This document shows positions 1 through 50,799 of a stretch of 50,799 nucleotides of DNA, in pieces. Within the stretch, counting starts at the first letter, position 1; each line of letters begins with the position of its first letter. The DNA is taken from positions 1 to 50,799 of IMG/VR virus record IMGVR_UViG_3300045997_000034. One strand, 5' to 3'. The notes below the pieces were generated by a model. It was given only the letters and a program-made list of their open reading frames with translations. It was not told where the DNA came from and did not search any database. The position numbers and the translations under genes were made by a program. Source of the DNA: a virus.

Positions 1-2392
1 CCATGTCTGGGTTAGCCTGGCGCTTCTGTGAGACTAGGGCGTTAGCAACGATCTGGGCTTGTCTTTCGAGGGGGCGATTGCTAACTGCTACGGCCAGCTT
101 AGCGTTGAGCGAGTTGACCTGAGGTTTGTACACCACCCTAGCAGAGGGCGATTGTTTGAGAGGGGGGGTTTCTTCTCGACTCTTACGTGCAAGATTGGCA
201 AGACTCTTGACACTGTTAGAGTAATCGGCATACACCTTCTCAATGTTCGTACCAGATGACAAGGTGTGTGCATCGTCAGTCTCGGCAAGCTTAGACGATG
301 TGATCTTCTTAACTACAACGTTGCCATCACGTCCGACAAACGATGCACCAGTGTCAACGTACACCTTCTTACCAGTGGCCTTGTCTACACCACCACCCTC
401 AGCTGCAGGCCTAGCCTTACGATCGTTCACCCTTACATCAGCACCTGCACGAGAGATCAGTGTAGATGCACCACCTGCACGCCCATCAGGCTTGGCTTGG
501 TACTTAGCCTTTAATGCAGCAATGCCGTTGTCTTTGGCCGAGGCTTTCCAGTCCAAGACATGTTTCTCAGCATCAATGACAACCATAGAGTGTCGGACAG
601 CACGAGCAATCTCATCCGTGTTGGCGCCCTTGATTGTCATGTCTGTGATCAGGTTTGACACATCCCCCATCTGAAAGCCCTTAGTGCGGCCAGATGGTTT
701 CTTTCCAGGAGGGTAGACTTCCTTCTTCGTCTTAGCATCCCATGTTCCGCCACCCATGGTAGGCATACCATCATACGGCGGATAGGAAGTCTTAGGATCG
801 AAGTTCTTCAGACCAGCCAATGCAGGAGTGGACTTGATCAAACCTTTGCCATTAGGGATTACTAGAACAGCATCCCCATCAAAGTCTGCTCCGGACAACC
901 TTTCTGCTACTCGAGAGTTAATCCCAACAGCATCAGTAGCTGCACCAAGAAGCTTCTTAGCTTCAGGATGGTTGTTGTTCACAGTGAGTTCGGGAATCTC
1001 GAAAGTTCCGCCATGAGGAAAGCGGACTAGAGCAACCCTTTCTCCAGGCCTGAAGTTTGGCGCATAGATCTCGTTGTCTTTCAGTGAGTTCACAGGCAGG
1101 ATCACATGTGTGCTCTGACGTGGAAGTGCTTTGGCCTTTAGATGCACAGCAGCAGAATCTGCACCATCAGCGAAGTCTTCTAACAACTTTCGCTTTACTG
1201 TTGGGTTGGTCAATGACATGATCTCTTCAAGCTGCTCTTTCTTACTCAAGTACGTAAGATCAAGTTGTGCCTTAGCAAACTTGGGACTTTGCTTAGACAA
1301 GAGCTGAGGAGCAAGGTTCTTAGACCACGTGTCCCAGACACCTTCTTCATTCACCTTGTTCATCACAGATGAGGGCATACCATCAGGACCCTTGATCTGA
1401 CGAACAATTGCACCAAACGGATTCTCAGGATCATCACTGATCTTCTTCATTGCATCTGTCTTGCGGCCTGTGTTTGACTTGTTCGTGTTGAACAACACAT
1501 CCACACCTGCAGGCAGGTCATCTTTGTACATGGCCATGCCTTTTAGGTAATGCGTTCCATCTACAAGAACGCGAACCTGTGCATACTGCTTTCCACCGAT
1601 AGACACGTCTTTTACGCCTGGACGAACGTACATCACACCGTCAGCGTCAGCACCACCATCTTCAGCATAGCGAATTCCAACTCTTTTGGAGCTGAGCGAA
1701 AGCGGAGGCTTTACACGATCGAAAGTCTCGCCACCGTCTTCACTACGATCCGCAATCTGCTTAATGTTTGCCCTGTTTTTAAAAACTTGAGAATAGGGCA
1801 CATTTGGCGCGGTGAGGACTTTCAGAGTGGTTTCTTTTCCAGTACCAAGCTGAACGACTTTGACATAGTGCACTTTGTAGCCTTCATTCTGCAAAACGGC
1901 AATTGCAGAGTTCAGCTTGTCTCGAGTGACCCCGACATGATGCTCGACACCACTGCCAATGTCGATGTACTCTTTCTTAGCAACTTGGTCTTTCAGCATA
2001 TTTGCCGTGACATGCATGACGTCAAGTTTGTCTTTCTGGCCCGGAGCCAACAGCGATCGAACAGAGGATTCGTTGATCTTCATACGTTCGCCAATAGCGA
2101 CGTTTGACAAACCCTTAGTTTTCAAGCGCTGAGCCATGTTGATCTGATCTTGCTTCTGACGATTCTTTTCAATCGTCTTCTGAACACGAAGTTGAGTTGT
2201 AGTGATGCCCAACCCCTTAGCAACCTCAGGTTCACTAAGGCCCTGTCGTTTCAGATCTTCAACCATGTCCAAGAATGACTTGTTTCGAGGACTGGCAGCG
2301 TCGTCTTCTCCACCTGAACCCCAAGGATAGCGCCCCGAGTGACGAGGAGTTCCATAGTGTGCAAGGTAATCCTCTTCATCAATCTCAAACAC
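1..2392 (-). CDS. RNA-polymerase-like protein (DFDGD motif), 3' end outside window
   Basis: The frame is open without a stop from the GTG at 2392 to the window edge, giving at least 797 residues. The GTG shares one base with the TAG of the upstream gene and follows GAGGAGG at seven bases. Residues 501-507 read GADFDGD, the loop that holds the catalytic magnesium in the double-psi beta-barrel of cellular RNA polymerase beta' subunits and of single-chain phage relatives such as YonO. Residues about 38-110 hold two helix-turn-helix-like segments (around LSEPEVAKGLGITTTQLR and LSNVAIGERMKINESSVR). Residues 12-27 form a tag, HYGTPRHSGRYPWGSG, resembling the H-[YF]-G tags of head-module proteins. 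Similar phage proteins are often left unnamed; polymerase activity is inferred from the motif. I did not identify the second barrel, bridge helix or trigger loop. Confidence 0.7.
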   Translation of the reverse strand, partial: MFEIDEEDYLAHYGTPRHSGRYPWGSGGEDDAASPRNKSFLDMVEDLKRQGLSEPEVAKGLGITTTQLRVQKTIEKNRQKQDQINMAQRLKTKGLSNVAIGERMKINESSVRSLLAPGQKDKLDVMHVTANMLKDQVAKKEYIDIGSGVEHHVGVTRDKLNSAIAVLQNEGYKVHYVKVVQLGTGKETTLKVLTAPNVPYSQVFKNRANIKQIADRSEDGGETFDRVKPPLSLSSKRVGIRYAEDGGADADGVMYVRPGVKDVSIGGKQYAQVRVLVDGTHYLKGMAMYKDDLPAGVDVLFNTNKSNTGRKTDAMKKISDDPENPFGAIVRQIKGPDGMPSSVMNKVNEEGVWDTWSKNLAPQLLSKQSPKFAKAQLDLTYLSKKEQLEEIMSLTNPTVKRKLLEDFADGADSAAVHLKAKALPRQSTHVILPVNSLKDNEIYAPNFRPGERVALVRFPHGGTFEIPELTVNNNHPEAKKLLGAATDAVGINSRVAERLSGADFDGDAVLVIPNGKGLIKSTPALAGLKNFDPKTSYPPYDGMPTMGGGTWDAKTKKEVYPPGKKPSGRTKGFQMGDVSNLITDMTIKGANTDEIARAVRHSMVVIDAEKHVLDWKASAKDNGIAALKAKYQAKPDGRAGGASTLISRAGADVRVNDRKARPAAEGGGVDKATGKKVYVDTGASFVGRDGNVVVKKITSSKLAETDDAHTLSSGTNIEKVYADYSNSVKSLANLARKSREETPPLKQSPSARVVYKPQVNSLNAKLAVAVSNRPLERQAQIVANALVSQKRQANPDM

Positions 2393-2952
2393 TACAGAGC
2401 CTCCTCACGAATCTGATTGATCAGTGTGTCGAAAGTTCGAATCTTGTCCATGATGTGCGTGATGTCATCGGGGTCACCAACTTCAATACGCACATCGTTG
2501 TTTTGGTAAATGCGAAGTTCAGTCGTAATCTCGAACGGTTTCATTCGATACTCAAGACAGAACATTGCCGCGTAAACGAGCAACTGACTAAACGAGGTTG
2601 GTGTTTTGCCAGTTTTCAGATCAGCAATTCTGAGCATGTTTTTACGGAATCCGATAGCATCCGCGGTTCCATAACAATTCTCTGAATAGAAGAGAACCTG
2701 CTCTGGTGTCAAACGAAATCCGATAGCGTCGTTCACATACATACTCATTGTCAACCCATTGTCTGGCAACTTAATACCATGACGAATCAGATCGTTTGCA
2801 AGAGCATGTAGTTCAGTTCCTTTTTGCGCAGCCATCTGAACCAGGAATGCACGCATGAGTTTTTCATCATCATACTTGATCCAGTGGTACTTGCTAGCGC
2901 TCAGGAAAGCGTGTGGCCGATTCTGAGGGAGATAGTGCGTCGTGAAGCGCAT
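2392..2952 (-). CDS. RecB/Cas4-like PD-(D/E)XK nuclease
   Basis: 186 residues from the ATG at 2952, which follows AAAGAGG; an in-frame ATG at 2970 has no ribosome site. The nuclease core is visible: G95-T-A-D98, then D111-L-K113 after a hydrophobic strand, then Q123 with Y127, the D...(D/E)XK...QxxxY order of RecB-family exonucleases. Such proteins trim DNA ends during recombination or replication. The start overlaps the VRR-NUC gene, and the stop overlaps the start of the RNA-polymerase-like gene, so all three should be translated from one message. Confidence 0.75.
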   Translation of the reverse strand: MRFTTHYLPQNRPHAFLSASKYHWIKYDDEKLMRAFLVQMAAQKGTELHALANDLIRHGIKLPDNGLTMSMYVNDAIGFRLTPEQVLFYSENCYGTADAIGFRKNMLRIADLKTGKTPTSFSQLLVYAAMFCLEYRMKPFEITTELRIYQNNDVRIEVGDPDDITHIMDKIRTFDTLINQIREEAL

Positions 2953-3244
2953 CAAGAACCTCTTTCTCATTCCCAGGGTAGATGACAGATGCGAACCACA
3001 TACTATTCAAATGCGCAATGAACCATTCTTGATTCGGTTCATAGTCATCTGGAGATGTTGGTTCTGAGGCCTTCACTTCGAGAAACGCATACCGACAGCC
3101 AAAGAAGATGACAAGATCGGGGATGCCTTGTTGGTAGGCCGAATCATTCTTTAGGATGACACACCCCGGGAAGAGGCATTTCAACTTCTTTATTAACAGT
3201 CCTTGATACTTGCGCTCAAGGGGGTGTTCGCGTTTTGGCGCCAA
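2894..3244 (-). CDS. VRR-NUC domain nuclease
   Basis: 116 residues, single VRR-NUC domain of the PD-(D/E)XK superfamily. Visible residues: E10 in the first helix, G40-I-P-D43 followed by the strand LVIFFG, E56-V-K58, and Q72. The family includes FAN1-like and phage Holliday-junction or flap nucleases. The start is TTG, chosen because an in-frame TAG lies directly upstream and AGGAG sits about six bases before it. A TATAAT box lies about 60 bases upstream. The context (helicase, RecB-like nuclease) suggests DNA recombination or repair. Confidence 0.85.
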   Translation of the reverse strand: MAPKREHPLERKYQGLLIKKLKCLFPGCVILKNDSAYQQGIPDLVIFFGCRYAFLEVKASEPTSPDDYEPNQEWFIAHLNSMWFASVIYPGNEKEVLDALHDALSPSESATRFPER

Positions 3245-3302
3245 CTAAGACTCCTAAGCAAAATTTGAAGGCTATGAAATCGAGCTTGTTTCCACTCCTT
3301 CT

Positions 3303-3308
3303 ATTATA
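3303..3308 (-). promoter_or_regulatory. Possible -10 box of the nuclease/polymerase operon
   Basis: A perfect TATAAT (inside the palindrome ATTATAAT) lies in the 98-base gap before the VRR-NUC gene. No convincing -35 hexamer is present at 16-18 bases, so this is a weak call. It would drive the VRR-NUC, RecB-like and RNA-polymerase-like genes. Confidence 0.3.
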
Positions 3309-3342
3309 ATCCGCGAAAATCTCACGAGGTGGTATCTAAAGT

Positions 3343-3831
3343 TCACAACCTCCAGAATCTTTGATTTGTTGGCCAAACTATGGTTTGGTTCTCGATCGAC
3401 AAGAAGATGTCAGAAGCAAGCAATCCGTACTTGACGACTGCATCCCAGATGTTCATAAACTCTTCGCCAGTCTCCATGTCGGCAATAGGTGTACCTCGAG
3501 TGTTTTCACGATTGCGGAATTGACTGTGGTATCGCAGTGCAAACCACAATGGACGCCAAGTTAGATTCTCGGCCCAGTTGTTATGACGATCACCATCAAG
3601 ATTGATGACTGCAGAGAAGGTCTCATACTTTGGCGGAGGTAAGTACGCGTCAGCAACTAGTCGGTTTACTGCGCGCTTGTGTTGAACACCTTTCGACATC
3701 AACCCAACAAGTAAGATCCCACGCTGGTTTTGAGACAACCGCATAACGCGACCGGTAGCATTGTTGAGCACCTTACCTTGATCACTCACAGAGTAACCAG
3801 AGAACTCATCGATCGGTCGCCAGTTTTCCAT
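3343..3831 (-). CDS. NUMOD4/HNH homing-type endonuclease
   Basis: 162 residues. The N-terminus (W4-R-P-I, then GYSVSDQGKV) is a NUMOD4 DNA-binding module. An HNH_3-type nuclease core follows, with H51-K-R-A-V, then A-V-I-N77-L-D79-G-D, N84-N85 and N89-L. In this family the residue at N77 is normally the catalytic His of the first HNH motif, so the nuclease may be inactive or altered. The start has AGGAGG upstream. GGTATCTAAA occurs just after the stop (3331-3340) and again upstream in a large inverted repeat (3903-3912). Free-standing HNH genes of this type are mobile. Confidence 0.8.
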   Translation of the reverse strand: MENWRPIDEFSGYSVSDQGKVLNNATGRVMRLSQNQRGILLVGLMSKGVQHKRAVNRLVADAYLPPPKYETFSAVINLDGDRHNNWAENLTWRPLWFALRYHSQFRNRENTRGTPIADMETGEEFMNIWDAVVKYGLLASDIFLSIENQTIVWPTNQRFWRL

Positions 3832-3860
3832 CTAACCTCCTTTGTAAGCACCAGTTGCCA

Positions 3861-4209
3861 TTGCCAAGATTTTTCGCCAAAACTTTCTAGAATTAGACAT
3901 TGGGTATCTAAAATCTATACTATTACTTTAGATACCCAATGTGTCTCTGAGAAATGTATTAGCTCTAGGATTTGGCAATTTGACAAGAAAACGTGTCCGT
4001 TTAATCCTAGTTCGCTGCTAAATGCACCCCACTTTTCATTGCCAATTCTGCCAACATTAAAATCTTGGCAAGACGTTGGCAAATCAACAAATTGAAATGT
4101 CCATTACGTCCTATACGTGCCATAGACCCCTTTCTAAAATCTTGGCAAATCTTGGCAACTTAAAAATTCTTGGCAAATTCCGACTCGTTAAAGCTCTCCT
4201 TTTTGGCAA
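3861..4209. repeat. TTGGCAA iteron cluster, possible replication origin
   Basis: The heptamer TTGGCAA, or its complement TTGCCAA, occurs at 3861, 3972, 4039, 4065, 4076, 4142, 4152, 4170 and 4203, with degenerate copies near 3855, 3876 and 4049. Several share the longer form AAAATCTTGGCAA. A given heptamer on either strand is expected about 0.04 times in 350 bp. The gap between the SF2 helicase and the HNH gene (3832-4159) has no gene. Iterons plus an inverted repeat next to a helicase gene fit an origin or a repressor-binding region. The last two copies lie in the end of the helicase gene. Confidence 0.65.
3897..3942. repeat. Perfect 16-bp inverted repeat with 14-nt spacer
   Basis: Arms 3897-3912 and 3927-3942 are perfect complements (ACATTGGGTATCTAAA on the plus strand). 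The arms are AT-rich and no T-run follows, so a typical intrinsic terminator is unlikely. It could be an operator, a cruciform in the origin or a homing-related site. Its inner GGTATCTAAA recurs just downstream of the HNH gene. Confidence 0.85.
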
Positions 4210-5383
4210 GAGATCGCCAAATAGCATCGTCAATTACAGACCTAGACTTCAGAACTTTGTAGAAAAGCTTGGTGAAAGGTGTGTTCATTCGATCAATTCT
4301 ACCCTTCGCCTGCTCAAAGTTCTTGTACGAATACGTCAAACTGTAGAACACAGTAACGTTCGTACTTACACAATTCCAGGCCTCAGCCCCCGCCACGTAT
4401 TGCACAAGATAGACCCAGCGATCACCCGTTGGTACAGGTTCGTGTTTGTGGCCGTTCCACTCAGCAAACTGGACAGAGGGGGTCGTCGCAGTCGTAGTCT
4501 CCTTGAGATTCTCGGACTTCCACGGCGCATTGTTCTGCGTTAGAGTTCTCAGGAGTTCCAGCTCGTAATTGAAATTGTAGAAAACTATCAACTTCGGGTG
4601 TTCTTCCATCAGCCTCTGCATTGTCTGGATGCGGGAAGAATCGGAATTTACAACCCGCCTCATCACAAGAAAGAGTTCCACTACGTCCTTTAATGGACGA
4701 TCTTCGTAAACATGCCATCTCTTCTCCAAAACTTGAGCGAATAGATCCTTGTCGTAATCAGGCTCGATAATCTCAAGGTATCGTGTCGTATGGCGTTCAT
4801 ACGGCATGTGTACCAGGATCTTGTTACGCAGTCTTACAAGCTTCCCAACTTGCACGTAATGGTCAACTTTGGGGAACTTAGAGTACGTGTTGTAAACAAC
4901 ATGATCGCGCTTGAACTCGGTCCTATTCTTATAGAACCCGTTTGCAATGAACACCGGGATGTAATCGAGCCAGGTATCTCCAGGTGTTGCAGACAAGAGA
5001 ATCCAGCGGTTAGCTTTCGCGATTGCCAGAAAGTTCTTAGTCCACTCTCCAGAACCGACAATTCGCTGTTCGTCAAAGATGAAAAACGCACCTTTAACGT
5101 CTCGATACTTTCCGAGATTGTTCCAGGAATCGACAGTAAGACGTCCCCCGACGGTAGAACCAATCTCTGGCCCGATTCCGTAGGCGACAAACTCACGCTC
5201 CCAGTCCAGCGAATCTCTTTTCCGGGCAGTCGTGATAACAACGATGTCCGCATCAGCCTCAACTTTCACATAGTATGCGACAGCAGTACGTGACTTTCCT
5301 GAGCCAACTCCACCGTACAGGATGCACCCGTTATGCATGCGATCGAGTGCATCCTGCTGGTGGGGGCCTAGACTAGGTGGCAT
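4160..5383 (-). CDS. SF2 DNA helicase (DEAD/SNF2-like)
   Basis: 407 residues with ordered superfamily 2 motifs: Walker A GGVGSGKS at 24-31, DEXX box F-D104-E-Q, motif III LLSATP near 129-134, and near the C-terminus a motif VI-like stretch with QAKGRIDR. It would translocate on duplex or forked DNA; phage members aid replication fork or recombination steps. The gene overlaps the preceding one by 11 bases and has a weak ribosome site, suggesting coupling. The last codons overlap the iteron cluster. Confidence 0.88.
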
Positions 5384-5747
5384 TGGGTTCGGTCAGCTGG
5401 TTTTCGAAATACCGCTGAATCCCAATGCCGTTTCGAATCCCTCGGAACTTCTTTCCTTCCAAGTTTCCGAGAATGTCAGCTGCCACCGCCGAAATAACCT
5501 CTTCGACAGCTTCCTTCTGACCGTAGCCGTACGAGAAATCGTCTTCCGAGTAGTACGCACCGCTCTTCATTTCAGGACCGATTTCGGGGTAAGGCGTCGC
5601 CCAGACCCATTCACCAGACTGATGTGGTTTGAGTTTGTTTTCCTGATTCGGCATGTCGTGGTTCGGATTGGACCCAGGCGACAATTCCAGCGTGCAGAAC
5701 CGGTGCTGTCCGAGATCAGGAATGTACGTGCGGCTTCCACAGATCAT
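5373..5747 (-). CDS. Hypothetical protein, 124 aa
   Basis: I do not recognise this protein. It is acidic and rich in Gly, Pro and Tyr in its first half ([16 protein letters not shown], then [13 protein letters not shown]), with a helical C-terminal half. The ATG overlaps the stop of the DUF3310 gene as TAATG, with AAGGAG upstream. It sits directly before the helicase gene, so a replication accessory role is possible but unsupported. Confidence 0.75.
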
Positions 5748-6661
5748 TACGCATACTCCTTAAGACGCTTGATTTCCCGACGAATAGAATGTGTAGCTTC
5801 GGTCAGATCGTTTACGACCGTTCCCTTTCCACCAATCTGACCGGCAAGGCAGATCAACCAGACAGCATTGCCTCGGTGGAAGTTCATCTGCTGGACAAGC
5901 TTCTCAACCTCATCGAATGTGAGCAGAGCAAGACTACCGTCTTCACCGAATGCGATCTGTCGCTCGACATACCACAAGGCCTTCTCGAGATCCTGAATCT
6001 CAGTTCCTTCAGCCTTGAAGCCGGCTCGAGCAATGTACTTCACAGCATTGCCTCGGTTGAAGTTCAGCTTCTCAGTGATGTCAATAACTTCGACACCCTT
6101 GTACTGCGTGTAATGCGAGGGATGATTGATTACGTCAGACTTCTTTTTCACCATCTTTGAGTGATCGAATTGGACGTGTGTTACTCCTGAAAGAAGAATT
6201 GTCGATCCAAGAGTTCCAACATCATAACCCAGCGAGTCATAATGCTTTAGCGCCTTAGCAATCGCTTCTTCACCATATGCTGTGTAGATCGTTGAGTTGT
6301 CAATAAATTCAGACTGCCGTTTCAACAACTCAGCACCACTTGGGTGAAAACCATCGGCATAGTGAAGATGCGGTCGATCAAGATCGAGGCATGACTGAAC
6401 TTCGATCAAATCCATCATAGAAGCCATCTCCGAAGTACTGACAATTTCAAGACCCATCGGATTGTATCGGCTCGGGTCAGCAGCGATCAGACGAAGCGTA
6501 TCAGCATCAATAAGACCATCACGAAGATTCATCAAAGCCGCTTCCCAATTCTTCTGTTCAACAGGCGTCATTGGGTTTTTGATAAACATGGTTTTCGGAA
6601 ATTTGAATGACACATCATCCACCGTGAAGGCGATCAGGTCATCGTTTGCATTGTTGGTCAT
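5747..6661 (-). CDS. DUF3310 protein with a duplicated core
   Basis: 304 residues from the ATG at 6661, seven bases after AGGAG; a TTG at 6685 lacks a ribosome site. Residues 178-236 are a DUF3310 domain (NHPSHY, then FNRGNAVKYIARAGFK, then DLEKALWYVERQI), a family related to T7 gp1.7 and other phage nucleotide-metabolism proteins. Residues 251-300 repeat the core in degenerate form (FHRGNAVWLICLAG, then NDLTEATHSIRREI). The DNA preserves the copy: ACAGCATTGCCTCGGT followed by GAAGTTCA occurs near 5862 and 6041. The first 175 residues match nothing I know. Confidence 0.75.
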   Translation of the reverse strand: MTNNANDDLIAFTVDDVSFKFPKTMFIKNPMTPVEQKNWEAALMNLRDGLIDADTLRLIAADPSRYNPMGLEIVSTSEMASMMDLIEVQSCLDLDRPHLHYADGFHPSGAELLKRQSEFIDNSTIYTAYGEEAIAKALKHYDSLGYDVGTLGSTILLSGVTHVQFDHSKMVKKKSDVINHPSHYTQYKGVEVIDITEKLNFNRGNAVKYIARAGFKAEGTEIQDLEKALWYVERQIAFGEDGSLALLTFDEVEKLVQQMNFHRGNAVWLICLAGQIGGKGTVVNDLTEATHSIRREIKRLKEYA

Positions 6662-6677
6662 GATAAATCTCCTAAAT

Positions 6678-6743
6678 CTAGGCAAAAGTTAAACCCCGAG
6701 GGTGAAGGAGGATCGACAAATCGCCAGTTGGGATCACAGCCAT
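6678..6743 (-). CDS. Possible 21-aa leader peptide
   Basis: ATG at 6743 with GGAGGAG six bases upstream opens a 21-codon frame (MAVIPTGDLSILLHPRGLTF plus A) whose TAG lies 16 bases before the ATG of the DUF3310 gene. The start and ribosome site lie inside a long imperfect hairpin (6707-6777). The good ribosome site and position suggest a leader or uORF controlling the next gene; it could also be chance. Confidence 0.4.
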   Translation of the reverse strand: MAVIPTGDLSILLHPRGLTFA

Positions 6744-7019
6744 AAAGGGCTCCTCCAACAGCGTTTGCCGATCCTCCTCCTTCCTTACACGTTGGCGTTT
6801 CCGGTTTCCTTTAAGACCCTCCTACTCACGGTTTTGGCGCATCTGTGTCACGACAGAGTCCTCACGGTTTTGCATGGCCACCAACGTTTCTTACCTCACC
6901 AAGAGCTTTCCACAGACTCTTTGGTGATACTCACTGGCATTTATCCGGGACACCCGGTACCAGCGCTACTCACTCCTAGCCCGACATCCCAGTAACCGGT
7001 TCACTAGAAGTGAGAAGTC
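6686..7019 (-). other. Structured gene-poor region, possible regulatory RNA
   Basis: This 334-base stretch holds no gene above 21 codons but several hairpins: 6707-6777 (GGAGGATCG with CGATCCTCC plus inner helices GTTGG/CCAAC and AGCC/GGCT), about 6895-6926 (CACCAAGAG with CTCTTTGGTG, one bulge), 6945-6957 (CCGGG-aca-CCCGG) and about 7001-7014 (TCACT with AGTGA). CTCACGGTTTTG is directly repeated at 6825 and 6861. A 17-codon frame at 6822-6875 spans this repeat. It does not fold as a tRNA. A structured leader or small RNA is possible. Confidence 0.45.
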
Positions 7020-7268
7020 TCAGTACCAGCTCAGATGCTGAGCCAGATCGTACACAGTGAAATCGGCGGAACTCTCAGGATACTCCCAATCATTGAGAAT
7101 GTCTCTGGAGTTAACAAGATCTTTGTAAATCTCGAGAATGGTTCGCTCTAGTTTACCAACCTCGAATTCACTGTCTCGCATGGCGACTATCAACTGCAGA
7201 TCGAAGATGGCATCATCAGGATCTTCGAAAGAGTCGATGTACTTCTGAATTTCCTCGATCTTCGTCAT
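7020..7268 (-). CDS. Hypothetical acidic protein, 82 aa
   Basis: A clear ribosome site (AGAGGAG) precedes the ATG. The protein is acidic and mostly helical (many Asp/Glu, then VGKLERTILEIYKDLV). No known motif seen. It is the last gene before the structured gap at 6686-7019. Confidence 0.7.
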   Translation of the reverse strand: MTKIEEIQKYIDSFEDPDDAIFDLQLIVAMRDSEFEVGKLERTILEIYKDLVNSRDILNDWEYPESSADFTVYDLAQHLSWY

Positions 7269-7298
7269 AACAAACTCCTCTGAGATATGACGGACAGA

Positions 7299-7448
7299 TT
7301 ACTTGTCGATACGTACTTGGCAGCAGCCAAAGGTCGTAGTGTTGTTCGGAGTGATCGTCAGACCACACACAATAAAGAGCAACATAACGCCAAGAGAGAC
7401 GAAGCTCTTCCGAATGTCGAACTCTTTATTGCGTCGTATTGGTTTCAT
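7299..7448 (-). CDS. Small single-pass membrane protein, 49 aa
   Basis: Starts at the ATG at 7448, seven bases after AGGA; longer in-frame starts would run into the 7469-7527 hairpin. A basic N-terminus (KPIRRNKEFDIRK) precedes one hydrophobic segment (FVSLGVMLLFIVCGLTI), giving a signal-anchor shape. Function unknown. Confidence 0.5.
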   Translation of the reverse strand: MKPIRRNKEFDIRKSFVSLGVMLLFIVCGLTITPNNTTTFGCCQVRIDK

Positions 7449-7468
7449 GGACATTCCTGCTCGGGGTA

Positions 7469-7527
7469 AATTTGGCCGTGTTTTGACTCTTAGGATCGCT
7501 CTCACAGAATCAAAACACGGCCAAATT
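7469..7527. repeat. Perfect 18-bp inverted repeat between genes
   Basis: Arms 7469-7486 and 7510-7527 are exact complements (plus strand AATTTGGCCGTGTTTTGA) with a 23-base loop. It lies between the genes at 7549 and 7448. The T-run is at the inner end of the first arm, so it is not a textbook terminator on either strand, though it could still stop transcription. The minus-strand arm is followed only by TTTACC. Confidence 0.8.
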
Positions 7528-7548
7528 AGGACATAATTCTGATGCGAA

Positions 7549-7779
7549 CTAGCTGTGTTCGCTTGCGTTTGTTTGAATCACAATCCCTCGCTTAGGATTG
7601 AGATTCTCACGCAACTGCCAATCTTTGTTATCAGCGTCGACAGCTTGCGTGATTGCTGAGGTAGTAACTTCAGCAAGTTTGGTCATGTTTCCGCTGACCC
7701 CATTGTACGTGTTGGCATCCTGCTCCATCAGCGCATTTAGCACGATGTTCTGAATCTGGACGAACAACGAGTCAGCCAT
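7549..7779 (-). CDS. Hypothetical protein, 76 aa
   Basis: The ATG overlaps the TGA of the lipoprotein gene (TGATG), indicating translational coupling. It is a soluble, Asn/Thr-rich small protein with no motif I recognise. A large hairpin follows its stop at 7469-7527. Confidence 0.65.
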   Translation of the reverse strand: MADSLFVQIQNIVLNALMEQDANTYNGVSGNMTKLAEVTTSAITQAVDADNKDWQLRENLNPKRGIVIQTNASEHS

Positions 7780-8237
7780 CAGAGACCAAGCTTCTTCACA
7801 GCGTACTCAGCCTGTGCCGTGGTGAACTGCGAGCCGGCAGAAGACGTGAGCTGACGAATAAGACCCTTGCGACTGAACGCCATCATGTCGAGGTAACTCT
7901 GGCCGGCCTTGACTGCCTGCTCATTCCAGTCGACATCGATGTGGTTAACGGCGTACTTCGCGTCAGCCTTAGAGAAACCAGAGCCGGCGTCGCTAGACAG
8001 CTGCCAGATCAGACCCTTCTTGCTGAACGCAGAGACGTTGAGGTAGCCGTTTGCAGCCTTGATCGCCTGCCGCTGCGACTTCGTAGCTGTACTTACGGGC
8101 TTGGCTTTCTTCGAACTGTTGTTGGTTGCGGTCGAGATCGGAGCAGGAGTAGCGGTGTCTACCGGCAGACTGGCGACAGCGGAGCATCCGACAACTGCGA
8201 GGAAGACGATGAGGCAGATAGCAAGGAACGACTTCAT
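7779..8237 (-). CDS. Ltp-family surface lipoprotein, probable superinfection exclusion
   Basis: 152 residues. A signal peptide (MKSFLAICLIVFLAVVGC) ends in a lipobox VVGC at residues 15-18, so the mature protein should be lipid-anchored outside the membrane. After a Ser/Thr/Ala linker come two tandem repeats of about 47 residues, each with AxxYL, FS+KGLI-QL, F and AEYAV-type positions, the host cell surface-exposed lipoprotein repeat. In Streptococcus phage TP-J34 the Ltp protein of this family blocks entry of DNA from other phages. GGAGAG precedes the ATG. The downstream gene is coupled. Confidence 0.82.
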   Translation of the reverse strand: MKSFLAICLIVFLAVVGCSAVASLPVDTATPAPISTATNNSSKKAKPVSTATKSQRQAIKAANGYLNVSAFSKKGLIWQLSSDAGSGFSKADAKYAVNHIDVDWNEQAVKAGQSYLDMMAFSRKGLIRQLTSSAGSQFTTAQAEYAVKKLGL

Positions 8238-8270
8238 GATGACTCTCCAGGATATGTTGATGAGATGGAG

Positions 8271-8402
8271 CTAGAGTGAGCGGCACATCGGGATTGATGG
8301 TGCTGAGTCAAGCGAGTCGCTGCTGATTGGAGTCTTGCCAAGTGCGACACAACTCACAATCAGCAGCGACACAATTGCTGAAACTACTAGAAGCTTACGC
8401 AT
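8271..8402 (-). CDS. Small predicted lipoprotein, 43 aa
   Basis: ATG at 8402, 25 bases after the preceding stop, with a G-rich tract (GGGGGG) upstream. The sequence is a signal peptide, MRKLLVVSAIVSLLIVSC, with a possible lipobox IVSC, then 25 Ser/Pro-rich residues. It sits just before the Ltp-like lipoprotein gene, so the two may both act at the cell surface. The alternative is a non-lipidated secreted peptide. Confidence 0.5.
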   Translation of the reverse strand: MRKLLVVSAIVSLLIVSCVALGKTPISSDSLDSAPSIPMCRSL

Positions 8403-8427
8403 TACGCGTCCCCCCGTCAGCTTCTTG

Positions 8428-8673
8428 TTACTCGGTGGGCGGAGATTGCTCGACATAGGTCTCAGGCGTCTGCGGGCCCGTCGGGTCGACCTTTTTCGTC
8501 GTGCGAGGAGCTCGAGTATCCGCCGGAACTTCTTCGCGGAACAGAATGCCGGCCGCCTGCATCCGATCGATCGCTTTCTGAACCTGACCGAAGTCGAGGT
8601 CACCCTCACCGAACAAGGCCTTGTAGACCTTCGGCAGAGTCTTTTCGTCGCTGTACGTAACACCGTTGGGCAT
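8428..8673 (-). CDS. Hypothetical protein, 81 aa
   Basis: AGGAG precedes the ATG. The helical first half (VQKAIDRMQAAGILFREEVP) resembles the end of the protein at 9853 (IVNALQNAGIVFREIKR), hinting at shared ancestry. The last 25 residues are Pro/Thr-rich and probably disordered. Function unknown. Confidence 0.7.
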   Translation of the reverse strand: MPNGVTYSDEKTLPKVYKALFGEGDLDFGQVQKAIDRMQAAGILFREEVPADTRAPRTTKKVDPTGPQTPETYVEQSPPTE

Positions 8674-8726
8674 TTGTTCTCCTGTAGAAATAGACCGGGC
8701 TTTTTTGGTTTTCGTTTGGTGTGATA

Positions 8727-9083
8727 TTACTGGTAAATAGCGTTGAAATCTTCTTCCGAAATGAAATGTGCGTCTTTCATTCTCGTAAGAAAATCCTTTC
8801 TTGATTCGTCAGATCTACGGTCCGTTAAAGAAGACCAGACCTGGACGAGTACCCGCTCCAGAATATCCTTCAATTGCTGTTCATTTTCGATCTGGATGTT
8901 TGGATAGGCCACGTTGAACTGATCAATGGTAATGTGTTTATTATCACGCAACCATCGAATAAAAGTCAAATCGCTGTCGTATTTGAAGTTACACAAACCG
9001 CGAACGTGCCCATAATGATTCAAAATCCAAGCACGCATTTCCTCTGGACTTGGTGGTTCAAGAACCGGGGTATCCACATTCAC
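8727..9083 (-). CDS. Hypothetical protein, 118 aa
   Basis: GTG start at 9083 with AAGGAG upstream. The protein looks all-helical and soluble, with no motif I know. A pair of related hairpins (9120-9270) lies directly upstream and may control its message. Confidence 0.75.
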   Translation of the reverse strand: MNVDTPVLEPPSPEEMRAWILNHYGHVRGLCNFKYDSDLTFIRWLRDNKHITIDQFNVAYPNIQIENEQQLKDILERVLVQVWSSLTDRRSDESRKDFLTRMKDAHFISEEDFNAIYQ

Positions 9084-9119
9084 GTTTTTACTCCTTAATA
9101 CGGTTGCGAAATTAGAGGT

Positions 9120-9270
9120 GCGGAGTGGGCGCCGTACTGCTTACCCAGTGGTTACAGCTTAGCTAACCCACCCCGCGATAATACTTTGTCGAACTTTCAT
9201 CTGATGATGCGGAGTGGGTTGCAAGGTGTCAGACGTTAAAAATGACACGACGCAATACAACCCACCCCGC
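9120..9270 (-). repeat. Two tandem related hairpins
   Basis: Hairpin 1 pairs 9120-9129 with 9167-9176 (GCGGAGTGGG with CCCACCCCGC, one mismatch). Hairpin 2 pairs 9209-9221 with 9258-9270 (GCGGAGTGGGTTG with CAACCCACCCCGC, one mismatch) and contains a second stem GTGTC/GACAC. The stems are nearly identical, the loops unrelated. They fill the gap between the genes at 9275 and 9083. Tandem terminators or paired binding sites for one factor are both possible. Confidence 0.7.
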
Positions 9271-9274
9271 GGTA

Positions 9275-9802
9275 TTACTCGGTTCCAGGGTACTTGGCGA
9301 CCGGAATATCGGCCGGGCTTTCGTACTTAACTCCCTGGAACACGACAGCCGTAGAAGGATTGGTCGGCTTGGCGAATCCGCGCATCGGAACACCGGCCGG
9401 CGGGGAACTGACCGAGGCCTCATTCTTACCCACACGGATGTGGGTTTCACGAGCCTGAGAAAGCTCCTGCAGCATGCCGTTGAACAATGCCGGCTCGACA
9501 GTGGGATCGCTCTCAGCCATCGGGATCGACGCGCCGTCGGTGTAGCTGCTCTTGAAGGCCTTGTCGGTGTAGACCTTGAAGCCGGTACCACGACGGAGAA
9601 TCCAGAAGCCGGCGTATCCCTGGGTCAGCTTTTCGGACTGGGCACGCCACACCTTCACCTTGATGAACGGCTGACCTTCCTTGTCCTTGACGATCTCGCC
9701 GGCGCACCACTTGGCAACATCAGCCATGTTTTCCTTTGTGACCTGAATCGCCTCGACCTCGGAAGGCTTGGAGATGTACTTCTTGATCGCGAGCTGAGAC
9801 AT
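9275..9802 (-). CDS. Conserved phage protein, 175 aa, GC-rich codons
   Basis: Start taken at the ATG at 9802 (MSQLAIKKYISKP), after AAAGAGAG; a longer frame to 9850 has no ribosome site. The first 90 residues (I-KKYISKPSEVEAIQVT, then ADVAKWCAGEIV, then GFWILRRGTGFKVYT) resemble a small conserved family of Gram-positive phages of unknown function. The rest is Pro/Ala-rich. Third codon positions are much more GC-rich than in neighbouring genes, as in the capsid gene, which suggests high expression. Confidence 0.75.
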   Translation of the reverse strand: MSQLAIKKYISKPSEVEAIQVTKENMADVAKWCAGEIVKDKEGQPFIKVKVWRAQSEKLTQGYAGFWILRRGTGFKVYTDKAFKSSYTDGASIPMAESDPTVEPALFNGMLQELSQARETHIRVGKNEASVSSPPAGVPMRGFAKPTNPSTAVVFQGVKYESPADIPVAKYPGTE

Positions 9803-9852
9803 GGCAGATTCTCTCTTTCTACGGTTACGACGACACTGACGGTCGACCATGG

Positions 9853-10191
9853 TTAGCGCTTGATTTCCCGGAAGACAATACCGGCGTTCTGCAGAGCGTT
9901 AACGATCTGAGTTGTCTGATCGTCGTTCAAATAGAATTCACGACGGTCAACGATAACAACACGTTTGATCGCATCGTACACTTTCATCATTGTGTTTTCA
10001 TCATGGAATTCCTCGATCTCCTCGAGGTCACCCGTGAGTTCCAATTCATCCTCAAGATCCTGAGAATGCACCGAGACAGCGGCGAAATTGATACCGTTGT
10101 CCAGAGCGACAGTCGATAGGAGATTATACGCTGTCGCCCATTCGTGCCCGCCTGGCTTGGTAACCAGGGTAAGACTCAGCATGTGGCTCAT
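9853..10191 (-). CDS. Hypothetical acidic protein, 112 aa
   Basis: The ATG overlaps the TGA of the preceding membrane peptide (ATGA). The centre is very acidic (SQDLEDELELTGDLEEIEEF). The C-terminus, IVNALQNAGIVFREIKR, recalls the protein at 8428. No known domain. Confidence 0.7.
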   Translation of the reverse strand: MSHMLSLTLVTKPGGHEWATAYNLLSTVALDNGINFAAVSVHSQDLEDELELTGDLEEIEEFHDENTMMKVYDAIKRVVIVDRREFYLNDDQTTQIVNALQNAGIVFREIKR

Positions 10192-10289
10192 GCGGCGGAC
10201 TTCTGCAGAGCAGCTCCATAGATGGTACCCATGGCGTGACCGATGAACAGGCCGGCAGCGAAGATTGTGACTCCGGTAAGCGCCTTCAT
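10188..10289 (-). CDS. Small membrane peptide, 33 aa
   Basis: ATG at 10289 directly after GAGGAG. The peptide is mainly one hydrophobic segment (LTGVTIFAAGLFIGHAMGTI). It is coupled by ATGA overlaps both to the 41-aa gene upstream and to the acidic protein downstream. Function unknown. Confidence 0.6.
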   Translation of the reverse strand: MKALTGVTIFAAGLFIGHAMGTIYGAALQKSAA

Positions 10290-10411
10290 ATCTTGCTCCT
10301 CAGTTTGCTTCGAACAGATGAGTTGACATTGGACAAAGCGCCTCGGAGAGACCAACCAATGATCCCCCCGAGACACAGTGCGGCAATGAAGTTTGCCAGA
10401 TCAGGATTCAC
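10286..10411 (-). CDS. Small membrane protein, 41 aa
   Basis: GTG at 10411 shares its first base with the TAG of the DUF6275-like gene; the TGA overlaps the next ATG. One hydrophobic segment (FIAALCLGGIIGWSLRGAL) precedes a basic tail. The tight overlaps on both sides support it as a real gene. Function unknown. Confidence 0.5.
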   Translation of the reverse strand: MNPDLANFIAALCLGGIIGWSLRGALSNVNSSVRSKLRSKI

Positions 10412-10716
10412 TAGTCAGGCACCACCAGATTATCCTGCTTGACATACTTGTCAACGTAGGTCTGCTTCTTGTCACCGTCGTAAGTGACCTCGTAGTAGGT
10501 GCTGTCCTGTGCCGTCGTGCTGACGAGAGCCTTCCAGTTCTGAAGCGTCTTGCAGAACCAGACGACATACACGTCATCGATCTTCAGCTGGTCTTCGACC
10601 CAACCGAACAAGTCCGTCTGATGCGCGATATGGTAATCGAGCACCAACTGCTTGGCAATGTCGGGATATGGCGTCCCAACACCCTGATCGTATGGGTTGA
10701 TTCGAGTTGCGTCCAT
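10411..10716 (-). CDS. DUF6275-like conserved phage protein
   Basis: 101 residues from the ATG at 10716, six bases after AGGA. The central part (DDVYVVWFCKTLQNWKAL, then YYEVTYDGDKKQTYVDKY) matches my recollection of DUF6275, a small family common in phages of Gram-positive bacteria. No function is known. It lies in a run of overlapping small genes. Confidence 0.7.
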   Translation of the reverse strand: MDATRINPYDQGVGTPYPDIAKQLVLDYHIAHQTDLFGWVEDQLKIDDVYVVWFCKTLQNWKALVSTTAQDSTYYEVTYDGDKKQTYVDKYVKQDNLVVPD

Positions 10717-10718
10717 CA

Positions 10719-10985
10719 CTATTCCTCTTCTCGTCTGAGTTTGTTGTCGTAGTGTTCCCGGAGTCCTCTAAGAATAACTCCGATAACGACAGCAAGCGAT
10801 AAGGTAATCACTGCGATTTTCATCATGTTCATGGTGTCTGTGATGAAGAAGTACGCAGTGAGAATTACTGACAACCAGATTGCAGCACGCTGTATAAGAG
10901 GGTGCTTCCTCGTCTTGTAAAAGAAGAACACCCAGAACAACAATGACAAAGTGCTGCCAAGAACGTGTCCAAATACCCAGAGCAT
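10719..10985 (-). CDS. Multi-pass membrane protein, 88 aa
   Basis: AAAGGAG precedes the ATG. Three hydrophobic segments are visible (about 5-23, 34-50 and 56-72), with a basic and acidic cytosolic tail ending RREEE. Its stop touches the start region of the next gene. Function unknown. Confidence 0.75.
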   Translation of the reverse strand: MLWVFGHVLGSTLSLLFWVFFFYKTRKHPLIQRAAIWLSVILTAYFFITDTMNMMKIAVITLSLAVVIGVILRGLREHYDNKLRREEE

Positions 10986-10999
10986 TGTTGTTCTCCTTT

Positions 11000-11572
11000 T
11001 CAGAACTCAGGAAGTCCGTCCATGCTGTCGACGAGCTCACCCTCGATGATGTCGAACCCCGGGCCGGCCTCGATCTCGTGTGCACCTCCGATTTCAGCGT
11101 ACTTAAGATCCAGCGGGTCTTCCTCGATCGTGATGTACATCGTCTGGAGATATGCCTTGATCCCGGACTTCCCGCTCACAGTCCAGGAATAAGGATTCAG
11201 AATCACGTCGACGGTCTTGATGTCCACGAAATCCAGAAGTTCAATCATCTCTTCGCCGAGAGGATTCTTTCCTTTGCTGGTGACCATGACGATCTTCGGT
11301 GGCCGAGCCTTCGGGTTGTAGCTGACGCTGACCTGAATATAAGGCTGGGGCTGTTCACCCTCCTCGCGAACACGAAGATACTTGACGTTCCAGCCATCCC
11401 GCTCGAGACCCTCAGCTTCTTCCGGCCGAAGGATAATGGAGAAGTTCCGGTCACCCTTGCGGTTGAACTCGCCTTCAGCTCCGGCAAAGTTTCTGAAGGC
11501 GAGCTGGACGTCTTCCATCACAACATTGCTGCTGCGCCGGGCCACTCGACTACCATCGTACTTGTCTGTCAT
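11000..11572 (-). CDS. Probable single-stranded DNA-binding-like protein
   Basis: 190 residues, AAGGAG upstream. It begins with a beta-rich core (LAFRNFAGAEGEFN, GDRNFSIILR, GWNVKYLRVR, YIQVSVSY, KIVMVTS) typical of a conserved phage family that I believe has an OB-like fold. The last 17 residues are acidic and end MDGLPEF, like the acidic tail tip of bacterial SSB. By this it may coat single-stranded DNA for the giant polymerase. The SSB role is inferred; the family itself is only moderately certain. Confidence 0.6.
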   Translation of the reverse strand: MTDKYDGSRVARRSSNVVMEDVQLAFRNFAGAEGEFNRKGDRNFSIILRPEEAEGLERDGWNVKYLRVREEGEQPQPYIQVSVSYNPKARPPKIVMVTSKGKNPLGEEMIELLDFVDIKTVDVILNPYSWTVSGKSGIKAYLQTMYITIEEDPLDLKYAEIGGAHEIEAGPGFDIIEGELVDSMDGLPEF

Positions 11573-11791
11573 TTACTTCTCCTTCGGTAGATGCTGCAAG
11601 ATATAGTCGAGCGTTGTGGCTGGAATTTCTGAACTACCCTTGCTAGCCTCAGCAAGCATCTGCATGGTCACCCAGTAGCGAAGTCTTGATGGAAGATGGC
11701 TCGCGATGATCTGGTTGACACGTTCACGAGATCGATGCAATCTTTCGCTGAAAGAAAATCCGCGCATTATCCAGATCGAGGTAAGACGCAT
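11573..11791 (-). CDS. Hypothetical basic protein, 72 aa
   Basis: Start set at the ATG at 11791, eight bases after AAGGAG, rather than an upstream in-frame ATG lacking a ribosome site. It is Arg-rich (FSERLHRSRERVNQII) and may bind nucleic acid. The gene follows the Zn-finger-like gene by two bases. Confidence 0.6.
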   Translation of the reverse strand: MRLTSIWIMRGFSFSERLHRSRERVNQIIASHLPSRLRYWVTMQMLAEASKGSSEIPATTLDYILQHLPKEK

Positions 11792-11793
11792 GA

Positions 11794-11994
11794 TCACTTC
11801 TCCTTCTTGGCGCGCCATGCAGCAACCCATTCAGGATTGTGATCAGGACACCAATATGTTTGAGTTTGTGCAGAACCGAACCAACCTGCAGAATGTGCTT
11901 TTACTTTTCCCCAGTAATGATTAGGAAACCAAGCATCACAACCGGGACGAGCACAGATTTTATCTCCATTAGCATGATTTGGTCCGTGTGGCAT
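11794..11994 (-). CDS. Small zinc-ribbon-like protein, 66 aa
   Basis: CARPGC near residue 14 and WCPDH near residue 48 form a plausible CxxxxC...CxxH zinc site, with several Trp between. It starts two bases after the TAA of another Cys-rich small gene. Function unknown. Confidence 0.65.
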   Translation of the reverse strand: MPHGPNHANGDKICARPGCDAWFPNHYWGKVKAHSAGWFGSAQTQTYWCPDHNPEWVAAWRAKKEK

Positions 11995-11996
11995 GA

Positions 11997-12143
11997 TTAT
12001 CCTTCTTCGCGCAGTCTCCGAACAGCTGCTTGAATAGATTCCCGATACTTGTCACAACAATACGCGGGAATTCGGACAGTGGTGTAGTCAAGTCGTGTCT
12101 TACAGAAAGAACACCATCGATGATGTATTTGCTTAGTGGCCAT
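11997..12143 (-). CDS. Small Cys-rich protein, 48 aa
   Basis: ATG at 12143 (MATKQIHHRWCSFCKTRLDY), ending in TAA at 11997. WCSFCK and AYCC form a possible zinc site. It overlaps the end of the previous gene by 11 bases and its stop is two bases from the next ATG. No strong ribosome site, so coupling to the upstream gene is likely. Confidence 0.55.
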   Translation of the reverse strand: MATKQIHHRWCSFCKTRLDYTTVRIPAYCCDKYRESIQAAVRRLREEG

Positions 12144-12342
12144 CGCGAGAATCCAAACAACTCATGCCGAAACATCCCTCGGCTACACAGATGTTACTGT
12201 TCTGACCTTTACAAGGCATCTCTAGATAACGATCCCAGGGATTTACACCATTGTAATGCCAGCACGTCCCAAGAACATCTTGCATAGGAGAATGCACTTT
12301 AAGCTTTCGTCGAAGCCAAACAGGGCATTTCAACGGTATCAT
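12133..12342 (-). CDS. Small Cys-rich protein, 69 aa
   Basis: The ATG at 12342 overlaps the previous stop as ATGA. Cys residues in PCKG, NIC, GCFG and SCL with one in TCWHY suggest metal binding. It is the first of three adjacent Cys-rich small genes (12342-11794). Function unknown. Confidence 0.55.
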   Translation of the reverse strand: MIPLKCPVWLRRKLKVHSPMQDVLGTCWHYNGVNPWDRYLEMPCKGQNSNICVAEGCFGMSCLDSRDGH

Positions 12343-12605
12343 CCAATCTCGTCTGGGAATGAATAACGCTCGACTTCCTTCGCCCAAGCCCCGATTGAAA
12401 ACGAAGTAGCCAGTGGAACGCCATACTCTTTGGCATGACGAGCCGATACTGAGGATTCCTCTTCCAGACGATTATCGAGAAGAGAAGCAAACTCAGGATG
12501 AATAGTGCCGCGCACAACAAGATCGTTTCCGTCATCTTCTACTTCCGCCTCTCCGATAACCGTTCGTTGTCCGTCCTTATACATCACCAGCGGTACAGTT
12601 TTCAA
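12339..12605 (-). CDS. Hypothetical protein, 88 aa
   Basis: Start set at TTG 12605, which overlaps the previous TGA as TTGA and follows AGGAG by five bases. The protein (VPLVMYKDGQRTVIGEAEVE, VVRGTIHPEF) looks beta-rich at its start. No known domain. Confidence 0.55.
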   Translation of the reverse strand: MKTVPLVMYKDGQRTVIGEAEVEDDGNDLVVRGTIHPEFASLLDNRLEEESSVSARHAKEYGVPLATSFSIGAWAKEVERYSFPDEIG

Positions 12606-12835
12606 TCGTACTCCTGATAGAGCGTGATGGCGTCTTTCCATTGAACAACAGACACCGCACCGTAGATTGGATTACCAAGCTTCTCGAAGTCGTCGCTAGT
12701 CATGCCATCTTCGCCCTGAATAACGATACCGCTATCGCCAATCAAGATGGTAAGATCGATTTCTGGAGTATCTTCGAGACAAACGATTTCTGGTTCTTCG
12801 TCTTTCTTGTACGTCGTGATCAGCACATTGGTCAT
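12602..12835 (-). CDS. Hypothetical acidic protein, 77 aa
   Basis: The ATG overlaps the TAA of the gene before it (TAATG). It is acidic with short beta-like segments (IDLTILIGDSGIVIQGEDG). No known domain. Downstream gene coupled by TTGA. Confidence 0.65.
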   Translation of the reverse strand: MTNVLITTYKKDEEPEIVCLEDTPEIDLTILIGDSGIVIQGEDGMTSDDFEKLGNPIYGAVSVVQWKDAITLYQEYD

Positions 12836-13290
12836 TAGCGCAGACTCCAGAGCGGGTGATCTTCCGGGTAGTCTGCGGCCGTTTTCTTGAGGAACTCGAT
12901 CGTTTCGAGGATCTTCGGGCTGTCGAATTCAGTTTCCTTCAACAACGCTTCCCACCGATCGGCCTTACGAATCCGATACGAATCCGGTCGGCACAAAGCC
13001 CGCGCAAATGCGTTTCCAGGACGAGCTTCATTGGTGATCAGTTCGTAATACTGGGACAACCTTCCGAGATTCTCGCTGAGATACTCTTCCATTTTGGTTT
13101 CGAACACGACCGGCTCCTTAACAAAGAATTGGGCAATTTCATTCATAGAGATGCAACGGTATGGAGCCGGAAAACCAATCTTGGAAAACCGGAGAAATCC
13201 TTCGTATAGAACAGCCTTGTCTGCAGAAAAAGTGTGCTCTCTGCCGGCGAAGACCGAGTTGTTCGAGTAAGTAACCACAACAGTGATCAT
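12835..13290 (-). CDS. Hypothetical protein, 151 aa, paralogous tail
   Basis: AAGGAG lies before the ATG. The C-terminal ETEFDSPKILETIEFLKK matches the end of the adjacent upstream protein (ETEFDSPKLLSIIAYLKE), so the pair shares a duplicated segment. No catalytic motif is evident. Confidence 0.7.
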   Translation of the reverse strand: MITVVVTYSNNSVFAGREHTFSADKAVLYEGFLRFSKIGFPAPYRCISMNEIAQFFVKEPVVFETKMEEYLSENLGRLSQYYELITNEARPGNAFARALCRPDSYRIRKADRWEALLKETEFDSPKILETIEFLKKTAADYPEDHPLWSLR

Positions 13291-13517
13291 GATTGATTCT
13301 CCTTGAGATATGCGATGATGGATAGTAACTTTGGACTATCGAATTCAGTTTCAGTCCGAATATCCGCATAGAGATTGGCATTACGGAGAGTGTAGATGTC
13401 CCAGGTGTTAAGCGTGTTTGTAAATGCCACACCAACAGGGAATCCGGATGCAAGATGATCGACGAAAGTCAACATGTCACATCCGGATTCCCTGAGATAT
13501 ATTTCGATCTCGCTCAA
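13287..13517 (-). CDS. Hypothetical protein, 76 aa, paralogous tail
   Basis: Start placed at TTG 13517, just after the previous stop with AAGGA upstream; an internal ATG (MLTFVDHLASGFPVG) is the alternative. It ends ETEFDSPKLLSIIAYLKENQ plus S, homologous to the end of the next gene's product. The stop overlaps the next ATG. Confidence 0.5.
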   Translation of the reverse strand: MSEIEIYLRESGCDMLTFVDHLASGFPVGVAFTNTLNTWDIYTLRNANLYADIRTETEFDSPKLLSIIAYLKENQS

Positions 13518-13518
13518 G

Positions 13519-13644
13519 TCAGGACTGGTCCTTGTTGAACGAGTGATCTCCGTCGCGCTTCTTCCGACAGTTCTCACAACACACGCCCGACCCTCGGAAA
13601 ATGGTCACGAGGATGGGGCCAAGACAAACTTCGCAGTCATTCAT
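13519..13644 (-). CDS. Small zinc-finger-like protein, 41 aa
   Basis: MNDCEVCLGPILVTIFRGSG followed by VCCENCRKKRD: two Cys pairs (CxxC and CxxC) typical of a zinc ribbon. It begins one base after the preceding stop, so coupling is likely. Function unknown. Confidence 0.55.
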   Translation of the reverse strand: MNDCEVCLGPILVTIFRGSGVCCENCRKKRDGDHSFNKDQS

Positions 13645-13645
13645 G

Positions 13646-14029
13646 TCAGCAGTCGACCGACGAGAGATCGAGAGCGTCGTCGTGAGAAAACAACGTCTCC
13701 ATGACCACCATGTCCGCAACGATGTAATCGCGCACAAACTCTGGCTCCGGAGTAGCGTCGAAATCCTTCATTCCGAATTCGTACGTCTCAGCCTGCTTCG
13801 CCAACAGACGCTTGTTGACCCGGTCCTTCTTCTCTTGCGAGATCTTCGAAGTTGCCTGGACGTGGACCTTCTTCTTGTCGGCAGCGTCCCTACGAATCAG
13901 AGCCTCCTGCAGCTGACGCTCACGGCGGGTCTGGTCGATTGCCTGCGCCTTCAGACCAGACTCGATCGTCTCCTTGAGGTGCTGCTCCTGCTTGGCGATG
14001 CCGAGCTGACGCTTGAGTGCCTTACGCAT
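13646..14029 (-). CDS. Coiled-coil hypothetical protein, 127 aa
   Basis: Start at ATG 14029, after GGGAG. The first 90 residues are highly charged and helical (KRQLGIAKQEQHLKETIES onward), as in a coiled coil; the end is acidic (HDDALDLSSVDC). The start overlaps the upstream gene by eight bases. Function unknown. Confidence 0.65.
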   Translation of the reverse strand: MRKALKRQLGIAKQEQHLKETIESGLKAQAIDQTRRERQLQEALIRRDAADKKKVHVQATSKISQEKKDRVNKRLLAKQAETYEFGMKDFDATPEPEFVRDYIVADMVVMETLFSHDDALDLSSVDC

Positions 14030-14249
14030 GATGATCTCCCTTGTTCCTGAAATAGAGGCGAACTTCGCCGATGTCTTTACGGCCCTCAAATACGGTCTTT
14101 TCGAGAGCTGCTTGCCAATCCACTTTCTCGCTGTAGCGTGCTTTGAACTCAACACGCAATGCTAGATCTCCAGGTCGTTTTGGATGTACTACGGTGTCGT
14201 TATAATACCCTTCAACAACCCAGCAACCGAAAACGCCTAGCTCTGGCAT
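14022..14249 (-). CDS. Hypothetical protein, 75 aa
   Basis: ATG at 14249 with AAGGAG six bases upstream; a longer frame to 14336 lacks this. Sequence MPELGVFGCWVVEGYYNDTV and LALRVEFKARY suggest beta strands. No known domain. Confidence 0.65.
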   Translation of the reverse strand: MPELGVFGCWVVEGYYNDTVVHPKRPGDLALRVEFKARYSEKVDWQAALEKTVFEGRKDIGEVRLYFRNKGDHHA

Positions 14250-14259
14250 CAGAATCTCC

Positions 14260-14442
14260 TTAGATACGACGGAATGCGAATGCGAATAGATAGCTGTATT
14301 CAGGCCAGTCGATTTTGTGTCTACCACAAACTTCACTGGTAAAACACGCAGCCCACGGCGACGGCCCAGTACCTCGCACCCAACAATATGCCAAGTACTG
14401 GGCTCGATCAGAACAATCAGGGAAATTGCATAAACGCGGCAT
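14260..14442 (-). CDS. Small zinc-finger-like protein, 60 aa
   Basis: CNFPDC near the start and EVCGRH near residue 40 make a plausible CxxxxC...CxxH metal site. It is one of several small Cys-rich proteins in this segment. Function unknown. Confidence 0.6.
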   Translation of the reverse strand: MPRLCNFPDCSDRAQYLAYCWVRGTGPSPWAACFTSEVCGRHKIDWPEYSYLFAFAFRRI

Positions 14443-14448
14443 GATGAC

Positions 14449-14685
14449 CTACCGATTACTGTGGTACATGAGCCACTCGATGCACTTCTCGATTTCGTTT
14501 GCGTCCTCTTTATAGAACGGGTCGCGCAAAGAGCCTCGAACTTGATACTGCTGCCACGGAGTCATGCAGTTGAAGAAAGCCTGACCGGGGCGCTGAATAT
14601 CCTTCTTACGAAGAACTTTGTAAGATTGCCAGGCACCAATGTCGCAGTATTCTTTCAGGAAATCCTCGATCAGACTTTCATCCAT
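14449..14685 (-). CDS. Hypothetical protein, 78 aa
   Basis: A small helical protein (MDESLIEDFLKEYCDIGAWQ at the start) placed directly after the giant polymerase gene, nine bases from its stop. No domain recognised. Confidence 0.65.
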   Translation of the reverse strand: MDESLIEDFLKEYCDIGAWQSYKVLRKKDIQRPGQAFFNCMTPWQQYQVRGSLRDPFYKEDANEIEKCIEWLMYHSNR

Positions 14686-14694
14686 CAGATGCTC

Positions 14695-17600
14695 CTATGT
14701 TAGAAAGGCGTCGATGTCGCCAAACTTTGAGATGGTCTTGCGGGCGTCAGAAACAAGCCCGTCGAAGTAGTTCATGTCAATTTCCAATTCTTCACCGAGG
14801 TCCTTTGCAATCTCGGCCTCAATCCAGAAATGACCCTTGGTGCCAGTCACTGCGTGGAACTTGTCGTCGACCTTTCGGTAGAGAATCCCACCGCCAGACT
14901 CGTCCGTCACCGGAACGAAACGACCGATCCGTCCGACAAAGTGCATGCCCTGATAGTTTGCCATTGGCTTCTGGACCGCGTCAAAGTCCAGATACATAGC
15001 GCCCTTGGAAACCTGCTTGGTCTCGCACATGTCATCAAACGTGGGGTTCTCGCCGCTGAACAGAGCCTTGAAGACATACGGATGCTGGAACTGTGCGCCA
15101 ACAGCCTTCCACGAATATGCGAACGGCTTCCCGTCTTCGATGCCGGCAACTTCGCGAGCAACGTACACCGCGTCATTGACAAGACAGAATCGTTCGTACG
15201 TCGCTTCATGCTCGAAGTCGTATCCGTACTTAGCCCCGAAATCAGTTACAAACTCGATGATCTCCGGAGTAGCATTGGGAATCTTGATCGAGTCCGTCTT
15301 GATATGCGCGACTGTGAAACCCTTCTCCTTGACGGCGTGCTTCAGATCGATCATGAACAAAGCTCCACGCTTTGCAACGATGTTGTCCTTGTTGCGTGGA
15401 TCGCGGAACGGATTGTCAAACTTCGCCGAGGTCAGACCGTAGACGATGTTGATAACAATCTTCAGCGCATACGAGAGCGCTGCTGCGTCCTCTTCCTTTG
15501 CCAGGAAAGGAGCAAGCTTGCCGCCAAGCATAGTTCTGGCAGCCCCGTAATCGCGATGTTTGATCGCCATCCGAGCCTGCTTGAGTGCTGAGAAATTCGG
15601 TGTGTAGTCCCCGAAGAGGTTGAGGACTTCGATCGATGTGGGATGCATAGACGCCACATCGAGAAGAGCAACATCGTGATAGATGCCAGGCTCCGCATAG
15701 ACGTATCCGCCTTCTCCAACTTCTTCGTCACGATAAGAACTCTTTCCCATGTCGTAGGTGTATCCGGGGAACTGGATACTGAGATCGGTGTACAGGAAAT
15801 TGGACTGAGGGTTCTTGTCCGTCCCAAAAATGATTCGGGCTGTGTGACGCTGAGTGGTGTCATTGACCGACAACCCCGACAAGTCTGCCAGGATCTGACG
15901 TGCAACAAAGTCCTGCTTTCGAGACACGTGTGTTGCCTCTGTTGCTTCAACGTCGTTGCAGCAGTAATCGACAACCTTCGGCCAATCCTTTTCATCAACC
16001 GGCTGGTCCCAGGGCAAGCTCATTTCCTGATGACGAATACCCAGCTCGATCTCAAACTTCTTCAGAGACTGCTTCTTGGACGAGTAGTCGTAAATATCCG
16101 TGTACGAGAGGTTGTAGGCCTCGCCGAACATTCCGCCCTTGTTGTCAATGATCTTCTGCGACAACTTGTAGAGACCCTCGTTGGTGTAGCCCATGAAGGC
16201 GCCGTAGAGGATATGGTTGTCGTATCGCCGGTTGTTGAACCCGACAAGCTTGAATTTGAACAGCGCCTCAACATCTTTTGCTGAGGGGTTGATCATCTTG
16301 TTGATCTGATACTTTCGGTCCGGAGTATCTTCGAACTTCCAGCAAATAACAAAGAGGTTCGGATAAACCTCAATGTCGAAGAACACGATCTGGCTGTTTG
16401 CAGCCCCAGCTTCAACCGTCTTGGCAACGACGTCCTGACCACCTGACGTGCCATTGACCAATTTCATCTGCATGACTGTACGCAAAGCCACCATTGGCTG
16501 ATTTGAGGAGTTGTTGGCGAAAGCAATAAGCCGAGGCTTGAGATCGCTCACGTCGTACATCAATCCCGCTTGCGAGGCATCGTCCAGAATCTTCTTGATG
16601 AAGTCCACCGAGGATTTGGTGCCCGGATGAATCTCCTTTCGGAGGTTACGGGCGATTAGCTCTCGAAGACTCTTCTCACTCTGGATAGTAGTAGCACTCA
16701 GCACGGGGGTCTCCTTTATAGGCAATCCACTGTTTATGGTGGCGACTGGGACGTTGTTGCACGTAACCAGGCGTCGGCGAAGGGCTCCGTTTCCGGAATA
16801 TACCTTGACTTCGATTCCTGGCTCAAACTCGTTTCTAAGGACTGAAGTGTCTCCATCGTAAATATAGTGGAGGTGGACTCCTGCCCCTGACTTGCTGAAT
16901 TCCGCGTACGTCGCCGGCCAGCTGCTCGCTGCCTGGAGGTTAAGCTCAAGAGACTTCTCTCCATTACCATCCTTCAAATCAAAGTCAATGACGACGTGGT
17001 TCTCTGGAACTTGAACAAAGTGCAACTTCTTGGTATCAATATCCTGTAGAGTAGTCTCGACTTTGGCCCACTGGGCCTTTGGAATGCCATCTGCTGTGGC
17101 ATATTGAGCTGGCTGATCTTTGAGAAGCTCATCCAATAGCGAGTCTTCTTCCTCCATGACAAGCGAGAAAGTAGGCGTATCGAGTACCGGGACTTTGAAC
17201 TTACTGGCGTTGAACCCAGAGTAATAACTCCGCATTGTTTCGCCATCAATATTAACGCGATCCTTGAAGTCATCGAAGTAGTTTCGAAGTTCTTCTCGAA
17301 CCTTGTACTGCGGCAGAGGCTTTTCAATGCCCGTGTCTGTACAATACTCTTTGTAAAGAGCGTAGGCCTGCCGCAAAGACACGCCATCCTGAGAACGAAA
17401 GACGTCGTAATGCGCCTCGATGAAGTTGAAGAAGATATCGGTCTGAAGCATCATCTCAAGAGGTCGGTAGCTGTTGTAGTAGTTCTTTCCCAGCTCACGA
17501 TATACGTCGAGACAATGTGACGCGATAGCACCGAGTTCGAAATTGATCTTAGCCATCAGCGCATTGTAATGATTTGCAGGGATTCTTTTTCCGGTTGGGT

Positions 17601-18483
17601 TCACATCAATAAGACGCCGGATGATTCCTGATTTAGCATCGCTGATCTTGACTGGTTGGTTAGTGCCCATGAATAAGAATGCATTCACCTTGCTTGTGTA
17701 AGTAGGCTTGTACTTCGCATTCATGGTCATGTCTTCGTGCGCGATGATCGAGTTGAGCTTTGTGTTGTCTTCGATCCTAGACAAGTCGCCATCTTGCTGA
17801 ATAGCTACCAGAGGATTATCAGCAAAGACTTCGGTAGAGAACGATCCGTTGTTGCTACCGAGAGCCTTCGCGTCAAATGTTGTTGTGTAGCCTTCGAAAA
17901 GATCCATGATGATGTTCAGGATCGTCGACTTGCCCGTTCCTCCAGGGCCGTACAAAACGAGGAACTTCTGGATCGTCTTTGAATCACCTGCAACTATCGC
18001 ACCGATAGCCCATTCGATCTTTTCACGTTCTTCGGGAGAATATAGCGTCCCGATCAGTTCATCCCAAGCAGAATAGTCACCAGGCGCCAATGGATATGGC
18101 AGTTTCTTACTGGCGTAATCTGTCTTCTTGGTTTTGGTATTCGCCCACGCCAAACTCTCATCTAGCTGATGTGCGTTGTCACTGATGTTCTGCAAGAACT
18201 TTCGAAACTGACTCCAGCCATTACTTCCGAACGAGCGAAGGTACTTGACGTTGTACTTGAGTCCCTGATCTGCAAGAGCCTTGTCTGCAAACTCACGGAG
18301 TTCTCGGTCAACTAGGCGCTGGACATCGTACTCGTCCGTAGACCACAATTTGGTGTCGTCATCCCAGATGGCATAGAACGAACGGCCACGAACCATAAGA
18401 TCTTTCGATCTACCGACAACAAAGTCGGGATATAGATCCGTTCCATTCTTAGATTCTCGAGTACCCATAGACAGAAAATCCAT
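14695..18483 (-). CDS. SF3 helicase / AEP-like primase / family B DNA polymerase fusion
   Basis: 1262 residues in one frame, GAGGAGG before the ATG. Region 1: SF3 helicase, Walker A GPGGTGKS 179-186, motif B QQDGD near 229-233, sensor FMGTN275, Arg finger R289-R290. Region 2: AEP-like primase, V-I-D500-F-D502, then SGAGVH537LH, then I-E558-VKVYS. Region 3: family B polymerase, Exo I D703-I-E705, Exo II N750 with Y754-D755, Exo III Y840-CCN-D844, motif A D942-VASMHP, motif B K1008 to N1012-IVYG, motif C K-T-D1064-S. It would unwind, prime and copy the phage genome. Motif C usually reads DTDS; here the first Asp is Lys. The AEP part is inferred from short motifs. Confidence 0.88.
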   Translation of the reverse strand: MDFLSMGTRESKNGTDLYPDFVVGRSKDLMVRGRSFYAIWDDDTKLWSTDEYDVQRLVDRELREFADKALADQGLKYNVKYLRSFGSNGWSQFRKFLQNISDNAHQLDESLAWANTKTKKTDYASKKLPYPLAPGDYSAWDELIGTLYSPEEREKIEWAIGAIVAGDSKTIQKFLVLYGPGGTGKSTILNIIMDLFEGYTTTFDAKALGSNNGSFSTEVFADNPLVAIQQDGDLSRIEDNTKLNSIIAHEDMTMNAKYKPTYTSKVNAFLFMGTNQPVKISDAKSGIIRRLIDVNPTGKRIPANHYNALMAKINFELGAIASHCLDVYRELGKNYYNSYRPLEMMLQTDIFFNFIEAHYDVFRSQDGVSLRQAYALYKEYCTDTGIEKPLPQYKVREELRNYFDDFKDRVNIDGETMRSYYSGFNASKFKVPVLDTPTFSLVMEEEDSLLDELLKDQPAQYATADGIPKAQWAKVETTLQDIDTKKLHFVQVPENHVVIDFDLKDGNGEKSLELNLQAASSWPATYAEFSKSGAGVHLHYIYDGDTSVLRNEFEPGIEVKVYSGNGALRRRLVTCNNVPVATINSGLPIKETPVLSATTIQSEKSLRELIARNLRKEIHPGTKSSVDFIKKILDDASQAGLMYDVSDLKPRLIAFANNSSNQPMVALRTVMQMKLVNGTSGGQDVVAKTVEAGAANSQIVFFDIEVYPNLFVICWKFEDTPDRKYQINKMINPSAKDVEALFKFKLVGFNNRRYDNHILYGAFMGYTNEGLYKLSQKIIDNKGGMFGEAYNLSYTDIYDYSSKKQSLKKFEIELGIRHQEMSLPWDQPVDEKDWPKVVDYCCNDVEATEATHVSRKQDFVARQILADLSGLSVNDTTQRHTARIIFGTDKNPQSNFLYTDLSIQFPGYTYDMGKSSYRDEEVGEGGYVYAEPGIYHDVALLDVASMHPTSIEVLNLFGDYTPNFSALKQARMAIKHRDYGAARTMLGGKLAPFLAKEEDAAALSYALKIVINIVYGLTSAKFDNPFRDPRNKDNIVAKRGALFMIDLKHAVKEKGFTVAHIKTDSIKIPNATPEIIEFVTDFGAKYGYDFEHEATYERFCLVNDAVYVAREVAGIEDGKPFAYSWKAVGAQFQHPYVFKALFSGENPTFDDMCETKQVSKGAMYLDFDAVQKPMANYQGMHFVGRIGRFVPVTDESGGGILYRKVDDKFHAVTGTKGHFWIEAEIAKDLGEELEIDMNYFDGLVSDARKTISKFGDIDAFLT

Positions 18484-18499
18484 AACACCTCCTCTCGTT

Positions 18500-19033
18500 C
18501 TAGCTTTGCATCTCGTTCAAATATGCATTCAGCTGGTACCAGATTTCAACTTCCGTCTGATCAATTCTTGGACGCTTTAGCGGAAACAAACCTCCGATGC
18601 CATTTTTCCTGTAAGTCCGCCAAATAACTTGGTTGACTTTCGCCATTACTTCATCTACCGGTAAATCGATGTTGTCTGTGTAATCTTGCAATTCCAGGTT
18701 TCGCATCAAATGCCAAAACCATTCGAGGGGCTCTCCATCAGCTTCGAAGGAGAGCCGCCTCGAAAGTGCTATGAGCATCTCGAGGAATGAACAGTTAAGC
18801 GCCATCCATTCCTGATCCACAACTTCCAACTCAGAATCCGCTAGGAATTCATCCCGTAGAAGTTGACCGTCCATGACTCTGTTGTCGTCGTTCGGCACGA
18901 GCCAGATAAATTCCGTCGTGTACAGCTGCTTGAATAGCCTCCAGTACGTCCGGGCGCGAATGCGAGTTTTTACCGAAGCGACTTGACTGTAGAGCCACCG
19001 AAGATATAACTCATCCAGTGGCGCGTACATCAT
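18500..19033 (-). CDS. Conserved phage protein of unknown function, 177 aa
   Basis: The start overlaps the stop of the upstream gene (ATGA). Segments such as YTTEFIWLVPNDDNRVMDGQ and FLEMLIALSRRLSFEADGE fit a family I recall from many Gram-positive siphophages, always uncharacterised. It is helical and soluble. It directly precedes the replication gene. Confidence 0.7.
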   Translation of the reverse strand: MMYAPLDELYLRWLYSQVASVKTRIRARTYWRLFKQLYTTEFIWLVPNDDNRVMDGQLLRDEFLADSELEVVDQEWMALNCSFLEMLIALSRRLSFEADGEPLEWFWHLMRNLELQDYTDNIDLPVDEVMAKVNQVIWRTYRKNGIGGLFPLKRPRIDQTEVEIWYQLNAYLNEMQS

Positions 19034-19809
19034 TCATCACGCTGGCGAAATCTGCGTGGCGACCTTCGAACGTCGCTGTGACGAAGCTCGTTTTCGTCAT
19101 CAAAACCAGCGACTTCGACCGAGTACTTGCCGGCACTCTGCGTCAGCTCGATGTCCATTTCCAGGTTACAGTTTCGGACATAGACGACATTCTCGTCGTT
19201 TGACCCGTCACCAAATCGCAGAAGGTTGGCACTGCCGACGGAGCCTTCGATGTTATCGATAACTTCGTCGCTGACATTGGTAAGAACACCGTCGCCCGCG
19301 TAATACGTGAATGAGACCTGCTCGTACTGCGGACCAGCCTCCAGGTACTCTTCTTCCGTGATGAGATATGGTCCATCAGGATCACGTCGACGAAGTTCCG
19401 CCTCATAGTCGAACGGTTCGCGAATATAAGCGGCATCCGTGAACACGTTCTTACTGATCGGAACCATGTCGAGTGGCGCCGGAATTTCCTCAGGAAGATC
19501 AAGTTTGATCCCCTGATACTTGGCCAAAGCTTTTGCTGCCACATCCATTTCTACCGGATGCAAAGCTTCAAGAGCCTGCTCAGGAGTAGCAAACTCTTCA
19601 GCTTTATACTGCGTCTTGTAGTACTCCTTGGCCTTAGCGATCTCGATTTTTAGCGCTTCGTCGGCGTCCTTCATGATCTTCTGACCGAGCTTGTCCAGCG
19701 CGATCTTTGCACCCAGTGCAGCACCGCCAAGAGCTGACATCGCCGACGCTAGAGCAATGACGCTGATATGAACCTTGGTGAAGGAGTTCAGAATATCTTT
19801 CGCGCTCAT
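19030..19809 (-). CDS. Membrane-anchored conserved phage protein, 259 aa
   Basis: AAGGAGG precedes the ATG. One hydrophobic segment near residues 14-36 (VIALASAMSALGGAALGA) is followed by a helix and an acidic C-terminal domain (YLITEEEYLEAGPQYEQVSF, TYYAGDGVLTNVSDEV, RFGDGSNDENVVYVRN). This domain occurs with DUF6353-like proteins in other phages, as here. Function unknown. Confidence 0.7.
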   Translation of the reverse strand: MSAKDILNSFTKVHISVIALASAMSALGGAALGAKIALDKLGQKIMKDADEALKIEIAKAKEYYKTQYKAEEFATPEQALEALHPVEMDVAAKALAKYQGIKLDLPEEIPAPLDMVPISKNVFTDAAYIREPFDYEAELRRRDPDGPYLITEEEYLEAGPQYEQVSFTYYAGDGVLTNVSDEVIDNIEGSVGSANLLRFGDGSNDENVVYVRNCNLEMDIELTQSAGKYSVEVAGFDDENELRHSDVRRSPRRFRQRDE

Positions 19810-19818
19810 TGTTCCTCC

Positions 19819-20706
19819 TTAGATCTTGTCGATGATGACGCCATTGACGTTGAAATCGAGCAGGATGGAGCCCTCATTGCCGTTCACGAAATCGCGGACC
19901 GCCGGCGAGTCACCGTTGAAGATCCCGAAATCGACGAAGTTGTCACCCTCCGGGTCAATCACCCATCCGACAACCGCACCGGCCCGAGTCCGCTCAAGAC
20001 CGAGCATGTCGTAGACCTCGTTCAGGAAGATGTGTCCCTGAGCGTGAAGCAGGTTGTTGGCGAAGGCCTGCTTGGAACGCAGCGCCAGGTAGTTGTAGCT
20101 GGGCTCCCGGTTCCACTCCTTAGCCGACTCGTCGAAGAATCGAGCGTACGGAGAATATGCGTTCGGGTCGGCACGAGTGACCTTGACGGTCTTACCTTCC
20201 TCGTCCTTGACCTTCGTGATGACCGAACCGAAACGAAGCTCCTCTTCCTTCTCGGCACCGAACTCCGCACGAACGCGAGCCTGGTACTCGGAATATCCCT
20301 TGTCCAGAGCCGCGTAAGCAGCCATCAGACCAGCCTGACGCGAAGACATGATGTAGTGCGATCCGGTCAACAGACCGACGGAGGTCAGACCCATCAGAAT
20401 GGCCGGCCCGTACAGCTTGGTGACAGCAACGCCGGTCTTGACACGCAGCTTCGCCTTGTCCTTCGCCTTGTCACGATCGCTGTAGTCCGGGTGGTCCACA
20501 ACAGACTCGATGAGCTCGGCAGTAGCCGCGGCCTCGGTCAGAATATCGTCGAGCTTGAGCGTTGCCCGGCAAGCCAGAACGGTAGATCCGACAGCGCCGA
20601 CAACACCAGCCGTGAAGAGGATGATCGGAGAGTGCTTCTGAGCCTGCAGCATCGGACGACCGACGACCTTCAGGACCGATTCGGGAAGACGAGAAGTGAG
20701 AAACAT
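19819..20706 (-). CDS. DUF6353-like membrane protein, 295 aa
   Basis: ATG at 20706, eight bases after AAAGGAG. Two hydrophobic stretches (ILFTAGVVGAVGSTVLA and PAILMGLTSVGLLTGSHYI) flank a charged helix, and YAALDKGYSEYQARVRAEFG follows, as I recall for DUF6353. A paralogue lies at 23476. Codons are strongly GC-rich at third positions (nine TAC to two TAT for Tyr), as in the capsid gene, implying high expression. Function unknown. Confidence 0.7.
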   Translation of the reverse strand: MFLTSRLPESVLKVVGRPMLQAQKHSPIILFTAGVVGAVGSTVLACRATLKLDDILTEAAATAELIESVVDHPDYSDRDKAKDKAKLRVKTGVAVTKLYGPAILMGLTSVGLLTGSHYIMSSRQAGLMAAYAALDKGYSEYQARVRAEFGAEKEEELRFGSVITKVKDEEGKTVKVTRADPNAYSPYARFFDESAKEWNREPSYNYLALRSKQAFANNLLHAQGHIFLNEVYDMLGLERTRAGAVVGWVIDPEGDNFVDFGIFNGDSPAVRDFVNGNEGSILLDFNVNGVIIDKI

Positions 20707-20719
20707 GTGTCGAGCTCCT

Positions 20720-20854
20720 TTAGATTTTGCCTTGGGCTTTAAGGCGGAAGAATATGGCAATGACTTGTTGGTCCGACATCTTGTTAACTTTCTGCGTCCA
20801 GGAAGTTGACAAATATGCGGACTTTAAAAGCTCACGCTGCTGGGTGATCGTCAT
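20720..20854 (-). CDS. Small protein, 44 aa
   Basis: ATG at 20854 with AAAAGG upstream, overlapping the previous small gene by 23 bases. The sequence (MTITQQRELLKSAYLSTSWT onward) is helical and basic. Its TAA lies just before the ribosome site of the DUF6353-like gene. Function unknown. Confidence 0.5.
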   Translation of the reverse strand: MTITQQRELLKSAYLSTSWTQKVNKMSDQQVIAIFFRLKAQGKI

Positions 20855-20969
20855 ACAAAAACCTTTTGTTGTCGGTAAGACACACCAAATATCCGCTGTA
20901 GCTATCGTAAGCTACATAACAGAACCGATGATACTCGCTCCATATGGCGTATTTCAGCCACCACAACAT
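20832..20969 (-). CDS. Small Tyr/Trp-rich protein, 45 aa
   Basis: ATG at 20969 directly after CTAGGAGACCT. The peptide begins MLWWLKYAIWSEYHRFCYVA and is rich in aromatic residues. It starts eight bases after the stop of the 216-aa gene. Function unknown. Confidence 0.5.
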   Translation of the reverse strand: MLWWLKYAIWSEYHRFCYVAYDSYSGYLVCLTDNKRFLYDDHPAA

Positions 20970-20976
20970 AGGTCTC

Positions 20977-21627
20977 CTAGTCGAGTGCTACTGTTGAGGG
21001 CAAGCGGACCAAATATCCGTTTCTGACCCGCTGGACTTCTGAACCACGAATATCCGTCCAACCCCACTTCTGATCTGTAAAGCTGCCGGTTTCGCCAGCC
21101 AATTCGTAGAAATCGGCAACAGTGGCCTGCTCGTACTTAGCAATCAAGTCGAACAGACGATCGAGAACCTCTTCGGCCTCTGGTCTGGTCTCGAGAACCA
21201 GTTGGTCGAAGTTATGCGTTGCGCGAGACTTTGCGCTGATTCCCTGCCGCGGATTTTCGTGTGACGGCTTTTGTGCGAATCGATTGTAGCTGACATATCC
21301 AGCACCGGGACTACTAGCGCCAGATCCTCGAAAACTAGATCGACGATTTGTAGACCGAGACTCGCCAAACACCATCCGTTCGACATACTGCGTGACGGCA
21401 TCAGCAACCATGTCTTTTGCGCCTGGAAGAAGAACCTCCATCATGACATAACGCATTACGCTGTCGGAATCTCCAGCAATGAAGACCGACGTAAAGCGCT
21501 TACCCATGGAAGGCTTCTGACGAATAACCTTGCCTTCAGTAACCCGCTCGATCTTCTTGTCTTCGACGGGATCTTCGGCCTTACTCTTGTGGGTGTTTCC
21601 GGGGTATTCACTGTCAAAGCCGGACAT
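20977..21627 (-). CDS. Conserved phage protein of unknown function, 216 aa
   Basis: Start at ATG 21627 after GAGG. Features: a charged N-terminus with IERVTEGKVIRQKPSMGKRF, a conserved helix VMRYVMMEVLLPGAKDMVAD, the motif VFGESRSTNRR, a disordered Ser/Gly part with YVSYNRF, and a C-terminal AEEVLDRLFDLIAKYEQATV domain. I recall this layout from many Gram-positive siphophages, never characterised. A hairpin of the array terminator type lies upstream at 21651-21681. Confidence 0.7.
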   Translation of the reverse strand: MSGFDSEYPGNTHKSKAEDPVEDKKIERVTEGKVIRQKPSMGKRFTSVFIAGDSDSVMRYVMMEVLLPGAKDMVADAVTQYVERMVFGESRSTNRRSSFRGSGASSPGAGYVSYNRFAQKPSHENPRQGISAKSRATHNFDQLVLETRPEAEEVLDRLFDLIAKYEQATVADFYELAGETGSFTDQKWGWTDIRGSEVQRVRNGYLVRLPSTVALD

Positions 21628-21650
21628 ACATCCTCGTCTCGAAAATGGAA

Positions 21651-21681
21651 AACCCATAAACCGGGTTAGGGTTTAAAGGTT
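21651..21681 (-). terminator. Array-type hairpin upstream of the 216-aa gene
   Basis: Arms 21651-21662 and 21670-21681 (AACCCATAAACC against GGTTTAAAGGTT, two mismatches) with loop GGGTTAG. Read on the minus strand it follows the 81-aa gene and ends in TTTTCC. No promoter is visible between it and the next gene, so it may only attenuate. Confidence 0.5.
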
Positions 21682-21690
21682 GTGAGGGGG

Positions 21691-21936
21691 TTACTTGCGG
21701 GCTTCCTTGACTTCGATGTAGGCGGCGACAGTCTCGTCGATCAGTTTGTCAGTGTAGGTGCTGGCAGCATCGGCAACCATTCCTCCGACAGCGAACGATG
21801 CGACGGCGACAGCTGCTTGCTTGTGGGGCGGCAGGTCGTCGGGCAGGTTGTTGCGGATGATGGAGTACACGATGATTCCAGAACCGTATGACACAACGGT
21901 CGATACGAGTTTCTTCGCGATTTCGATCTTGGGCAT
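21691..21936 (-). CDS. Small membrane protein in promoter array, 81 aa
   Basis: GAAAGGA precedes the ATG. Hydrophobic parts: VSTVVSYGSGIIVYSIIR and AAVAVASFAVGGMVADAAS; C-terminal helix AYIEVKEARK. It has its own copy of the array promoter and a 3' hairpin. Codons are GC-rich, suggesting strong expression. Function unknown. Confidence 0.7.
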   Translation of the reverse strand: MPKIEIAKKLVSTVVSYGSGIIVYSIIRNNLPDDLPPHKQAAVAVASFAVGGMVADAASTYTDKLIDETVAAYIEVKEARK

Positions 21937-21948
21937 GATGGTCCTTTC

Positions 21949-21995
21949 GTAGGGGGTCTCACTATACAGCTTGTTATTCTTGCGAGACCCCCTAC
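21949..21995 (-). promoter_or_regulatory. Array promoter flanked by 12-bp inverted repeats
   Basis: Minus strand: TCGCAAGAATAACAAGC, then TGTATAGTGAGACCCC, with -10 TATAGT at 21966-21961. This copy alone is enclosed by a perfect inverted repeat, GTAGGGGGTCTC (21949-21960) and GAGACCCCCTAC (21984-21995), which could hide the -10 in a cruciform or bind a regulator. Confidence 0.6.
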
Positions 21996-22013
21996 AGAGT
22001 TAGAGGTCCGAGA

Positions 22014-22361
22014 TCAGTTGTTTCTGGTACGAACGTTCTCGCACTGTGTGACCAGAGTTTCGAACTTCTCGTGAATTGCTTCGAGATGCTGCATCAGTGT
22101 TTCCACCTCGGTAGTGGATGTCGCAACATCATCGCGAGCATCCTCGGCCATCTGGTGAGCCACCGCCTCATTGTACGACGGATATCCCTCCAGATTCATC
22201 TTTACCGTGAGTCCTTCGAAGTAGTCTGTGACCTGAGCGAGCGTTCCTGTGAGAGTGCTCAGTTCTTGCTTCACTCCAGAAATAGCCTGCGTCATCTCTT
22301 CCAAGACGGTATCGCAGTTCTGGACAGCCTGCTCAGCTTCATTGATGTTTTCGATGGACAT
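22014..22361 (-). CDS. Coiled-coil protein, 115 aa
   Basis: GGGAGG before the ATG. Nearly all helix with heptad-like patterns (AEQAVQNCDTVLEEMTQAIS onward). The next gene downstream codes for a protein of nearly the same size and design, so the pair is probably paralogous. Function unknown. Confidence 0.65.
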   Translation of the reverse strand: MSIENINEAEQAVQNCDTVLEEMTQAISGVKQELSTLTGTLAQVTDYFEGLTVKMNLEGYPSYNEAVAHQMAEDARDDVATSTTEVETLMQHLEAIHEKFETLVTQCENVRTRNN

Positions 22362-22393
22362 AGATGTTCCTCCCGTGTTATGTGTGAGTAATG

Positions 22394-22738
22394 CTACTTC
22401 TCAGAAATATGCTGCAGTTGCTGAACAACCGAAAGCATCTTGTCGTTGATGCCCAGAAAGATATCGTGCAACTCCTGTACGGGTTTTTTCACTTGCTGCA
22501 GTTCGAGTGAAATTTCGACAGCAGCAAGAGCAACTGCATTTTCACGCTCAGCCTGATAGCCATTAGTAACCATCAATGCTGACAGGTTACTAATATATTC
22601 AGTCATGACCGCAATACGAGCTTGCAGAGACTCGATTTGGTTAAGTGAAGCAATTGAATGCTCCATCTCAAGCTCAATTCCAGTCTGTGTACTCTGAGCG
22701 TACGCGATTGCTCCGATGAGATTTTCGATTTGACTCAT
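22394..22738 (-). CDS. Coiled-coil protein, 114 aa
   Basis: Start at ATG 22738 (MSQIENLIGAIAYAQS) after GGGAG; a longer frame to 22840 lacks a ribosome site. Entirely helical with heptads, ending MLSVVQQLQHISEK. It resembles the adjacent 115-aa protein in size and layout. Function unknown. Confidence 0.65.
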   Translation of the reverse strand: MSQIENLIGAIAYAQSTQTGIELEMEHSIASLNQIESLQARIAVMTEYISNLSALMVTNGYQAERENAVALAAVEISLELQQVKKPVQELHDIFLGINDKMLSVVQQLQHISEK

Positions 22739-22896
22739 GTGATTCTCCCGTAAAATATGAGTGTTTATCTGGGCAAGTAACTCAGGGCGCATGTTGCCGT
22801 CAGGATCGGCTAAACACGGCTGTCGTTTAAAGCTTAGCATCCGGAATAGGGCGAGACCCCCTAAAGGACCCTTGCTAGCTCCCCTTTAAATATGTG
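22739..22896 (-). other. Gap with a partial array motif
   Basis: This 158-base gap contains GCGAGACCCCCTA (near 22850), a piece of the array promoter's flanking sequence, and a weak hairpin AAAGG/CCTTT, but no full promoter and no gene that I can support. Confidence 0.4.
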
Positions 22897-23460
22897 TTAC
22901 TGGTTGTCGACGATCTTCGGCTGGAACTTTGCCTGACGCAACTTCTCGTACGCCTCCTGCAGCTCTTCCCAAGACATGTTCCCCAAATTTTCCAGCTCAG
23001 TCGCGGCAGTCGAGTTGATGCGCGGAGCTTCCACAATACCGCTCTGAATAAGCTCTCGAGCGGTATCGACGGCCACGGCCTTGTCCTGCGGCTTAGCCAG
23101 TCCAGAAGGAACAATCATGTTGATGAATTCAGCGCCGGCCTTGGCGTCAGACACCAGCTCCATGAACAGTTCAGAATATGCATCCGACTGCATGAACGCA
23201 TCCGTAATTTCCTGAGACTTGATGAATCGACGGCCGTCCTCACCACGTCGACCAACAGACTTCTGGATGATCATCTTGAACGTGTCGATGATCTTCTGTC
23301 CATCTTCGTCCGCGATCATGGCACGAACAAGGGCTTCGAGGCTTCCGCCCTTCGCGCCGAGCTGCATCTCAGCAAGATCGGCCTTGGACAAGCCGAAATG
23401 AAAGACCTCAGTGACCTGCTTGCCGTCAAGGTCTTCGAATGTGATTGCTTTCTTGAGCAT
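22897..23460 (-). CDS. Conserved phage protein of unknown function, 187 aa
   Basis: ATG 23460 with AGGG upstream. The N-terminus (KKAITFEDLDGKQVTEVFHF, then LSKADLAEMQL) and the region RRFIKSQEITDAFMQSDAYS match a family seen in phages of Gram-positive bacteria. It resembles tail-assembly chaperones in size and helix content, but it is far from the tail genes. Function unknown. Confidence 0.7.
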   Translation of the reverse strand: MLKKAITFEDLDGKQVTEVFHFGLSKADLAEMQLGAKGGSLEALVRAMIADEDGQKIIDTFKMIIQKSVGRRGEDGRRFIKSQEITDAFMQSDAYSELFMELVSDAKAGAEFINMIVPSGLAKPQDKAVAVDTARELIQSGIVEAPRINSTAATELENLGNMSWEELQEAYEKLRQAKFQPKIVDNQ

Positions 23461-23475
23461 GTGATTTTTCCCTAT

Positions 23476-24237
23476 CTATCGGTTGCGCCAGTAGTCCCGC
23501 GTACTGTCAAGATCGTAACTGACAAATATGCAGGGCCGGCCGTCTTCGGAAATAGTTGCGGTAAACTTCATGTCGAGCATGTGCTCTACGTTCCAACCAA
23601 CTTCATCGGAAACGTTGGTCTTTGGAATGCCGAGTTCGTTGTACAGATCGCTCAAAGAAGCATAGCTATTGTTGATGACTTCTTTGTTTACTGCGTTCTG
23701 AGCACGCTTCAGTTCTTCCATGCTGCTTTGGAAATATCGCCCAGTATAGCCGTCCATACAAAGGACATCTGTTCCGGTGATGATTACTTCCCGGCTGCCA
23801 GAAATACGATTGACTCGGTCTTGGGCAACTTCATCGCGAATAGCTTGCTCTTTGTTAGCGCCGAGCTTTTCGATTACTTTTTCTCGGTACTCGGAATAAG
23901 CCTTTTCAGAGAGGGTGAACGCAGCTGCAACACCAGCCGCTCGACGAGTTCCGATTCGATTTGCGCCGATGATCGCGGTGATGGTGAGAAGTCCCGAGCC
24001 CACTGCTGGGACGTAGAGCTTCCAGACGGTTTCAAAGTTCTCCTTCGGGGTGAACGGCTCAGCAGACAATCCTCGATATTTTGTCTCTTCCTCGAGGATC
24101 TGCATAGCTTTGTACGTTGCCGTGCCGGCCAAATATGCAGTAGTGACTGTCCCTACGACCCCAACAGATGTGAGCAGTGTTGGCGAATTGTCAATGAGTA
24201 GCTTTCTGGCACTAGTGACGACGTTCGCGAGAGTCAA
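23476..24237 (-). CDS. DUF6353-like membrane protein, second copy
   Basis: 253 residues from TTG 24237, eight bases after AAGGG; GTG 24246 is the alternative. Two hydrophobic segments (LLTSVGVVGTVTTAYLAG and AVGSGLLTITAIIGANRIG) precede FTLSEKAYSEYREKVIEKLG, then a C-terminal domain with LYNELGIPKTNVSDEVGWNV, which aligns with the copy at 19819. Two paralogues with different codon use suggest different expression levels. Function unknown. Confidence 0.65.
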   Translation of the reverse strand: MTLANVVTSARKLLIDNSPTLLTSVGVVGTVTTAYLAGTATYKAMQILEEETKYRGLSAEPFTPKENFETVWKLYVPAVGSGLLTITAIIGANRIGTRRAAGVAAAFTLSEKAYSEYREKVIEKLGANKEQAIRDEVAQDRVNRISGSREVIITGTDVLCMDGYTGRYFQSSMEELKRAQNAVNKEVINNSYASLSDLYNELGIPKTNVSDEVGWNVEHMLDMKFTATISEDGRPCIFVSYDLDSTRDYWRNR

Positions 24238-24640
24238 GAGTTTCACCCTTCATGTTGAATGGGTACACCATGGTTTCTTCTTCCGGAACGGTACCTTCTT
24301 GCAACCATCCCGGCACAGATCTCAACGGCGCCTGAATAACGGTCTTGTCGCCACCAGTAAGATCTTCTCGGAGTTTAAGAATATCTTTCTGCTGCTGAGC
24401 TTCGACTTCGGCGTCTTTCTCGCTCAAATCGTCGAAGAACTGAAGATCATCATTTGTTGGCAGACCGACAACCGAGCCGGCGGTGAGATGCTTTCCGTAC
24501 TTACTCTTCTGACGGGCCTGATATCCATCAATGATGAGAAGGCCGACAAGACCGAGTACGCAGCAGAGCAAAAATGCGAAACCGATGAGGGTCAATGCTC
24601 CGGCGAACATCAGGAGCTGCTGGACTTTCTCAGTGGGCAT
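24212..24640 (-). CDS. Membrane protein, 142 aa
   Basis: Two close hydrophobic stretches (LLMFAGALTLIGFAFLLCCV and LGLVGLLIIDGYQ) form one or two membrane helices, followed by a charged cytosolic part (DDLSEKDAEVEAQQQKDILK). Overlaps genes on both sides. Function unknown. Confidence 0.65.
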   Translation of the reverse strand: MPTEKVQQLLMFAGALTLIGFAFLLCCVLGLVGLLIIDGYQARQKSKYGKHLTAGSVVGLPTNDDLQFFDDLSEKDAEVEAQQQKDILKLREDLTGGDKTVIQAPLRSVPGWLQEGTVPEEETMVYPFNMKGETLDSRERRH

Positions 24641-24753
24641 GAGGGAAACTCTCTGTGATTTGGGTTTGGAAAGAAACGATCGTAGATCCAGATACCTGAG
24701 AACAAATATCCGATGAATAGAACCTGACAGAGAACGACGAGTAGCGCGGGCAT
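24610..24753 (-). CDS. Small membrane protein, 47 aa
   Basis: ATG 24753 after AAAGAGA. One hydrophobic segment (ALLVVLCQVLFIGYLFSGIW) then a short polar tail. It overlaps the next gene by 31 bases and lies just downstream of the strong hairpin at 24783-24813. Confidence 0.5.
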   Translation of the reverse strand: MPALLVVLCQVLFIGYLFSGIWIYDRFFPNPNHREFPSCPLRKSSSS

Positions 24754-24782
24754 CAGAGTCTCTTTCTGTTAGGCAAAAGGAA

Positions 24783-24813
24783 AACCCATAAACCGGGTTA
24801 GGGTTTATGGGTT
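24783..24813 (-). terminator. Array terminator, perfect stem
   Basis: Arms 24783-24794 and 24802-24813 are exact complements (AACCCATAAACC) with loop GGGTTAG, and a T-run follows on the minus strand. It lies after the 58-aa gene and is the best member of the hairpin family. Confidence 0.75.
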
Positions 24814-24821
24814 ATGAGGGT

Positions 24822-24998
24822 TCAGTCGATCTGGTCGTAGAACGTGTCGTACAGGTCGTGCTCCTTCAAGAAATCGTCGTGCTGCTTCATTCCGGCCTTG
24901 CTGATGGCCGCGCACACGATAACGGTGGCGGTGACAGCGAGGGCGGTCTTGTGCTTCTGGACGAAGGTCTTGGTGGGGCGGTAGACGTTGATGTTCAC
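24822..24998 (-). CDS. Small membrane protein in promoter array, 58 aa
   Basis: GTG at 24998 with TTAGGAG upstream. The sequence starts with NINVYRPTKTFVQKHKTAL, then the hydrophobic AVTATVIVCAAIS, then an acidic tail (EHDLYDTFYDQID). Codons are almost all GC-ending. It is a complete cassette with its own promoter and terminator. Function unknown. Confidence 0.7.
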   Translation of the reverse strand: MNINVYRPTKTFVQKHKTALAVTATVIVCAAISKAGMKQHDDFLKEHDLYDTFYDQID

Positions 24999-25017
24999 GG
25001 CTTACTCCTAAATAGAT

Positions 25018-25050
25018 GGGGTCTCATTATAAGCCGTGTAATTCTTGCGA
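25018..25050 (-). promoter_or_regulatory. Array promoter (58-aa gene)
   Basis: Minus strand TCGCAAGAATTACACGG, then CTTATAATGAGACCCC; -10 TATAAT at 25031-25026. No standard -35 hexamer, but the whole 33 bases are conserved across the array. Confidence 0.7.
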
Positions 25051-25054
25051 GCCA

Positions 25055-25087
25055 AAACCTATAAACCGGGTTAGGGTTTAAAGGTTT
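25055..25087 (-). terminator. Array terminator (48-aa gene)
   Basis: Arms 25055-25067 and 25075-25087 (AAACCTATAAACC against GGTTTAAAGGTTT, one mismatch), loop GGGTTAG, T-run on the minus strand. Directly followed by the next array promoter. Confidence 0.65.
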
Positions 25088-25095
25088 GTGAGTTG

Positions 25096-25242
25096 TCAGT
25101 CCTGGGTGATGTAGTCGTCCGGGTTCTGAATCATGTCGAGCTTCACAACGGCGATTCCGATGACGGCGGCGAAGGCAACCGAGAGGGTTGCGGTCACAGC
25201 GGTTTCGTGGGCGGCGGCGAAGGTCTTGATGGTGTTGAACAT
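25096..25242 (-). CDS. Small membrane protein in promoter array, 48 aa
   Basis: ATG at 25242 after AAGGAG. MFNTIKTFAAAHETAVTATL begins the single hydrophobic helix region (SVAFAAVIGIAVV), with an acidic tail NPDDYITQD. GC-rich codons. Own promoter and terminator. Function unknown. Confidence 0.7.
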   Translation of the reverse strand: MFNTIKTFAAAHETAVTATLSVAFAAVIGIAVVKLDMIQNPDDYITQD

Positions 25243-25266
25243 GGGGGTTCTCCTTATAATCAGGAT

Positions 25267-25300
25267 GGGGGTCTCATTATAAGGCCTGTAATTCTTGCGA
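25267..25300 (-). promoter_or_regulatory. Array promoter (48-aa gene)
   Basis: TCGCAAGAATTACAGG, then CCTTATAATGAGACCCC on the minus strand; -10 TATAAT at 25281-25276. Confidence 0.7.
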
Positions 25301-25302
25301 GG

Positions 25303-25337
25303 CAAACCTAAAGCCCGGGTTAGGGGCTCGAGGTTTG
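25303..25337 (-). terminator. Array terminator (75-aa gene)
   Basis: Arms 25303-25316 and 25324-25337 (CAAACCTAAAGCCC against GGGCTCGAGGTTTG, 12 paired bases around a 2x2 internal loop). Identical in arm sequence to the copy at 26286. Confidence 0.65.
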
Positions 25338-25342
25338 AGATG

Positions 25343-25570
25343 TCAGAACTTGGCTTTGGCGGCGATCTTCGCAATTTCGCAGGCGGTGTTCAAGATTCTT
25401 GCGCCAGCATAGATTGCTGTGGCGAGCTTTGCACCGTCCAATACCAGATCTTTGACAATGGGGAGCATTGTCTCTGGATCGAGATATGGATTGGGCAGAG
25501 CATCGTCACCAACAATTTTGCTGGCGCGAGGAGTCTTGGTGACACCGACGGTCAACTGACGGTTGAACAT
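25343..25570 (-). CDS. Small protein in promoter array, 75 aa
   Basis: GAAAGG before the ATG. N-terminal half polar (LPNPYLDPETMLPIVKD), C-terminal half helical and Ala-rich (KLATAIYAGARILNTACEIA), possibly membrane-associated. Own promoter and terminator. Function unknown. Confidence 0.65.
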   Translation of the reverse strand: MFNRQLTVGVTKTPRASKIVGDDALPNPYLDPETMLPIVKDLVLDGAKLATAIYAGARILNTACEIAKIAAKAKF

Positions 25571-25588
25571 GGCGTGGCCTTTCGTAGA

Positions 25589-25621
25589 GGGGTCTCATTA
25601 TAAGCCATGTAAAATATGCGA
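25589..25621 (-). promoter_or_regulatory. Array promoter (75-aa gene)
   Basis: TCGCATATTTTACATGG, then CTTATAATGAGACCCC on the minus strand; -10 TATAAT at 25602-25597. The upstream part is slightly diverged. Confidence 0.65.
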
Positions 25622-25623
25622 GT

Positions 25624-25659
25624 AAAACCTAAATACCGTGTTAGGGTATCGAGGCTTTT
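25624..25659 (-). terminator. Array terminator (86-aa gene), weaker stem
   Basis: Arms 25624-25637 and 25645-25659 pair with one bulge and a 2-base mismatch; loop GTGTTAG keeps the family TTAG. Confidence 0.5.
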
Positions 25660-25665
25660 GAGGTA

Positions 25666-25926
25666 TTACTCTGGGTTGACATACATGAGCGAGAACTCTC
25701 CGGCGGGTGTGTCAAACAGCCATCCAGTATTCGAGTCACGCATCCAGTTGGCGGTTGGTTCCGAGAGGTACAAGTGAGGAATGTCACCACTATCTTCTTT
25801 TTTGGAAAGATAGATGGCGGCGAGAATTCCAGTTGTAGCTCCGGCAGCAAGGGCAACTGCATAGGTGGCAGGGTTTTCTTTGATGTCTGCTTTGATCTTC
25901 GCGAGGGCGGTCTTGATCTTAAGCAT
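25666..25926 (-). CDS. Small membrane protein in promoter array, 86 aa
   Basis: ATG at 25926 after AAGGAG. A basic helix (MLKIKTALAKIKADIKENPA) precedes a membrane segment (TYAVALAAGATTGILAAIYL) and a polar C-terminal domain ending TPAGEFSLMYVNPE. Own promoter and weak terminator. Function unknown. Confidence 0.7.
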   Translation of the reverse strand: MLKIKTALAKIKADIKENPATYAVALAAGATTGILAAIYLSKKEDSGDIPHLYLSEPTANWMRDSNTGWLFDTPAGEFSLMYVNPE

Positions 25927-25942
25927 GGTGGTCTCCTTAGTA

Positions 25943-25975
25943 GGGGTCTCATCATAGGCCATGTAATTCTCGCGA
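25943..25975 (-). promoter_or_regulatory. Array promoter (86-aa gene)
   Basis: CGCGAGAATTACATGG, then CCTATGATGAGACCCC on the minus strand; -10 TATGAT at 25956-25951. Confidence 0.65.
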
Positions 25976-26007
25976 AACCCAAACACCTTGTTAGGGTATC
26001 GGGGCTT
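25975..26007 (-). terminator. Degenerate array hairpin
   Basis: Arms 25975-25987 and 25995-26007 keep 9 of 13 pairs and the TTAG loop. Probably a decayed member of the terminator family. Confidence 0.35.
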
Positions 26008-26012
26008 GTAGA

Positions 26013-26234
26013 TCAGCTTCTGTAGAGGGTTTTCTGGTCGTCGGTCATACCGTATCCACGCAGCCCGTTTTCGTTTCCCTCAACATAACCGTTGCGCCAT
26101 GCGCGGTCAGCACGCTCCGTACCGTTGTCGATTGCAGAATCGATCGCGGTGTGAAGCTGCTTGTCGCAGATAGCTTTGGTTGTGATGTGGGAGACGAACA
26201 GGGCAGCGATGATGGCAGCGATGAACTTGAACAT
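26013..26234 (-). CDS. Small membrane protein in promoter array, 73 aa
   Basis: ATG at 26234 after AAGGAG. N-terminal signal-anchor (MFKFIAAIIAALFVSHITTK), then a polar domain with AIDSAIDNGTERADRAWRNG and YVEGNENGLRG. Same length and layout as the next upstream gene at 26322, so the pair is paralogous. Function unknown. Confidence 0.7.
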   Translation of the reverse strand: MFKFIAAIIAALFVSHITTKAICDKQLHTAIDSAIDNGTERADRAWRNGYVEGNENGLRGYGMTDDQKTLYRS

Positions 26235-26250
26235 GATGTTCTCCTTAGTA

Positions 26251-26283
26251 GGGGTCTCATCATAAGCCATGTATTTTTTGCGA
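26251..26283 (-). promoter_or_regulatory. Array promoter (first 73-aa gene)
   Basis: TCGCAAAAAATACATGG, then CTTATGATGAGACCCC on the minus strand; -10 TATGAT at 26264-26259. Confidence 0.65.
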
Positions 26284-26285
26284 GG

Positions 26286-26320
26286 CAAACCTAAAGCCCG
26301 GGTTAGGGGCTCGAGGTTTG
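26286..26320 (-). terminator. Array terminator (second 73-aa gene)
   Basis: Arms 26286-26299 and 26307-26320, the same arm sequences as at 25303-25337, loop with TTAG. The next promoter begins three bases later. Confidence 0.65.
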
Positions 26321-26321
26321 G

Positions 26322-26543
26322 TTAGCCTTTCGGTCGGTTCAGAATGCGGTCAGCAGTCCTGTTGTCCGTACCGCCTTGCTTGTAACCGGCATCGTAACCT
26401 TTCTCATACGCACGATCAAGAGCGGTCGGAAGTGAAACGCGGTTTGCGTTTGCCTTCTTGGCGATCTTGTATTCGTAGTAATAAGCGGTAGCGATGACAG
26501 AAACGAACATGGCAATCAGGGCAACAACAATGATGTTGAGCAT
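26322..26543 (-). CDS. Small membrane protein in promoter array, 73 aa
   Basis: ATG at 26543 after GAAAGGA. Signal-anchor MLNIIVVALIAMFVSVIATA then a polar part with ALDRAYEKGYDAGYKQGGTD and NRTADRILNR, paralogous to the gene at 26013. Function unknown. Confidence 0.7.
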   Translation of the reverse strand: MLNIIVVALIAMFVSVIATAYYYEYKIAKKANANRVSLPTALDRAYEKGYDAGYKQGGTDNRTADRILNRPKG

Positions 26544-26560
26544 GATGGTCCTTTCGTAGA

Positions 26561-26593
26561 GGGGTCTCATTATAAGCCATGTAATTCTCGCGA
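26561..26593 (-). promoter_or_regulatory. Array promoter (second 73-aa gene)
   Basis: CGCGAGAATTACATGG, then CTTATAATGAGACCCC on the minus strand; -10 TATAAT at 26574-26569. A stray partial copy (TATAAGCCATGT on the plus strand) lies at about 26612-26623, possibly a duplication scar. Confidence 0.7.
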
Positions 26594-26625
26594 AGATCAA
26601 CTAAGCAAAAATATAAGCCATGTCA

Positions 26626-26680
26626 CCAAAACACAGACCACGTGTAAGCGGATTAGGCTCACAAGTGGTCTGTGTTTTGG
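26626..26680 (-). terminator. Strong bidirectional intrinsic terminator
   Basis: Perfect 16-base arms 26626-26641 and 26665-26680 (CCAAAACACAGACCAC) with a 23-base loop; A-run on one side and T-run on the other, the typical two-way terminator form. It follows the 95-aa gene and differs in sequence from the array hairpins. Confidence 0.8.
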
Positions 26681-26707
26681 GATTGACTATCTGGTAAAAC
26701 AGGTGTT

Positions 26708-26995
26708 TCAGCGAAGCTTCATGATGAAAGACACGGCTTTCGATGTGACGATGCCTGCTCGTTCATGGTTCAGAATCAGTAGGATTCCGGCAAGATTCGC
26801 GATCATAGTGGCCTTGGTGTCGGTTGACATCCCTTCGGGCTTTTCAGCTTCCTTGAGGTTGTGCAACTTGACCAAGTGGTCCACCATGTTCGCGTATTCT
26901 TCCGTATCAACACTGACCGTCTTCATGGATTCGAGCAGACGATCGACAGCGATCTCGAGCGCGGTGGTTTTAGGCGTGGTCTTCAGCTTGAACAT
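26708..26995 (-). CDS. Conserved phage membrane protein, 95 aa
   Basis: ATG after AGGAG. Pattern: TTALEIAVDRLLESMKTVS, then a YANMVDHLVKLHNLKEAEKP helix, then a membrane segment ATMIANLAGILLILNHERAG and ITSKAVSFIMKLR-type end. I recall this family from many Gram-positive siphophages, uncharacterised. It is the first gene of the array and has the same promoter type. Confidence 0.75.
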   Translation of the reverse strand: MFKLKTTPKTTALEIAVDRLLESMKTVSVDTEEYANMVDHLVKLHNLKEAEKPEGMSTDTKATMIANLAGILLILNHERAGIVTSKAVSFIMKLR

Positions 26996-27012
26996 GGCGT
27001 TCTCCTAGGTAG

Positions 27013-27045
27013 GGGGTCTCATTATAGGAGAAGTAATATTCGCGA
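27013..27045 (-). promoter_or_regulatory. Array promoter (95-aa gene)
   Basis: TCGCGAATATTACTTCT, then CCTATAATGAGACCCC on the minus strand; -10 TATAAT at 27026-27021. It sits within three bases of the holin stop and starts the small-gene array. Confidence 0.65.
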
Positions 27046-27047
27046 GG

Positions 27048-27407
27048 TCAGAAGGTGTTGTTTACCTTAAACCGAACCTCAGCCTTGTTATCCAGGTCTT
27101 CGGGACTCCCGTTCAACACCAGAGAATATCCCTTCCCGCCCGCGGCAGTCGGTTCAATGTCGACCACGCCATCATACATCGTTGGACCGTTGTAGGCCTT
27201 CGAGCTGAAGTTGATCAGAACCCCAACGAACAGATTCACAGCAGCGATCGTACCTACGACCTGTTCAGCTGCCGGCAATCCCCAGATCTGAGCAAGGGTG
27301 AAATATAGCGCACTCAGACCCGGAAGAACTACAGTGGAAATTCGCTTCAGCTGGTCGTAGGCGGGATTGCTCAGCTGCACGGTGGTTGAGCTAGAGGTGT
27401 CACTCAT
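27048..27407 (-). CDS. Holin (r1t-like)
   Basis: 119 residues. YDQLKRISTVVLPGLSALYF, a second hydrophobic helix (VVGTIAAVNLFVGVLINFSS) and KAYNG match the r1t holin family, which opens the inner membrane to release endolysin. The C-terminal third is a polar extension (VDIEPTAAGGKGYSLVLNGS) unusual for small holins. The start overlaps the upstream membrane gene. The endolysin gene lies 20 kb away. Confidence 0.85.
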   Translation of the reverse strand: MSDTSSSTTVQLSNPAYDQLKRISTVVLPGLSALYFTLAQIWGLPAAEQVVGTIAAVNLFVGVLINFSSKAYNGPTMYDGVVDIEPTAAGGKGYSLVLNGSPEDLDNKAEVRFKVNNTF

Positions 27408-27735
27408 CGATAGACTCCTTCAGATGTGATGTACGGCGAATTTTCCACAGCAAATATGTCAACGCAGAAGTAGCAAGCGTAATCATGAAAAGTACAATTA
27501 CGTTTGTCCAGAGCAAAAATGCTCTAGGGCCATCTTCGAGAAAGAATGTCAACACAAATTTCAGCCAGATAGCAAGCATTAGCGTTACCGCCTGCATCAT
27601 GACAGCGCGTCCTAGCGGCCTTCGGTACCAAGGCACGAACGCGTACAGGACTGGAAATGATGTCACTGTGATTGTAGCTACGATCAAGAGTAATCGACCG
27701 AGGATCACGGCCAATTCCATATCACGATGAATCAT
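27400..27735 (-). CDS. Multi-pass membrane protein, 111 aa
   Basis: GGGAGG before the ATG. Three or four hydrophobic segments (LAVILGRLLLIVATITVTSF; AVMMQAVTLMLAIWLKFVLT; FLLWTNVIVLFMITLATSAL). It overlaps the holin gene, so it could be a holin partner or antiholin. No family recognised. Confidence 0.7.
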   Translation of the reverse strand: MIHRDMELAVILGRLLLIVATITVTSFPVLYAFVPWYRRPLGRAVMMQAVTLMLAIWLKFVLTFFLEDGPRAFLLWTNVIVLFMITLATSALTYLLWKIRRTSHLKESIDE

Positions 27736-27917
27736 CGGGGTCCTCCCATAATGCTTTCCAATTGCTCAGCGAAATGGTTCCTCTCCCTGAGTGTGCGAAG
27801 TGCTGTTGATACCTCATGTACAGAAGCGGACCGAAGCTCTGTTTTTTTCAGGTTTTCAAGCGATTCTTTCACGGCTTCCACAGACATATCTTCTGCGTTC
27901 TTTTTATGAAACCACAT
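27732..27917 (-). CDS. Small helical protein, 61 aa
   Basis: ATG at 27917, overlapping the upstream gene by 14 bases. Charged helices (AVKESLENLKKTELRSASVH). Located between a membrane/coiled-coil gene and the membrane gene of the lysis region; function unknown. Confidence 0.55.
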   Translation of the reverse strand: MWFHKKNAEDMSVEAVKESLENLKKTELRSASVHEVSTALRTLRERNHFAEQLESIMGGPR

Positions 27918-28194
27918 TCTGCTCACCCGCTTGACGGATTGCAGTACTGTTGCTAAATATAGCCGTGATAAGTGCATGTGTCGCCTTCCCTTGCTCGAGC
28001 AATTGCTCTGCTTGGGCGTCCGACTTGTCAGCTCGCTCTCTTTGCATCTCGAACGCTAGCTGCCATCGACTGGATTCTTCGGCTTTGTCTTTATAAACTC
28101 GCCGAGGGACCAAATATCCGAACATGAGCATGAGAACGCCAAGACCAAGAATTCCGCGAACGGTCAAAGTCTCAATAGGTATGCCCATGAACAT
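27904..28194 (-). CDS. Membrane-anchored coiled-coil protein, 96 aa
   Basis: AAGGAGG before the ATG. One membrane helix (GILGLGVLMLMFGYLVPRR) followed by a charged helix with AFEMQRERADKSDAQAEQLL. The design recalls spanin-like or holin-associated proteins of the lysis region, but no family match is claimed. Confidence 0.65.
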   Translation of the reverse strand: MFMGIPIETLTVRGILGLGVLMLMFGYLVPRRVYKDKAEESSRWQLAFEMQRERADKSDAQAEQLLEQGKATHALITAIFSNSTAIRQAGEQNVVS

Positions 28195-29183
28195 TATGAA
28201 GCCTCCTTCCAGTTACCTGCTTGTCGGCCCCAGGGTCGGGCAAGTTTCCACACACCAGCTACGCGAACGTAGGGAACTGCGGAACGCCAAACCCCTCCAA
28301 TTTTTACTCTGACGCCGGCCAGGGTCTTGACCGATGTTACCGGACTCCAATCACTCCATCCAACAGAGTTTCTTGTTCTAGACCGAAAGTAATATCGAGT
28401 GGACGGGTGTAGCCCAGTTACGACTGTTGGCCCAGAATATGAAAGAATTGTTGTTGGTAGTGATAGTACTAGTGCGTATCCAACTTGCCGTTCGACAATT
28501 CCTGTTCCACCAGTGTCTCCATCAGAGAATTCCACAGTCACTGAAGTCTGTGTAATATCGCTGTATTTAACCAATCCTGGAATTTCAGGATCGGACAGCA
28601 TGGTAACATCTGCTCTGGTGCTGTAAACACTGTACCCAAACGCATTGTGAACTCTGGCCCAGAAATAGTAAGTCGTTCCTGGAACCAGCCCGGTAACCGA
28701 GGTTGACAAGTTAGCCGAAATTGTAATGTTTGCGCTTGATGGATCAGTTGATTTTCGATATGTCAATTCACGCAGATCAATTGGCGACCCACCATTATTG
28801 CTTGGATCTGTAAATTTAATCTGAACTGACGTAGATGTGATCAGCGATGCCACAGGGATTGTTGGTGCATCTGGAACGGTGTTTCGCTCAATTACCACAG
28901 ACAAGTTTGTCGGGCCACCAAGTCCGACCGTTCCAGTATCAAACAGTCTGAAGACTACTGTTTGCGTTTCAGTAACCGTCCATTGTCTAACCAATTGCCA
29001 TTCACCAGATGGCAAGAAGTTAAATGTATTACTGTTTGTTGTATTCCCGTTCACCGTGTAGCCATATGGCAAAGCAGGATTAGAGGTATCAGTGCCAGCT
29101 TTAAGCCAGAACTGAATCTTGCCTGCCGTGTCACGGATCATCATTACGCCAGAAGCGCCAACTAGCTTTGTATAATCCGTCAC
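28194..29183 (-). CDS. Minor tail protein with two fibronectin type III domains
   Basis: 329 residues, GTG start after AGGAGG. Residues 1-100 form a beta-rich N-terminal domain. FN3 domains at about 104-196 and 199-288 show the usual GLVPGTTYYFWARVHNAFGY and GLHPSTRYYFRSRTRNSVGW signatures. The C-terminus has three short G-x-W repeats (GGVWRSAVPY, AGVWKLARPW, AGNWKEA). FN3 tail proteins sit at the tail tip and may aid surface binding. It follows the tail hub genes. Confidence 0.8.
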   Translation of the reverse strand: MTDYTKLVGASGVMMIRDTAGKIQFWLKAGTDTSNPALPYGYTVNGNTTNSNTFNFLPSGEWQLVRQWTVTETQTVVFRLFDTGTVGLGGPTNLSVVIERNTVPDAPTIPVASLITSTSVQIKFTDPSNNGGSPIDLRELTYRKSTDPSSANITISANLSTSVTGLVPGTTYYFWARVHNAFGYSVYSTRADVTMLSDPEIPGLVKYSDITQTSVTVEFSDGDTGGTGIVERQVGYALVLSLPTTILSYSGPTVVTGLHPSTRYYFRSRTRNSVGWSDWSPVTSVKTLAGVRVKIGGVWRSAVPYVRVAGVWKLARPWGRQAGNWKEAS

Positions 29184-29192
29184 GACAACCTC

Positions 29193-29432
29193 CTACGGAA
29201 TGATCTTGAAGTAAATATCTCCGTCTGCGCCACCGGTTGGATCTGTAGTTCCAGAAGTAATTCCTGCGGCAGATCGGTATGCTGACTTTGTTGCGGGAAT
29301 AAGACTCTTGACCGCAGCAACAAAATCTCGAGTGCGATTGATTTCTCTAGCGCCCCAACGGACTCTGCCAGGTTCTCCAGTTTCCGGAACCAGTGCATAT
29401 CCTGCGGCTTGCGCCTGGTCGCCTACGGCCAT
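29193..29432 (-). CDS. Small tail protein, 79 aa
   Basis: AAGGAGG before the ATG. VRWGAREINRTRDFVAAVKS and SGTTDPTGGADGDIYFKIIP resemble N- and C-terminal parts of tail fibre or tip proteins, here reduced to a short connector. It lies between the hub and the FN3 protein. Confidence 0.65.
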   Translation of the reverse strand: MAVGDQAQAAGYALVPETGEPGRVRWGAREINRTRDFVAAVKSLIPATKSAYRSAAGITSGTTDPTGGADGDIYFKIIP

Positions 29433-29441
29433 GATTCCTCC

Positions 29442-30611
29442 TTACGGTTGAACGTTCCAGTATTCGACAGGACCAAAGTCTTCCCACTTCCGATAGCCGT
29501 ATCCAAGAGCCCAAGAACCAGACTCGTCGAAAGGTACAATCGACAGCGTAGGATACATTCGATCGCCTTCTTCGTCGGAGACAAATATCTGCTCCGTGAC
29601 TCGCATGTAGGTTACGTAGTTATCGCTATTCCGCAACTCGACAATATCCCCAAGGACGTAATCGGTTCCGTAGATATACTGACTGTGCTGACTGATTTCA
29701 CCATCAAAAGCAATAACTGGTCGAACCTTAGCCAGCTCTTCGTAACCCTTATAAATCATCTTCAACGATGCATCTGGATCTCCGACTTCAATGTCGGTCA
29801 TATTGATCATCATCACGTGACGATCGAAACCCTCAGAGCTTGCAGCGACATCATCCGGATATACCAGCTCAAAACCCGCCGGGGAAAATACGTAGGCAGC
29901 GTTCTTGTAATTGGCTGTAGATCGAAGTTCCGTTGTGTTCTTAAGGTTCTCAAGTTCAGGCGAGAAAATAACAGCGGGAACTGCAGTCTGCCTTGAAGTA
30001 CGATCGTTTCCCGTGTAGATGTCGAAATATAGAGGCGAGGCGAATTCGTTTCTTGGCATACGGAAACCAAGACCCCATCGATCGCACAAAGCTTTGATTG
30101 CGGCGTAGACTGTCTGCGGTTCGAGCTCAACAGTAATTACATCTGAAGGCTCGGGGTTGGTATCTCCAGTAGGAGTTCCGCCAGGGGTAACCAAGGGAAA
30201 TATGTCTGCCGAATCCAGCATACCAACCACACAGATTTGATAGAAAATCTCTCTACAAATCTCCGCCGGCGTTCCAGCCAGAATCCATTTCGGATTTGTA
30301 ACCGTGTCGGTCAATGCCGCTGCAGCAATTCGATCTTCAAGCTGCTGTTCAATGGACACGCCAGAAATGGTAAGCATTCTTTCGCCGTCATCACTGATAG
30401 CATCATTAACAGTTGTGATGAGCATCACGAAGAACGAATCACTACATCCGAGCATAACCCCCGGAGACAATTGCTGACGATTGGCTGGCGTTGCTGGGAT
30501 GACTAGTTCAAAGTCACCAAACGCAGAATATCGCTCAGTCCAGATGTAAGACTTGTAACGACTGATGATGTACTCACGACGAGTTTCGGTGTCCAGAGTG
30601 TAAAACTCCAT
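29442..30611 (-). CDS. Tail hub protein, ReqiPepy6 Gp37-like
   Basis: 389 residues. The start, FYTLDTETRREYIISRYKSY then IWTERYSAFGDFELVIPAT, and the middle and C-terminal hub-type strands (YVLGDIVELRNSDNYVTYMR) fit the Siphovirus ReqiPepy6 Gp37-like family, the baseplate hub (Gp44-like fold) that closes the tail tube. TAATG coupling with the distal tail gene upstream, typical of this module. Confidence 0.82.
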   Translation of the reverse strand: MEFYTLDTETRREYIISRYKSYIWTERYSAFGDFELVIPATPANRQQLSPGVMLGCSDSFFVMLITTVNDAISDDGERMLTISGVSIEQQLEDRIAAAALTDTVTNPKWILAGTPAEICREIFYQICVVGMLDSADIFPLVTPGGTPTGDTNPEPSDVITVELEPQTVYAAIKALCDRWGLGFRMPRNEFASPLYFDIYTGNDRTSRQTAVPAVIFSPELENLKNTTELRSTANYKNAAYVFSPAGFELVYPDDVAASSEGFDRHVMMINMTDIEVGDPDASLKMIYKGYEELAKVRPVIAFDGEISQHSQYIYGTDYVLGDIVELRNSDNYVTYMRVTEQIFVSDEEGDRMYPTLSIVPFDESGSWALGYGYRKWEDFGPVEYWNVQP

Positions 30612-31429
30612 TACAAACCTCCGTATCGTCTTGTGTACGTCATTGTGTAGGGGACTGCGGCGCCCGATGCGTAAACACGAAACGCATTAGTTCCATGTAA
30701 GAATTCCATCCAATTAGATTGTGAAGGAATTCCATAAAGAATCGATGATTCAACGCCGGCTCTCGTCAACCGAGCAAATCTAAATCCAGAGACAGTACTG
30801 ATGGTGACAATATCGCCAGAAACTAGCGATGCCTCAACATCCATTGTGCGGATGGTACCATCTGGTGTCTGATGGTACATCGTGAACCCAGACATAGTTC
30901 GGTTCACGTTTAAAACAAATTCAACACCACTTTCGACAGTTCCAGAATATTCCAGAGTCGTATCCGTGGTGCCGGCCGTCGTGTTTCCACTCAATGTGAT
31001 CGAGTTTGATTCCAAGAAATCTGGATTCCAACACATGATTGAAATATCGACGGCCGGCTCTTTGGTGAACATCGCGCTTTCCATGGTTTCCACTGTGCCC
31101 TGAATATCAACCACAAGATCGTCGTCCATGAAGAATCTCAGACTGACTTCACTTTTTGGCATGAAAAATGGGTACAGCGCCTGCCGCAGGGACCGAACCG
31201 TCGCGATAGCATAATCAGGGACAAGCCCCAACGTCATCGTGATATTTCTGGCGTCCCTGCGGGCAGACTGGAACTGAGCACCGTCTTGTTGCGCAAAGCT
31301 TGACGAGACCAGACTAGCTTTGACCGGGTCTAGCCCCTGAATATCCTGAACGTCGTAGCCCAGGGTTTCATCACCCAGAGGAAGACTCAAGGTTCCGCCC
31401 TGACCTCGCACTTCGAGCAACGTCAACAT
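30611..31429 (-). CDS. Distal tail protein (Dit-like)
   Basis: 272 residues, directly after the tape measure with TAATG overlap. The N-terminus (LPLGDETLGYDVQDIQGLDP, then RRDARNITMTLGLVPD) and size fit Dit-type proteins that join the tube to the tip. The order tape measure, Dit, hub is conserved in siphophages. Confidence 0.8.
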   Translation of the reverse strand: MLTLLEVRGQGGTLSLPLGDETLGYDVQDIQGLDPVKASLVSSSFAQQDGAQFQSARRDARNITMTLGLVPDYAIATVRSLRQALYPFFMPKSEVSLRFFMDDDLVVDIQGTVETMESAMFTKEPAVDISIMCWNPDFLESNSITLSGNTTAGTTDTTLEYSGTVESGVEFVLNVNRTMSGFTMYHQTPDGTIRTMDVEASLVSGDIVTISTVSGFRFARLTRAGVESSILYGIPSQSNWMEFLHGTNAFRVYASGAAVPYTMTYTRRYGGL

Positions 31430-34400
31430 TACTTAGTCAGAGCTCCCTTCGTCTGTGATAGTTGGTTTCTGGTCTGTCGGTAAATCTCGGCGTGCGACAA
31501 AGCCTTTGGTGAGGTGTTGTTCTGAACAAACTGAATTGGCCGGACTTCCGAAGCTGTTGCTGCAGCAATTTCTGCTACCTGCTGGTTAGCGTCATAAGTA
31601 CGCCGTGCCGCACGGGCTTGAGCGTAAGTGGTGTTTGCGTTAACCGACAATGCGGAACTGCTTGGAATGAGAGACCCAAGTTTGCTAGATCCCTTTTGTA
31701 CATCCGTCAAATCCATCACTGGTCGGATAGTAGGCTGCGCGTCGACACTGTCGGCAATCAGCTGATCCATACCAGAGATAGACTTCTGCATAGCTAGAAT
31801 TGCATCCTTGCCGACGTTCTTAGCCGACTCGGCCACAATATCAGAAGTCTTGTCCAGACCATTCGCCATGCCTTGTGTCGAGAACTTTCCAAGCTTCTCG
31901 AATTCCTTAGACGGAGAATTAATTCCAAGGAAGTCTTTCGCTGCATTCAACGCCGCGCTAGCAGCATTTTTAGCAGCACTAACCACTGCACTTGCTCCGT
32001 TTGCCAGACCCTTTACCATACCATCGATGATGGCGTCAGCAAGGTTAGCGCCAGCAGCTTGCATTGCAGCCTGATTGTTACGGATGGAATCGGCCAAACC
32101 GTTAACAAAGCTGATGATCAACTTCACACCGGAGTCAACAATCCGCGGCAAATTCTTAGAAATGCCATCGAGGAAATTCACGATGACGTTAGTTGCCGTA
32201 GTGACGACCTTACCGATGTTATCGGCGATCCCCTGCAAGAATCCTGTAAGGATCTTCAAGCCAGCAGCTACCATTTTGGGCACTGCGTCAGCAAACTGCG
32301 TCAGCATGTCGGTAAGAAGCGTAAGCAGTGTCGAGATGATCTTTGGCGACAAGGTTGCAATCGCCGTGAGTAGAGATGTGATCATTGCAGTTGCAGCTTT
32401 GAGTACCGCTGGCGCTGCAGCAGCAATAGATTCCGCAAAGGCAATCACTGTCTGACCAATTGCCGTAACAATCTGCGGAAGAAGGGCCAACAGTGCAGTT
32501 ACAATTCCAACAATTGCTGCTGTACCCGCAGCCCCAGCAACCGAGATGGCTGTAAGAGCTACGGAGAACAGCAACAGACCTGCTCCGGCAGCAAGCATTC
32601 CAAGACCCAACAGCCCAATGGCTGCACCGAGCCCCAGAAGTATTGGGACTACCGGAGCAAGTAGAATTCCAGCAACACCAATCACCGCTAGAGCTGCTGC
32701 GAGGGCAATTAGACCCTTAGCAATTTCTCCCCAGGTCATACCCGCAAAAGCCGAAAGAACTGGCTGAAGTAGCGCCAAGCTTGCCGTAACGATCAATAGA
32801 GCAGCTGCCCCTGGAAGTGCGGTAGTCATTACGGCCATTGCTGCCGCGATGATCCCCAAAGAAGTTGCAAGAACAACAAGGCCCTTAGCAATCTCTTCCC
32901 AAGACATTTGTGACATCTGTTCAAGAGCAGACGCTAGAATGCTAAGTGAAGCCGCCACGATTAGAACCGCAGCCGCCGACAGCACACTTGACGGTGGAAT
33001 GAGTATTAGAGCAGCAGCCATAACTGTCAAGCCGCCGGCCATACCCACAAGGCCTTGCGCAAGTTCTTCCCAAGATAGTCCGGAAATATCCTTCAGAGCA
33101 CTAGCCATGACTTTGATAGCCGCAGCAAGCAACAGTAGTCCAGCTCCGGCAAGCAAGCCGCCGCCCTCGGCAGATGCAAACTTGGTGTATAGAGCCAAAG
33201 CTCCAAGAAGAACTGCAACTCCAGTCAACCCTTGGGCCATTTCTTCCCAACTAAGACCGGACAAATCAGTTACTGCACTGACTAGAACCTTGATTGCTGC
33301 TGCCAGAATAAGAAGACCTGCGCCAGCTGTAACCATACCACCAGCTTGGCCTTCCATACCCTTTACAGCAAGTACGAGGAGACCGATTAGAACAGTTACC
33401 CCGCCAAGACCCTTAGCCAGTTCTTCCCAGCTCAACTTCGACAACGCAGTCACCGCAATGACTAGAATATCGATAGCGATAGCAAGAAGAATCAGAGCAG
33501 CTGCCGTTGCAGGCAACTTCAACAATCCTCCAGCTGCAGTAGCTTTGGCGAACAGCGCCATAGCTCCAATAAGCTGAGTAAACATGATCGTAAGTGCACC
33601 GAGAGCTTTGGTAAGCTTTTCGGAATCGATCATTGACAAAGCTACAACAGATACAGTCATCAAGGCAATTGCTGCTGCAATTTCAAGCAGGGTCTTAGCC
33701 TTCAACTGGGCCTGCATAGCCTTCATTGTTCCGGTCAAATTCTCGAAAGAACCTCTAATAGATTCGAAGAATCCATCACCAACGTTGACATCTCCAAAGA
33801 GACTACCCGAGGCAAATTTACGAAACGCTAAAACAAGCGCAGCAAACAGCCCGGTGTTGATTCCATCTAGAATTTTGGTGTAGTTTCCGCTTGAGAATGC
33901 TTCACCGATAGAATCCATAAGAGATCCAAAAGCATCCGAAATTGCCGGAGCCATCTCTTTGAATTTACTCCAGATGGTATCAAATATCCCAACAGCCTTA
34001 CCCCAAGCAGTTGCGATTACATTGCCAAGAGCACCAAGTGGAGCAAATCGTTCTTGAATTCCAGAAATATCCGAACTGCCACCGAAAGCATCAGCAAGTA
34101 CTCCAACAAAAGCTTTAATCAACTTAATTGGAATTGCCAGAACATTCCCGATCTTTTCAAATATGTTACTAAGACCATCGCCATTGACGATCGCATCACG
34201 AACCTTGACAAGAAAATCACCAACATTGGCAGTGAAATCAAGAATACCACCAGAACCTTCGGTAGCTGAACTGAACAAACTAACGAAAGTCTTAACGATT
34301 TGCTTGACAATTTCAATGCCAATGTCAAATACAGCAAACACACCAGCAAAGGTTCGCTTAAGCTTGTCCATCGTGTCGTCGCCAAGAATAAGACTCTGGG

Positions 34401-35721
34401 TGAATTCACGAAGATTGGCCGTAAGGTTGAACAGTTGTGCGCCAGTTGTTGCTGGAAATATCTCTCGGAAAGCATCCTTGATTGGCGTTACAACTGAAAT
34501 AAGAGCCTTGAACGCATTACCAATTGCGTCGATGAGGAGCGTACGCCCACCCATCTCTTTCCAGTCACCAATGACCTTGTTTCGAGCATTTGCTGAAGAG
34601 GATATGAAACCACCAAGAACATTGTTGACGTTTGTGAACAGCACTTTAGCTTCGTCGAAGTCGCCAAATATGAGCTGCCACGTTTGTGCCCAACCTGAGC
34701 CCGCGGCTTCCCGCAACGTTCCCATAAGCTGAGTTACAGTTTTAACTTCAGTAGCTGCAGCCTTAGCCACCGCTGCCTGATCCTGAATGGCTTTGATTTC
34801 GGCCTTACTGAAACCCTGCGCCGCCAACTCAGCGTCGGACAAGTCCCCAGTGAACTGAGATAGAGTCTTAGTCAGAACTTCAGATGTTAACCAAGATTCT
34901 TCGCCAGGCTTTGCCGTAATTGATTCACGGAACGACTGGCCCTCAATAGTGACATTTTTCATGTCGCCCTTGAGTTTAACAGAACCCTTACTTAGGGTTC
35001 CCATTTTCTCGGCGGTTTGCGCCAAAGCACGCTGGAATACCGTGCCGCCCATACCAGCATTGACAACTGAGTTCCAGTCCTCAAGTGAAACACGTCCCGC
35101 AGAAATAGCCTGCGAAAGCTGGTACATTGCAGTTGACGCCTGCTGAGAGTTTGAACCAGACAACGCAGCAAGGTTGGCAATACCCTTAATTGCGGCCGTA
35201 GCGGTCTTCAAATCCACACCCGCGGCAGTAAATGTACCAATGTTCTTGGCCATCTCACCGAAGTTATAGATTGTCTGGTCAGAATATTTGTTCAACTCAA
35301 GCAACGTTGCGTTAACGTCTTTTAGCTTGACACCAGCCGCTGCAGTGTTAGCCAGAATTGTCTGAACCGAGTTTAGACCCGTTTCATATTCAGCAAAGCC
35401 GGCCTTCAGTGGATCTAGAGTAAGATTTTTAGCCAATTCTGCGCCGGCAGTTACTGCTTTGTTTACAATCGTCGCCAACGCAGTAACTGCAATTACAGAC
35501 ATTGCGCTAAATTTAGCACCAATGCCTTCTACACTGGATGCCATACCAGCAAGGCTAAAACGGCCAGCAGCAGCGCTAACATCGTCTAGACCTTTTGACG
35601 CTCCATCAAGCTTCAGTCCAGAATTCAGACTAACCAATGATGCTAGAGTGGTTTTGACTGCTGATTCGAACTGAGCGTTGTCGAATTTGATCTGTACAAC
35701 GCGGGTGTCAACACCGGCCAT
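31429..35721 (-). CDS. Tape measure protein
   Basis: 1430 residues, the longest gene. The N-terminal domain (about 1-350) has typical tape-measure traits: KFDNAQFESAVKTTLASLVS, then GFAEYETGLNSVQTILANTA, and ANLAALSGSNSQQASTAMYQ. A hydrophobic middle holds five repeats of about 60 residues, each with a (T/S)W(E/G)E(L/M/I)A(K/Q)GL core. By the usual relation of about 0.15 nm per residue, the tail would be around 215 nm. It also helps eject DNA. TAATG overlaps on both sides. Confidence 0.93.
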   Translation of the reverse strand: MAGVDTRVVQIKFDNAQFESAVKTTLASLVSLNSGLKLDGASKGLDDVSAAAGRFSLAGMASSVEGIGAKFSAMSVIAVTALATIVNKAVTAGAELAKNLTLDPLKAGFAEYETGLNSVQTILANTAAAGVKLKDVNATLLELNKYSDQTIYNFGEMAKNIGTFTAAGVDLKTATAAIKGIANLAALSGSNSQQASTAMYQLSQAISAGRVSLEDWNSVVNAGMGGTVFQRALAQTAEKMGTLSKGSVKLKGDMKNVTIEGQSFRESITAKPGEESWLTSEVLTKTLSQFTGDLSDAELAAQGFSKAEIKAIQDQAAVAKAAATEVKTVTQLMGTLREAAGSGWAQTWQLIFGDFDEAKVLFTNVNNVLGGFISSSANARNKVIGDWKEMGGRTLLIDAIGNAFKALISVVTPIKDAFREIFPATTGAQLFNLTANLREFTQSLILGDDTMDKLKRTFAGVFAVFDIGIEIVKQIVKTFVSLFSSATEGSGGILDFTANVGDFLVKVRDAIVNGDGLSNIFEKIGNVLAIPIKLIKAFVGVLADAFGGSSDISGIQERFAPLGALGNVIATAWGKAVGIFDTIWSKFKEMAPAISDAFGSLMDSIGEAFSSGNYTKILDGINTGLFAALVLAFRKFASGSLFGDVNVGDGFFESIRGSFENLTGTMKAMQAQLKAKTLLEIAAAIALMTVSVVALSMIDSEKLTKALGALTIMFTQLIGAMALFAKATAAGGLLKLPATAAALILLAIAIDILVIAVTALSKLSWEELAKGLGGVTVLIGLLVLAVKGMEGQAGGMVTAGAGLLILAAAIKVLVSAVTDLSGLSWEEMAQGLTGVAVLLGALALYTKFASAEGGGLLAGAGLLLLAAAIKVMASALKDISGLSWEELAQGLVGMAGGLTVMAAALILIPPSSVLSAAAVLIVAASLSILASALEQMSQMSWEEIAKGLVVLATSLGIIAAAMAVMTTALPGAAALLIVTASLALLQPVLSAFAGMTWGEIAKGLIALAAALAVIGVAGILLAPVVPILLGLGAAIGLLGLGMLAAGAGLLLFSVALTAISVAGAAGTAAIVGIVTALLALLPQIVTAIGQTVIAFAESIAAAAPAVLKAATAMITSLLTAIATLSPKIISTLLTLLTDMLTQFADAVPKMVAAGLKILTGFLQGIADNIGKVVTTATNVIVNFLDGISKNLPRIVDSGVKLIISFVNGLADSIRNNQAAMQAAGANLADAIIDGMVKGLANGASAVVSAAKNAASAALNAAKDFLGINSPSKEFEKLGKFSTQGMANGLDKTSDIVAESAKNVGKDAILAMQKSISGMDQLIADSVDAQPTIRPVMDLTDVQKGSSKLGSLIPSSSALSVNANTTYAQARAARRTYDANQQVAEIAAATASEVRPIQFVQNNTSPKALSHAEIYRQTRNQLSQTKGALTK
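32690..33440 (-). repeat. Five 60-residue repeats in the tape measure
   Basis: The cores LSWEELAKGL, LSWEEMAQGL, LSWEELAQGL, MSWEEIAKGL and MTWGEIAKGL lie near 33420, 33240, 33060, 32885 and 32710, a spacing close to 180 bases. Each is followed by hydrophobic Ala/Leu/Gly stretches. The repeat number may set tail length. Confidence 0.8.
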
Positions 35722-36101
35722 TAAGAGGTCACCGCCTTTCCGATGTTAGTTATGATTTGTTGGAATATGGGTTCAATCGCTGGATTGATGTAATCTCGAC
35801 CAGCAACAAATCCACCGGTCCCCGTAGCGTATCCATATTGCAACATGATCGCTACGGGGAATCCGTTTTCAAGATCGGTATTGTGCCACACAATAACCGC
35901 CGAGTCCTTATCTGCTTGAACTTCGTAAGTCCATGAATTTGCAGCTAATCCGGATTCGGCTGGAGTTGCAGATGCTAGAGCGTTAACTCCAGCCTGGCCA
36001 GAGGAACTCAGAACACTCGTAATGTTAAATATAGCCATCTTTTTGAGGAACGCTTCCGTGCTGGCAAACGATCCGCTCGAACTGAGTGAAATTCCGCCCA
36101 C
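35721..36101 (-). CDS. HK97 gp10-like tail completion protein
   Basis: 126 residues, GTG start after TAGGAG. The C-terminal GGFVAGRDYINPAIEPIFQQ motif and the N-terminal helix match HK97 gp10-like neck or tail completion proteins. Unusually it lies directly before the tape measure rather than before the tube gene. Confidence 0.65.
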   Translation of the reverse strand: MGGISLSSSGSFASTEAFLKKMAIFNITSVLSSSGQAGVNALASATPAESGLAANSWTYEVQADKDSAVIVWHNTDLENGFPVAIMLQYGYATGTGGFVAGRDYINPAIEPIFQQIITNIGKAVTS

Positions 36102-36114
36102 TGCAAACTCCTAG

Positions 36115-36921
36115 TTAAATCGAAGATGTGGCAGTGTATGTACCATCTCCATTGTCGACAACGAAATCTGATTTGAGCTGGAAGTGATCCGCGTCCAGTT
36201 CTTGAACATCATCCATAGATCCAGAAGCTGTGAATTCTCCAGCACCAGGCCCGAGAGTAATAAGGAACGGCGGGATTGGTCCACCCTCAAGGTAAATCTC
36301 GATCATTTCTGCAGGCGTTGGTAGCCTTGGCGCAGCAATGTCGGAGCCATAGAGAATATCTTCAATAGCCGCAGTAACAAATGGATCGCTCAAACGAGAA
36401 TCAATGACAACATGTGCTGTCGGTCTAACGCCAGGAATATGTTCTGGCTTTGTCGAGAAATCCCAACTAAATGTCAGAGTGTCCGGTGAATCGGTTTCTG
36501 TTTGGTTAGTTTTCTGTGATGGATTTGCACGGGCGTTGTAGACAATATGAATCTTGTATCCATGATCTGCACCGTCAACGTCGTTTCCAACTTTGGTTCG
36601 ATAACTAAGACCAAACGGGAGTCGATACTGTTGGGTTACAAAGAATCCATCATCTAGAGCAACTGTCCCATCACAAACAGCAAATTCAAGAGGGTATGTG
36701 TAAGCTTCAATCGTTCCAGAGAATTCTTCTGGCGCACCTCGGTCTTGGTACTTCAACCCGTCCATGTAGCGAGGTGTAGAATCGCCACCGCTGGGGTTTT
36801 CTGAAACTGCGATCAAGCCCGACCATGCAACACCGTCGCCGGTTTTTGGGTACAGAACCCCTCGGTCAACTCCGACTTCAAAAAATCTTTCGCCAGGGTT
36901 GCCCCAGGTAAGTTTTGCCAT
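36115..36921 (-). CDS. Tail tube protein paralogue (second copy)
   Basis: 268 residues. Clearly homologous to the protein at 37518: GVDRGVLYPKTGDG, AWSGLIAVSENPSG, EEFSGTIEAYTYPLEFAVCD, FGLSYRTKVGNDVDGADHGY and SPDTLTFSWDFSTKP all align. It lacks the C-terminal add-on domain and has a different end (VDNGDGTYTATSSI). Codons are less GC-biased than in the first copy, suggesting lower copy number. It could start or end the tube. Confidence 0.75.
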   Translation of the reverse strand: MAKLTWGNPGERFFEVGVDRGVLYPKTGDGVAWSGLIAVSENPSGGDSTPRYMDGLKYQDRGAPEEFSGTIEAYTYPLEFAVCDGTVALDDGFFVTQQYRLPFGLSYRTKVGNDVDGADHGYKIHIVYNARANPSQKTNQTETDSPDTLTFSWDFSTKPEHIPGVRPTAHVVIDSRLSDPFVTAAIEDILYGSDIAAPRLPTPAEMIEIYLEGGPIPPFLITLGPGAGEFTASGSMDDVQELDADHFQLKSDFVVDNGDGTYTATSSI

Positions 36922-36941
36922 GCCCGTGCCTCCTTTCGCAG

Positions 36942-37487
36942 TTATCCAGAAGTTCCAAGTTTAGCCAAGCGCTGCTCATTCAAACTTCTCTGTCGAGCGG
37001 CTACTTCGCGAGTAGACATCTTCTTCTTTGGCGCATTCTTTTGGTTAATTACTTGCACTAAGGTCATCAAACGATTGAGATGCCAGTGTTGACACTCAAA
37101 AGGAATGTTCAGGGCAACCATCCAGTAATAGATGATCTCCGCTGTAATAATTTCAGTTTGACGCCTTGTCGGTTCTGCCTTAAACCAAGTGGCAGTCATC
37201 TTTGCGTCGATGTAGGACTTGATTTCGTCCAAATTTGCTTTAGACAACCTGAGGAAAACCTCCGGAGGAACATTGTCTGTAAGCGTCATTGCTTGGATGT
37301 ACCACATTGTTTCTTCATAAGTCTTGTCTTGCGCATCGAGAAAGGGTTTCTCGAACTTTGACTCCCATTTTGACAGGGAGGCCAGAGAATGCTCAATCTG
37401 CAGTTCAAAGGTTTCCCCGTCAACGAATTCTTGAGTTTCCTCATTGAAGAACTCTTCGTCTGACAGCGGGACAAGTACAGTGAGCAT
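36942..37487 (-). CDS. Tail assembly chaperone-like protein
   Basis: 181 residues between the two tube genes. LQIEHSLASLSKWESKFEKP, then YEETMWYIQAMTLTDNVPPE, then ITAEIIYYWMVALNIPFECQ fit a family that I recall just after the tube gene in many siphophages; it would guide tape measure and tube assembly. I saw no frameshift extension, because another tube gene follows. Confidence 0.7.
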   Translation of the reverse strand: MLTVLVPLSDEEFFNEETQEFVDGETFELQIEHSLASLSKWESKFEKPFLDAQDKTYEETMWYIQAMTLTDNVPPEVFLRLSKANLDEIKSYIDAKMTATWFKAEPTRRQTEIITAEIIYYWMVALNIPFECQHWHLNRLMTLVQVINQKNAPKKKMSTREVAARQRSLNEQRLAKLGTSG

Positions 37488-37517
37488 TCTCCAGCCTCCT
37501 TATCGAATCGAGACGAC

Positions 37518-38402
37518 TTACACGAAGTCGTAGAACCAGTCGTCGTCTCCAACGGCCGGGAATCGGTAGCCAGGCGCCGGAGATGCGGTGACAACCGTGT
37601 CCTCGGTGATGACGACCGGACCAGCAGCCTTGACGACGCCGTTGATCTTGTAGACAACCCCGGTAACCGTCGGGATGGTGATGGTGTGCGTTCCCGAAAC
37701 GAACGTCGGCTCGGTCGGGGTTGCCAGAACGGTCGTACCAGCGAACAGCGCGATGACCGCAGCCGGCAGAGGAAGCTGCGGGTCGGCGCCAGGGGTACCG
37801 AACAGCAGGTCCTCGAGCTCAGCCAGAGCCGCAGCATTTGCGGTAGTTGAGTCGATCGTCAGACTGGACGTCGGCTTGTACTCAACGCCCTCGATCGACC
37901 CCACGTTGACCGATGTGGTGGACAGCTCCCAGCTGAAAGTCAGCGCCTCAGGCGAGTCGTTGACGGTGTTGTAGGCCTTCTCCGACGGAGCAGCAAGAGC
38001 CCCGTAGATCAGGTGGAGCTTGTAGCCGAAGTCGGTGCCGTCCAGGTCGTTTCCGACCCGAGTGCGGTAAGCCAGCCCGAAAGTCTTCCGAGCCTGCTGT
38101 CCGACGAAGATTCCCGGCTCCGGAGAAGCGGTACCGTCGCACTGTCCGAACTCGAGCGGGTAGGTGAACGCCTCGATGGTGGCACCGAACTCTTCGGCAG
38201 ACACCAGGTTGAGGTACTTGATGTTGTCCGCGTACTGCGGGCTGGCCTCAGCACCAGTAGGCGACTCCGTAACGGAAACAAGACCGTTCCAGGCGTAGCC
38301 ATTGCTGTAAGCACCCCCAGCATCGGGAATGTAGAGGACCCCGTGGTCGACACCGGTCTCGTAGTACCGCTGACCCGTGAGGTCCCAAGCAAGCTTGGTC
38401 AT
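37518..38402 (-). CDS. Major tail tube protein with C-terminal add-on domain
   Basis: 294 residues, TAGGAG before the ATG. The body (GVDHGVLYIPDAGGAYSNGY, EEFGATIEAFTYPLEFGQCD, SPEALTFSWELSTTS) is a phage tail tube fold shared with the copy at 36115. The last 67 residues (PTEPTFVSG, TGVVYKINGVVKAAG, PAPGYRF, DDDWFYDF) match the C-terminus of the major capsid protein and look like a small Ig-like surface domain. Very GC-rich codons imply that this is the abundant tube subunit. Confidence 0.85.
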   Translation of the reverse strand: MTKLAWDLTGQRYYETGVDHGVLYIPDAGGAYSNGYAWNGLVSVTESPTGAEASPQYADNIKYLNLVSAEEFGATIEAFTYPLEFGQCDGTASPEPGIFVGQQARKTFGLAYRTRVGNDLDGTDFGYKLHLIYGALAAPSEKAYNTVNDSPEALTFSWELSTTSVNVGSIEGVEYKPTSSLTIDSTTANAAALAELEDLLFGTPGADPQLPLPAAVIALFAGTTVLATPTEPTFVSGTHTITIPTVTGVVYKINGVVKAAGPVVITEDTVVTASPAPGYRFPAVGDDDWFYDFV

Positions 38403-38410
38403 GCCATCTC

Positions 38411-38728
38411 CTAGTAATAGAGGTCAAAAACGTCATGGTTGAGATTAAATGCAGTAAAGAATCTGCTATGCCTGCAAAGCGGAAGCTGCGCGACTTTGTC
38501 CGGAATATCGCTATCGGGATTCCGGTCAACGACCGTCACTTGATACCGCTTGGTCCTGCGATACGGGAGATCGTCAGCGTGTTCAGTAAGAGCAACATCC
38601 CTGTGATAGACAATACAAGGATACTGCATCTCCACCGAAGCTGGCGGTTGGAAATATACGTTCACAGTTCCAAGAATTGTCTCAAGGAGTGTCTGGAGCT
38701 CTAGCCTACGTGGGTCCGTTGTAAACAC
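38411..38728 (-). CDS. Tail terminator-like / head-tail joining protein
   Basis: 105 residues from GTG 38728 after GAGG (TTG 38734 is possible). Conserved-looking segments MQYPCIVYHRD, PYRRTKRYQVTVVDRNPDSD and NHDVFDLYY match small connector proteins found between capsid and tube genes. Probably caps the tail or joins it to the head. Confidence 0.7.
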   Translation of the reverse strand: MFTTDPRRLELQTLLETILGTVNVYFQPPASVEMQYPCIVYHRDVALTEHADDLPYRRTKRYQVTVVDRNPDSDIPDKVAQLPLCRHSRFFTAFNLNHDVFDLYY

Positions 38729-39023
38729 CTCCAAGCCTCAAGATAAGTCGGGGTCTCTGAATATCAACATCTGAGATTTTCCACAGAGACCCCGACCACT
38801 TGACATAGCGCATGTTTGGAAAGTTTTCATTTGCGTAAGCATCTGAAACGATACTGATTGAGTTTCCTACAGTCATATCGTCGTTAACACTTTCCCCATT
38901 TGCGTACTTCTTGGTGTTACGGAGGACGTCACCACGGTAATATCGCTCCGTAATGACGTCCTCCCACACTCCAGGCGCAGATTCCACAGTGCTACCGTAA
39001 CCGATCACATCGTGGAATCGCAT
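38706..39023 (-). CDS. Head closure / head-tail connector protein
   Basis: 105 residues from ATG 39023 after AAGGAG; longer frames overlap the capsid gene without a ribosome site. ERYYRGDVLRNTKKYANGES, VSDAYANENFPNMRYVKWSG and IQRPRLILRLGGVYNG are typical of a small head-closure family that follows capsid genes. Confidence 0.75.
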   Translation of the reverse strand: MRFHDVIGYGSTVESAPGVWEDVITERYYRGDVLRNTKKYANGESVNDDMTVGNSISIVSDAYANENFPNMRYVKWSGSLWKISDVDIQRPRLILRLGGVYNGPT

Positions 39024-39039
39024 CTGGTTACTCCTTGGA

Positions 39040-41049
39040 TCAGGCAGGCCGCTTGAAGAACCAGCTGTCCACGTGGTCGTCGTTGGTGGAGAAGTAGTAG
39101 CCAGCCGCCGGAGTGGCGTTGACCGTGGTAGAAGCGCCGGCCGCCAGAGCGGTCTGAGCACCAGCGGTCAGAGTGGTACCCGCGGCGTTCTTGTAGACAA
39201 CACCGGTCTGCGCCGGGATGGTCACAACGCCGGTGGCCGACACGAAGGTCGGGTCATTCGGGACAACCAGAACGTTGGTCGAAAGGGTCTTACGGATCAC
39301 CAGAGCGGACTTCACCTTCACCAGGGCGCCGGAGAGCCGGGTCTCGATGAGGTACTTCTGCTGGTTGTAGTCGATGTCGAAGTCGTCGAACATCGACACC
39401 TCGCCACCCTTGTCCGTACCCACGTTGAAGTCGGACAGGTTGACGATGATACCGATCAGGTCGGTGCTGTCGTTCATCGGCTCAACCGTGATGATCCGGT
39501 CGACACCCAGAGCCGCAGCCACATCGGCGTTGGTCGGGTAGAGACGCCGGCCCTGAGTGTCCTTGGCCTGCTTGAACTTGTTCAGAGTCCGGATCGTGGT
39601 GTAGAAGTCCGGCGTACCGGTCCCCTTGTAGTACTCCATCCCATCCATGACCAGGTCGATGACCTCATCGTAGGTCGAGTTGGCATCGTCGATGTTCGCC
39701 GTGATGGTGGTGGCGTACAGCTCGTTGTCGTTCGCGATCGAGCGGATACCGATACCATCCGCGGCGCCGATCGGGTCCTTGATCTTGTCCGGGTCGGAAA
39801 CGCTCCGGCCGTCGCCGATCAGGATGGCCCGAGCAACCTCCTCCTCGAGCATCATGCGCATTTCCTGCTTGAGCCACGCGATAACGTCGAAGCCGGTGAT
39901 GTCCAGAACGTCGTCCCGGTCCAGCTTCTGCTTCTTGTAGACCGTGGTGGGCGAGGTGACTCGCTTGCTGACGCCGAACCACTCCTCGACCTTCATGCTG
40001 CCCTTGACGTAACCCTTTGCACGAGCCTCGTCAAGGGTCAGGTCAGCCACGATGCTCTTCACCCGAGAGAACGGGCTGTGGCTGGTCTGCGCCAGAACCT
40101 GGGCAACCCACTCGGTCCGACGCTTGTTGAACTCCGGACGGTCGTTCAGGGTCTGCGCGTCCGGGAACAGCAGATCGATGTTGGTGATGCCGTGCTGCAG
40201 AGCGTAGGACTCCACAGCGTCACGCAGAGAACCGCCACGGATGGCGCTCTGGATAACGCCCTTGACGTCATCCTCAGACATGGCGTGACGCAGCTCGCCG
40301 CCGGCCGTCTGCTTCGGAGCGGTCTTGCTGTTGGTCTCGAAAACGTTCAACTGCGTGCCTTCTTCCTGGTGAGCGAGGTTGTCCTCGGCGTCTTTTGAAT
40401 CTTCAGACATGCTGGATTGTGCCACCGAGGGCGTGGCGGCCTCAAGAGCCTGGCCGATCATGTAGGTCACGACCCGCTTCTCGTCTTCGGTGAGGTCGTC
40501 GTAAACCTCTTTGATGGTGCGATCCTGAAGTGCGTGCTCAATTTCTGGATCGAATTCGTCCTCTTCGGGCTCTTCCACCTCAGAATGTTCAAGCGGAAGA
40601 CCGGTGTAAATGACGGCTTCATCCTCGAGAACCTCAGGATCGAAACCTTCCCCATGGGCCACACGAACGAAGTCGATGAGTGCACCCTTGTTGGCGCCAG
40701 AAAGAACGAGACTGACCTCTCGGATCATTCCGTGCAGAACGCTCTTGGACTTCTCCACAAGCTGATTCGCGTAGATAGACATCGCAGTGATGTCCTCGTG
40801 CTGAACCATTGCCTTTGCCGACTGACCAGCAGACGTCTTGTTGAAGAAACCATAAGCGTAAACGCCATCGGGACGGGCTTCGAGGACTGCGTGACCGAGA
40901 ACATTCTCGACCTTGTCGTGCACGTGCTGCCACACGAGTGGGACCTTCATCCCATCCATGTGCTGGAAGGCCTGAGGCGTGATGGTTCGACCATCAGTGC
41001 ACTTCAGCCCAGCCTTGGTGGCGTAGCCGCTGAAATCCGCTGCTTCCAT
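39040..41049 (-). CDS. Fused prohead protease and major capsid protein
   Basis: 669 residues. Residues 1-140 are an HK97-type U35 protease: YATKAG, PLVWQHVHD with the catalytic His, ITAMSIYANQL with a Ser, and VSLVLSGANKGALIDF. An acidic scaffold-like linker (EDEFDPEIEHALQDRT) runs to about 260. The rest is the capsid protein (SLRDAVESYALQHGI, EEEVARAILIGDGR, then the ALGVDRIITVEPMN region). The last 70 residues (NDPTFVSATGVVTIP, TGVVYKNAAG, PAAGYYF) are the add-on domain also on the tail tube. Self-cleavage should release protease and linker. Codons strongly GC-biased. Confidence 0.92.
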   Translation of the reverse strand: MEAADFSGYATKAGLKCTDGRTITPQAFQHMDGMKVPLVWQHVHDKVENVLGHAVLEARPDGVYAYGFFNKTSAGQSAKAMVQHEDITAMSIYANQLVEKSKSVLHGMIREVSLVLSGANKGALIDFVRVAHGEGFDPEVLEDEAVIYTGLPLEHSEVEEPEEDEFDPEIEHALQDRTIKEVYDDLTEDEKRVVTYMIGQALEAATPSVAQSSMSEDSKDAEDNLAHQEEGTQLNVFETNSKTAPKQTAGGELRHAMSEDDVKGVIQSAIRGGSLRDAVESYALQHGITNIDLLFPDAQTLNDRPEFNKRRTEWVAQVLAQTSHSPFSRVKSIVADLTLDEARAKGYVKGSMKVEEWFGVSKRVTSPTTVYKKQKLDRDDVLDITGFDVIAWLKQEMRMMLEEEVARAILIGDGRSVSDPDKIKDPIGAADGIGIRSIANDNELYATTITANIDDANSTYDEVIDLVMDGMEYYKGTGTPDFYTTIRTLNKFKQAKDTQGRRLYPTNADVAAALGVDRIITVEPMNDSTDLIGIIVNLSDFNVGTDKGGEVSMFDDFDIDYNQQKYLIETRLSGALVKVKSALVIRKTLSTNVLVVPNDPTFVSATGVVTIPAQTGVVYKNAAGTTLTAGAQTALAAGASTTVNATPAAGYYFSTNDDHVDSWFFKRPA

Positions 41050-41069
41050 TTTGACCGTTTCCTACCTTT

Positions 41070-41624
41070 CTACTTTTGGGTTGGGCTGCTTGACTTGACC
41101 GCAGTCTTCGACTTGCTTGACGACGCGTTAGCAACAGCTTTGGCACGAAGTTTGGCAATTCGTTTCTCCATCGTTGCAATCTTCGCCGTTAGATCTTTGG
41201 CTTGCGTAGATAGAGACGTTGGTTTGGCATCGTTCTTATGCGCCTTTGCGTACTTTTCCGCAGATTTCTTAGCCGCTGCTTCTTGCTTTGCGGTTTTCTT
41301 CTCCGGTTTAGCTGCACTAGACGTTGCGTCAGAAAGTTTAGATGCCGCGCTCTTTGACGTGCCGCCACTTCGAGCTTGTGCTGCCTTTACAAGCTGCTCA
41401 ACAACCTTCTTCAAAGCATCGAGGCGAGCCTTTAGCGCATTGACTTTTGCCTCTAGAGCTTTATGTTTGGCTACTTTTGCAGCTTTAGCGGCAGCTCTTT
41501 TTGCTGCGGCAATAGCCGGATCAACTTTCTTTCTACCCTTCAACTTTCGGGTTCGAAGATAGTAAGCCCGGCGTTTAGCGGCGTCGTACTCGTGTTGAAG
41601 AGAAGACTCAGACCCCAAGTTCAT
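41070..41624 (-). CDS. Lys/Ala-rich head-associated protein, 184 aa
   Basis: ATG 41624, five bases after AGGAG, inside the end of the portal gene. The start SSLQHEYDAAKRRAYYLRTR then KLKGRK resembles a short N-terminal motif common on phage head proteins. The rest is Lys/Ala-rich helix (coiled coil near 60-85) and a basic Ser-rich tail. It could be a scaffold or an internal DNA-binding head protein. Confidence 0.65.
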   Translation of the reverse strand: MNLGSESSLQHEYDAAKRRAYYLRTRKLKGRKKVDPAIAAAKRAAAKAAKVAKHKALEAKVNALKARLDALKKVVEQLVKAAQARSGGTSKSAASKLSDATSSAAKPEKKTAKQEAAAKKSAEKYAKAHKNDAKPTSLSTQAKDLTAKIATMEKRIAKLRAKAVANASSSKSKTAVKSSSPTQK

Positions 41625-42987
41625 CAAGACTCCTCATGATCTCATCGATCGTAGAGTTAGCCCCGTCCAGTGCCGATTGAACTGCAGCACTGCCATCATC
41701 TTCCTCCGGATCTTCTTCCGGCAAAGGATCAAGCGACGGATCTTCTGGGTCGGTTTGGTCTGTGGTTGCAGCATCGGCCGGCAAAGGTTCAGCTGGCTGA
41801 GGCATGTTGCTGTTGATAAGTTTGTCAGCCTTCGGGTCCTTAGACGGCTTCCAACCAATAGCAGAACGCATATCGTTAGCCGACGCGATTTCGTTCCGCG
41901 TGAACTTATCTGCAATTTCCGCGATTTGTCCAATAGGAACAAGTTCAAATGGGTCACGGTAATACTTGACAGCCTGTCCCTGAGAGCGGGCTGTTTTAGT
42001 CAAAAATGAGCGAGTCATACCTTCGATGATTGCATTCAAAACCGGTTTAATTGTCCGGTTCATATAGTTCAACATCGCCTGCTCATCCGCGGTACCGTTC
42101 ATGACAGCGTCGGTTAGCCCAAGCTGAGCATACAACATCGCCGTTAAATATTCGACCTGGGTAAGAAGATTGTTCTCTGCGGGACGGTTAAGCTGAGTGA
42201 TCTTTTCCGTGCCATCAGTGTATGCGATACCGTACTTGCTGCCCTTGAGCTGGAACTCAATATCAGTTCGGCGTTGTTCTGCCTGCTGACGTCGAGCTTC
42301 AGACTTGATCACATACGGCAGCTGAATGATCATGTCGAGCTTACCTGAGCTAGATGCCTCATCGACCGAGTCCAACATGTTAAGCTTACGAATAAGCCTC
42401 TGCAAAGTTGAGTTCGGCTGATTCATCACCTCATAAAGAGGATTTTCGACGATCGCTACGTACTTCTTTTCAAGAGTAAGTTCTGTTCGGTACCCGAGCT
42501 CCTGGTTGTAGAGCAACACACGAATATGATTAGGGTACCAAGCTACGATCTCTCCGCATCGCAAAGTCTTGATGTCGAACGATCCAAATTCACTTGGATC
42601 TAGTGTTGTGTCGACAGGAACGATAGCGGCAACGCCTTTGTCAAACAACGTCATAGCTACGTCTTGCCGAAATGCTGTAGCGGCCTGATCTAGATTGGCT
42701 TCTACCGTAAGACAGTTGTGTAGTCCACTTTTGATGTCCTCAACGAACTGTTCGTTATCATCCAACCGAACATGCCGTAGGGGGACTGCAGAAATATCAA
42801 CGCTCAGTCTTGTGTAGATTGACGAGATGATTGATCGCTCATTCGAGTAAACCCGACGAGCTCTATCTGGACGCGGACCATAACTAGCACCAAGTTCTAG
42901 AGGTCGACCGTAACCTTCGTCACGCTCTTGTTCCTCATTGGTGAAAGCGTTCCAAGCATGTCTGATCTTATCTCCGAATTTTGCCAC
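41608..42987 (-). CDS. Portal protein
   Basis: 459 residues, GTG after AAAGGAGG. Position after terminase and sequence (IISSIYTRLSVDISAVPLRH, AIVPVDTTLD, LNMLDSVDEASSSGKLDMII, LYAQLGLTDAVMNGTADEQA, PFELVPIGQIAEIADKFTRN) fit HK97-type portals, the dodecameric ring for DNA entry. The acidic Pro-rich C-terminus is flexible. Confidence 0.9.
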   Translation of the reverse strand: MAKFGDKIRHAWNAFTNEEQERDEGYGRPLELGASYGPRPDRARRVYSNERSIISSIYTRLSVDISAVPLRHVRLDDNEQFVEDIKSGLHNCLTVEANLDQAATAFRQDVAMTLFDKGVAAIVPVDTTLDPSEFGSFDIKTLRCGEIVAWYPNHIRVLLYNQELGYRTELTLEKKYVAIVENPLYEVMNQPNSTLQRLIRKLNMLDSVDEASSSGKLDMIIQLPYVIKSEARRQQAEQRRTDIEFQLKGSKYGIAYTDGTEKITQLNRPAENNLLTQVEYLTAMLYAQLGLTDAVMNGTADEQAMLNYMNRTIKPVLNAIIEGMTRSFLTKTARSQGQAVKYYRDPFELVPIGQIAEIADKFTRNEIASANDMRSAIGWKPSKDPKADKLINSNMPQPAEPLPADAATTDQTDPEDPSLDPLPEEDPEEDDGSAAVQSALDGANSTIDEIMRSLDELGV

Positions 42988-43021
42988 TTCCCACCTCCTT
43001 TCCTGAATATGAACGGGTTGA

Positions 43022-43618
43022 TTACTTTACGCGATACTCCATGGTTGTCAACCCGCCCCAAACAAGATCGGTTGGGTCAATGTCTTCTTCGAGAACTTTA
43101 AACCCCAACTTTTCATAAATATGTCTGGCGTCTGGAGAATTTCCAGGAACTTCGAGAGTTACCTTTTTGTAACCACCGGCTTTTGCTTGGTCTTGAACCG
43201 CACGCATAGCTTCAGTGGCATAACCTTTCCCTCGAGAACCCTTTTTGACGTCAATCCAATTCACATAGAGGTCATCTTCACTTTTTTTGGCAATGATGGC
43301 TTCGCCAAGTTTTTTGCCATCTTTGTCGTGGAGAGTAAGAAAGGCGCCCTTGTTGTACATGTTGGTGTATCTAGTGCTCAAACGAGATAAACCTTTAATC
43401 ATAGCGTTTGGCGGGTTTTTTGATATGACCAACTTGTCGCCACTTGCTGTGGTTCTTTCAATTCGATCTGGTCCAAGACCGACAAGCTTGGGTTTTGATG
43501 AAGTTTCTTTTCGAACGCCCCAATGCATACCCTTGACACCGAAGTGTTCAATCATGGAGTCTAAAGACGGCTTATCGGCATCCAAATATATGCGCTTTGT
43601 TTCGTGATGCGTTGACAT
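43022..43618 (-). CDS. Tagged GNAT acetyltransferase
   Basis: 198 residues, AGGAGG before the ATG. Residues 25-36 read HFGVKGMHWGVR, the head-module tag. Residues about 90-195 are a GNAT fold: LYVNWIDVKKGSRGKGYATE holds the acetyl-CoA pyrophosphate loop (G-S-R-G-K-G), followed by VTLEVPGNSPDARHIYEKLG and FKVLEE. It would acetylate an unknown substrate. Its place between terminase and portal plus the tag suggests an injected or head-bound enzyme. Confidence 0.78.
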   Translation of the reverse strand: MSTHHETKRIYLDADKPSLDSMIEHFGVKGMHWGVRKETSSKPKLVGLGPDRIERTTASGDKLVISKNPPNAMIKGLSRLSTRYTNMYNKGAFLTLHDKDGKKLGEAIIAKKSEDDLYVNWIDVKKGSRGKGYATEAMRAVQDQAKAGGYKKVTLEVPGNSPDARHIYEKLGFKVLEEDIDPTDLVWGGLTTMEYRVK

Positions 43619-43649
43619 TTAACCTCCTCTCCATGATAAAGATATGTTA

Positions 43650-44066
43650 CTACTTGTTGTAGGCCCCGGTTTCCTGCTTGCGTTCGATTCGTCGAGAGTG
43701 TGCCGACGTTACTGCAATTCCCGCTAGAGGAACTGCCGCGCCAACCCCGGTCAAAGCGAATACTCCAAGAATCGCTTTTTCACCACGGGTCAATCGAGCA
43801 GCAGTAACCCGATCCGGATTCTTCAGAAACTCAATTTTCATGTCTGCTAGTTTTTCTTTCCCAGCAGCACGTTCCGGACTTCGACCCTTGGTAGTTCTCA
43901 CCAGGTCGTTTGCTGCCTTGTTGTATTTTGCAGCTTCTTTGTTCACGTTTGCTCTGGCAACTCGAATTTCATCACCGGTAGCTTGCGCTCGAGTCTTACC
44001 CCACTTCATTCCGAGAACGCCGTAGTGGCGCAGCTCTTCCAAAGACGGTTTTTCATCATCGATCAT
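43650..44066 (-). CDS. Tagged head-associated membrane-type protein, 138 aa
   Basis: ATG overlaps the terminase stop (ATGA) with AAGGAGG upstream. PSLEELRHYGVLGMKWGK at 8-24 is the head tag. A charged helix follows, then one hydrophobic segment (ILGVFALTGVGAAVPLAGIA) near the C-terminus. A membrane segment on a head-module protein fits a role in genome entry, but this is inference. Confidence 0.7.
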   Translation of the reverse strand: MIDDEKPSLEELRHYGVLGMKWGKTRAQATGDEIRVARANVNKEAAKYNKAANDLVRTTKGRSPERAAGKEKLADMKIEFLKNPDRVTAARLTRGEKAILGVFALTGVGAAVPLAGIAVTSAHSRRIERKQETGAYNK

Positions 44067-45808
44067 TCAAAAGCCTCCTTGTTAGCTTTGTATGCCACAT
44101 AAGCGTCCATCAGGGCAGAAACGTTGTCGATCTTTTCTTCTTGGCGCTTCTTCAACAGTTTACGGTTGCCATTAGTGTCTTCCAATGTGATTGCGTTTCC
44201 CATGGCAAAGGTCATGAGATCCTGATCAAATATAAGAAGACGTTCTTCGCTGAGTTTCTTGAGCTCTCCAAGAGGCACTGATTCGGTTCGTGCACCCTGA
44301 ATAACTTTCTCTACACCGAATGGACCATTCTCTGCTTCCCATCGAGTTACAAATTCTTTGGCGTTGTATGGGTCAAACCCAAAGGTTCTAACATCATACT
44401 CCGTCGATGCTATGAACGCATCCAAGTCGTCATAGACTTCCATCATGTTAAGAATGTTTCCATCCAGAACATGAAGGCTTCCTTCGGTAATAAACTGTTC
44501 ATACTTCTGTCGCATTGCTCCTGGCAAACGAAGCATTGTCAAAGATGAAATATAGCTTCGAGTCTTAACGCCAAATGAATCGTTACCCAAGGGGAACAAG
44601 AATGTGAATGCACAGAAGTCATCGCCCTGTGAAAGGTCGGCGCCAAGTGAACAAGGCATTCTCCAGAAATCGCGTTTACGATGAGGGAGTGTTTCCTCAT
44701 AAGTGAAGAAGTATGTGTAACCCTCCATAGGGATTCCAAACCTCTTTGCCAAAATATCGTTGCGCGATGCTGGAGCTTTCTCAGCTCGTTCGACGTCCAG
44801 ATGATAGACGTCGTAAGTTACAGTTTTGCCAAGATTTGGATTTGCTTTCAACCATAGTTCTGGATGGTTGATTTCATCAAGTTCATCTAACTTGTAATGC
44901 CAAATAGAAATATGCGGCGCAAGGTAATCACCTTTAAGAATGTCGGAAAGCTCCATCTTAATTGTGTCACCGGAACCGTTTCGAACAGTCCCCTCTGAGC
45001 TGATCGCTACAATCAAATAATCGTCCAGTTTGGACGCACCCTGCTCAATTGCGCCAACTACATCTTCGCGAATATCGCCAGACAACCATTCGTCAACCGT
45101 TGAGATCTTTGGCCGCAGACCCTGAAGTTTGTTAATAGACATGGGCCGAACTTCAAGCATAGATCCAGTCAAAAAGTTTTCGACGCCTTTTTTTGTCGAA
45201 GCTAGTTTGACTCGATTTGCTTTTGACCCGGTTGTGTTTTGCAAAGAACCTTCCGTCAAAAATTTGAACAGAGGTCCTCTAGATCGGGTAATAGAAGTTC
45301 TGATAGGCGACATAACTTCGTCGGCCTGTTTCATTGTTGGCGCAGTACTAATCTGATGGGTTGTTGCTGTGTCGACATTCAAGAAATAATTCTGGATGCA
45401 AGATGCGTACATCGACTTTGCTGCGCCACGAGCCACAATCAAATATTGCTTTGTGGTCAATCGCTTCTTGATTGTCTTGGTCACATACTTTCCCCCGTGA
45501 CCATCTTCTGCTGGCTGATACACACTTCGCTCAACAAAGAAGTACCAGCCAAATATCTGTTCAGCCCAGAGCTTGAACGACGGTAGCAAGTGTAAGTCAC
45601 TACCGTCGGTCAAGGTAAGCTCATTCTCACAGTAAAGAATAAATCCTTCAACTGCAAGATCGTCGTAGTAAATGTTTGGGTTGGCGATGAGCGCATCAAT
45701 GCGATTCATCTCCATTGCAATCTCGCGGTTTACGGGAACACTACCCCGAAGTACAGCTTCGCGAAACTGGCCATAATATGTAGGCGTCGCAGTACATGAC
45801 AGCGCCAT
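44063..45808 (-). CDS. terL: Terminase large subunit
   Basis: 581 residues from ATG 45808 after AGGAGG. ATPase: Walker A-like VARGAAKS, Walker B ISTVDEW. Nuclease: LGADLSQGDDF, FGFDPYNAKEF and KIDNVSALMDAYVAY hold the acidic residues of the RNase-H-like domain. It pumps DNA into the head and cuts it. The packaging-like small protein and HNH are 5 kb upstream, unusually separated by tail-spike and lysis genes. Confidence 0.93.
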   Translation of the reverse strand: MALSCTATPTYYGQFREAVLRGSVPVNREIAMEMNRIDALIANPNIYYDDLAVEGFILYCENELTLTDGSDLHLLPSFKLWAEQIFGWYFFVERSVYQPAEDGHGGKYVTKTIKKRLTTKQYLIVARGAAKSMYASCIQNYFLNVDTATTHQISTAPTMKQADEVMSPIRTSITRSRGPLFKFLTEGSLQNTTGSKANRVKLASTKKGVENFLTGSMLEVRPMSINKLQGLRPKISTVDEWLSGDIREDVVGAIEQGASKLDDYLIVAISSEGTVRNGSGDTIKMELSDILKGDYLAPHISIWHYKLDELDEINHPELWLKANPNLGKTVTYDVYHLDVERAEKAPASRNDILAKRFGIPMEGYTYFFTYEETLPHRKRDFWRMPCSLGADLSQGDDFCAFTFLFPLGNDSFGVKTRSYISSLTMLRLPGAMRQKYEQFITEGSLHVLDGNILNMMEVYDDLDAFIASTEYDVRTFGFDPYNAKEFVTRWEAENGPFGVEKVIQGARTESVPLGELKKLSEERLLIFDQDLMTFAMGNAITLEDTNGNRKLLKKRQEEKIDNVSALMDAYVAYKANKEAFE

Positions 45809-45823
45809 TGCCAACCCTCCTTT

Positions 45824-46675
45824 CTACTTTCCGGATAATGCCTTTGCGACCTTCTTTGCAGCGAAGTCGTTTGCGGCTCTGGTGGTTTGCTGCTTCCCGA
45901 CATTACCAAGAAGATCCACGATGAACTTTGTAGCTGCAGACTTTGGTGTTGGCGCAAGCGTGTTGAACTGTCGTTCCAAATTCATTCGTTCAATTGCCGT
46001 TCGAAGTTCATCATTCGAAAGAGCTTTTGTTCCCGTCTTCTTTCCAGTGGTCTTCAATTCACGACCACGGACAAAATCCGGATGAGGTTCTGGAGCCGGA
46101 GTAGAACCTTCACTCTTACGAACACCCCAGTGCATTCCCTTGACGCCATAGTGCTTCACTGGTTCGCCAAGAGTGATCGCTGTGATGATTCCATTTTTGG
46201 CTTTTGCTACTTTCAACTTTACGTTTTCAGCAGCATGCTTGATGTCTTCAAGAACCAAAGACCAATCGTCCTCGCCATCAAGAATATGAACGCCGAGCCG
46301 CTTTGTTCCGGAGGGATTTGATCCCAATGAATTTGCGTAGGTATTCAATGAATCAACAAAAGCATCCTGTACTTCTTTGTGATACTTCTTTGTGATTGGA
46401 TGATTGTCATTCAAGAACAATCCGGCATCGGCAGCTTTTTTGTATGCTGGCTTAGCATTGATTGAGTCGATTTTATTTGCGTTGAAGTCTTTTGCGCCGG
46501 CGTTGTAAATTTCAAAGAACTTTTGGGTAGTACTCAAGTTCTTCTCAAATTTCTGGTCAAGCTTTTGGAGCTTCTTTACTTTGACCGCTTCGCCTTCATG
46601 ACCCTTGTCATTTCGAACACCCCACTTCATCCCCTTGACACCGAAGTGTTCGAGGACGTCATCGAGTTCAGACAT
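45824..46675 (-). CDS. Head-associated protein with two tags, 283 aa
   Basis: AAGGAGG before the ATG. It carries two copies of the tag: HFGVKGMKWGVR at 10-21 and HYGVKGMHWGVR at 175-186. Between them is a helical and mixed domain (KLDQKFEKNLSTTQKFFEIY, TKRLGVHILDGEDDWSLVLE); after the second comes a helix with LSNDELRTAIERMNLERQFN. It looks like two tagged units fused. Possible scaffold or internal protein. Confidence 0.72.
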   Translation of the reverse strand: MSELDDVLEHFGVKGMKWGVRNDKGHEGEAVKVKKLQKLDQKFEKNLSTTQKFFEIYNAGAKDFNANKIDSINAKPAYKKAADAGLFLNDNHPITKKYHKEVQDAFVDSLNTYANSLGSNPSGTKRLGVHILDGEDDWSLVLEDIKHAAENVKLKVAKAKNGIITAITLGEPVKHYGVKGMHWGVRKSEGSTPAPEPHPDFVRGRELKTTGKKTGTKALSNDELRTAIERMNLERQFNTLAPTPKSAATKFIVDLLGNVGKQQTTRAANDFAAKKVAKALSGK

Positions 46676-46694
46676 AACGCCTCCTTACTTTTGA

Positions 46695-47066
46695 TTAGTA
46701 CGGTGTTGGGGTGATTTCGATCAAAGGGTGTAGTTTTCCTTCTCGGTACGTGTTCAGACGCCATTCGAGTTCCGCAATCTGCTTCTGCATCGCGTCGATG
46801 TGAAACGAAGTAGACGGCGGATCGAACAGCATCCGAACACGCAACCAGATGTACGTCTTGACGGCAGCCAACATTGCGTCATCGCCGATGAAGTCAGCCC
46901 ACACTTCTTCGGCACCCCCGATGGCGAAGCCGTTTTCCGGGCCGATTCCGAGCTGGTTCAGAACCATGAACATCGAATTGATGTGCATAAGGATGTCGAT
47001 GTCGAATCCTTCATCCACCTCGTCGAGGCCCAAAACCTTCTTCACACTATTGAGGATGCTATCCAT
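46695..47066 (-). CDS. gp6-like head-tail connector
   Basis: 123 residues from ATG 47066 after AGGAGGTGAG. ILNSVKKVLGLDEVDEGFDI, DILMHINSMFMVLNQLGIGP, WADFIGDDAMLAAVKTYIWL and VRMLFDPPSTSF fit phage gp6-like connector proteins, the adaptor below the portal. Its place before the terminase is uncommon. Confidence 0.75.
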   Translation of the reverse strand: MDSILNSVKKVLGLDEVDEGFDIDILMHINSMFMVLNQLGIGPENGFAIGGAEEVWADFIGDDAMLAAVKTYIWLRVRMLFDPPSTSFHIDAMQKQIAELEWRLNTYREGKLHPLIEITPTPY

Positions 47067-47085
47067 GTGGTACTCACCTCCTAAA

Positions 47086-47970
47086 TCAGGTGTTGTTGAG
47101 GTTACGCTTTCTCGCTGCGAGGAATGCGTTGTCTGTGCGAGGACCCCATTGACCATCCGGAGTAAGTCCGAACGCCTTCTGGAACTCCTTAACCCAGTTG
47201 ACCAATCCAGTCTGAGTCTTGATTCCCCAGACGCCGTCCGACTTGGTGTCAACCACCAACTGCGCAGACTTCACGTTGACCTTACCCGCAACCTTCTTTG
47301 GGTAACCAACGTGGGCTCTAGCTGCAGCCCTCATGTTTCGAGCAATGGTATCGGTGAGCTTGTCCCACCTGCCATTTTGAGGAGTCTCGAGCAACTTCTG
47401 AAGTTTCTTGACTTCGGTTGGGTTTGGCTTCGGCTTTACCGACGTCGGTGGAACTGACGGCGTCGGAACAACTGGGGCGAGACTTTCCCAAGCAAAGCGG
47501 ATGTAGCCGACGATGTACTTGCCATCTCGCCGCATACGCTGAAGCTTGTTCCCGCTGGTATTACCTTCCAGAACATAGAACGTTCCGTCACCAAGAATCT
47601 TCTCGACGATTCCAGTATGGTCAACGATTCCGACAGAACCCTTACCGCCCTTCCAGTCGTAGTAGACCTGATCTCCAGCCCGCATGCCCTTGGTGCCATA
47701 ATGCCAACTACTAGCGTTGACTCTAGCCTGTGCATCCTGTGCCGCCCAAACGGTGTAAGCTCGAGCCTTCTTCAAGGTCTTTGCTCCACCGGTGTGCATT
47801 GCCCAGGAACCTGTCATCTCACACCAAGGGCCGTCGCCAATCTTTTCAACGTTCTTGTTGTACCACTCCGTGATGAAGTTGTGGTTGCTATTGGCCGGCG
47901 TCTCGCCAGTACCAAGTGCACCACGAAGGCGATCGAGGACTTTGTTGATCGAGCTGGTTACCGACGCCAT
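47086..47970 (-). CDS. Endolysin: CHAP amidase/peptidase with peptidoglycan-binding domain
   Basis: 294 residues. CHAP domain about 30-162 with catalytic C50 (GPWCEMTGSWA), H118 (GIVDHTGIV) and E135-G-N137. The C-terminal 100 residues contain peptidoglycan-binding repeats (DGVWGIKTQ, DGQWGPRTDNAFLAAR). It cuts peptidoglycan cross-links or the amide bond. No signal peptide, so the holin at 27048 must release it. Its site upstream of the head genes is far from the holin; a virion role is not excluded. Confidence 0.88.
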   Translation of the reverse strand: MASVTSSINKVLDRLRGALGTGETPANSNHNFITEWYNKNVEKIGDGPWCEMTGSWAMHTGGAKTLKKARAYTVWAAQDAQARVNASSWHYGTKGMRAGDQVYYDWKGGKGSVGIVDHTGIVEKILGDGTFYVLEGNTSGNKLQRMRRDGKYIVGYIRFAWESLAPVVPTPSVPPTSVKPKPNPTEVKKLQKLLETPQNGRWDKLTDTIARNMRAAARAHVGYPKKVAGKVNVKSAQLVVDTKSDGVWGIKTQTGLVNWVKEFQKAFGLTPDGQWGPRTDNAFLAARKRNLNNT

Positions 47971-47972
47971 GT

Positions 47973-48113
47973 TTAGTCCTCCATCTCAAGAAGTGGATCG
48001 AGATCTTCGGGAGGGTCAATGTCCAGCAGATCGGGGTCCTGTGGAACCTCGTCGACCGGAACGATTCCGTCAACAACCGGATCTTCGTTTGGCCAAAGAA
48101 TTGCGTCGTCCAT
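47973..48113 (-). CDS. Very acidic small protein, 46 aa
   Basis: ATG at 48113 after TAGGAGGAAGTC. Sequence starts MDDAILWPNEDPVVDGIVPV; Asp, Glu and Pro make up over half and almost no basic residues occur. It lies between tail spike and endolysin. A DNA mimic or structural peptide are both possible; function unknown. Confidence 0.65.
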   Translation of the reverse strand: MDDAILWPNEDPVVDGIVPVDEVPQDPDLLDIDPPEDLDPLLEMED

Positions 48114-48132
48114 GACTTCCTCCTAGAAAGAG

Positions 48133-49911
48133 TTAGAGCTTTCGGTATGAGATACTTGAGCCGGCGCGCAAGATGATGCCGGTGGCGTTTGCTACAAACT
48201 GTGCAAACTGAATTGCGAATGTCCCTGCGGTGCTAACAACCAGCGTTCCACGGAAATGCAGAGTGACATCAAAGCCATCCACAGTTCCCCAGGCGCCATC
48301 AGCGTTAACTGCAGTTGATTCGTAGTTTCCACTGTTGGTCTGCGACGTCGTTGCTGCAGTACTGATACCTCCAGTATGGAATACACTTCTTGTGATTGTT
48401 CCAGTGCAGTTGTACTGCAACCGAAGATCGCAAGCCGCGGGTCCACGATATGCCAGCATACCCTCGATGATGTATGTGCCCGGAGTAGTTGGGAACTGCA
48501 ATGTGGCGTCAGTCGTCTTTGTTGTGGTGTTGGTGACTGTCGTGTCCGAAGTCTTGACTTTGTCAATTGTGATGTTCGGAGCAACAAAGTTTCGAAGGCT
48601 GACATCGTTGTACCGAGAAACCTGAGAAGGAACAACGCCGGTAGGATCAACGATCACGCCGCCAACAAAATCCTGAATGTCGACTTTACGGAATTCGTAA
48701 TCGCCGTTAGTTGCGCCACTCTCAACCGCCATCAATGCAAACGGTCGAGCTCCGGCATTAACGGTGTCGAACCAAGAAACACTGGTGACATCAAATGAAG
48801 AGTCAATTCCAGAAACACCGTAGTTCTTGAAAATGCTTCTTTGTCCAACAACGTTACCGATGGTGTTGTTGACTCCAGTGACAGCATTGACCACAATTCG
48901 AGTTGCGAAATATCCCCGAATCATTGCAATGTCGGCACCAGTAAGAGTATTGCCTTCAAAGTGTACAGAGTTCAACAGAAGGTTGTTACATTCCTGGAAG
49001 AACGTCATGTTGGTGGTGTATGTGCACCATTCCATGTTCAACTGATTGAAGACGTTTTCGTTGAACGCCCGCATAATAATTGCTTCCGCCGCAGAGGCCG
49101 CGGTAGAACCAAAGAAGTTGTTGTGAAGGTAGATGTTGTTCCAGACGTTCCCTGTAGATGCCGCGGTCCCAGGAACCCATGTCTGGAAGTCAATAGCGGA
49201 AAGCGCCCAACCATTGATGTTGATGTTTTCAAAGACACAGGAAAATACAGTGTTTGTTGCGGGGTCTCCAATAGCTGGCGCAGACTGCGGCATGTAGAAA
49301 CCGCGACAAGAATTCTCAGCCAAGAGATTCGAGAATTTGGAGAAAGCGCAGTTTGTGAATTCAAATGCGTTTGCGTTGGTTGCACCAGAACCCGGGTTTG
49401 TCGAACAGTAAACTGTAAGACCATCAATATGCTGAAGCAATCCACCGAGTCTCACGCCGGCCGTGTTCGCAGTCGTCTGCTGCAAACGCAAGCCGTTGAA
49501 ACGTCCAATGAATCCGTTTGCAAGAATATTGATTCGAGCATTGATCTGAACAGTAATTGCGCCCAGATCATTGATCAATGGTTTTGTTGCTGCAATTGCA
49601 GCATTGATTGCATTTTGGATTGCGGTCGTGTTTGCTGCAGCAGAACCGGCGCCATTGGTGTAAGCCGAAAGAGCAATGCCTTCGTTGATACCACTAGCGG
49701 TAGATGCAATTGTCAACGTACCAGCAGCATCGTTGTAGTTTGCTGTGATATTTGTTCCGGCAACAACCATTGCAGCAACCAGGTCCTGAGAAACTTCTGT
49801 CAGGTCACTGATAGTTGACGCCGGCTGAGTTCCCGTATGAACCGATCGAGCTTTCGCAGCCTCGACAAGAGCTACCGTTGCGTCTGCGGTCAGACCAACT
49901 ACGGTTGACAT
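48133..49911 (-). CDS. Beta-helix tail spike / receptor-binding protein
   Basis: 592 residues. The N-terminus (VALVEAAKARSVHTGTQPAS) is a virion-attachment motif common on actinophage fibres. Residues 90-450 are rich in Asn, Gly and short beta strands (FEFTNCAFSKFSNLLAENSC, MEWCTYTTNMTFFQECNNLL) as in right-handed parallel beta-helices of tail spikes that bind or cut surface glycans. The C-terminal 130 residues form a separate beta domain (LQYNCTGTITRSVFHTGGIS). No catalytic pair was identified. It is encoded upstream of the head genes, apart from other tail genes. Confidence 0.75.
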   Translation of the reverse strand: MSTVVGLTADATVALVEAAKARSVHTGTQPASTISDLTEVSQDLVAAMVVAGTNITANYNDAAGTLTIASTASGINEGIALSAYTNGAGSAAANTTAIQNAINAAIAATKPLINDLGAITVQINARINILANGFIGRFNGLRLQQTTANTAGVRLGGLLQHIDGLTVYCSTNPGSGATNANAFEFTNCAFSKFSNLLAENSCRGFYMPQSAPAIGDPATNTVFSCVFENININGWALSAIDFQTWVPGTAASTGNVWNNIYLHNNFFGSTAASAAEAIIMRAFNENVFNQLNMEWCTYTTNMTFFQECNNLLLNSVHFEGNTLTGADIAMIRGYFATRIVVNAVTGVNNTIGNVVGQRSIFKNYGVSGIDSSFDVTSVSWFDTVNAGARPFALMAVESGATNGDYEFRKVDIQDFVGGVIVDPTGVVPSQVSRYNDVSLRNFVAPNITIDKVKTSDTTVTNTTTKTTDATLQFPTTPGTYIIEGMLAYRGPAACDLRLQYNCTGTITRSVFHTGGISTAATTSQTNSGNYESTAVNADGAWGTVDGFDVTLHFRGTLVVSTAGTFAIQFAQFVANATGIILRAGSSISYRKL

Positions 49912-49959
49912 TCGTGTTCCTTTCGATTGGTCTATCCGACAGAGGCGGTTAAGGGAATA

Positions 49960-50367
49960 TCACCACAAGCGAGTGTCTCCAGGAGCTCGATCAACTTGAC
50001 GTCGAGGTAGCAGACTTTCATCGCCGTAATGAATTGCGTTGTGAGTTTGATGCGATGTCATGACCAAGTATTCTGGATCTAAGATACTGTCATCGCCACT
50101 TGTAATGTCAGCAATGACCATCGGGTTCATGTGATGAATTGCTGGGCGAATGTGAATCTCAAAACCAGGAACGCCAAGATCGCAACCTTCATCTCTAGCA
50201 ATAACGTGATGTCTCAAATCGCGCCACTGCTTTGATCTGTAAAACTGTTGGTTTACCCATCGGTCAAAACCAAACGTCGAGTCACCAACAACTCCACGAA
50301 GAGATAAGTACTTGAAACGCTCTTCCAAAGTTTCGAGTCTACGAAGTTCTTTGTAGGTTCTAATCAT
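49960..50367 (-). CDS. HNH endonuclease of the packaging region
   Basis: 135 residues from ATG 50367 after GGAG. YRSKQWRDLRHHVIARDEGC, then AIHHMNPM and LVMTSHQTHNAIH carry the HNH core. HNH proteins beside the terminase genes of cos-type phages assist DNA cutting during packaging; this one is more likely of that type than a homing enzyme. Confidence 0.82.
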   Translation of the reverse strand: MIRTYKELRRLETLEERFKYLSLRGVVGDSTFGFDRWVNQQFYRSKQWRDLRHHVIARDEGCDLGVPGFEIHIRPAIHHMNPMVIADITSGDDSILDPEYLVMTSHQTHNAIHYGDESLLPRRQVDRAPGDTRLW

Positions 50368-50704
50368 CAGAACGCTCCGAAGTGTCTCTGCCAGAATATG
50401 CACTCATGGCGGCAAGAGCTTCTCCATACAATCGCTCGATCTCCTTCTGCGATTGCATAGCTTCAATCTTTGCCTCGGTAAGTTGGTTCTCGTAAGCAAG
50501 TCTTTGTTGTTCAAGTCGTTCTCGAGAGGAACCGAGCTTCAGGTAGTGTGTAATAACCTGTGCTGACGCAGTCCCATCAAGGAGTTGCTTCTCTGCTCGA
50601 TCAACTGCGGCGGCAATAAGCTGTTGCTCACGAGCCTCTGGAGTTCTAGCCGGTTGTCGCCTACTTGATGCAGGGTTTGATGCACGTTCGGCACGGTTTA
50701 CCAT
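50360..50704 (-). CDS. Small packaging-region protein, possible terminase small subunit
   Basis: 114 residues, GGAG before the ATG. AEKQLLDGTASAQVITHYLK and LGSSRERLEQQRLAYENQLT, then EAKIEAMQSQKEIERLY match a small helical protein that I recall just before HNH and terminase genes in Gram-positive phages. No clear helix-turn-helix, so the terminase small subunit call is tentative. Confidence 0.55.
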   Translation of the reverse strand: MVNRAERASNPASSRRQPARTPEAREQQLIAAAVDRAEKQLLDGTASAQVITHYLKLGSSRERLEQQRLAYENQLTEAKIEAMQSQKEIERLYGEALAAMSAYSGRDTSERSDD

Positions 50705-50772
50705 CGGTTAGTACTCCTTTCCGCAGAGTTGTTGCCTAGTTTTGAACCCCCGGAAGGTGGAAACATTGACAG

Positions 50773-50790
50773 AAAAAACCCGCCGGGGCT
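50773..50790 (-). terminator. Weak terminator-like element at the right end
   Basis: Minus strand GCCCCGGCGGGTTTTTT: a short GC stem with a T-run, upstream of the first gene. It would stop transcription entering from beyond the right edge. Confidence 0.4.
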
Positions 50791-50799
50791 AAATATAGG

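Follow-up and report, generated by a model that had tools for sequence, protein, structure and literature searches.

The window analysed here, a 50.8 kb stretch of DNA from a soil phage, contains eight near-identical 33-nt putative promoters, all on the minus strand between positions 21953 and 27045 and each in front of a small gene, which raises the question of which RNA polymerase reads them and why every gene is given a signal of its own. The copies had been listed in a preliminary description of the locus and all of them were recovered at their places: with a PWM of the 33-mer they score 41-52 bits, whereas the next-best site of the window reaches 10.2 bits and the top score in 30 dinucleotide shuffles of the window was 18.8 bits. 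In all eight copies the TATAAT starts 25-34 nt before the start codon, and each start codon is accompanied by a Shine-Dalgarno sequence.

The genes of the array are small (48-95 aa) and mostly encode membrane proteins. By hydropathy a membrane helix is present in five of the eight, so that the description of most of them as single-pass membrane proteins holds for these five and not for the other three, while the paralogy mentioned in it corresponds to two adjacent pairs, genes 2 and 3 (E about 3e-4) and genes 6 and 7 (E about 1e-5). A similar tendency is seen more widely, with a membrane helix in 222 of 389 first genes behind the motif, compared with 30 among 150 small ORFs taken as controls. 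A Pfam search of the cassette proteins gave no informative match and an Rfam search of the array gave no match.

Seven hairpins (21650-26319) have a CTAAC(N)(N) loop in common and were correctly recognized earlier as one family. In their alignment (n=7) standard pairs occupy 95.6% of the paired cells, and two-sided changes occur in 13 stem cells, compared with 4.9 +/- 1.6 in column shuffles and 0-2 in a slid alignment; the stems are thus covarying as well as stable (-10.7 to -18.8 kcal/mol). The U-tracts are short or paired, lying partly within the stem, and a terminator scan of the region gave a number of hits close to chance (9 vs 7.7). The hairpins are named here as candidate terminators. 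Five of the seven adjoin a promoter directly and the other two close a gene with no promoter behind. Promoter copy 2 is preceded by a very strong hairpin of another family, and copies 1 and 8 have no hairpin of the CTAAC-loop family. The terminator-promoter pair proposed for every intergenic space is therefore found at five places and not at the remaining ones (Table 1).

Table 1. Predicted features of the array and of the polymerase gene in the window
Feature	Position	Strand	Details
Single-chain two-barrel RNA polymerase gene	2..2383	-	phrog_4291; DFDGD; 794 aa present, truncated by record end; 1152 bits
Promoter copy 1	27013..27045	-	TCGCGAATATTACTTCTCCTATAATGAGACCCC; PWM 42.5 bits
Cassette gene 1	26708..26995	-	95 aa; phrog_5818; family F1, first cassette of Tanis and relatives
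Long-stem hairpin after gene 1	26626..26680	-	strong, likely terminator; different family; -43 kcal/mol with flanks
Promoter copy 2	26561..26593	-	PWM 52.2 bits
Cassette gene 2	26322..26543	-	73 aa; one membrane helix; paralogue of gene 3
Terminator-like hairpin	26287..26319	-	adjoins promoter copy 3
Promoter copy 3	26251..26283	-	PWM 48.5 bits
Cassette gene 3	26013..26234	-	73 aa; one membrane helix; paralogue of gene 2
Terminator-like hairpin	25975..26007	-	contacts first base of promoter copy 4
Promoter copy 4	25943..25975	-	PWM 49.7 bits
Cassette gene 4	25666..25926	-	86 aa; one membrane helix
Terminator-like hairpin	25625..25657	-	adjoins promoter copy 5
Promoter copy 5	25589..25621	-	PWM 46.2 bits
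Cassette gene 5	25343..25570	-	75 aa
Terminator-like hairpin	25304..25336	-	adjoins promoter copy 6
Promoter copy 6	25268..25300	-	PWM 49.9 bits
Cassette gene 6	25096..25242	-	48 aa; one membrane helix; family F6; paralogue of gene 7
Terminator-like hairpin	25055..25087	-	adjoins promoter copy 7
Promoter copy 7	25018..25050	-	PWM 51.0 bits
Cassette gene 7	24822..24998	-	58 aa; GTG start; one membrane helix; phrog_12653; family F6
Terminator-like hairpin	24782..24814	-	12-bp perfect stem; end of contiguous array; no promoter next
Promoter copy 8	21953..21985	-	PWM 41.0 bits; 12-bp perfect inverted repeat GTAGGGGGTCTC / GAGACCCCCTAC on its flanks
Cassette gene 8	21691..21936	-	81 aa; phrog_7539; family F9, conserved last cassette of relatives
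Terminator-like hairpin	21650..21682	-	end of gene 8

The phage is probably a lytic siphovirus, and its array can be pictured as a series of expression cassettes, each monocistronic and running from a promoter through a Shine-Dalgarno sequence and one small, mostly membrane-protein gene to what is usually a hairpin terminator adjoining the next promoter. With terminator-promoter sequence repeated in this way, single cassettes could be lost, gained or replaced by homologous recombination. This cassette reading is strongly supported by comparison of close relatives. Over the region phages Tanis and Gravy share 99.8% identity, and what separates them is precisely one terminator-promoter-gene unit of 323 bp, the ends of which are a 43-bp perfect direct repeat of terminator-promoter sequence (CCAAAGCCTAACCCCACAAGGGTTATGGTTTTTCCATTCGCAG); the gene of this cassette is a homologue of Gill gene 36. 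Avazak and Artorias also differ by a single cassette (356 bp), as do Perkunas and Conley (320 bp), with break points at the same terminator-promoter elements, and the earlier suggestion that cassettes are swapped, added or deleted at the repeats is supported by these three pairs. An invariant gene set in related phages had been named beforehand as an observation that would speak against it; the relatives conserve the end cassettes and vary in gene content in between. Both the anatomy and the precise cassette difference can be read from the sequence itself. Each cassette gene would carry its own start and stop signals, which double as homology for exchange, and the base-resolved difference shows how accessory genes could be exchanged without breaking operons.

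The arrangement was initially set apart from the start-associated repeats of mycobacteriophages. It had, however, already been described: for the Gordonia cluster DJ phages Vardy (PMC9671010), Conley (PMC10868162) and Pherobrine/Burley (PMC9753669) a promoter motif in many copies has been published together with terminators and genes for membrane proteins, and for Mossy (PMC11008172) the repeat was reported to accompany rearrangements. The array itself is therefore not new; what is added here is the wide distribution of the promoter, its link to a polymerase and the base-resolved cassette difference. The scope of the DJ papers is cluster DJ and a sigma-70 or start-site role is assumed in them; they neither connect the motif with the polymerase nor show its wider conservation or a cassette loss at base resolution. 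The 50-bp/43-bp motif array of cluster DJ is like that of the window in having a TATAAT motif upstream of the ATG, terminators and many membrane genes, and the motif and its central genome position match those of Tanis and of other phages in the cluster. The window is nevertheless related to them more distantly, its prim-pol reaching about 65% identity at most. For membership of cluster DJ, which calls for a gene content of at least 35%, the signs are mixed: many genes are common to the window and the DJ phages, similarity at the DNA level is confined to the repeats and the region of the primase, and the tail and holin genes are closer to those of Scap1.

Among phages of Gordonia, Rhodococcus, Streptomyces, Arthrobacter and others the promoter follows the consensus TCGCR-N6-ACA-N5-TATARTGA(GACCCC), and its core, TTACA-N5-TATAATGA, is also found in Lactococcus phages. 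In Lactococcus phage P162 the core ACA-N5-TATAAT occurs 12 times, followed by G/A, several copies lying directly behind T-rich terminators. When 449 copies were collected with the middle of the -10 hexamer left free, TATA[A/G]T followed by GA was found at 97%. The GACCCC leader was also considered as a general part of the promoter and rejected, as it is common in actinobacterial copies and absent from the Lactococcus and tRNA-linked ones. One copy in ReqiPoco6 ends 7-8 nt before a tRNA-Ala gene (TATAAT at L129 14623-14628; tRNA from 14636), which suggests a start site just after TATAATGA.

Copies of this kind, placed before a tRNA gene or before non-coding stretches without a Shine-Dalgarno sequence, make it very improbable that the repeats serve translation or repression as operators or start-associated sequences, like the SAS/ESAS or stoperators of other actinobacteriophages. 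Start codons are indeed near, leader bases are conserved and the motif was called a translational start site by the authors of Mossy (PMC11008172), but conservation peaks in the -10 and upstream blocks and not at the ribosome site. The SAS/ESAS of cluster K mycobacteriophages and the motifs of Microbacterium clusters EC, EF and EG (PMC7302621) are likewise short conserved repeats upstream of small genes. Those motifs either lie at ribosome-binding sites or consist of short repeats, asymmetric or inverted, whereas the block of the window looks like a complete promoter, often with a terminator, and stands 25-34 nt upstream, apart from the Shine-Dalgarno sequence.

Neither a conserved -35 nor an extended -10 TG was found in the motif copies. 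Of a canonical sigma-70 promoter they have the -10 TATAAT, and lack TTGACA at 16-18 nt or TGn, four window copies showing a weak TTGCCT-like hexamer at 18 nt. Classical TTGACA-N17-TATAAT promoters were not enriched over shuffles in six genomes. Moreover 84,980 cellular genomes are practically free of the motif, the exception being one 4-kb MAG scaffold with three copies. This argues against plain strong host sigma-A promoters, spread by duplication together with their genes and served by no dedicated polymerase or activator, an explanation which we regard as improbable. It would agree with the two paralogous pairs among adjacent cassettes and with the report of the motif as sigma-70 in Vardy and Conley. 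However, the motif is constant across phages whose polymerases are ~40-55% identical and whose cassette genes are unrelated, and it therefore appears to be held by selection and not by recent copying.

A wider point missed by the preliminary description is that the promoter belongs to a lineage encoding its own RNA polymerase. The sequence SGADFDGD is invariant in nine of these polymerases, the predicted one of the window included; in Tanis the enzyme is gp92. A search of the polymerase sequence against solved structures gave no meaningful match, so a fold comparison was needed. The model of a full-length homologue, built from an alignment of viral-collection loci (pLDDT 78.7, pTM 0.55), matched QDE-1 (E 3.8e-7) and the phage RNA polymerases of the P23-45 group (E about 1e-6 to 1e-5) in Foldseek, with low whole-chain TM-scores (0.2-0.34), so that the match speaks for the QDE-1/RNAP fold and does not establish the overall domain arrangement. 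In the set of genes common to the window, Tanis, ReqiPoco6, Scap1, Teacup and P162 this enzyme is the sole known transcription protein, which makes it the leading candidate reader.

The motif was found in 207 phage records and the polymerase in 250, of nearly the same genera. Among IMG/VR contigs of at least 40 kb with the motif, 30 of 31 encode phrog_4291, which is missing from contig G045 (43.8 kb). In the reverse direction the motif was present, on one strand only, in 15/15 polymerase contigs longer than 29 kb, against 0/28 for a reversed-pattern control; polymerase contigs G059 and G065 have one copy each. Conservation of the motif and its linkage to the polymerase lineage are in this sense visible in the genomes. 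Co-occurrence with the polymerase, together with hosts practically devoid of the motif, was observed but is confounded by common descent; prim-pol and other genes common to the same phages are found in about 250 records each.

On this comparative evidence we consider it somewhat more probable than not that the phage's own single-chain polymerase reads the cassette promoters. Every copy would offer the lineage-specific motif with its GACCCC leader, free of -35 box and extended -10, to a DNA-dependent RNA polymerase of the YonO/QDE-1 type, which may be brought in with the virion, and each cassette would be expressed independently. The broader proposal, for which the chances seem about even, is that the core motif is the cognate promoter of widespread QDE-1/YonO-type phage RNAPs, from Streptomyces to Lactococcus phages, driving interchangeable small-membrane-protein cassettes, perhaps at the start of infection.

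It seems unlikely, although it deserves more weight than the two explanations above, that the host RNA polymerase with sigma-A reads the array, aided by a phage activator or sigma-appropriating protein on the TCGC/ACA block (about -31 to -18), the phage polymerase serving other genes. A perfect sigma-A -10 (TATAAT/TATAGT), a block centred near -30 to -20 and no -35 together resemble activator-dependent promoters, the weak -35-like hexamers of four copies point the same way, and a conserved phrog_4079 protein (20977-21657) is common even to P162. However, apart from the polymerase, with its N- and C-terminal HTH regions, no conserved HTH protein was found in the gene set common to all compared genomes, the middle of the -10 (TATA) varies less than is usual for actinobacterial sigma-A promoters, where the -10 is TANNNT, and one core serves hosts of two phyla. 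The middle promoters of T4 also have a good -10, no -35 and a protein-binding box near -30, and are read by the host polymerase with the phage factors MotA/AsiA; the motif of the window resembles them, and no MotA-like protein was identified here. The core gene at 20977-21657 could encode an activator. TATAAT is also the exact host sigma-A -10 consensus, which is an odd coincidence for an unrelated polymerase.

For a phage-encoded reader there is a precedent in the P23-45 group, whose two-barrel single-chain polymerases read a conserved promoter motif of their own: phages that have the P23-45 virion RNAP retain a conserved AT-rich motif ahead of their pre-early genes, and in relatives that lack the enzyme the motif is missing too (PMC10770324). 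Here too a two-barrel single-chain polymerase and a motif co-occur, but P23-45 has two enzymes, one of them fused to the tape measure, whereas the window has one free-standing gene at the genome end. YonO of SPbeta is also a phage single-chain DNA-dependent RNA polymerase, the activity of the window enzyme being predicted; unlike the cassettes, YonO reads one long late operon, and its promoter sequence was left open by its authors (PMC5467207). Outside P23-45, promoter recognition is largely open for single-chain two-barrel phage RNAPs. The candidate promoter is rigid, highly conserved and tied to one polymerase family (about 250 phage records and hundreds of environmental contigs), and it should be interesting to test it with cultured phages, as it could yield an orthogonal promoter-polymerase pair for actinobacteria. 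The homologue of the polymerase in Lactococcus phage 1706 is annotated as 'structural protein'.

The window is classed in IMG/VR as a linear virus record of 50,799 bases. On its minus strand the lysis and structural genes (right) are followed by the array at 27.0-21.7 kb, the replication genes and the polymerase gene (left), and the missing genome end would hold, judging from relatives, about 110 codons and a short last gene. By array DNA the nearest annotated relatives are the Gordonia cluster DJ phages. The announcements of Vardy (PMC9671010), Conley (PMC10868162) and Pherobrine/Burley (PMC9753669) already report the TATAAT repeat motif, terminators and membrane genes, rearrangements were linked to the repeat for Mossy (PMC11008172), and a 2026 paper describes numerous small transmembrane genes at the centre of the genome as common to clusters CC, AM, AW, AU and DJ. 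The array as such is therefore no discovery, and novelty of the arrangement, hinted at in the preliminary description, is not supported.

A 33-nt element is present in eight copies in the window, each 25-34 nt upstream of a start codon. These copies score 41-52 bits, against at most 10.2 in the rest of the window and 18.8 for the best among 30 shuffles. Moreover, seven hairpins of one family each lie 3' of a gene; their stems covary (13 cells changed on both sides versus 4.9 in shuffles) around a constant CTAAC loop. Five of them adjoin the next promoter at 0-4 nt, two end a gene that has no promoter after it, and three promoters have no preceding hairpin of this family. The proposed promoter-gene-terminator unit was thus recovered, only not strictly between every gene.

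Terminator activity of the hairpins is likely, although the U-runs of the window hairpins are short. In 421 copies the 45 nt 5' of the promoter fold better than shuffles, with a mean z of -1.23 versus -0.25 in control stretches (z below -2 in 32% versus 8%). T-runs precede the promoter in 170 of 449 copies and A-runs in 43. GGGGTC stands immediately 5' of the motif in 33 of the 449 phage copies (CCCCTC in 1), is nearly mutually exclusive with an upstream T-run, and is matched by a downstream GACCCC in 29 of the 33. Such an inverted repeat around the promoter may possibly be an alternative to a terminator.

Features located in the window and in compared sequences
Sequence	Position	Strand	Observation
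Window	1-2391	-	Polymerase gene cut by the record end; true genome end missing
Window	19819-20760; 23476-24246	-	Two DUF6353/phrog_2152 paralogues, in and adjoining the array region
Window	20977-21657	-	phrog_4079 protein, adjoining the array; conserved from the window phage to Lactococcus P162
Window	21942-21989	-	Promoter copy 8, with the arms of a perfect inverted repeat (12 bp) on either side, GTAGGGGGTCTC ... GAGACCCCCTAC
Window	26626-26680	-	Very strong hairpin at the junction of cassettes 1 and 2; 24-nt arms 92% complementary, 7-nt loop; unlike the other terminators
ReqiPoco6 (L129)	14605-14711		Motif directly 5' of tRNA-Ala, the only tRNA of the three such sites called by ARAGORN
Lactococcus P162 (L128)	24237-24330		Motif directly 5' of a tRNA-like sequence
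Oral Caudovirus D_HF5_2C (L239)	9848-9900		Motif directly 5' of a tRNA-like sequence
L131; ReqiPoco6 (L129)	28078; 43076 and 45795		Motif, then GAGAACCCAC or AGAAGGGATAG; no Shine-Dalgarno, no ORF

Comparison of close relatives indicates that the cassettes move, and the suggestion that they could be gained or lost at the shared repeats is supported. Tanis (like Gill) is longer than Gravy, to which it is 99.8% identical over about 14.7 kb, by exactly 323 bp, that is, one gene and its promoter. This unit is bounded by a 43-bp perfect direct repeat comprising the terminator and the promoter start, and Gravy has a single copy of the repeat and lacks the gene. A 356-bp cassette at that position distinguishes Avazak from Artorias; the difference between Perkunas and Conley amounts to 320 bp and lies at the CTCGC of a promoter. 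The terminator-promoter zones make up just 8-9% of the array; in more distant pairs some other indels end outside them.

The cassette genes of the window encode 48-95 residues. They had been described as mostly short single-pass membrane proteins; all are small, and hydropathy gives a helix in five of the eight and none in three, the simple predictor and the E-values of such short proteins being approximate. Paralogy was found, as expected, in two neighbouring pairs. The genes that directly follow a motif copy in relatives have a median length of 77 residues; a membrane helix is predicted in 222 of 389 of them versus 30 of 150 control small ORFs. Families F1 (first cassette), F9 (last) and F6 (one inner) recur in Tanis and its relatives, where they likewise stand at the array ends and within it; the cassettes between them differ. 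DUF6353/phrog_2152 homologues are present in all compared phages, including Lactococcus.

The motif probably acts as a promoter. A tRNA-Ala gene of Rhodococcus phage ReqiPoco6 begins 7-8 nt after the end of one copy, so that a start site can fit only just after TATAATGA. Further copies in ReqiPoco6 and Tanis precede stretches without a Shine-Dalgarno sequence, and both settings count against a translational role. The ORF-less copies, some with tandem short repeats (Avazak, Artorias), mark sites where these phages may encode small non-coding RNAs.

As reader of this promoter our first choice, held with modest confidence, is the phage's own polymerase. No conserved -35 or TGn was found across the 449 copies, and classical promoters in six genomes were not enriched over shuffles. 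In the records examined, one genome end carries the gene for a protein some 900 residues long that is filed as phrog_4291 'RNA-dependent RNA polymerase'; the window holds 794 residues of this protein, including the DFDGD motif. A modelled full-length homologue matches QDE-1 (E 3.8e-7) and the RNA polymerases of the P23-45 phage group (E about 1e-6 to 1e-5). The polymerase is encoded in 30 of 31 motif contigs of at least 40 kb among the IMG/VR matches listed. Conversely, the motif (at most 1 mismatch) is found in 15 of 15 polymerase contigs above 29 kb, selected for not being among the hits of the motif scan (at least two copies in 13; control 0). The polymerase occurs in 250 phage records and the motif, by blastn, in 207, the weakest few of which may be chance, in nearly the same genera; these co-occurrence tests cannot tell the polymerase apart from further genes that were inherited along with it. 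It is also the sole known transcription protein among the genes common to the window, Tanis, ReqiPoco6, Scap1, Teacup and P162. Among phages of the P23-45 group the virion polymerase is accompanied by a conserved motif (PMC10770324); the promoter of YonO was left undetermined by its authors (PMC5467207). Reading by the host polymerase with an activator is less likely but well alive, because the motif contains an exact sigma-A -10 box and because motif, polymerase and other genes descend together. The best alternative candidate transcription factor is the phrog_4079 protein. For the phage polymerase, the annotation of its phage 1706 homologue as 'structural protein' suggests packaging in the virion. 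In Streptomyces phages Rainydai (MH155877) and pSt2402 (PV588687) the primase/polymerase match falls into two parts separated by other genes, which indicates a split or interrupted replication gene.

The consensus TCGC[AG]-N6-ACA-N5-TATA[AG]T-GA was derived from 449 distinct copies anchored solely on CGC, ACA, A-11 and T-7, with GA in 97%. At least 119 stretches match in the IMG/VR pattern scan, these sets being samples of matches and not totals; the blastn records cover Gordonia, Arthrobacter, Streptomyces, Rhodococcus, Microbacterium, Curtobacterium, Lactococcus and oral siphoviruses. All copies are on the coding strand in 14 of 14 records (reversed-pattern control 0), clustering in the central region of the complete genomes among them. 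Lactococcus P162 has the core ACA-N5-TATAAT 12 times without TCGC, several of these after a T-rich terminator. The full pattern was searched for across 84,980 cellular genomes and matched only one scaffold, QHXL01000552.1 (4.1 kb, three copies, from an Acidobacteria MAG bin), which is most likely a stray, misbinned phage piece.

What the first reader, a model, noticed from the sequence alone, without database searches (positions are those of the whole stretch)
43022..46675. A family of H-[YF]-G tags on unrelated head-module proteins, shared in form by the RNA-polymerase-like protein
HFGVKGMKWGVR-type segments occur four times in three genes here: once at the start of a GNAT enzyme (43022), once in a protein with a membrane segment (43650) and twice in one 283-aa protein (45824). 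The polymerase-like protein at 1-2392 starts with a related tag, HYGTPRHSGRYPWGSG. The parts behind the tags are unrelated, so the tag looks like an address rather than part of a fold. A simple model is a signal that brings enzymes into or onto the capsid for delivery with the DNA. The motif is known in many phage proteins, but I know of no established function.
Basis: partly seen in the sequence, partly recalled or inferred. Interest (0 to 1): 0.85.

Follow-up and report, generated by a model that had tools for sequence, protein, structure and literature searches.

The report
Peptide tag on phage virion proteins
A 12-residue peptide tag sits on many otherwise unrelated proteins of one large group of bacterial viruses, and a related tag starts their RNA polymerase; it is probably an address label that loads these proteins into the virus particle for delivery into the host with the DNA.

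Summary
Four copies of H-[YF]-G-V-[KL]-G-M-x-W-G occur in three head-module genes; all exceed Pfam's cut-off for DUF7211, a 25-residue family of unknown function. A related N-terminal tag (HYG...SGRYPWGSG) is conserved on the two-barrel RNA polymerase (RNAP) of this phage group. The tag is protein-level (invariant residues, randomised synonymous codons), predicted disordered, and mostly N-terminal. It is attached to about 150 sequence clusters, including GNAT, 2H phosphoesterase, ADP-ribosyltransferase and papain-fold toxin domains and, once, a portal. Tag and RNAP co-occur: in 391 genomes of one bacterial class each is in 3, the same 3. Tags lie 1-10 kb upstream of the protease-capsid gene.

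The strongest functional clue is Lactococcus phage 1706. The depositors' record calls both the double-tagged ORF7 and the RNAP (ORF75) "structural protein". Untagged 2H homologues in other phages are built into MuF head proteins, so one enzyme family appears to reach the head by two routes. I judge a virion-loading (cargo) tag most likely (0.6). That the tag alone suffices, and that cargo is injected, is inferred. It works like T4's capsid targeting sequence but is not shown to be a member.

The parts
43022..43618 (-). tagged GNAT acetyltransferase, 198 aa
   Evidence: Pfam Acetyltransf_1 4.2e-12 and DUF7211 5.8e-10; tagged GNAT relatives in other phages of the group
43511..43546 (-). tag copy 1, HFGVKGMHWGVR (aa 25-36)
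   Evidence: 41.8 bits, over cut-off
43650..44066 (-). tagged 138-aa protein with one hydrophobic segment
   Evidence: relatives L012, L083
43992..44027 (-). tag copy 2, HYGVLGMKWGKT (aa 14-25)
   Evidence: 40.0 bits
45824..46675 (-). double-tagged 283-aa protein directly upstream of TerL; counterpart by position and motifs of Lactococcus phage 1706 ORF7
   Evidence: AlphaFold model disordered at both tags
46613..46648 (-). tag copy 3, HFGVKGMKWGVR (aa 10-21)
   Evidence: 48.3 bits
46118..46153 (-). tag copy 4, HYGVKGMHWGVR (aa 175-186)
   Evidence: 37.2 bits
2..2392 (-). two-barrel single-chain RNA polymerase (phrog_4291), C-terminus cut off by the contig end
   Evidence: E=0; invariant DFDGD; fold matches QDE-1 and P23-45 gp64
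2312..2359 (-). RNAP form of the tag, HYGTPRHSGRYPWGSG (aa 12-27)
   Evidence: H, G, SGRY and GSG invariant in 24 RNAPs; disordered in model; profile similarity to DUF7211 tags
39040..41049 (-). protease - major capsid protein fusion (phrog_3270), candidate tag receptor
   Evidence: present in 30 of 30 tag-bearing contigs
41608..42987 (-). portal protein, alternative candidate receptor; a homologue in L114 carries a C-terminal tag
44063..45814 (-). terminase large subunit, between the tagged genes (context)

Best explanation
The H-[YF]-G-V-K-G-M-x-W-G peptide, and its longer RNAP version HYGxxRxSGRYPWGSG, are short linear loading tags of 1706-like phages. During head assembly the tag docks on a conserved head component, most likely the protease-capsid fusion shell or the portal. 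This holds the attached protein in the virion. The cargo (RNA polymerase, acetyltransferase, 2H phosphoesterase, toxin-like enzymes) then leaves with the DNA, so that the phage arrives with its own early transcription machine and with effectors or anti-defence enzymes. Shown by sequence: the tag, its modularity, protein-level conservation, predicted disorder, gene position, and co-occurrence with RNAP and capsid fusion. Shown only by another group's record label: one tagged protein and the RNAP are virion proteins in phage 1706. Inferred: that the tag is the loading signal, the receptor, and injection.
For: The depositors' record of Lactococcus phage 1706 lists ORF7 (two tags) and ORF75 (the RNAP, with tag HYGTKRHSGRYPWGSG) as 'structural protein'; the ReqiPepy6 record repeats this for 1706 gp75 and gp07. 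236 complete tagged ORFs fall into 152 clusters with the tag masked. Attached Pfam domains: GNAT, 2'-5' RNA ligase/LigT, ADPrib_exo_Tox, Gln_amidase, portal. Synonymous codons of the invariant residues are near random. Tags are in the low-confidence, disordered parts of both models. 86 of 89 tags lie 1-10.5 kb upstream of the capsid gene, 21 expected; RNAP is on the same strand just upstream in 17 of 17. Tag and RNAP occur in the same 3 of 391 genomes; host tallies in phage records nearly match. A tag sits on the portal C-terminus in L114. Untagged 2H homologues are embedded in MuF fusion head proteins in Squashvirus and Tankvirus phages.
Against: The 1706 'structural' label is a record entry; the paper could not be read, the position in the virion is unknown, and co-purified abundant proteins can be mislabelled. 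Tag, RNAP and capsid fusion form the core of one phage lineage, so co-occurrence may be descent rather than function. The RNAP tag matches DUF7211 only in its first half. These are siphoviruses, and passing an 800-1000-aa polymerase down a long tail needs unfolding or a tail location. No receptor was identified. Other 1706 structural proteins lack the tag.
Confidence: 0.6

Rival explanations
1. The tag is a head-assembly motif: tagged proteins are structural or packaging factors that bind portal, terminase or capsid through it, and are not cargo for the host.
For: Tags cluster around terminase and portal; one is on the portal itself; the double-tag protein is helical and conserved directly upstream of TerL.
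Against: Many tagged proteins are enzymes of effector type, their number per genome varies from 1 to 8, and the RNAP carries a related tag.
Confidence: 0.15
2. The RNAP is the receptor: tagged proteins dock on the phage RNA polymerase inside the cell (or are carried with it), making a transcription complex.
For: Near-perfect co-occurrence of tag and RNAP.
Against: The RNAP carries a version of the tag itself rather than an obvious pocket; the capsid fusion co-occurs at least as strictly (30 of 30); a tag on a portal has no obvious transcription role.
Confidence: 0.12
3. The tag is a recognition or cleavage site for the protease domain of the capsid fusion, removed during maturation.
For: The protease-capsid fusion is present in every tag-bearing contig tested; T4's capsid targeting sequence permits proteolytic processing (title of Mullaney and Black 1996, cited in PMC9391042).
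Against: Internal tags (aa 175 here, about aa 180 after 2H domains) would split the protein; no cleavage data. It may coexist with the loading role.
Confidence: 0.08
4. The shared segment is only common ancestry: an expanded family whose rest has diverged, with no separate role for the tag.
For: Single-linkage clustering at E 1e-4 joins 144 of 236 tagged ORFs.
Against: Known enzyme folds of different superfamilies carry it at different positions (N-terminal, internal, C-terminal), and invariant residues persist while the rest does not align.
Confidence: 0.05

Closest known systems
Capsid targeting sequence (CTS) of T4 internal proteins (PMC3012670, PMC9391042)
   Same: A short peptide is the only conserved part of a diverse set of small phage proteins; the proteins are packaged in the head and injected, and some counter host defence.
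   Different: T4's packaging and injection are experimentally shown; here they are inferred. The tag here can be internal, repeated or C-terminal, occurs in siphoviruses with a protease-capsid fusion, and has a relative on an RNA polymerase.
Virion-packaged two-barrel RNA polymerases: crAss phi14:2 gp66 and Thermus P23-45 gp96 (PMC10770324)
   Same: Single-chain two-barrel RNAP with DFDGD, a phage enzyme reported or predicted to be in the virion.
   Different: P23-45 gp96 is fused to the tape measure protein; here the RNAP is a separate protein with a 16-residue tag. By Foldseek it is closer to QDE-1 and the non-virion gp64 than to gp66 or gp96.
MuF-domain fusions of head proteins
   Same: A head-associated domain carries enzyme domains in a head protein; the same 2H phosphoesterase family is used.
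   Different: MuF is a folded domain fused in a large polyprotein; the tag is a 12-residue disordered peptide on separate proteins.
Pfam PF23847 (DUF7211)
   Same: The four copies are members over the curated cut-off.
   Different: Pfam gives no function; no held paper names it.
Encapsulin cargo-loading peptides (PMC8229669, seen in the listing; peptide mechanism from own knowledge)
   Same: A short peptide loads enzymes into an HK97-fold shell.
   Different: C-terminal peptides, a non-viral shell, and no injection.

Membership tests
Pfam DUF7211 (PF23847) | HMM match over the gathering score (27 bits) | tested here: met
   Four copies, 37.2-48.3 bits
Pfam DUF7211 (PF23847) | RNAP N-terminal tag matches the same model | tested here: not met
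   No DUF7211 hit on the RNAP; only weak sub-cut-off hits on relatives; profile similarity limited to D-x-L-x-HYG
T4-type capsid targeting sequence | One short conserved peptide on diverse cargo proteins | tested here: met
T4-type capsid targeting sequence | Restricted to the extreme N-terminus | tested here: not met
   195 of 236 first tags are within 40 aa of the start, but others are internal (aa 173-199, many after 2H domains) or C-terminal (portal)
T4-type capsid targeting sequence | Directs packaging and is processed by the prohead protease | not testable with these tools
   Needs virion proteomics and mutants
Two-barrel single-chain RNA polymerase | DxDGD catalytic motif | tested here: met
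   DFDGD invariant in 24 homologues
Two-barrel single-chain RNA polymerase | Two-barrel RNAP fold | tested here: met
   Foldseek prob 1.00, E 3.7e-9 to QDE-1 2j7n and 1.9e-8 to 8f72; global TM-scores are low (about 0.3)
Virion-packaged RNA polymerase | RNAP present in purified virions | tested here: inconclusive
   Only the 'structural protein' label of 1706 ORF75, repeated in the ReqiPepy6 note
GNAT acetyltransferase | Pfam Acetyltransf_1 over cut-off | tested here: met
   46.8 bits against 20.7
Lactococcus phage 1706-like phages | TerL, portal, protease-capsid fusion and RNAP in matching order | tested here: met

The most novel reading that the evidence does not exclude
A widespread phage group of Actinobacteria and Firmicutes hosts uses one portable peptide code to load its own RNA polymerase and a changing set of effector enzymes into the head and deliver them with the genome: a cargo bay in siphoviruses, with all these RNAPs being virion polymerases.
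Probability: 0.5. Interest if true: 0.87.

Novelty: new variant of a known kind. Interest (0 to 1): 0.77.

Why it matters
It offers a testable function for DUF7211 and, with it, for well over a hundred families of unknown phage proteins that share only this tag. It predicts that the RNA polymerase of these phages acts from the virion at the first minutes of infection. A tag of 12-16 residues that loads proteins into siphovirus heads would also serve as a way to find new injected anti-defence proteins by sequence alone.

Tried and rejected
(1) Shuffled DNA cassette or recombination hot spot: rejected, because invariant residues use all synonymous codons at near-random frequency. (2) Tag as part of a fold: both tags of the 283-aa protein and the RNAP tag fall in the lowest-confidence segments; the 283-aa model has no PDB match. 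(3) Tag-bearing phages without RNAP: three contigs of 40 kb or more lacked a clear RNAP. In G015 and G029 the expected place lies beyond the contig end; G011 has only a weak RNAP fragment near its right end. Seven tag-bearing bacterial genomes had no RNAP hit; most of the tag contigs there are short (4-9 kb), so these do not show absence. (4) Published virion proteomics of actinophages of the group: none found in the held library; the 1706 paper is not held. (5) A promoter motif for the RNAP in the window: only a GAGACCCC inverted repeat, not pursued. (6) PDB sequence search with the RNAP and the tagged set: no hit. (7) Alignment A5 had rows typed by hand and is not used; one search replaces it.
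Full report
THE OBSERVATION. The four HFGVKGMKWGVR-type segments are present as described, all on the minus strand: one in the GNAT ORF (43022-43618), one in the 138-aa ORF (43650-44066) and two in the 283-aa ORF (45824-46675). Each exceeds the curated cut-off of Pfam PF23847, DUF7211, a 25-position family of unknown function; no held paper names it. The motif never arose in residue shuffles. The polymerase-like ORF at 2-2392 matches phrog_4291 over its whole length (E=0) and starts LAHYGTPRHSGRYPWGSG. Masking the tags leaves no significant similarity among the four proteins. The endolysin contains a look-alike (HYGTKGM, 47703) inside its CHAP domain that lacks WG and does not score as DUF7211.

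THE RNAP TAG. The motif H-[YF]-G-x-x-[RK]-x-SGRY-x-WGSG is N-terminal in the RNAPs examined; H, G, SGRY and GSG are invariant among 24 homologues, and P and W nearly so. A tblastn with it hits 273 phage records at 274 places. The listed records of the group are hit near their right end, at the RNAP gene; the listed Escherichia matches have E above 1, i.e. chance. It is related to the DUF7211 tag: profile comparison gives Prob 95.5 and score 30.3 over 13 columns (D-x-L-x-HYG), against a best of 18.7 in 200 column-shuffled controls. Some RNAPs read HYGVK like the DUF7211 tag (HYGVKRRSGRYPWGSG, L173, L175, L176). DUF7211 itself does not recognise the window's RNAP tag, so 'shared in form' is right but identity is not.

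A PROTEIN-LEVEL, DISORDERED, MODULAR TAG. These gave 258 tagged ORFs, 236 complete. In 195 of the 236 the first tag is within 40 residues of the start; 20 of the 258 carry two or more tags. With tags masked the complete ones fall into 152 clusters (E 1e-8, 50% coverage), or 82 by loose single linkage, in which one component holds 144. Pfam sees DUF7211 in 148 of 150 representatives plus GNAT (4), 2'-5' RNA ligase/LigT-like 2H phosphoesterase (2), ADP-ribosyltransferase exoenzyme (1), Gln_amidase papain-fold toxin (1) and portal (1). By motif, about 23 tagged ORFs have both HxT motifs of a 2H phosphoesterase. Over 281 tag copies, H1, G3, G6, W9 and G10 are invariant (they were also fixed by the search pattern). 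Their synonymous codons are close to evenly used, which the pattern did not constrain. In AlphaFold models both tags of the 283-aa protein (residues 1-30 and 171-193) and the RNAP tag (residues 1-37) lie in segments with pLDDT under 50. The alignments behind these models hold only 11 and 24 sequences.

WHO CARRIES IT. In 50,697 phage records the tag query hits 239 records and the RNAP 250. The host tallies nearly coincide (Arthrobacter 95/95, Gordonia 55/55, Streptomyces 54/54, Curtobacterium 7/7, Rhodococcus 4/4, Microbacterium 4/4). The protease-capsid fusion (phrog_3270) gives nearly the same set. Of 30 long tag-bearing contigs, 30 have the fusion and 21 have RNAP hits, 19 of them strong; of 18 contigs of at least 40 kb, 15 have a clear RNAP. 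In the other three it is beyond the contig end or fragmentary. In 391 genomes of one bacterial class the tag occurs in 3 and the RNAP in the same 3. One of these, G037, was the chosen centre; for the other two among 390, random coincidence has probability 1 in 75,855. This shows one coherent phage lineage, so the co-occurrence alone does not prove a functional link. Of 89 tags, 86 lie 1-10.5 kb upstream of the capsid gene on its strand (21 expected if uniform), and the RNAP lies on the same strand 10-20 kb upstream in circular reading in 17 of 17.

VIRION EVIDENCE. In the depositors' record of Lactococcus phage 1706 (EU081845), 'structural protein' is assigned to ORFs 6, 7, 11, 12, 17, 20, 21, 62, 71 and 75, and 'major structural protein' to ORF13. 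ORF7, next to the terminase, carries two tags, HRGVIGMRWG and HKGVKGMKWG, and the RLQAEQQF motif seen as RMNLERQF in the window protein. ORF75 is the RNAP with tag HYGTKRHSGRYPWGSG and DFDGD; RefSeq renamed it RNA-dependent RNA polymerase. The ReqiPepy6 record cites 1706 gp75 and gp07 as structural. From my own knowledge such labels came from mass spectrometry in Garneau et al. 2008, but that paper is not held, so this is a record label and not data I checked.

INDEPENDENT ROUTE. The tagged 2H phosphoesterase has untagged homologues in Microbacterium (Squashvirus) and Arthrobacter (Tankvirus) phages. There it sits between a MuF head domain and further head-protein sequence in one polyprotein of 833-1084 aa, annotated as capsid maturation protease/MuF fusion or virion structural protein, with no tag. 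Thus one enzyme family is tied to the head by a MuF fusion in some phages and bears the tag in the 1706-like group. In L114 the tag is at the C-terminus of the portal itself. GNAT relatives in the group are in the terminase-portal region; more distant ones are in unrelated large phages.

MECHANISM. The simplest reading is a loading tag for the virion: tag docks, cargo is enclosed, cargo leaves with the DNA. Shown: the tag, modularity, predicted disorder, position and co-occurrence. Record-level: virion presence of one tagged protein and of the RNAP in 1706. Inferred: that the tag is the signal, that capsid or portal is the receptor, and that the cargo is injected. The RNAP is a two-barrel enzyme by fold (QDE-1, P23-45 gp64), so a virion RNAP for early genes would have precedents in P23-45 and crAss phages (PMC10770324). 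A real difficulty is how an 800-1000-aa polymerase would pass a siphovirus tail; location in the tail is not excluded.

COMPARISON AND NOVELTY. It works like T4's capsid targeting sequence, where a conserved peptide is the only common part of diverse injected defence proteins (PMC3012670, PMC9391042). Strict membership is not claimed: the tag is not confined to the N-terminus, and packaging and cleavage were not tested. I rate it a new variant of a known kind.

Noticed in passing
window 21937-22013, 25571-25640, 38735-39039: GAGACCCC recurs in 4 of 16 minus-strand intergenic gaps, partly as an inverted repeat (GGGGGTCTC...GAGACCCCC), followed twice by TACGAAAGG; a possible terminator or promoter element of the phage RNAP.
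   Followed up: no
window 47703 (endolysin ORF 47086-47970): HYGTKGM look-alike inside the CHAP domain without the WG part; not a DUF7211 hit, probably chance.
   Followed up: partly
L196:1802-5029, L197:1772-4273, L198:1799-5053: MuF - 2H phosphoesterase - head protein polyproteins in Squashvirus and Tankvirus phages: an enzyme with both HxT motifs built into a head protein.
   Followed up: partly
L064:2021-3043 and L082:773-1819: DUF7211-tagged proteins with a papain-fold toxin 1 / glutamine deamidase domain (the second below Pfam's cut-off).
   Followed up: no
L114:5124-6575: Portal protein ending in a tag followed by a short tail that stops after about 45 residues, possibly the remnant of a portal-tag-enzyme fusion.
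   Followed up: no
L172:1459-4233 and L174:1387-4260: RNAP tags with an insertion and a W to L change (HEGVSILDGSPGRGSGRYPLGSG, HYGRSKLDGAPGRGSGRYPLGSG), from bacterial genome contigs.
   Followed up: no
G001, G002, G004, G007, G016, G021, G023, G025-G028: The last 30 or so residues of the protease-capsid fusion family recur on a roughly 300-aa protein about 1.5 kb downstream, suggesting a shared surface domain on capsid and another virion protein.
   Followed up: no
window 46695-47252: ORF next to the double-tag gene resembles by eye Lactococcus phage 1706 ORF6 (ILFDPP / MLFDPP motif), which is also labelled structural protein.
   Followed up: no
G010 (L034): Eight DUF7211 tags within about 10 kb of one 25.7-kb contig, the largest array seen.
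   Followed up: no
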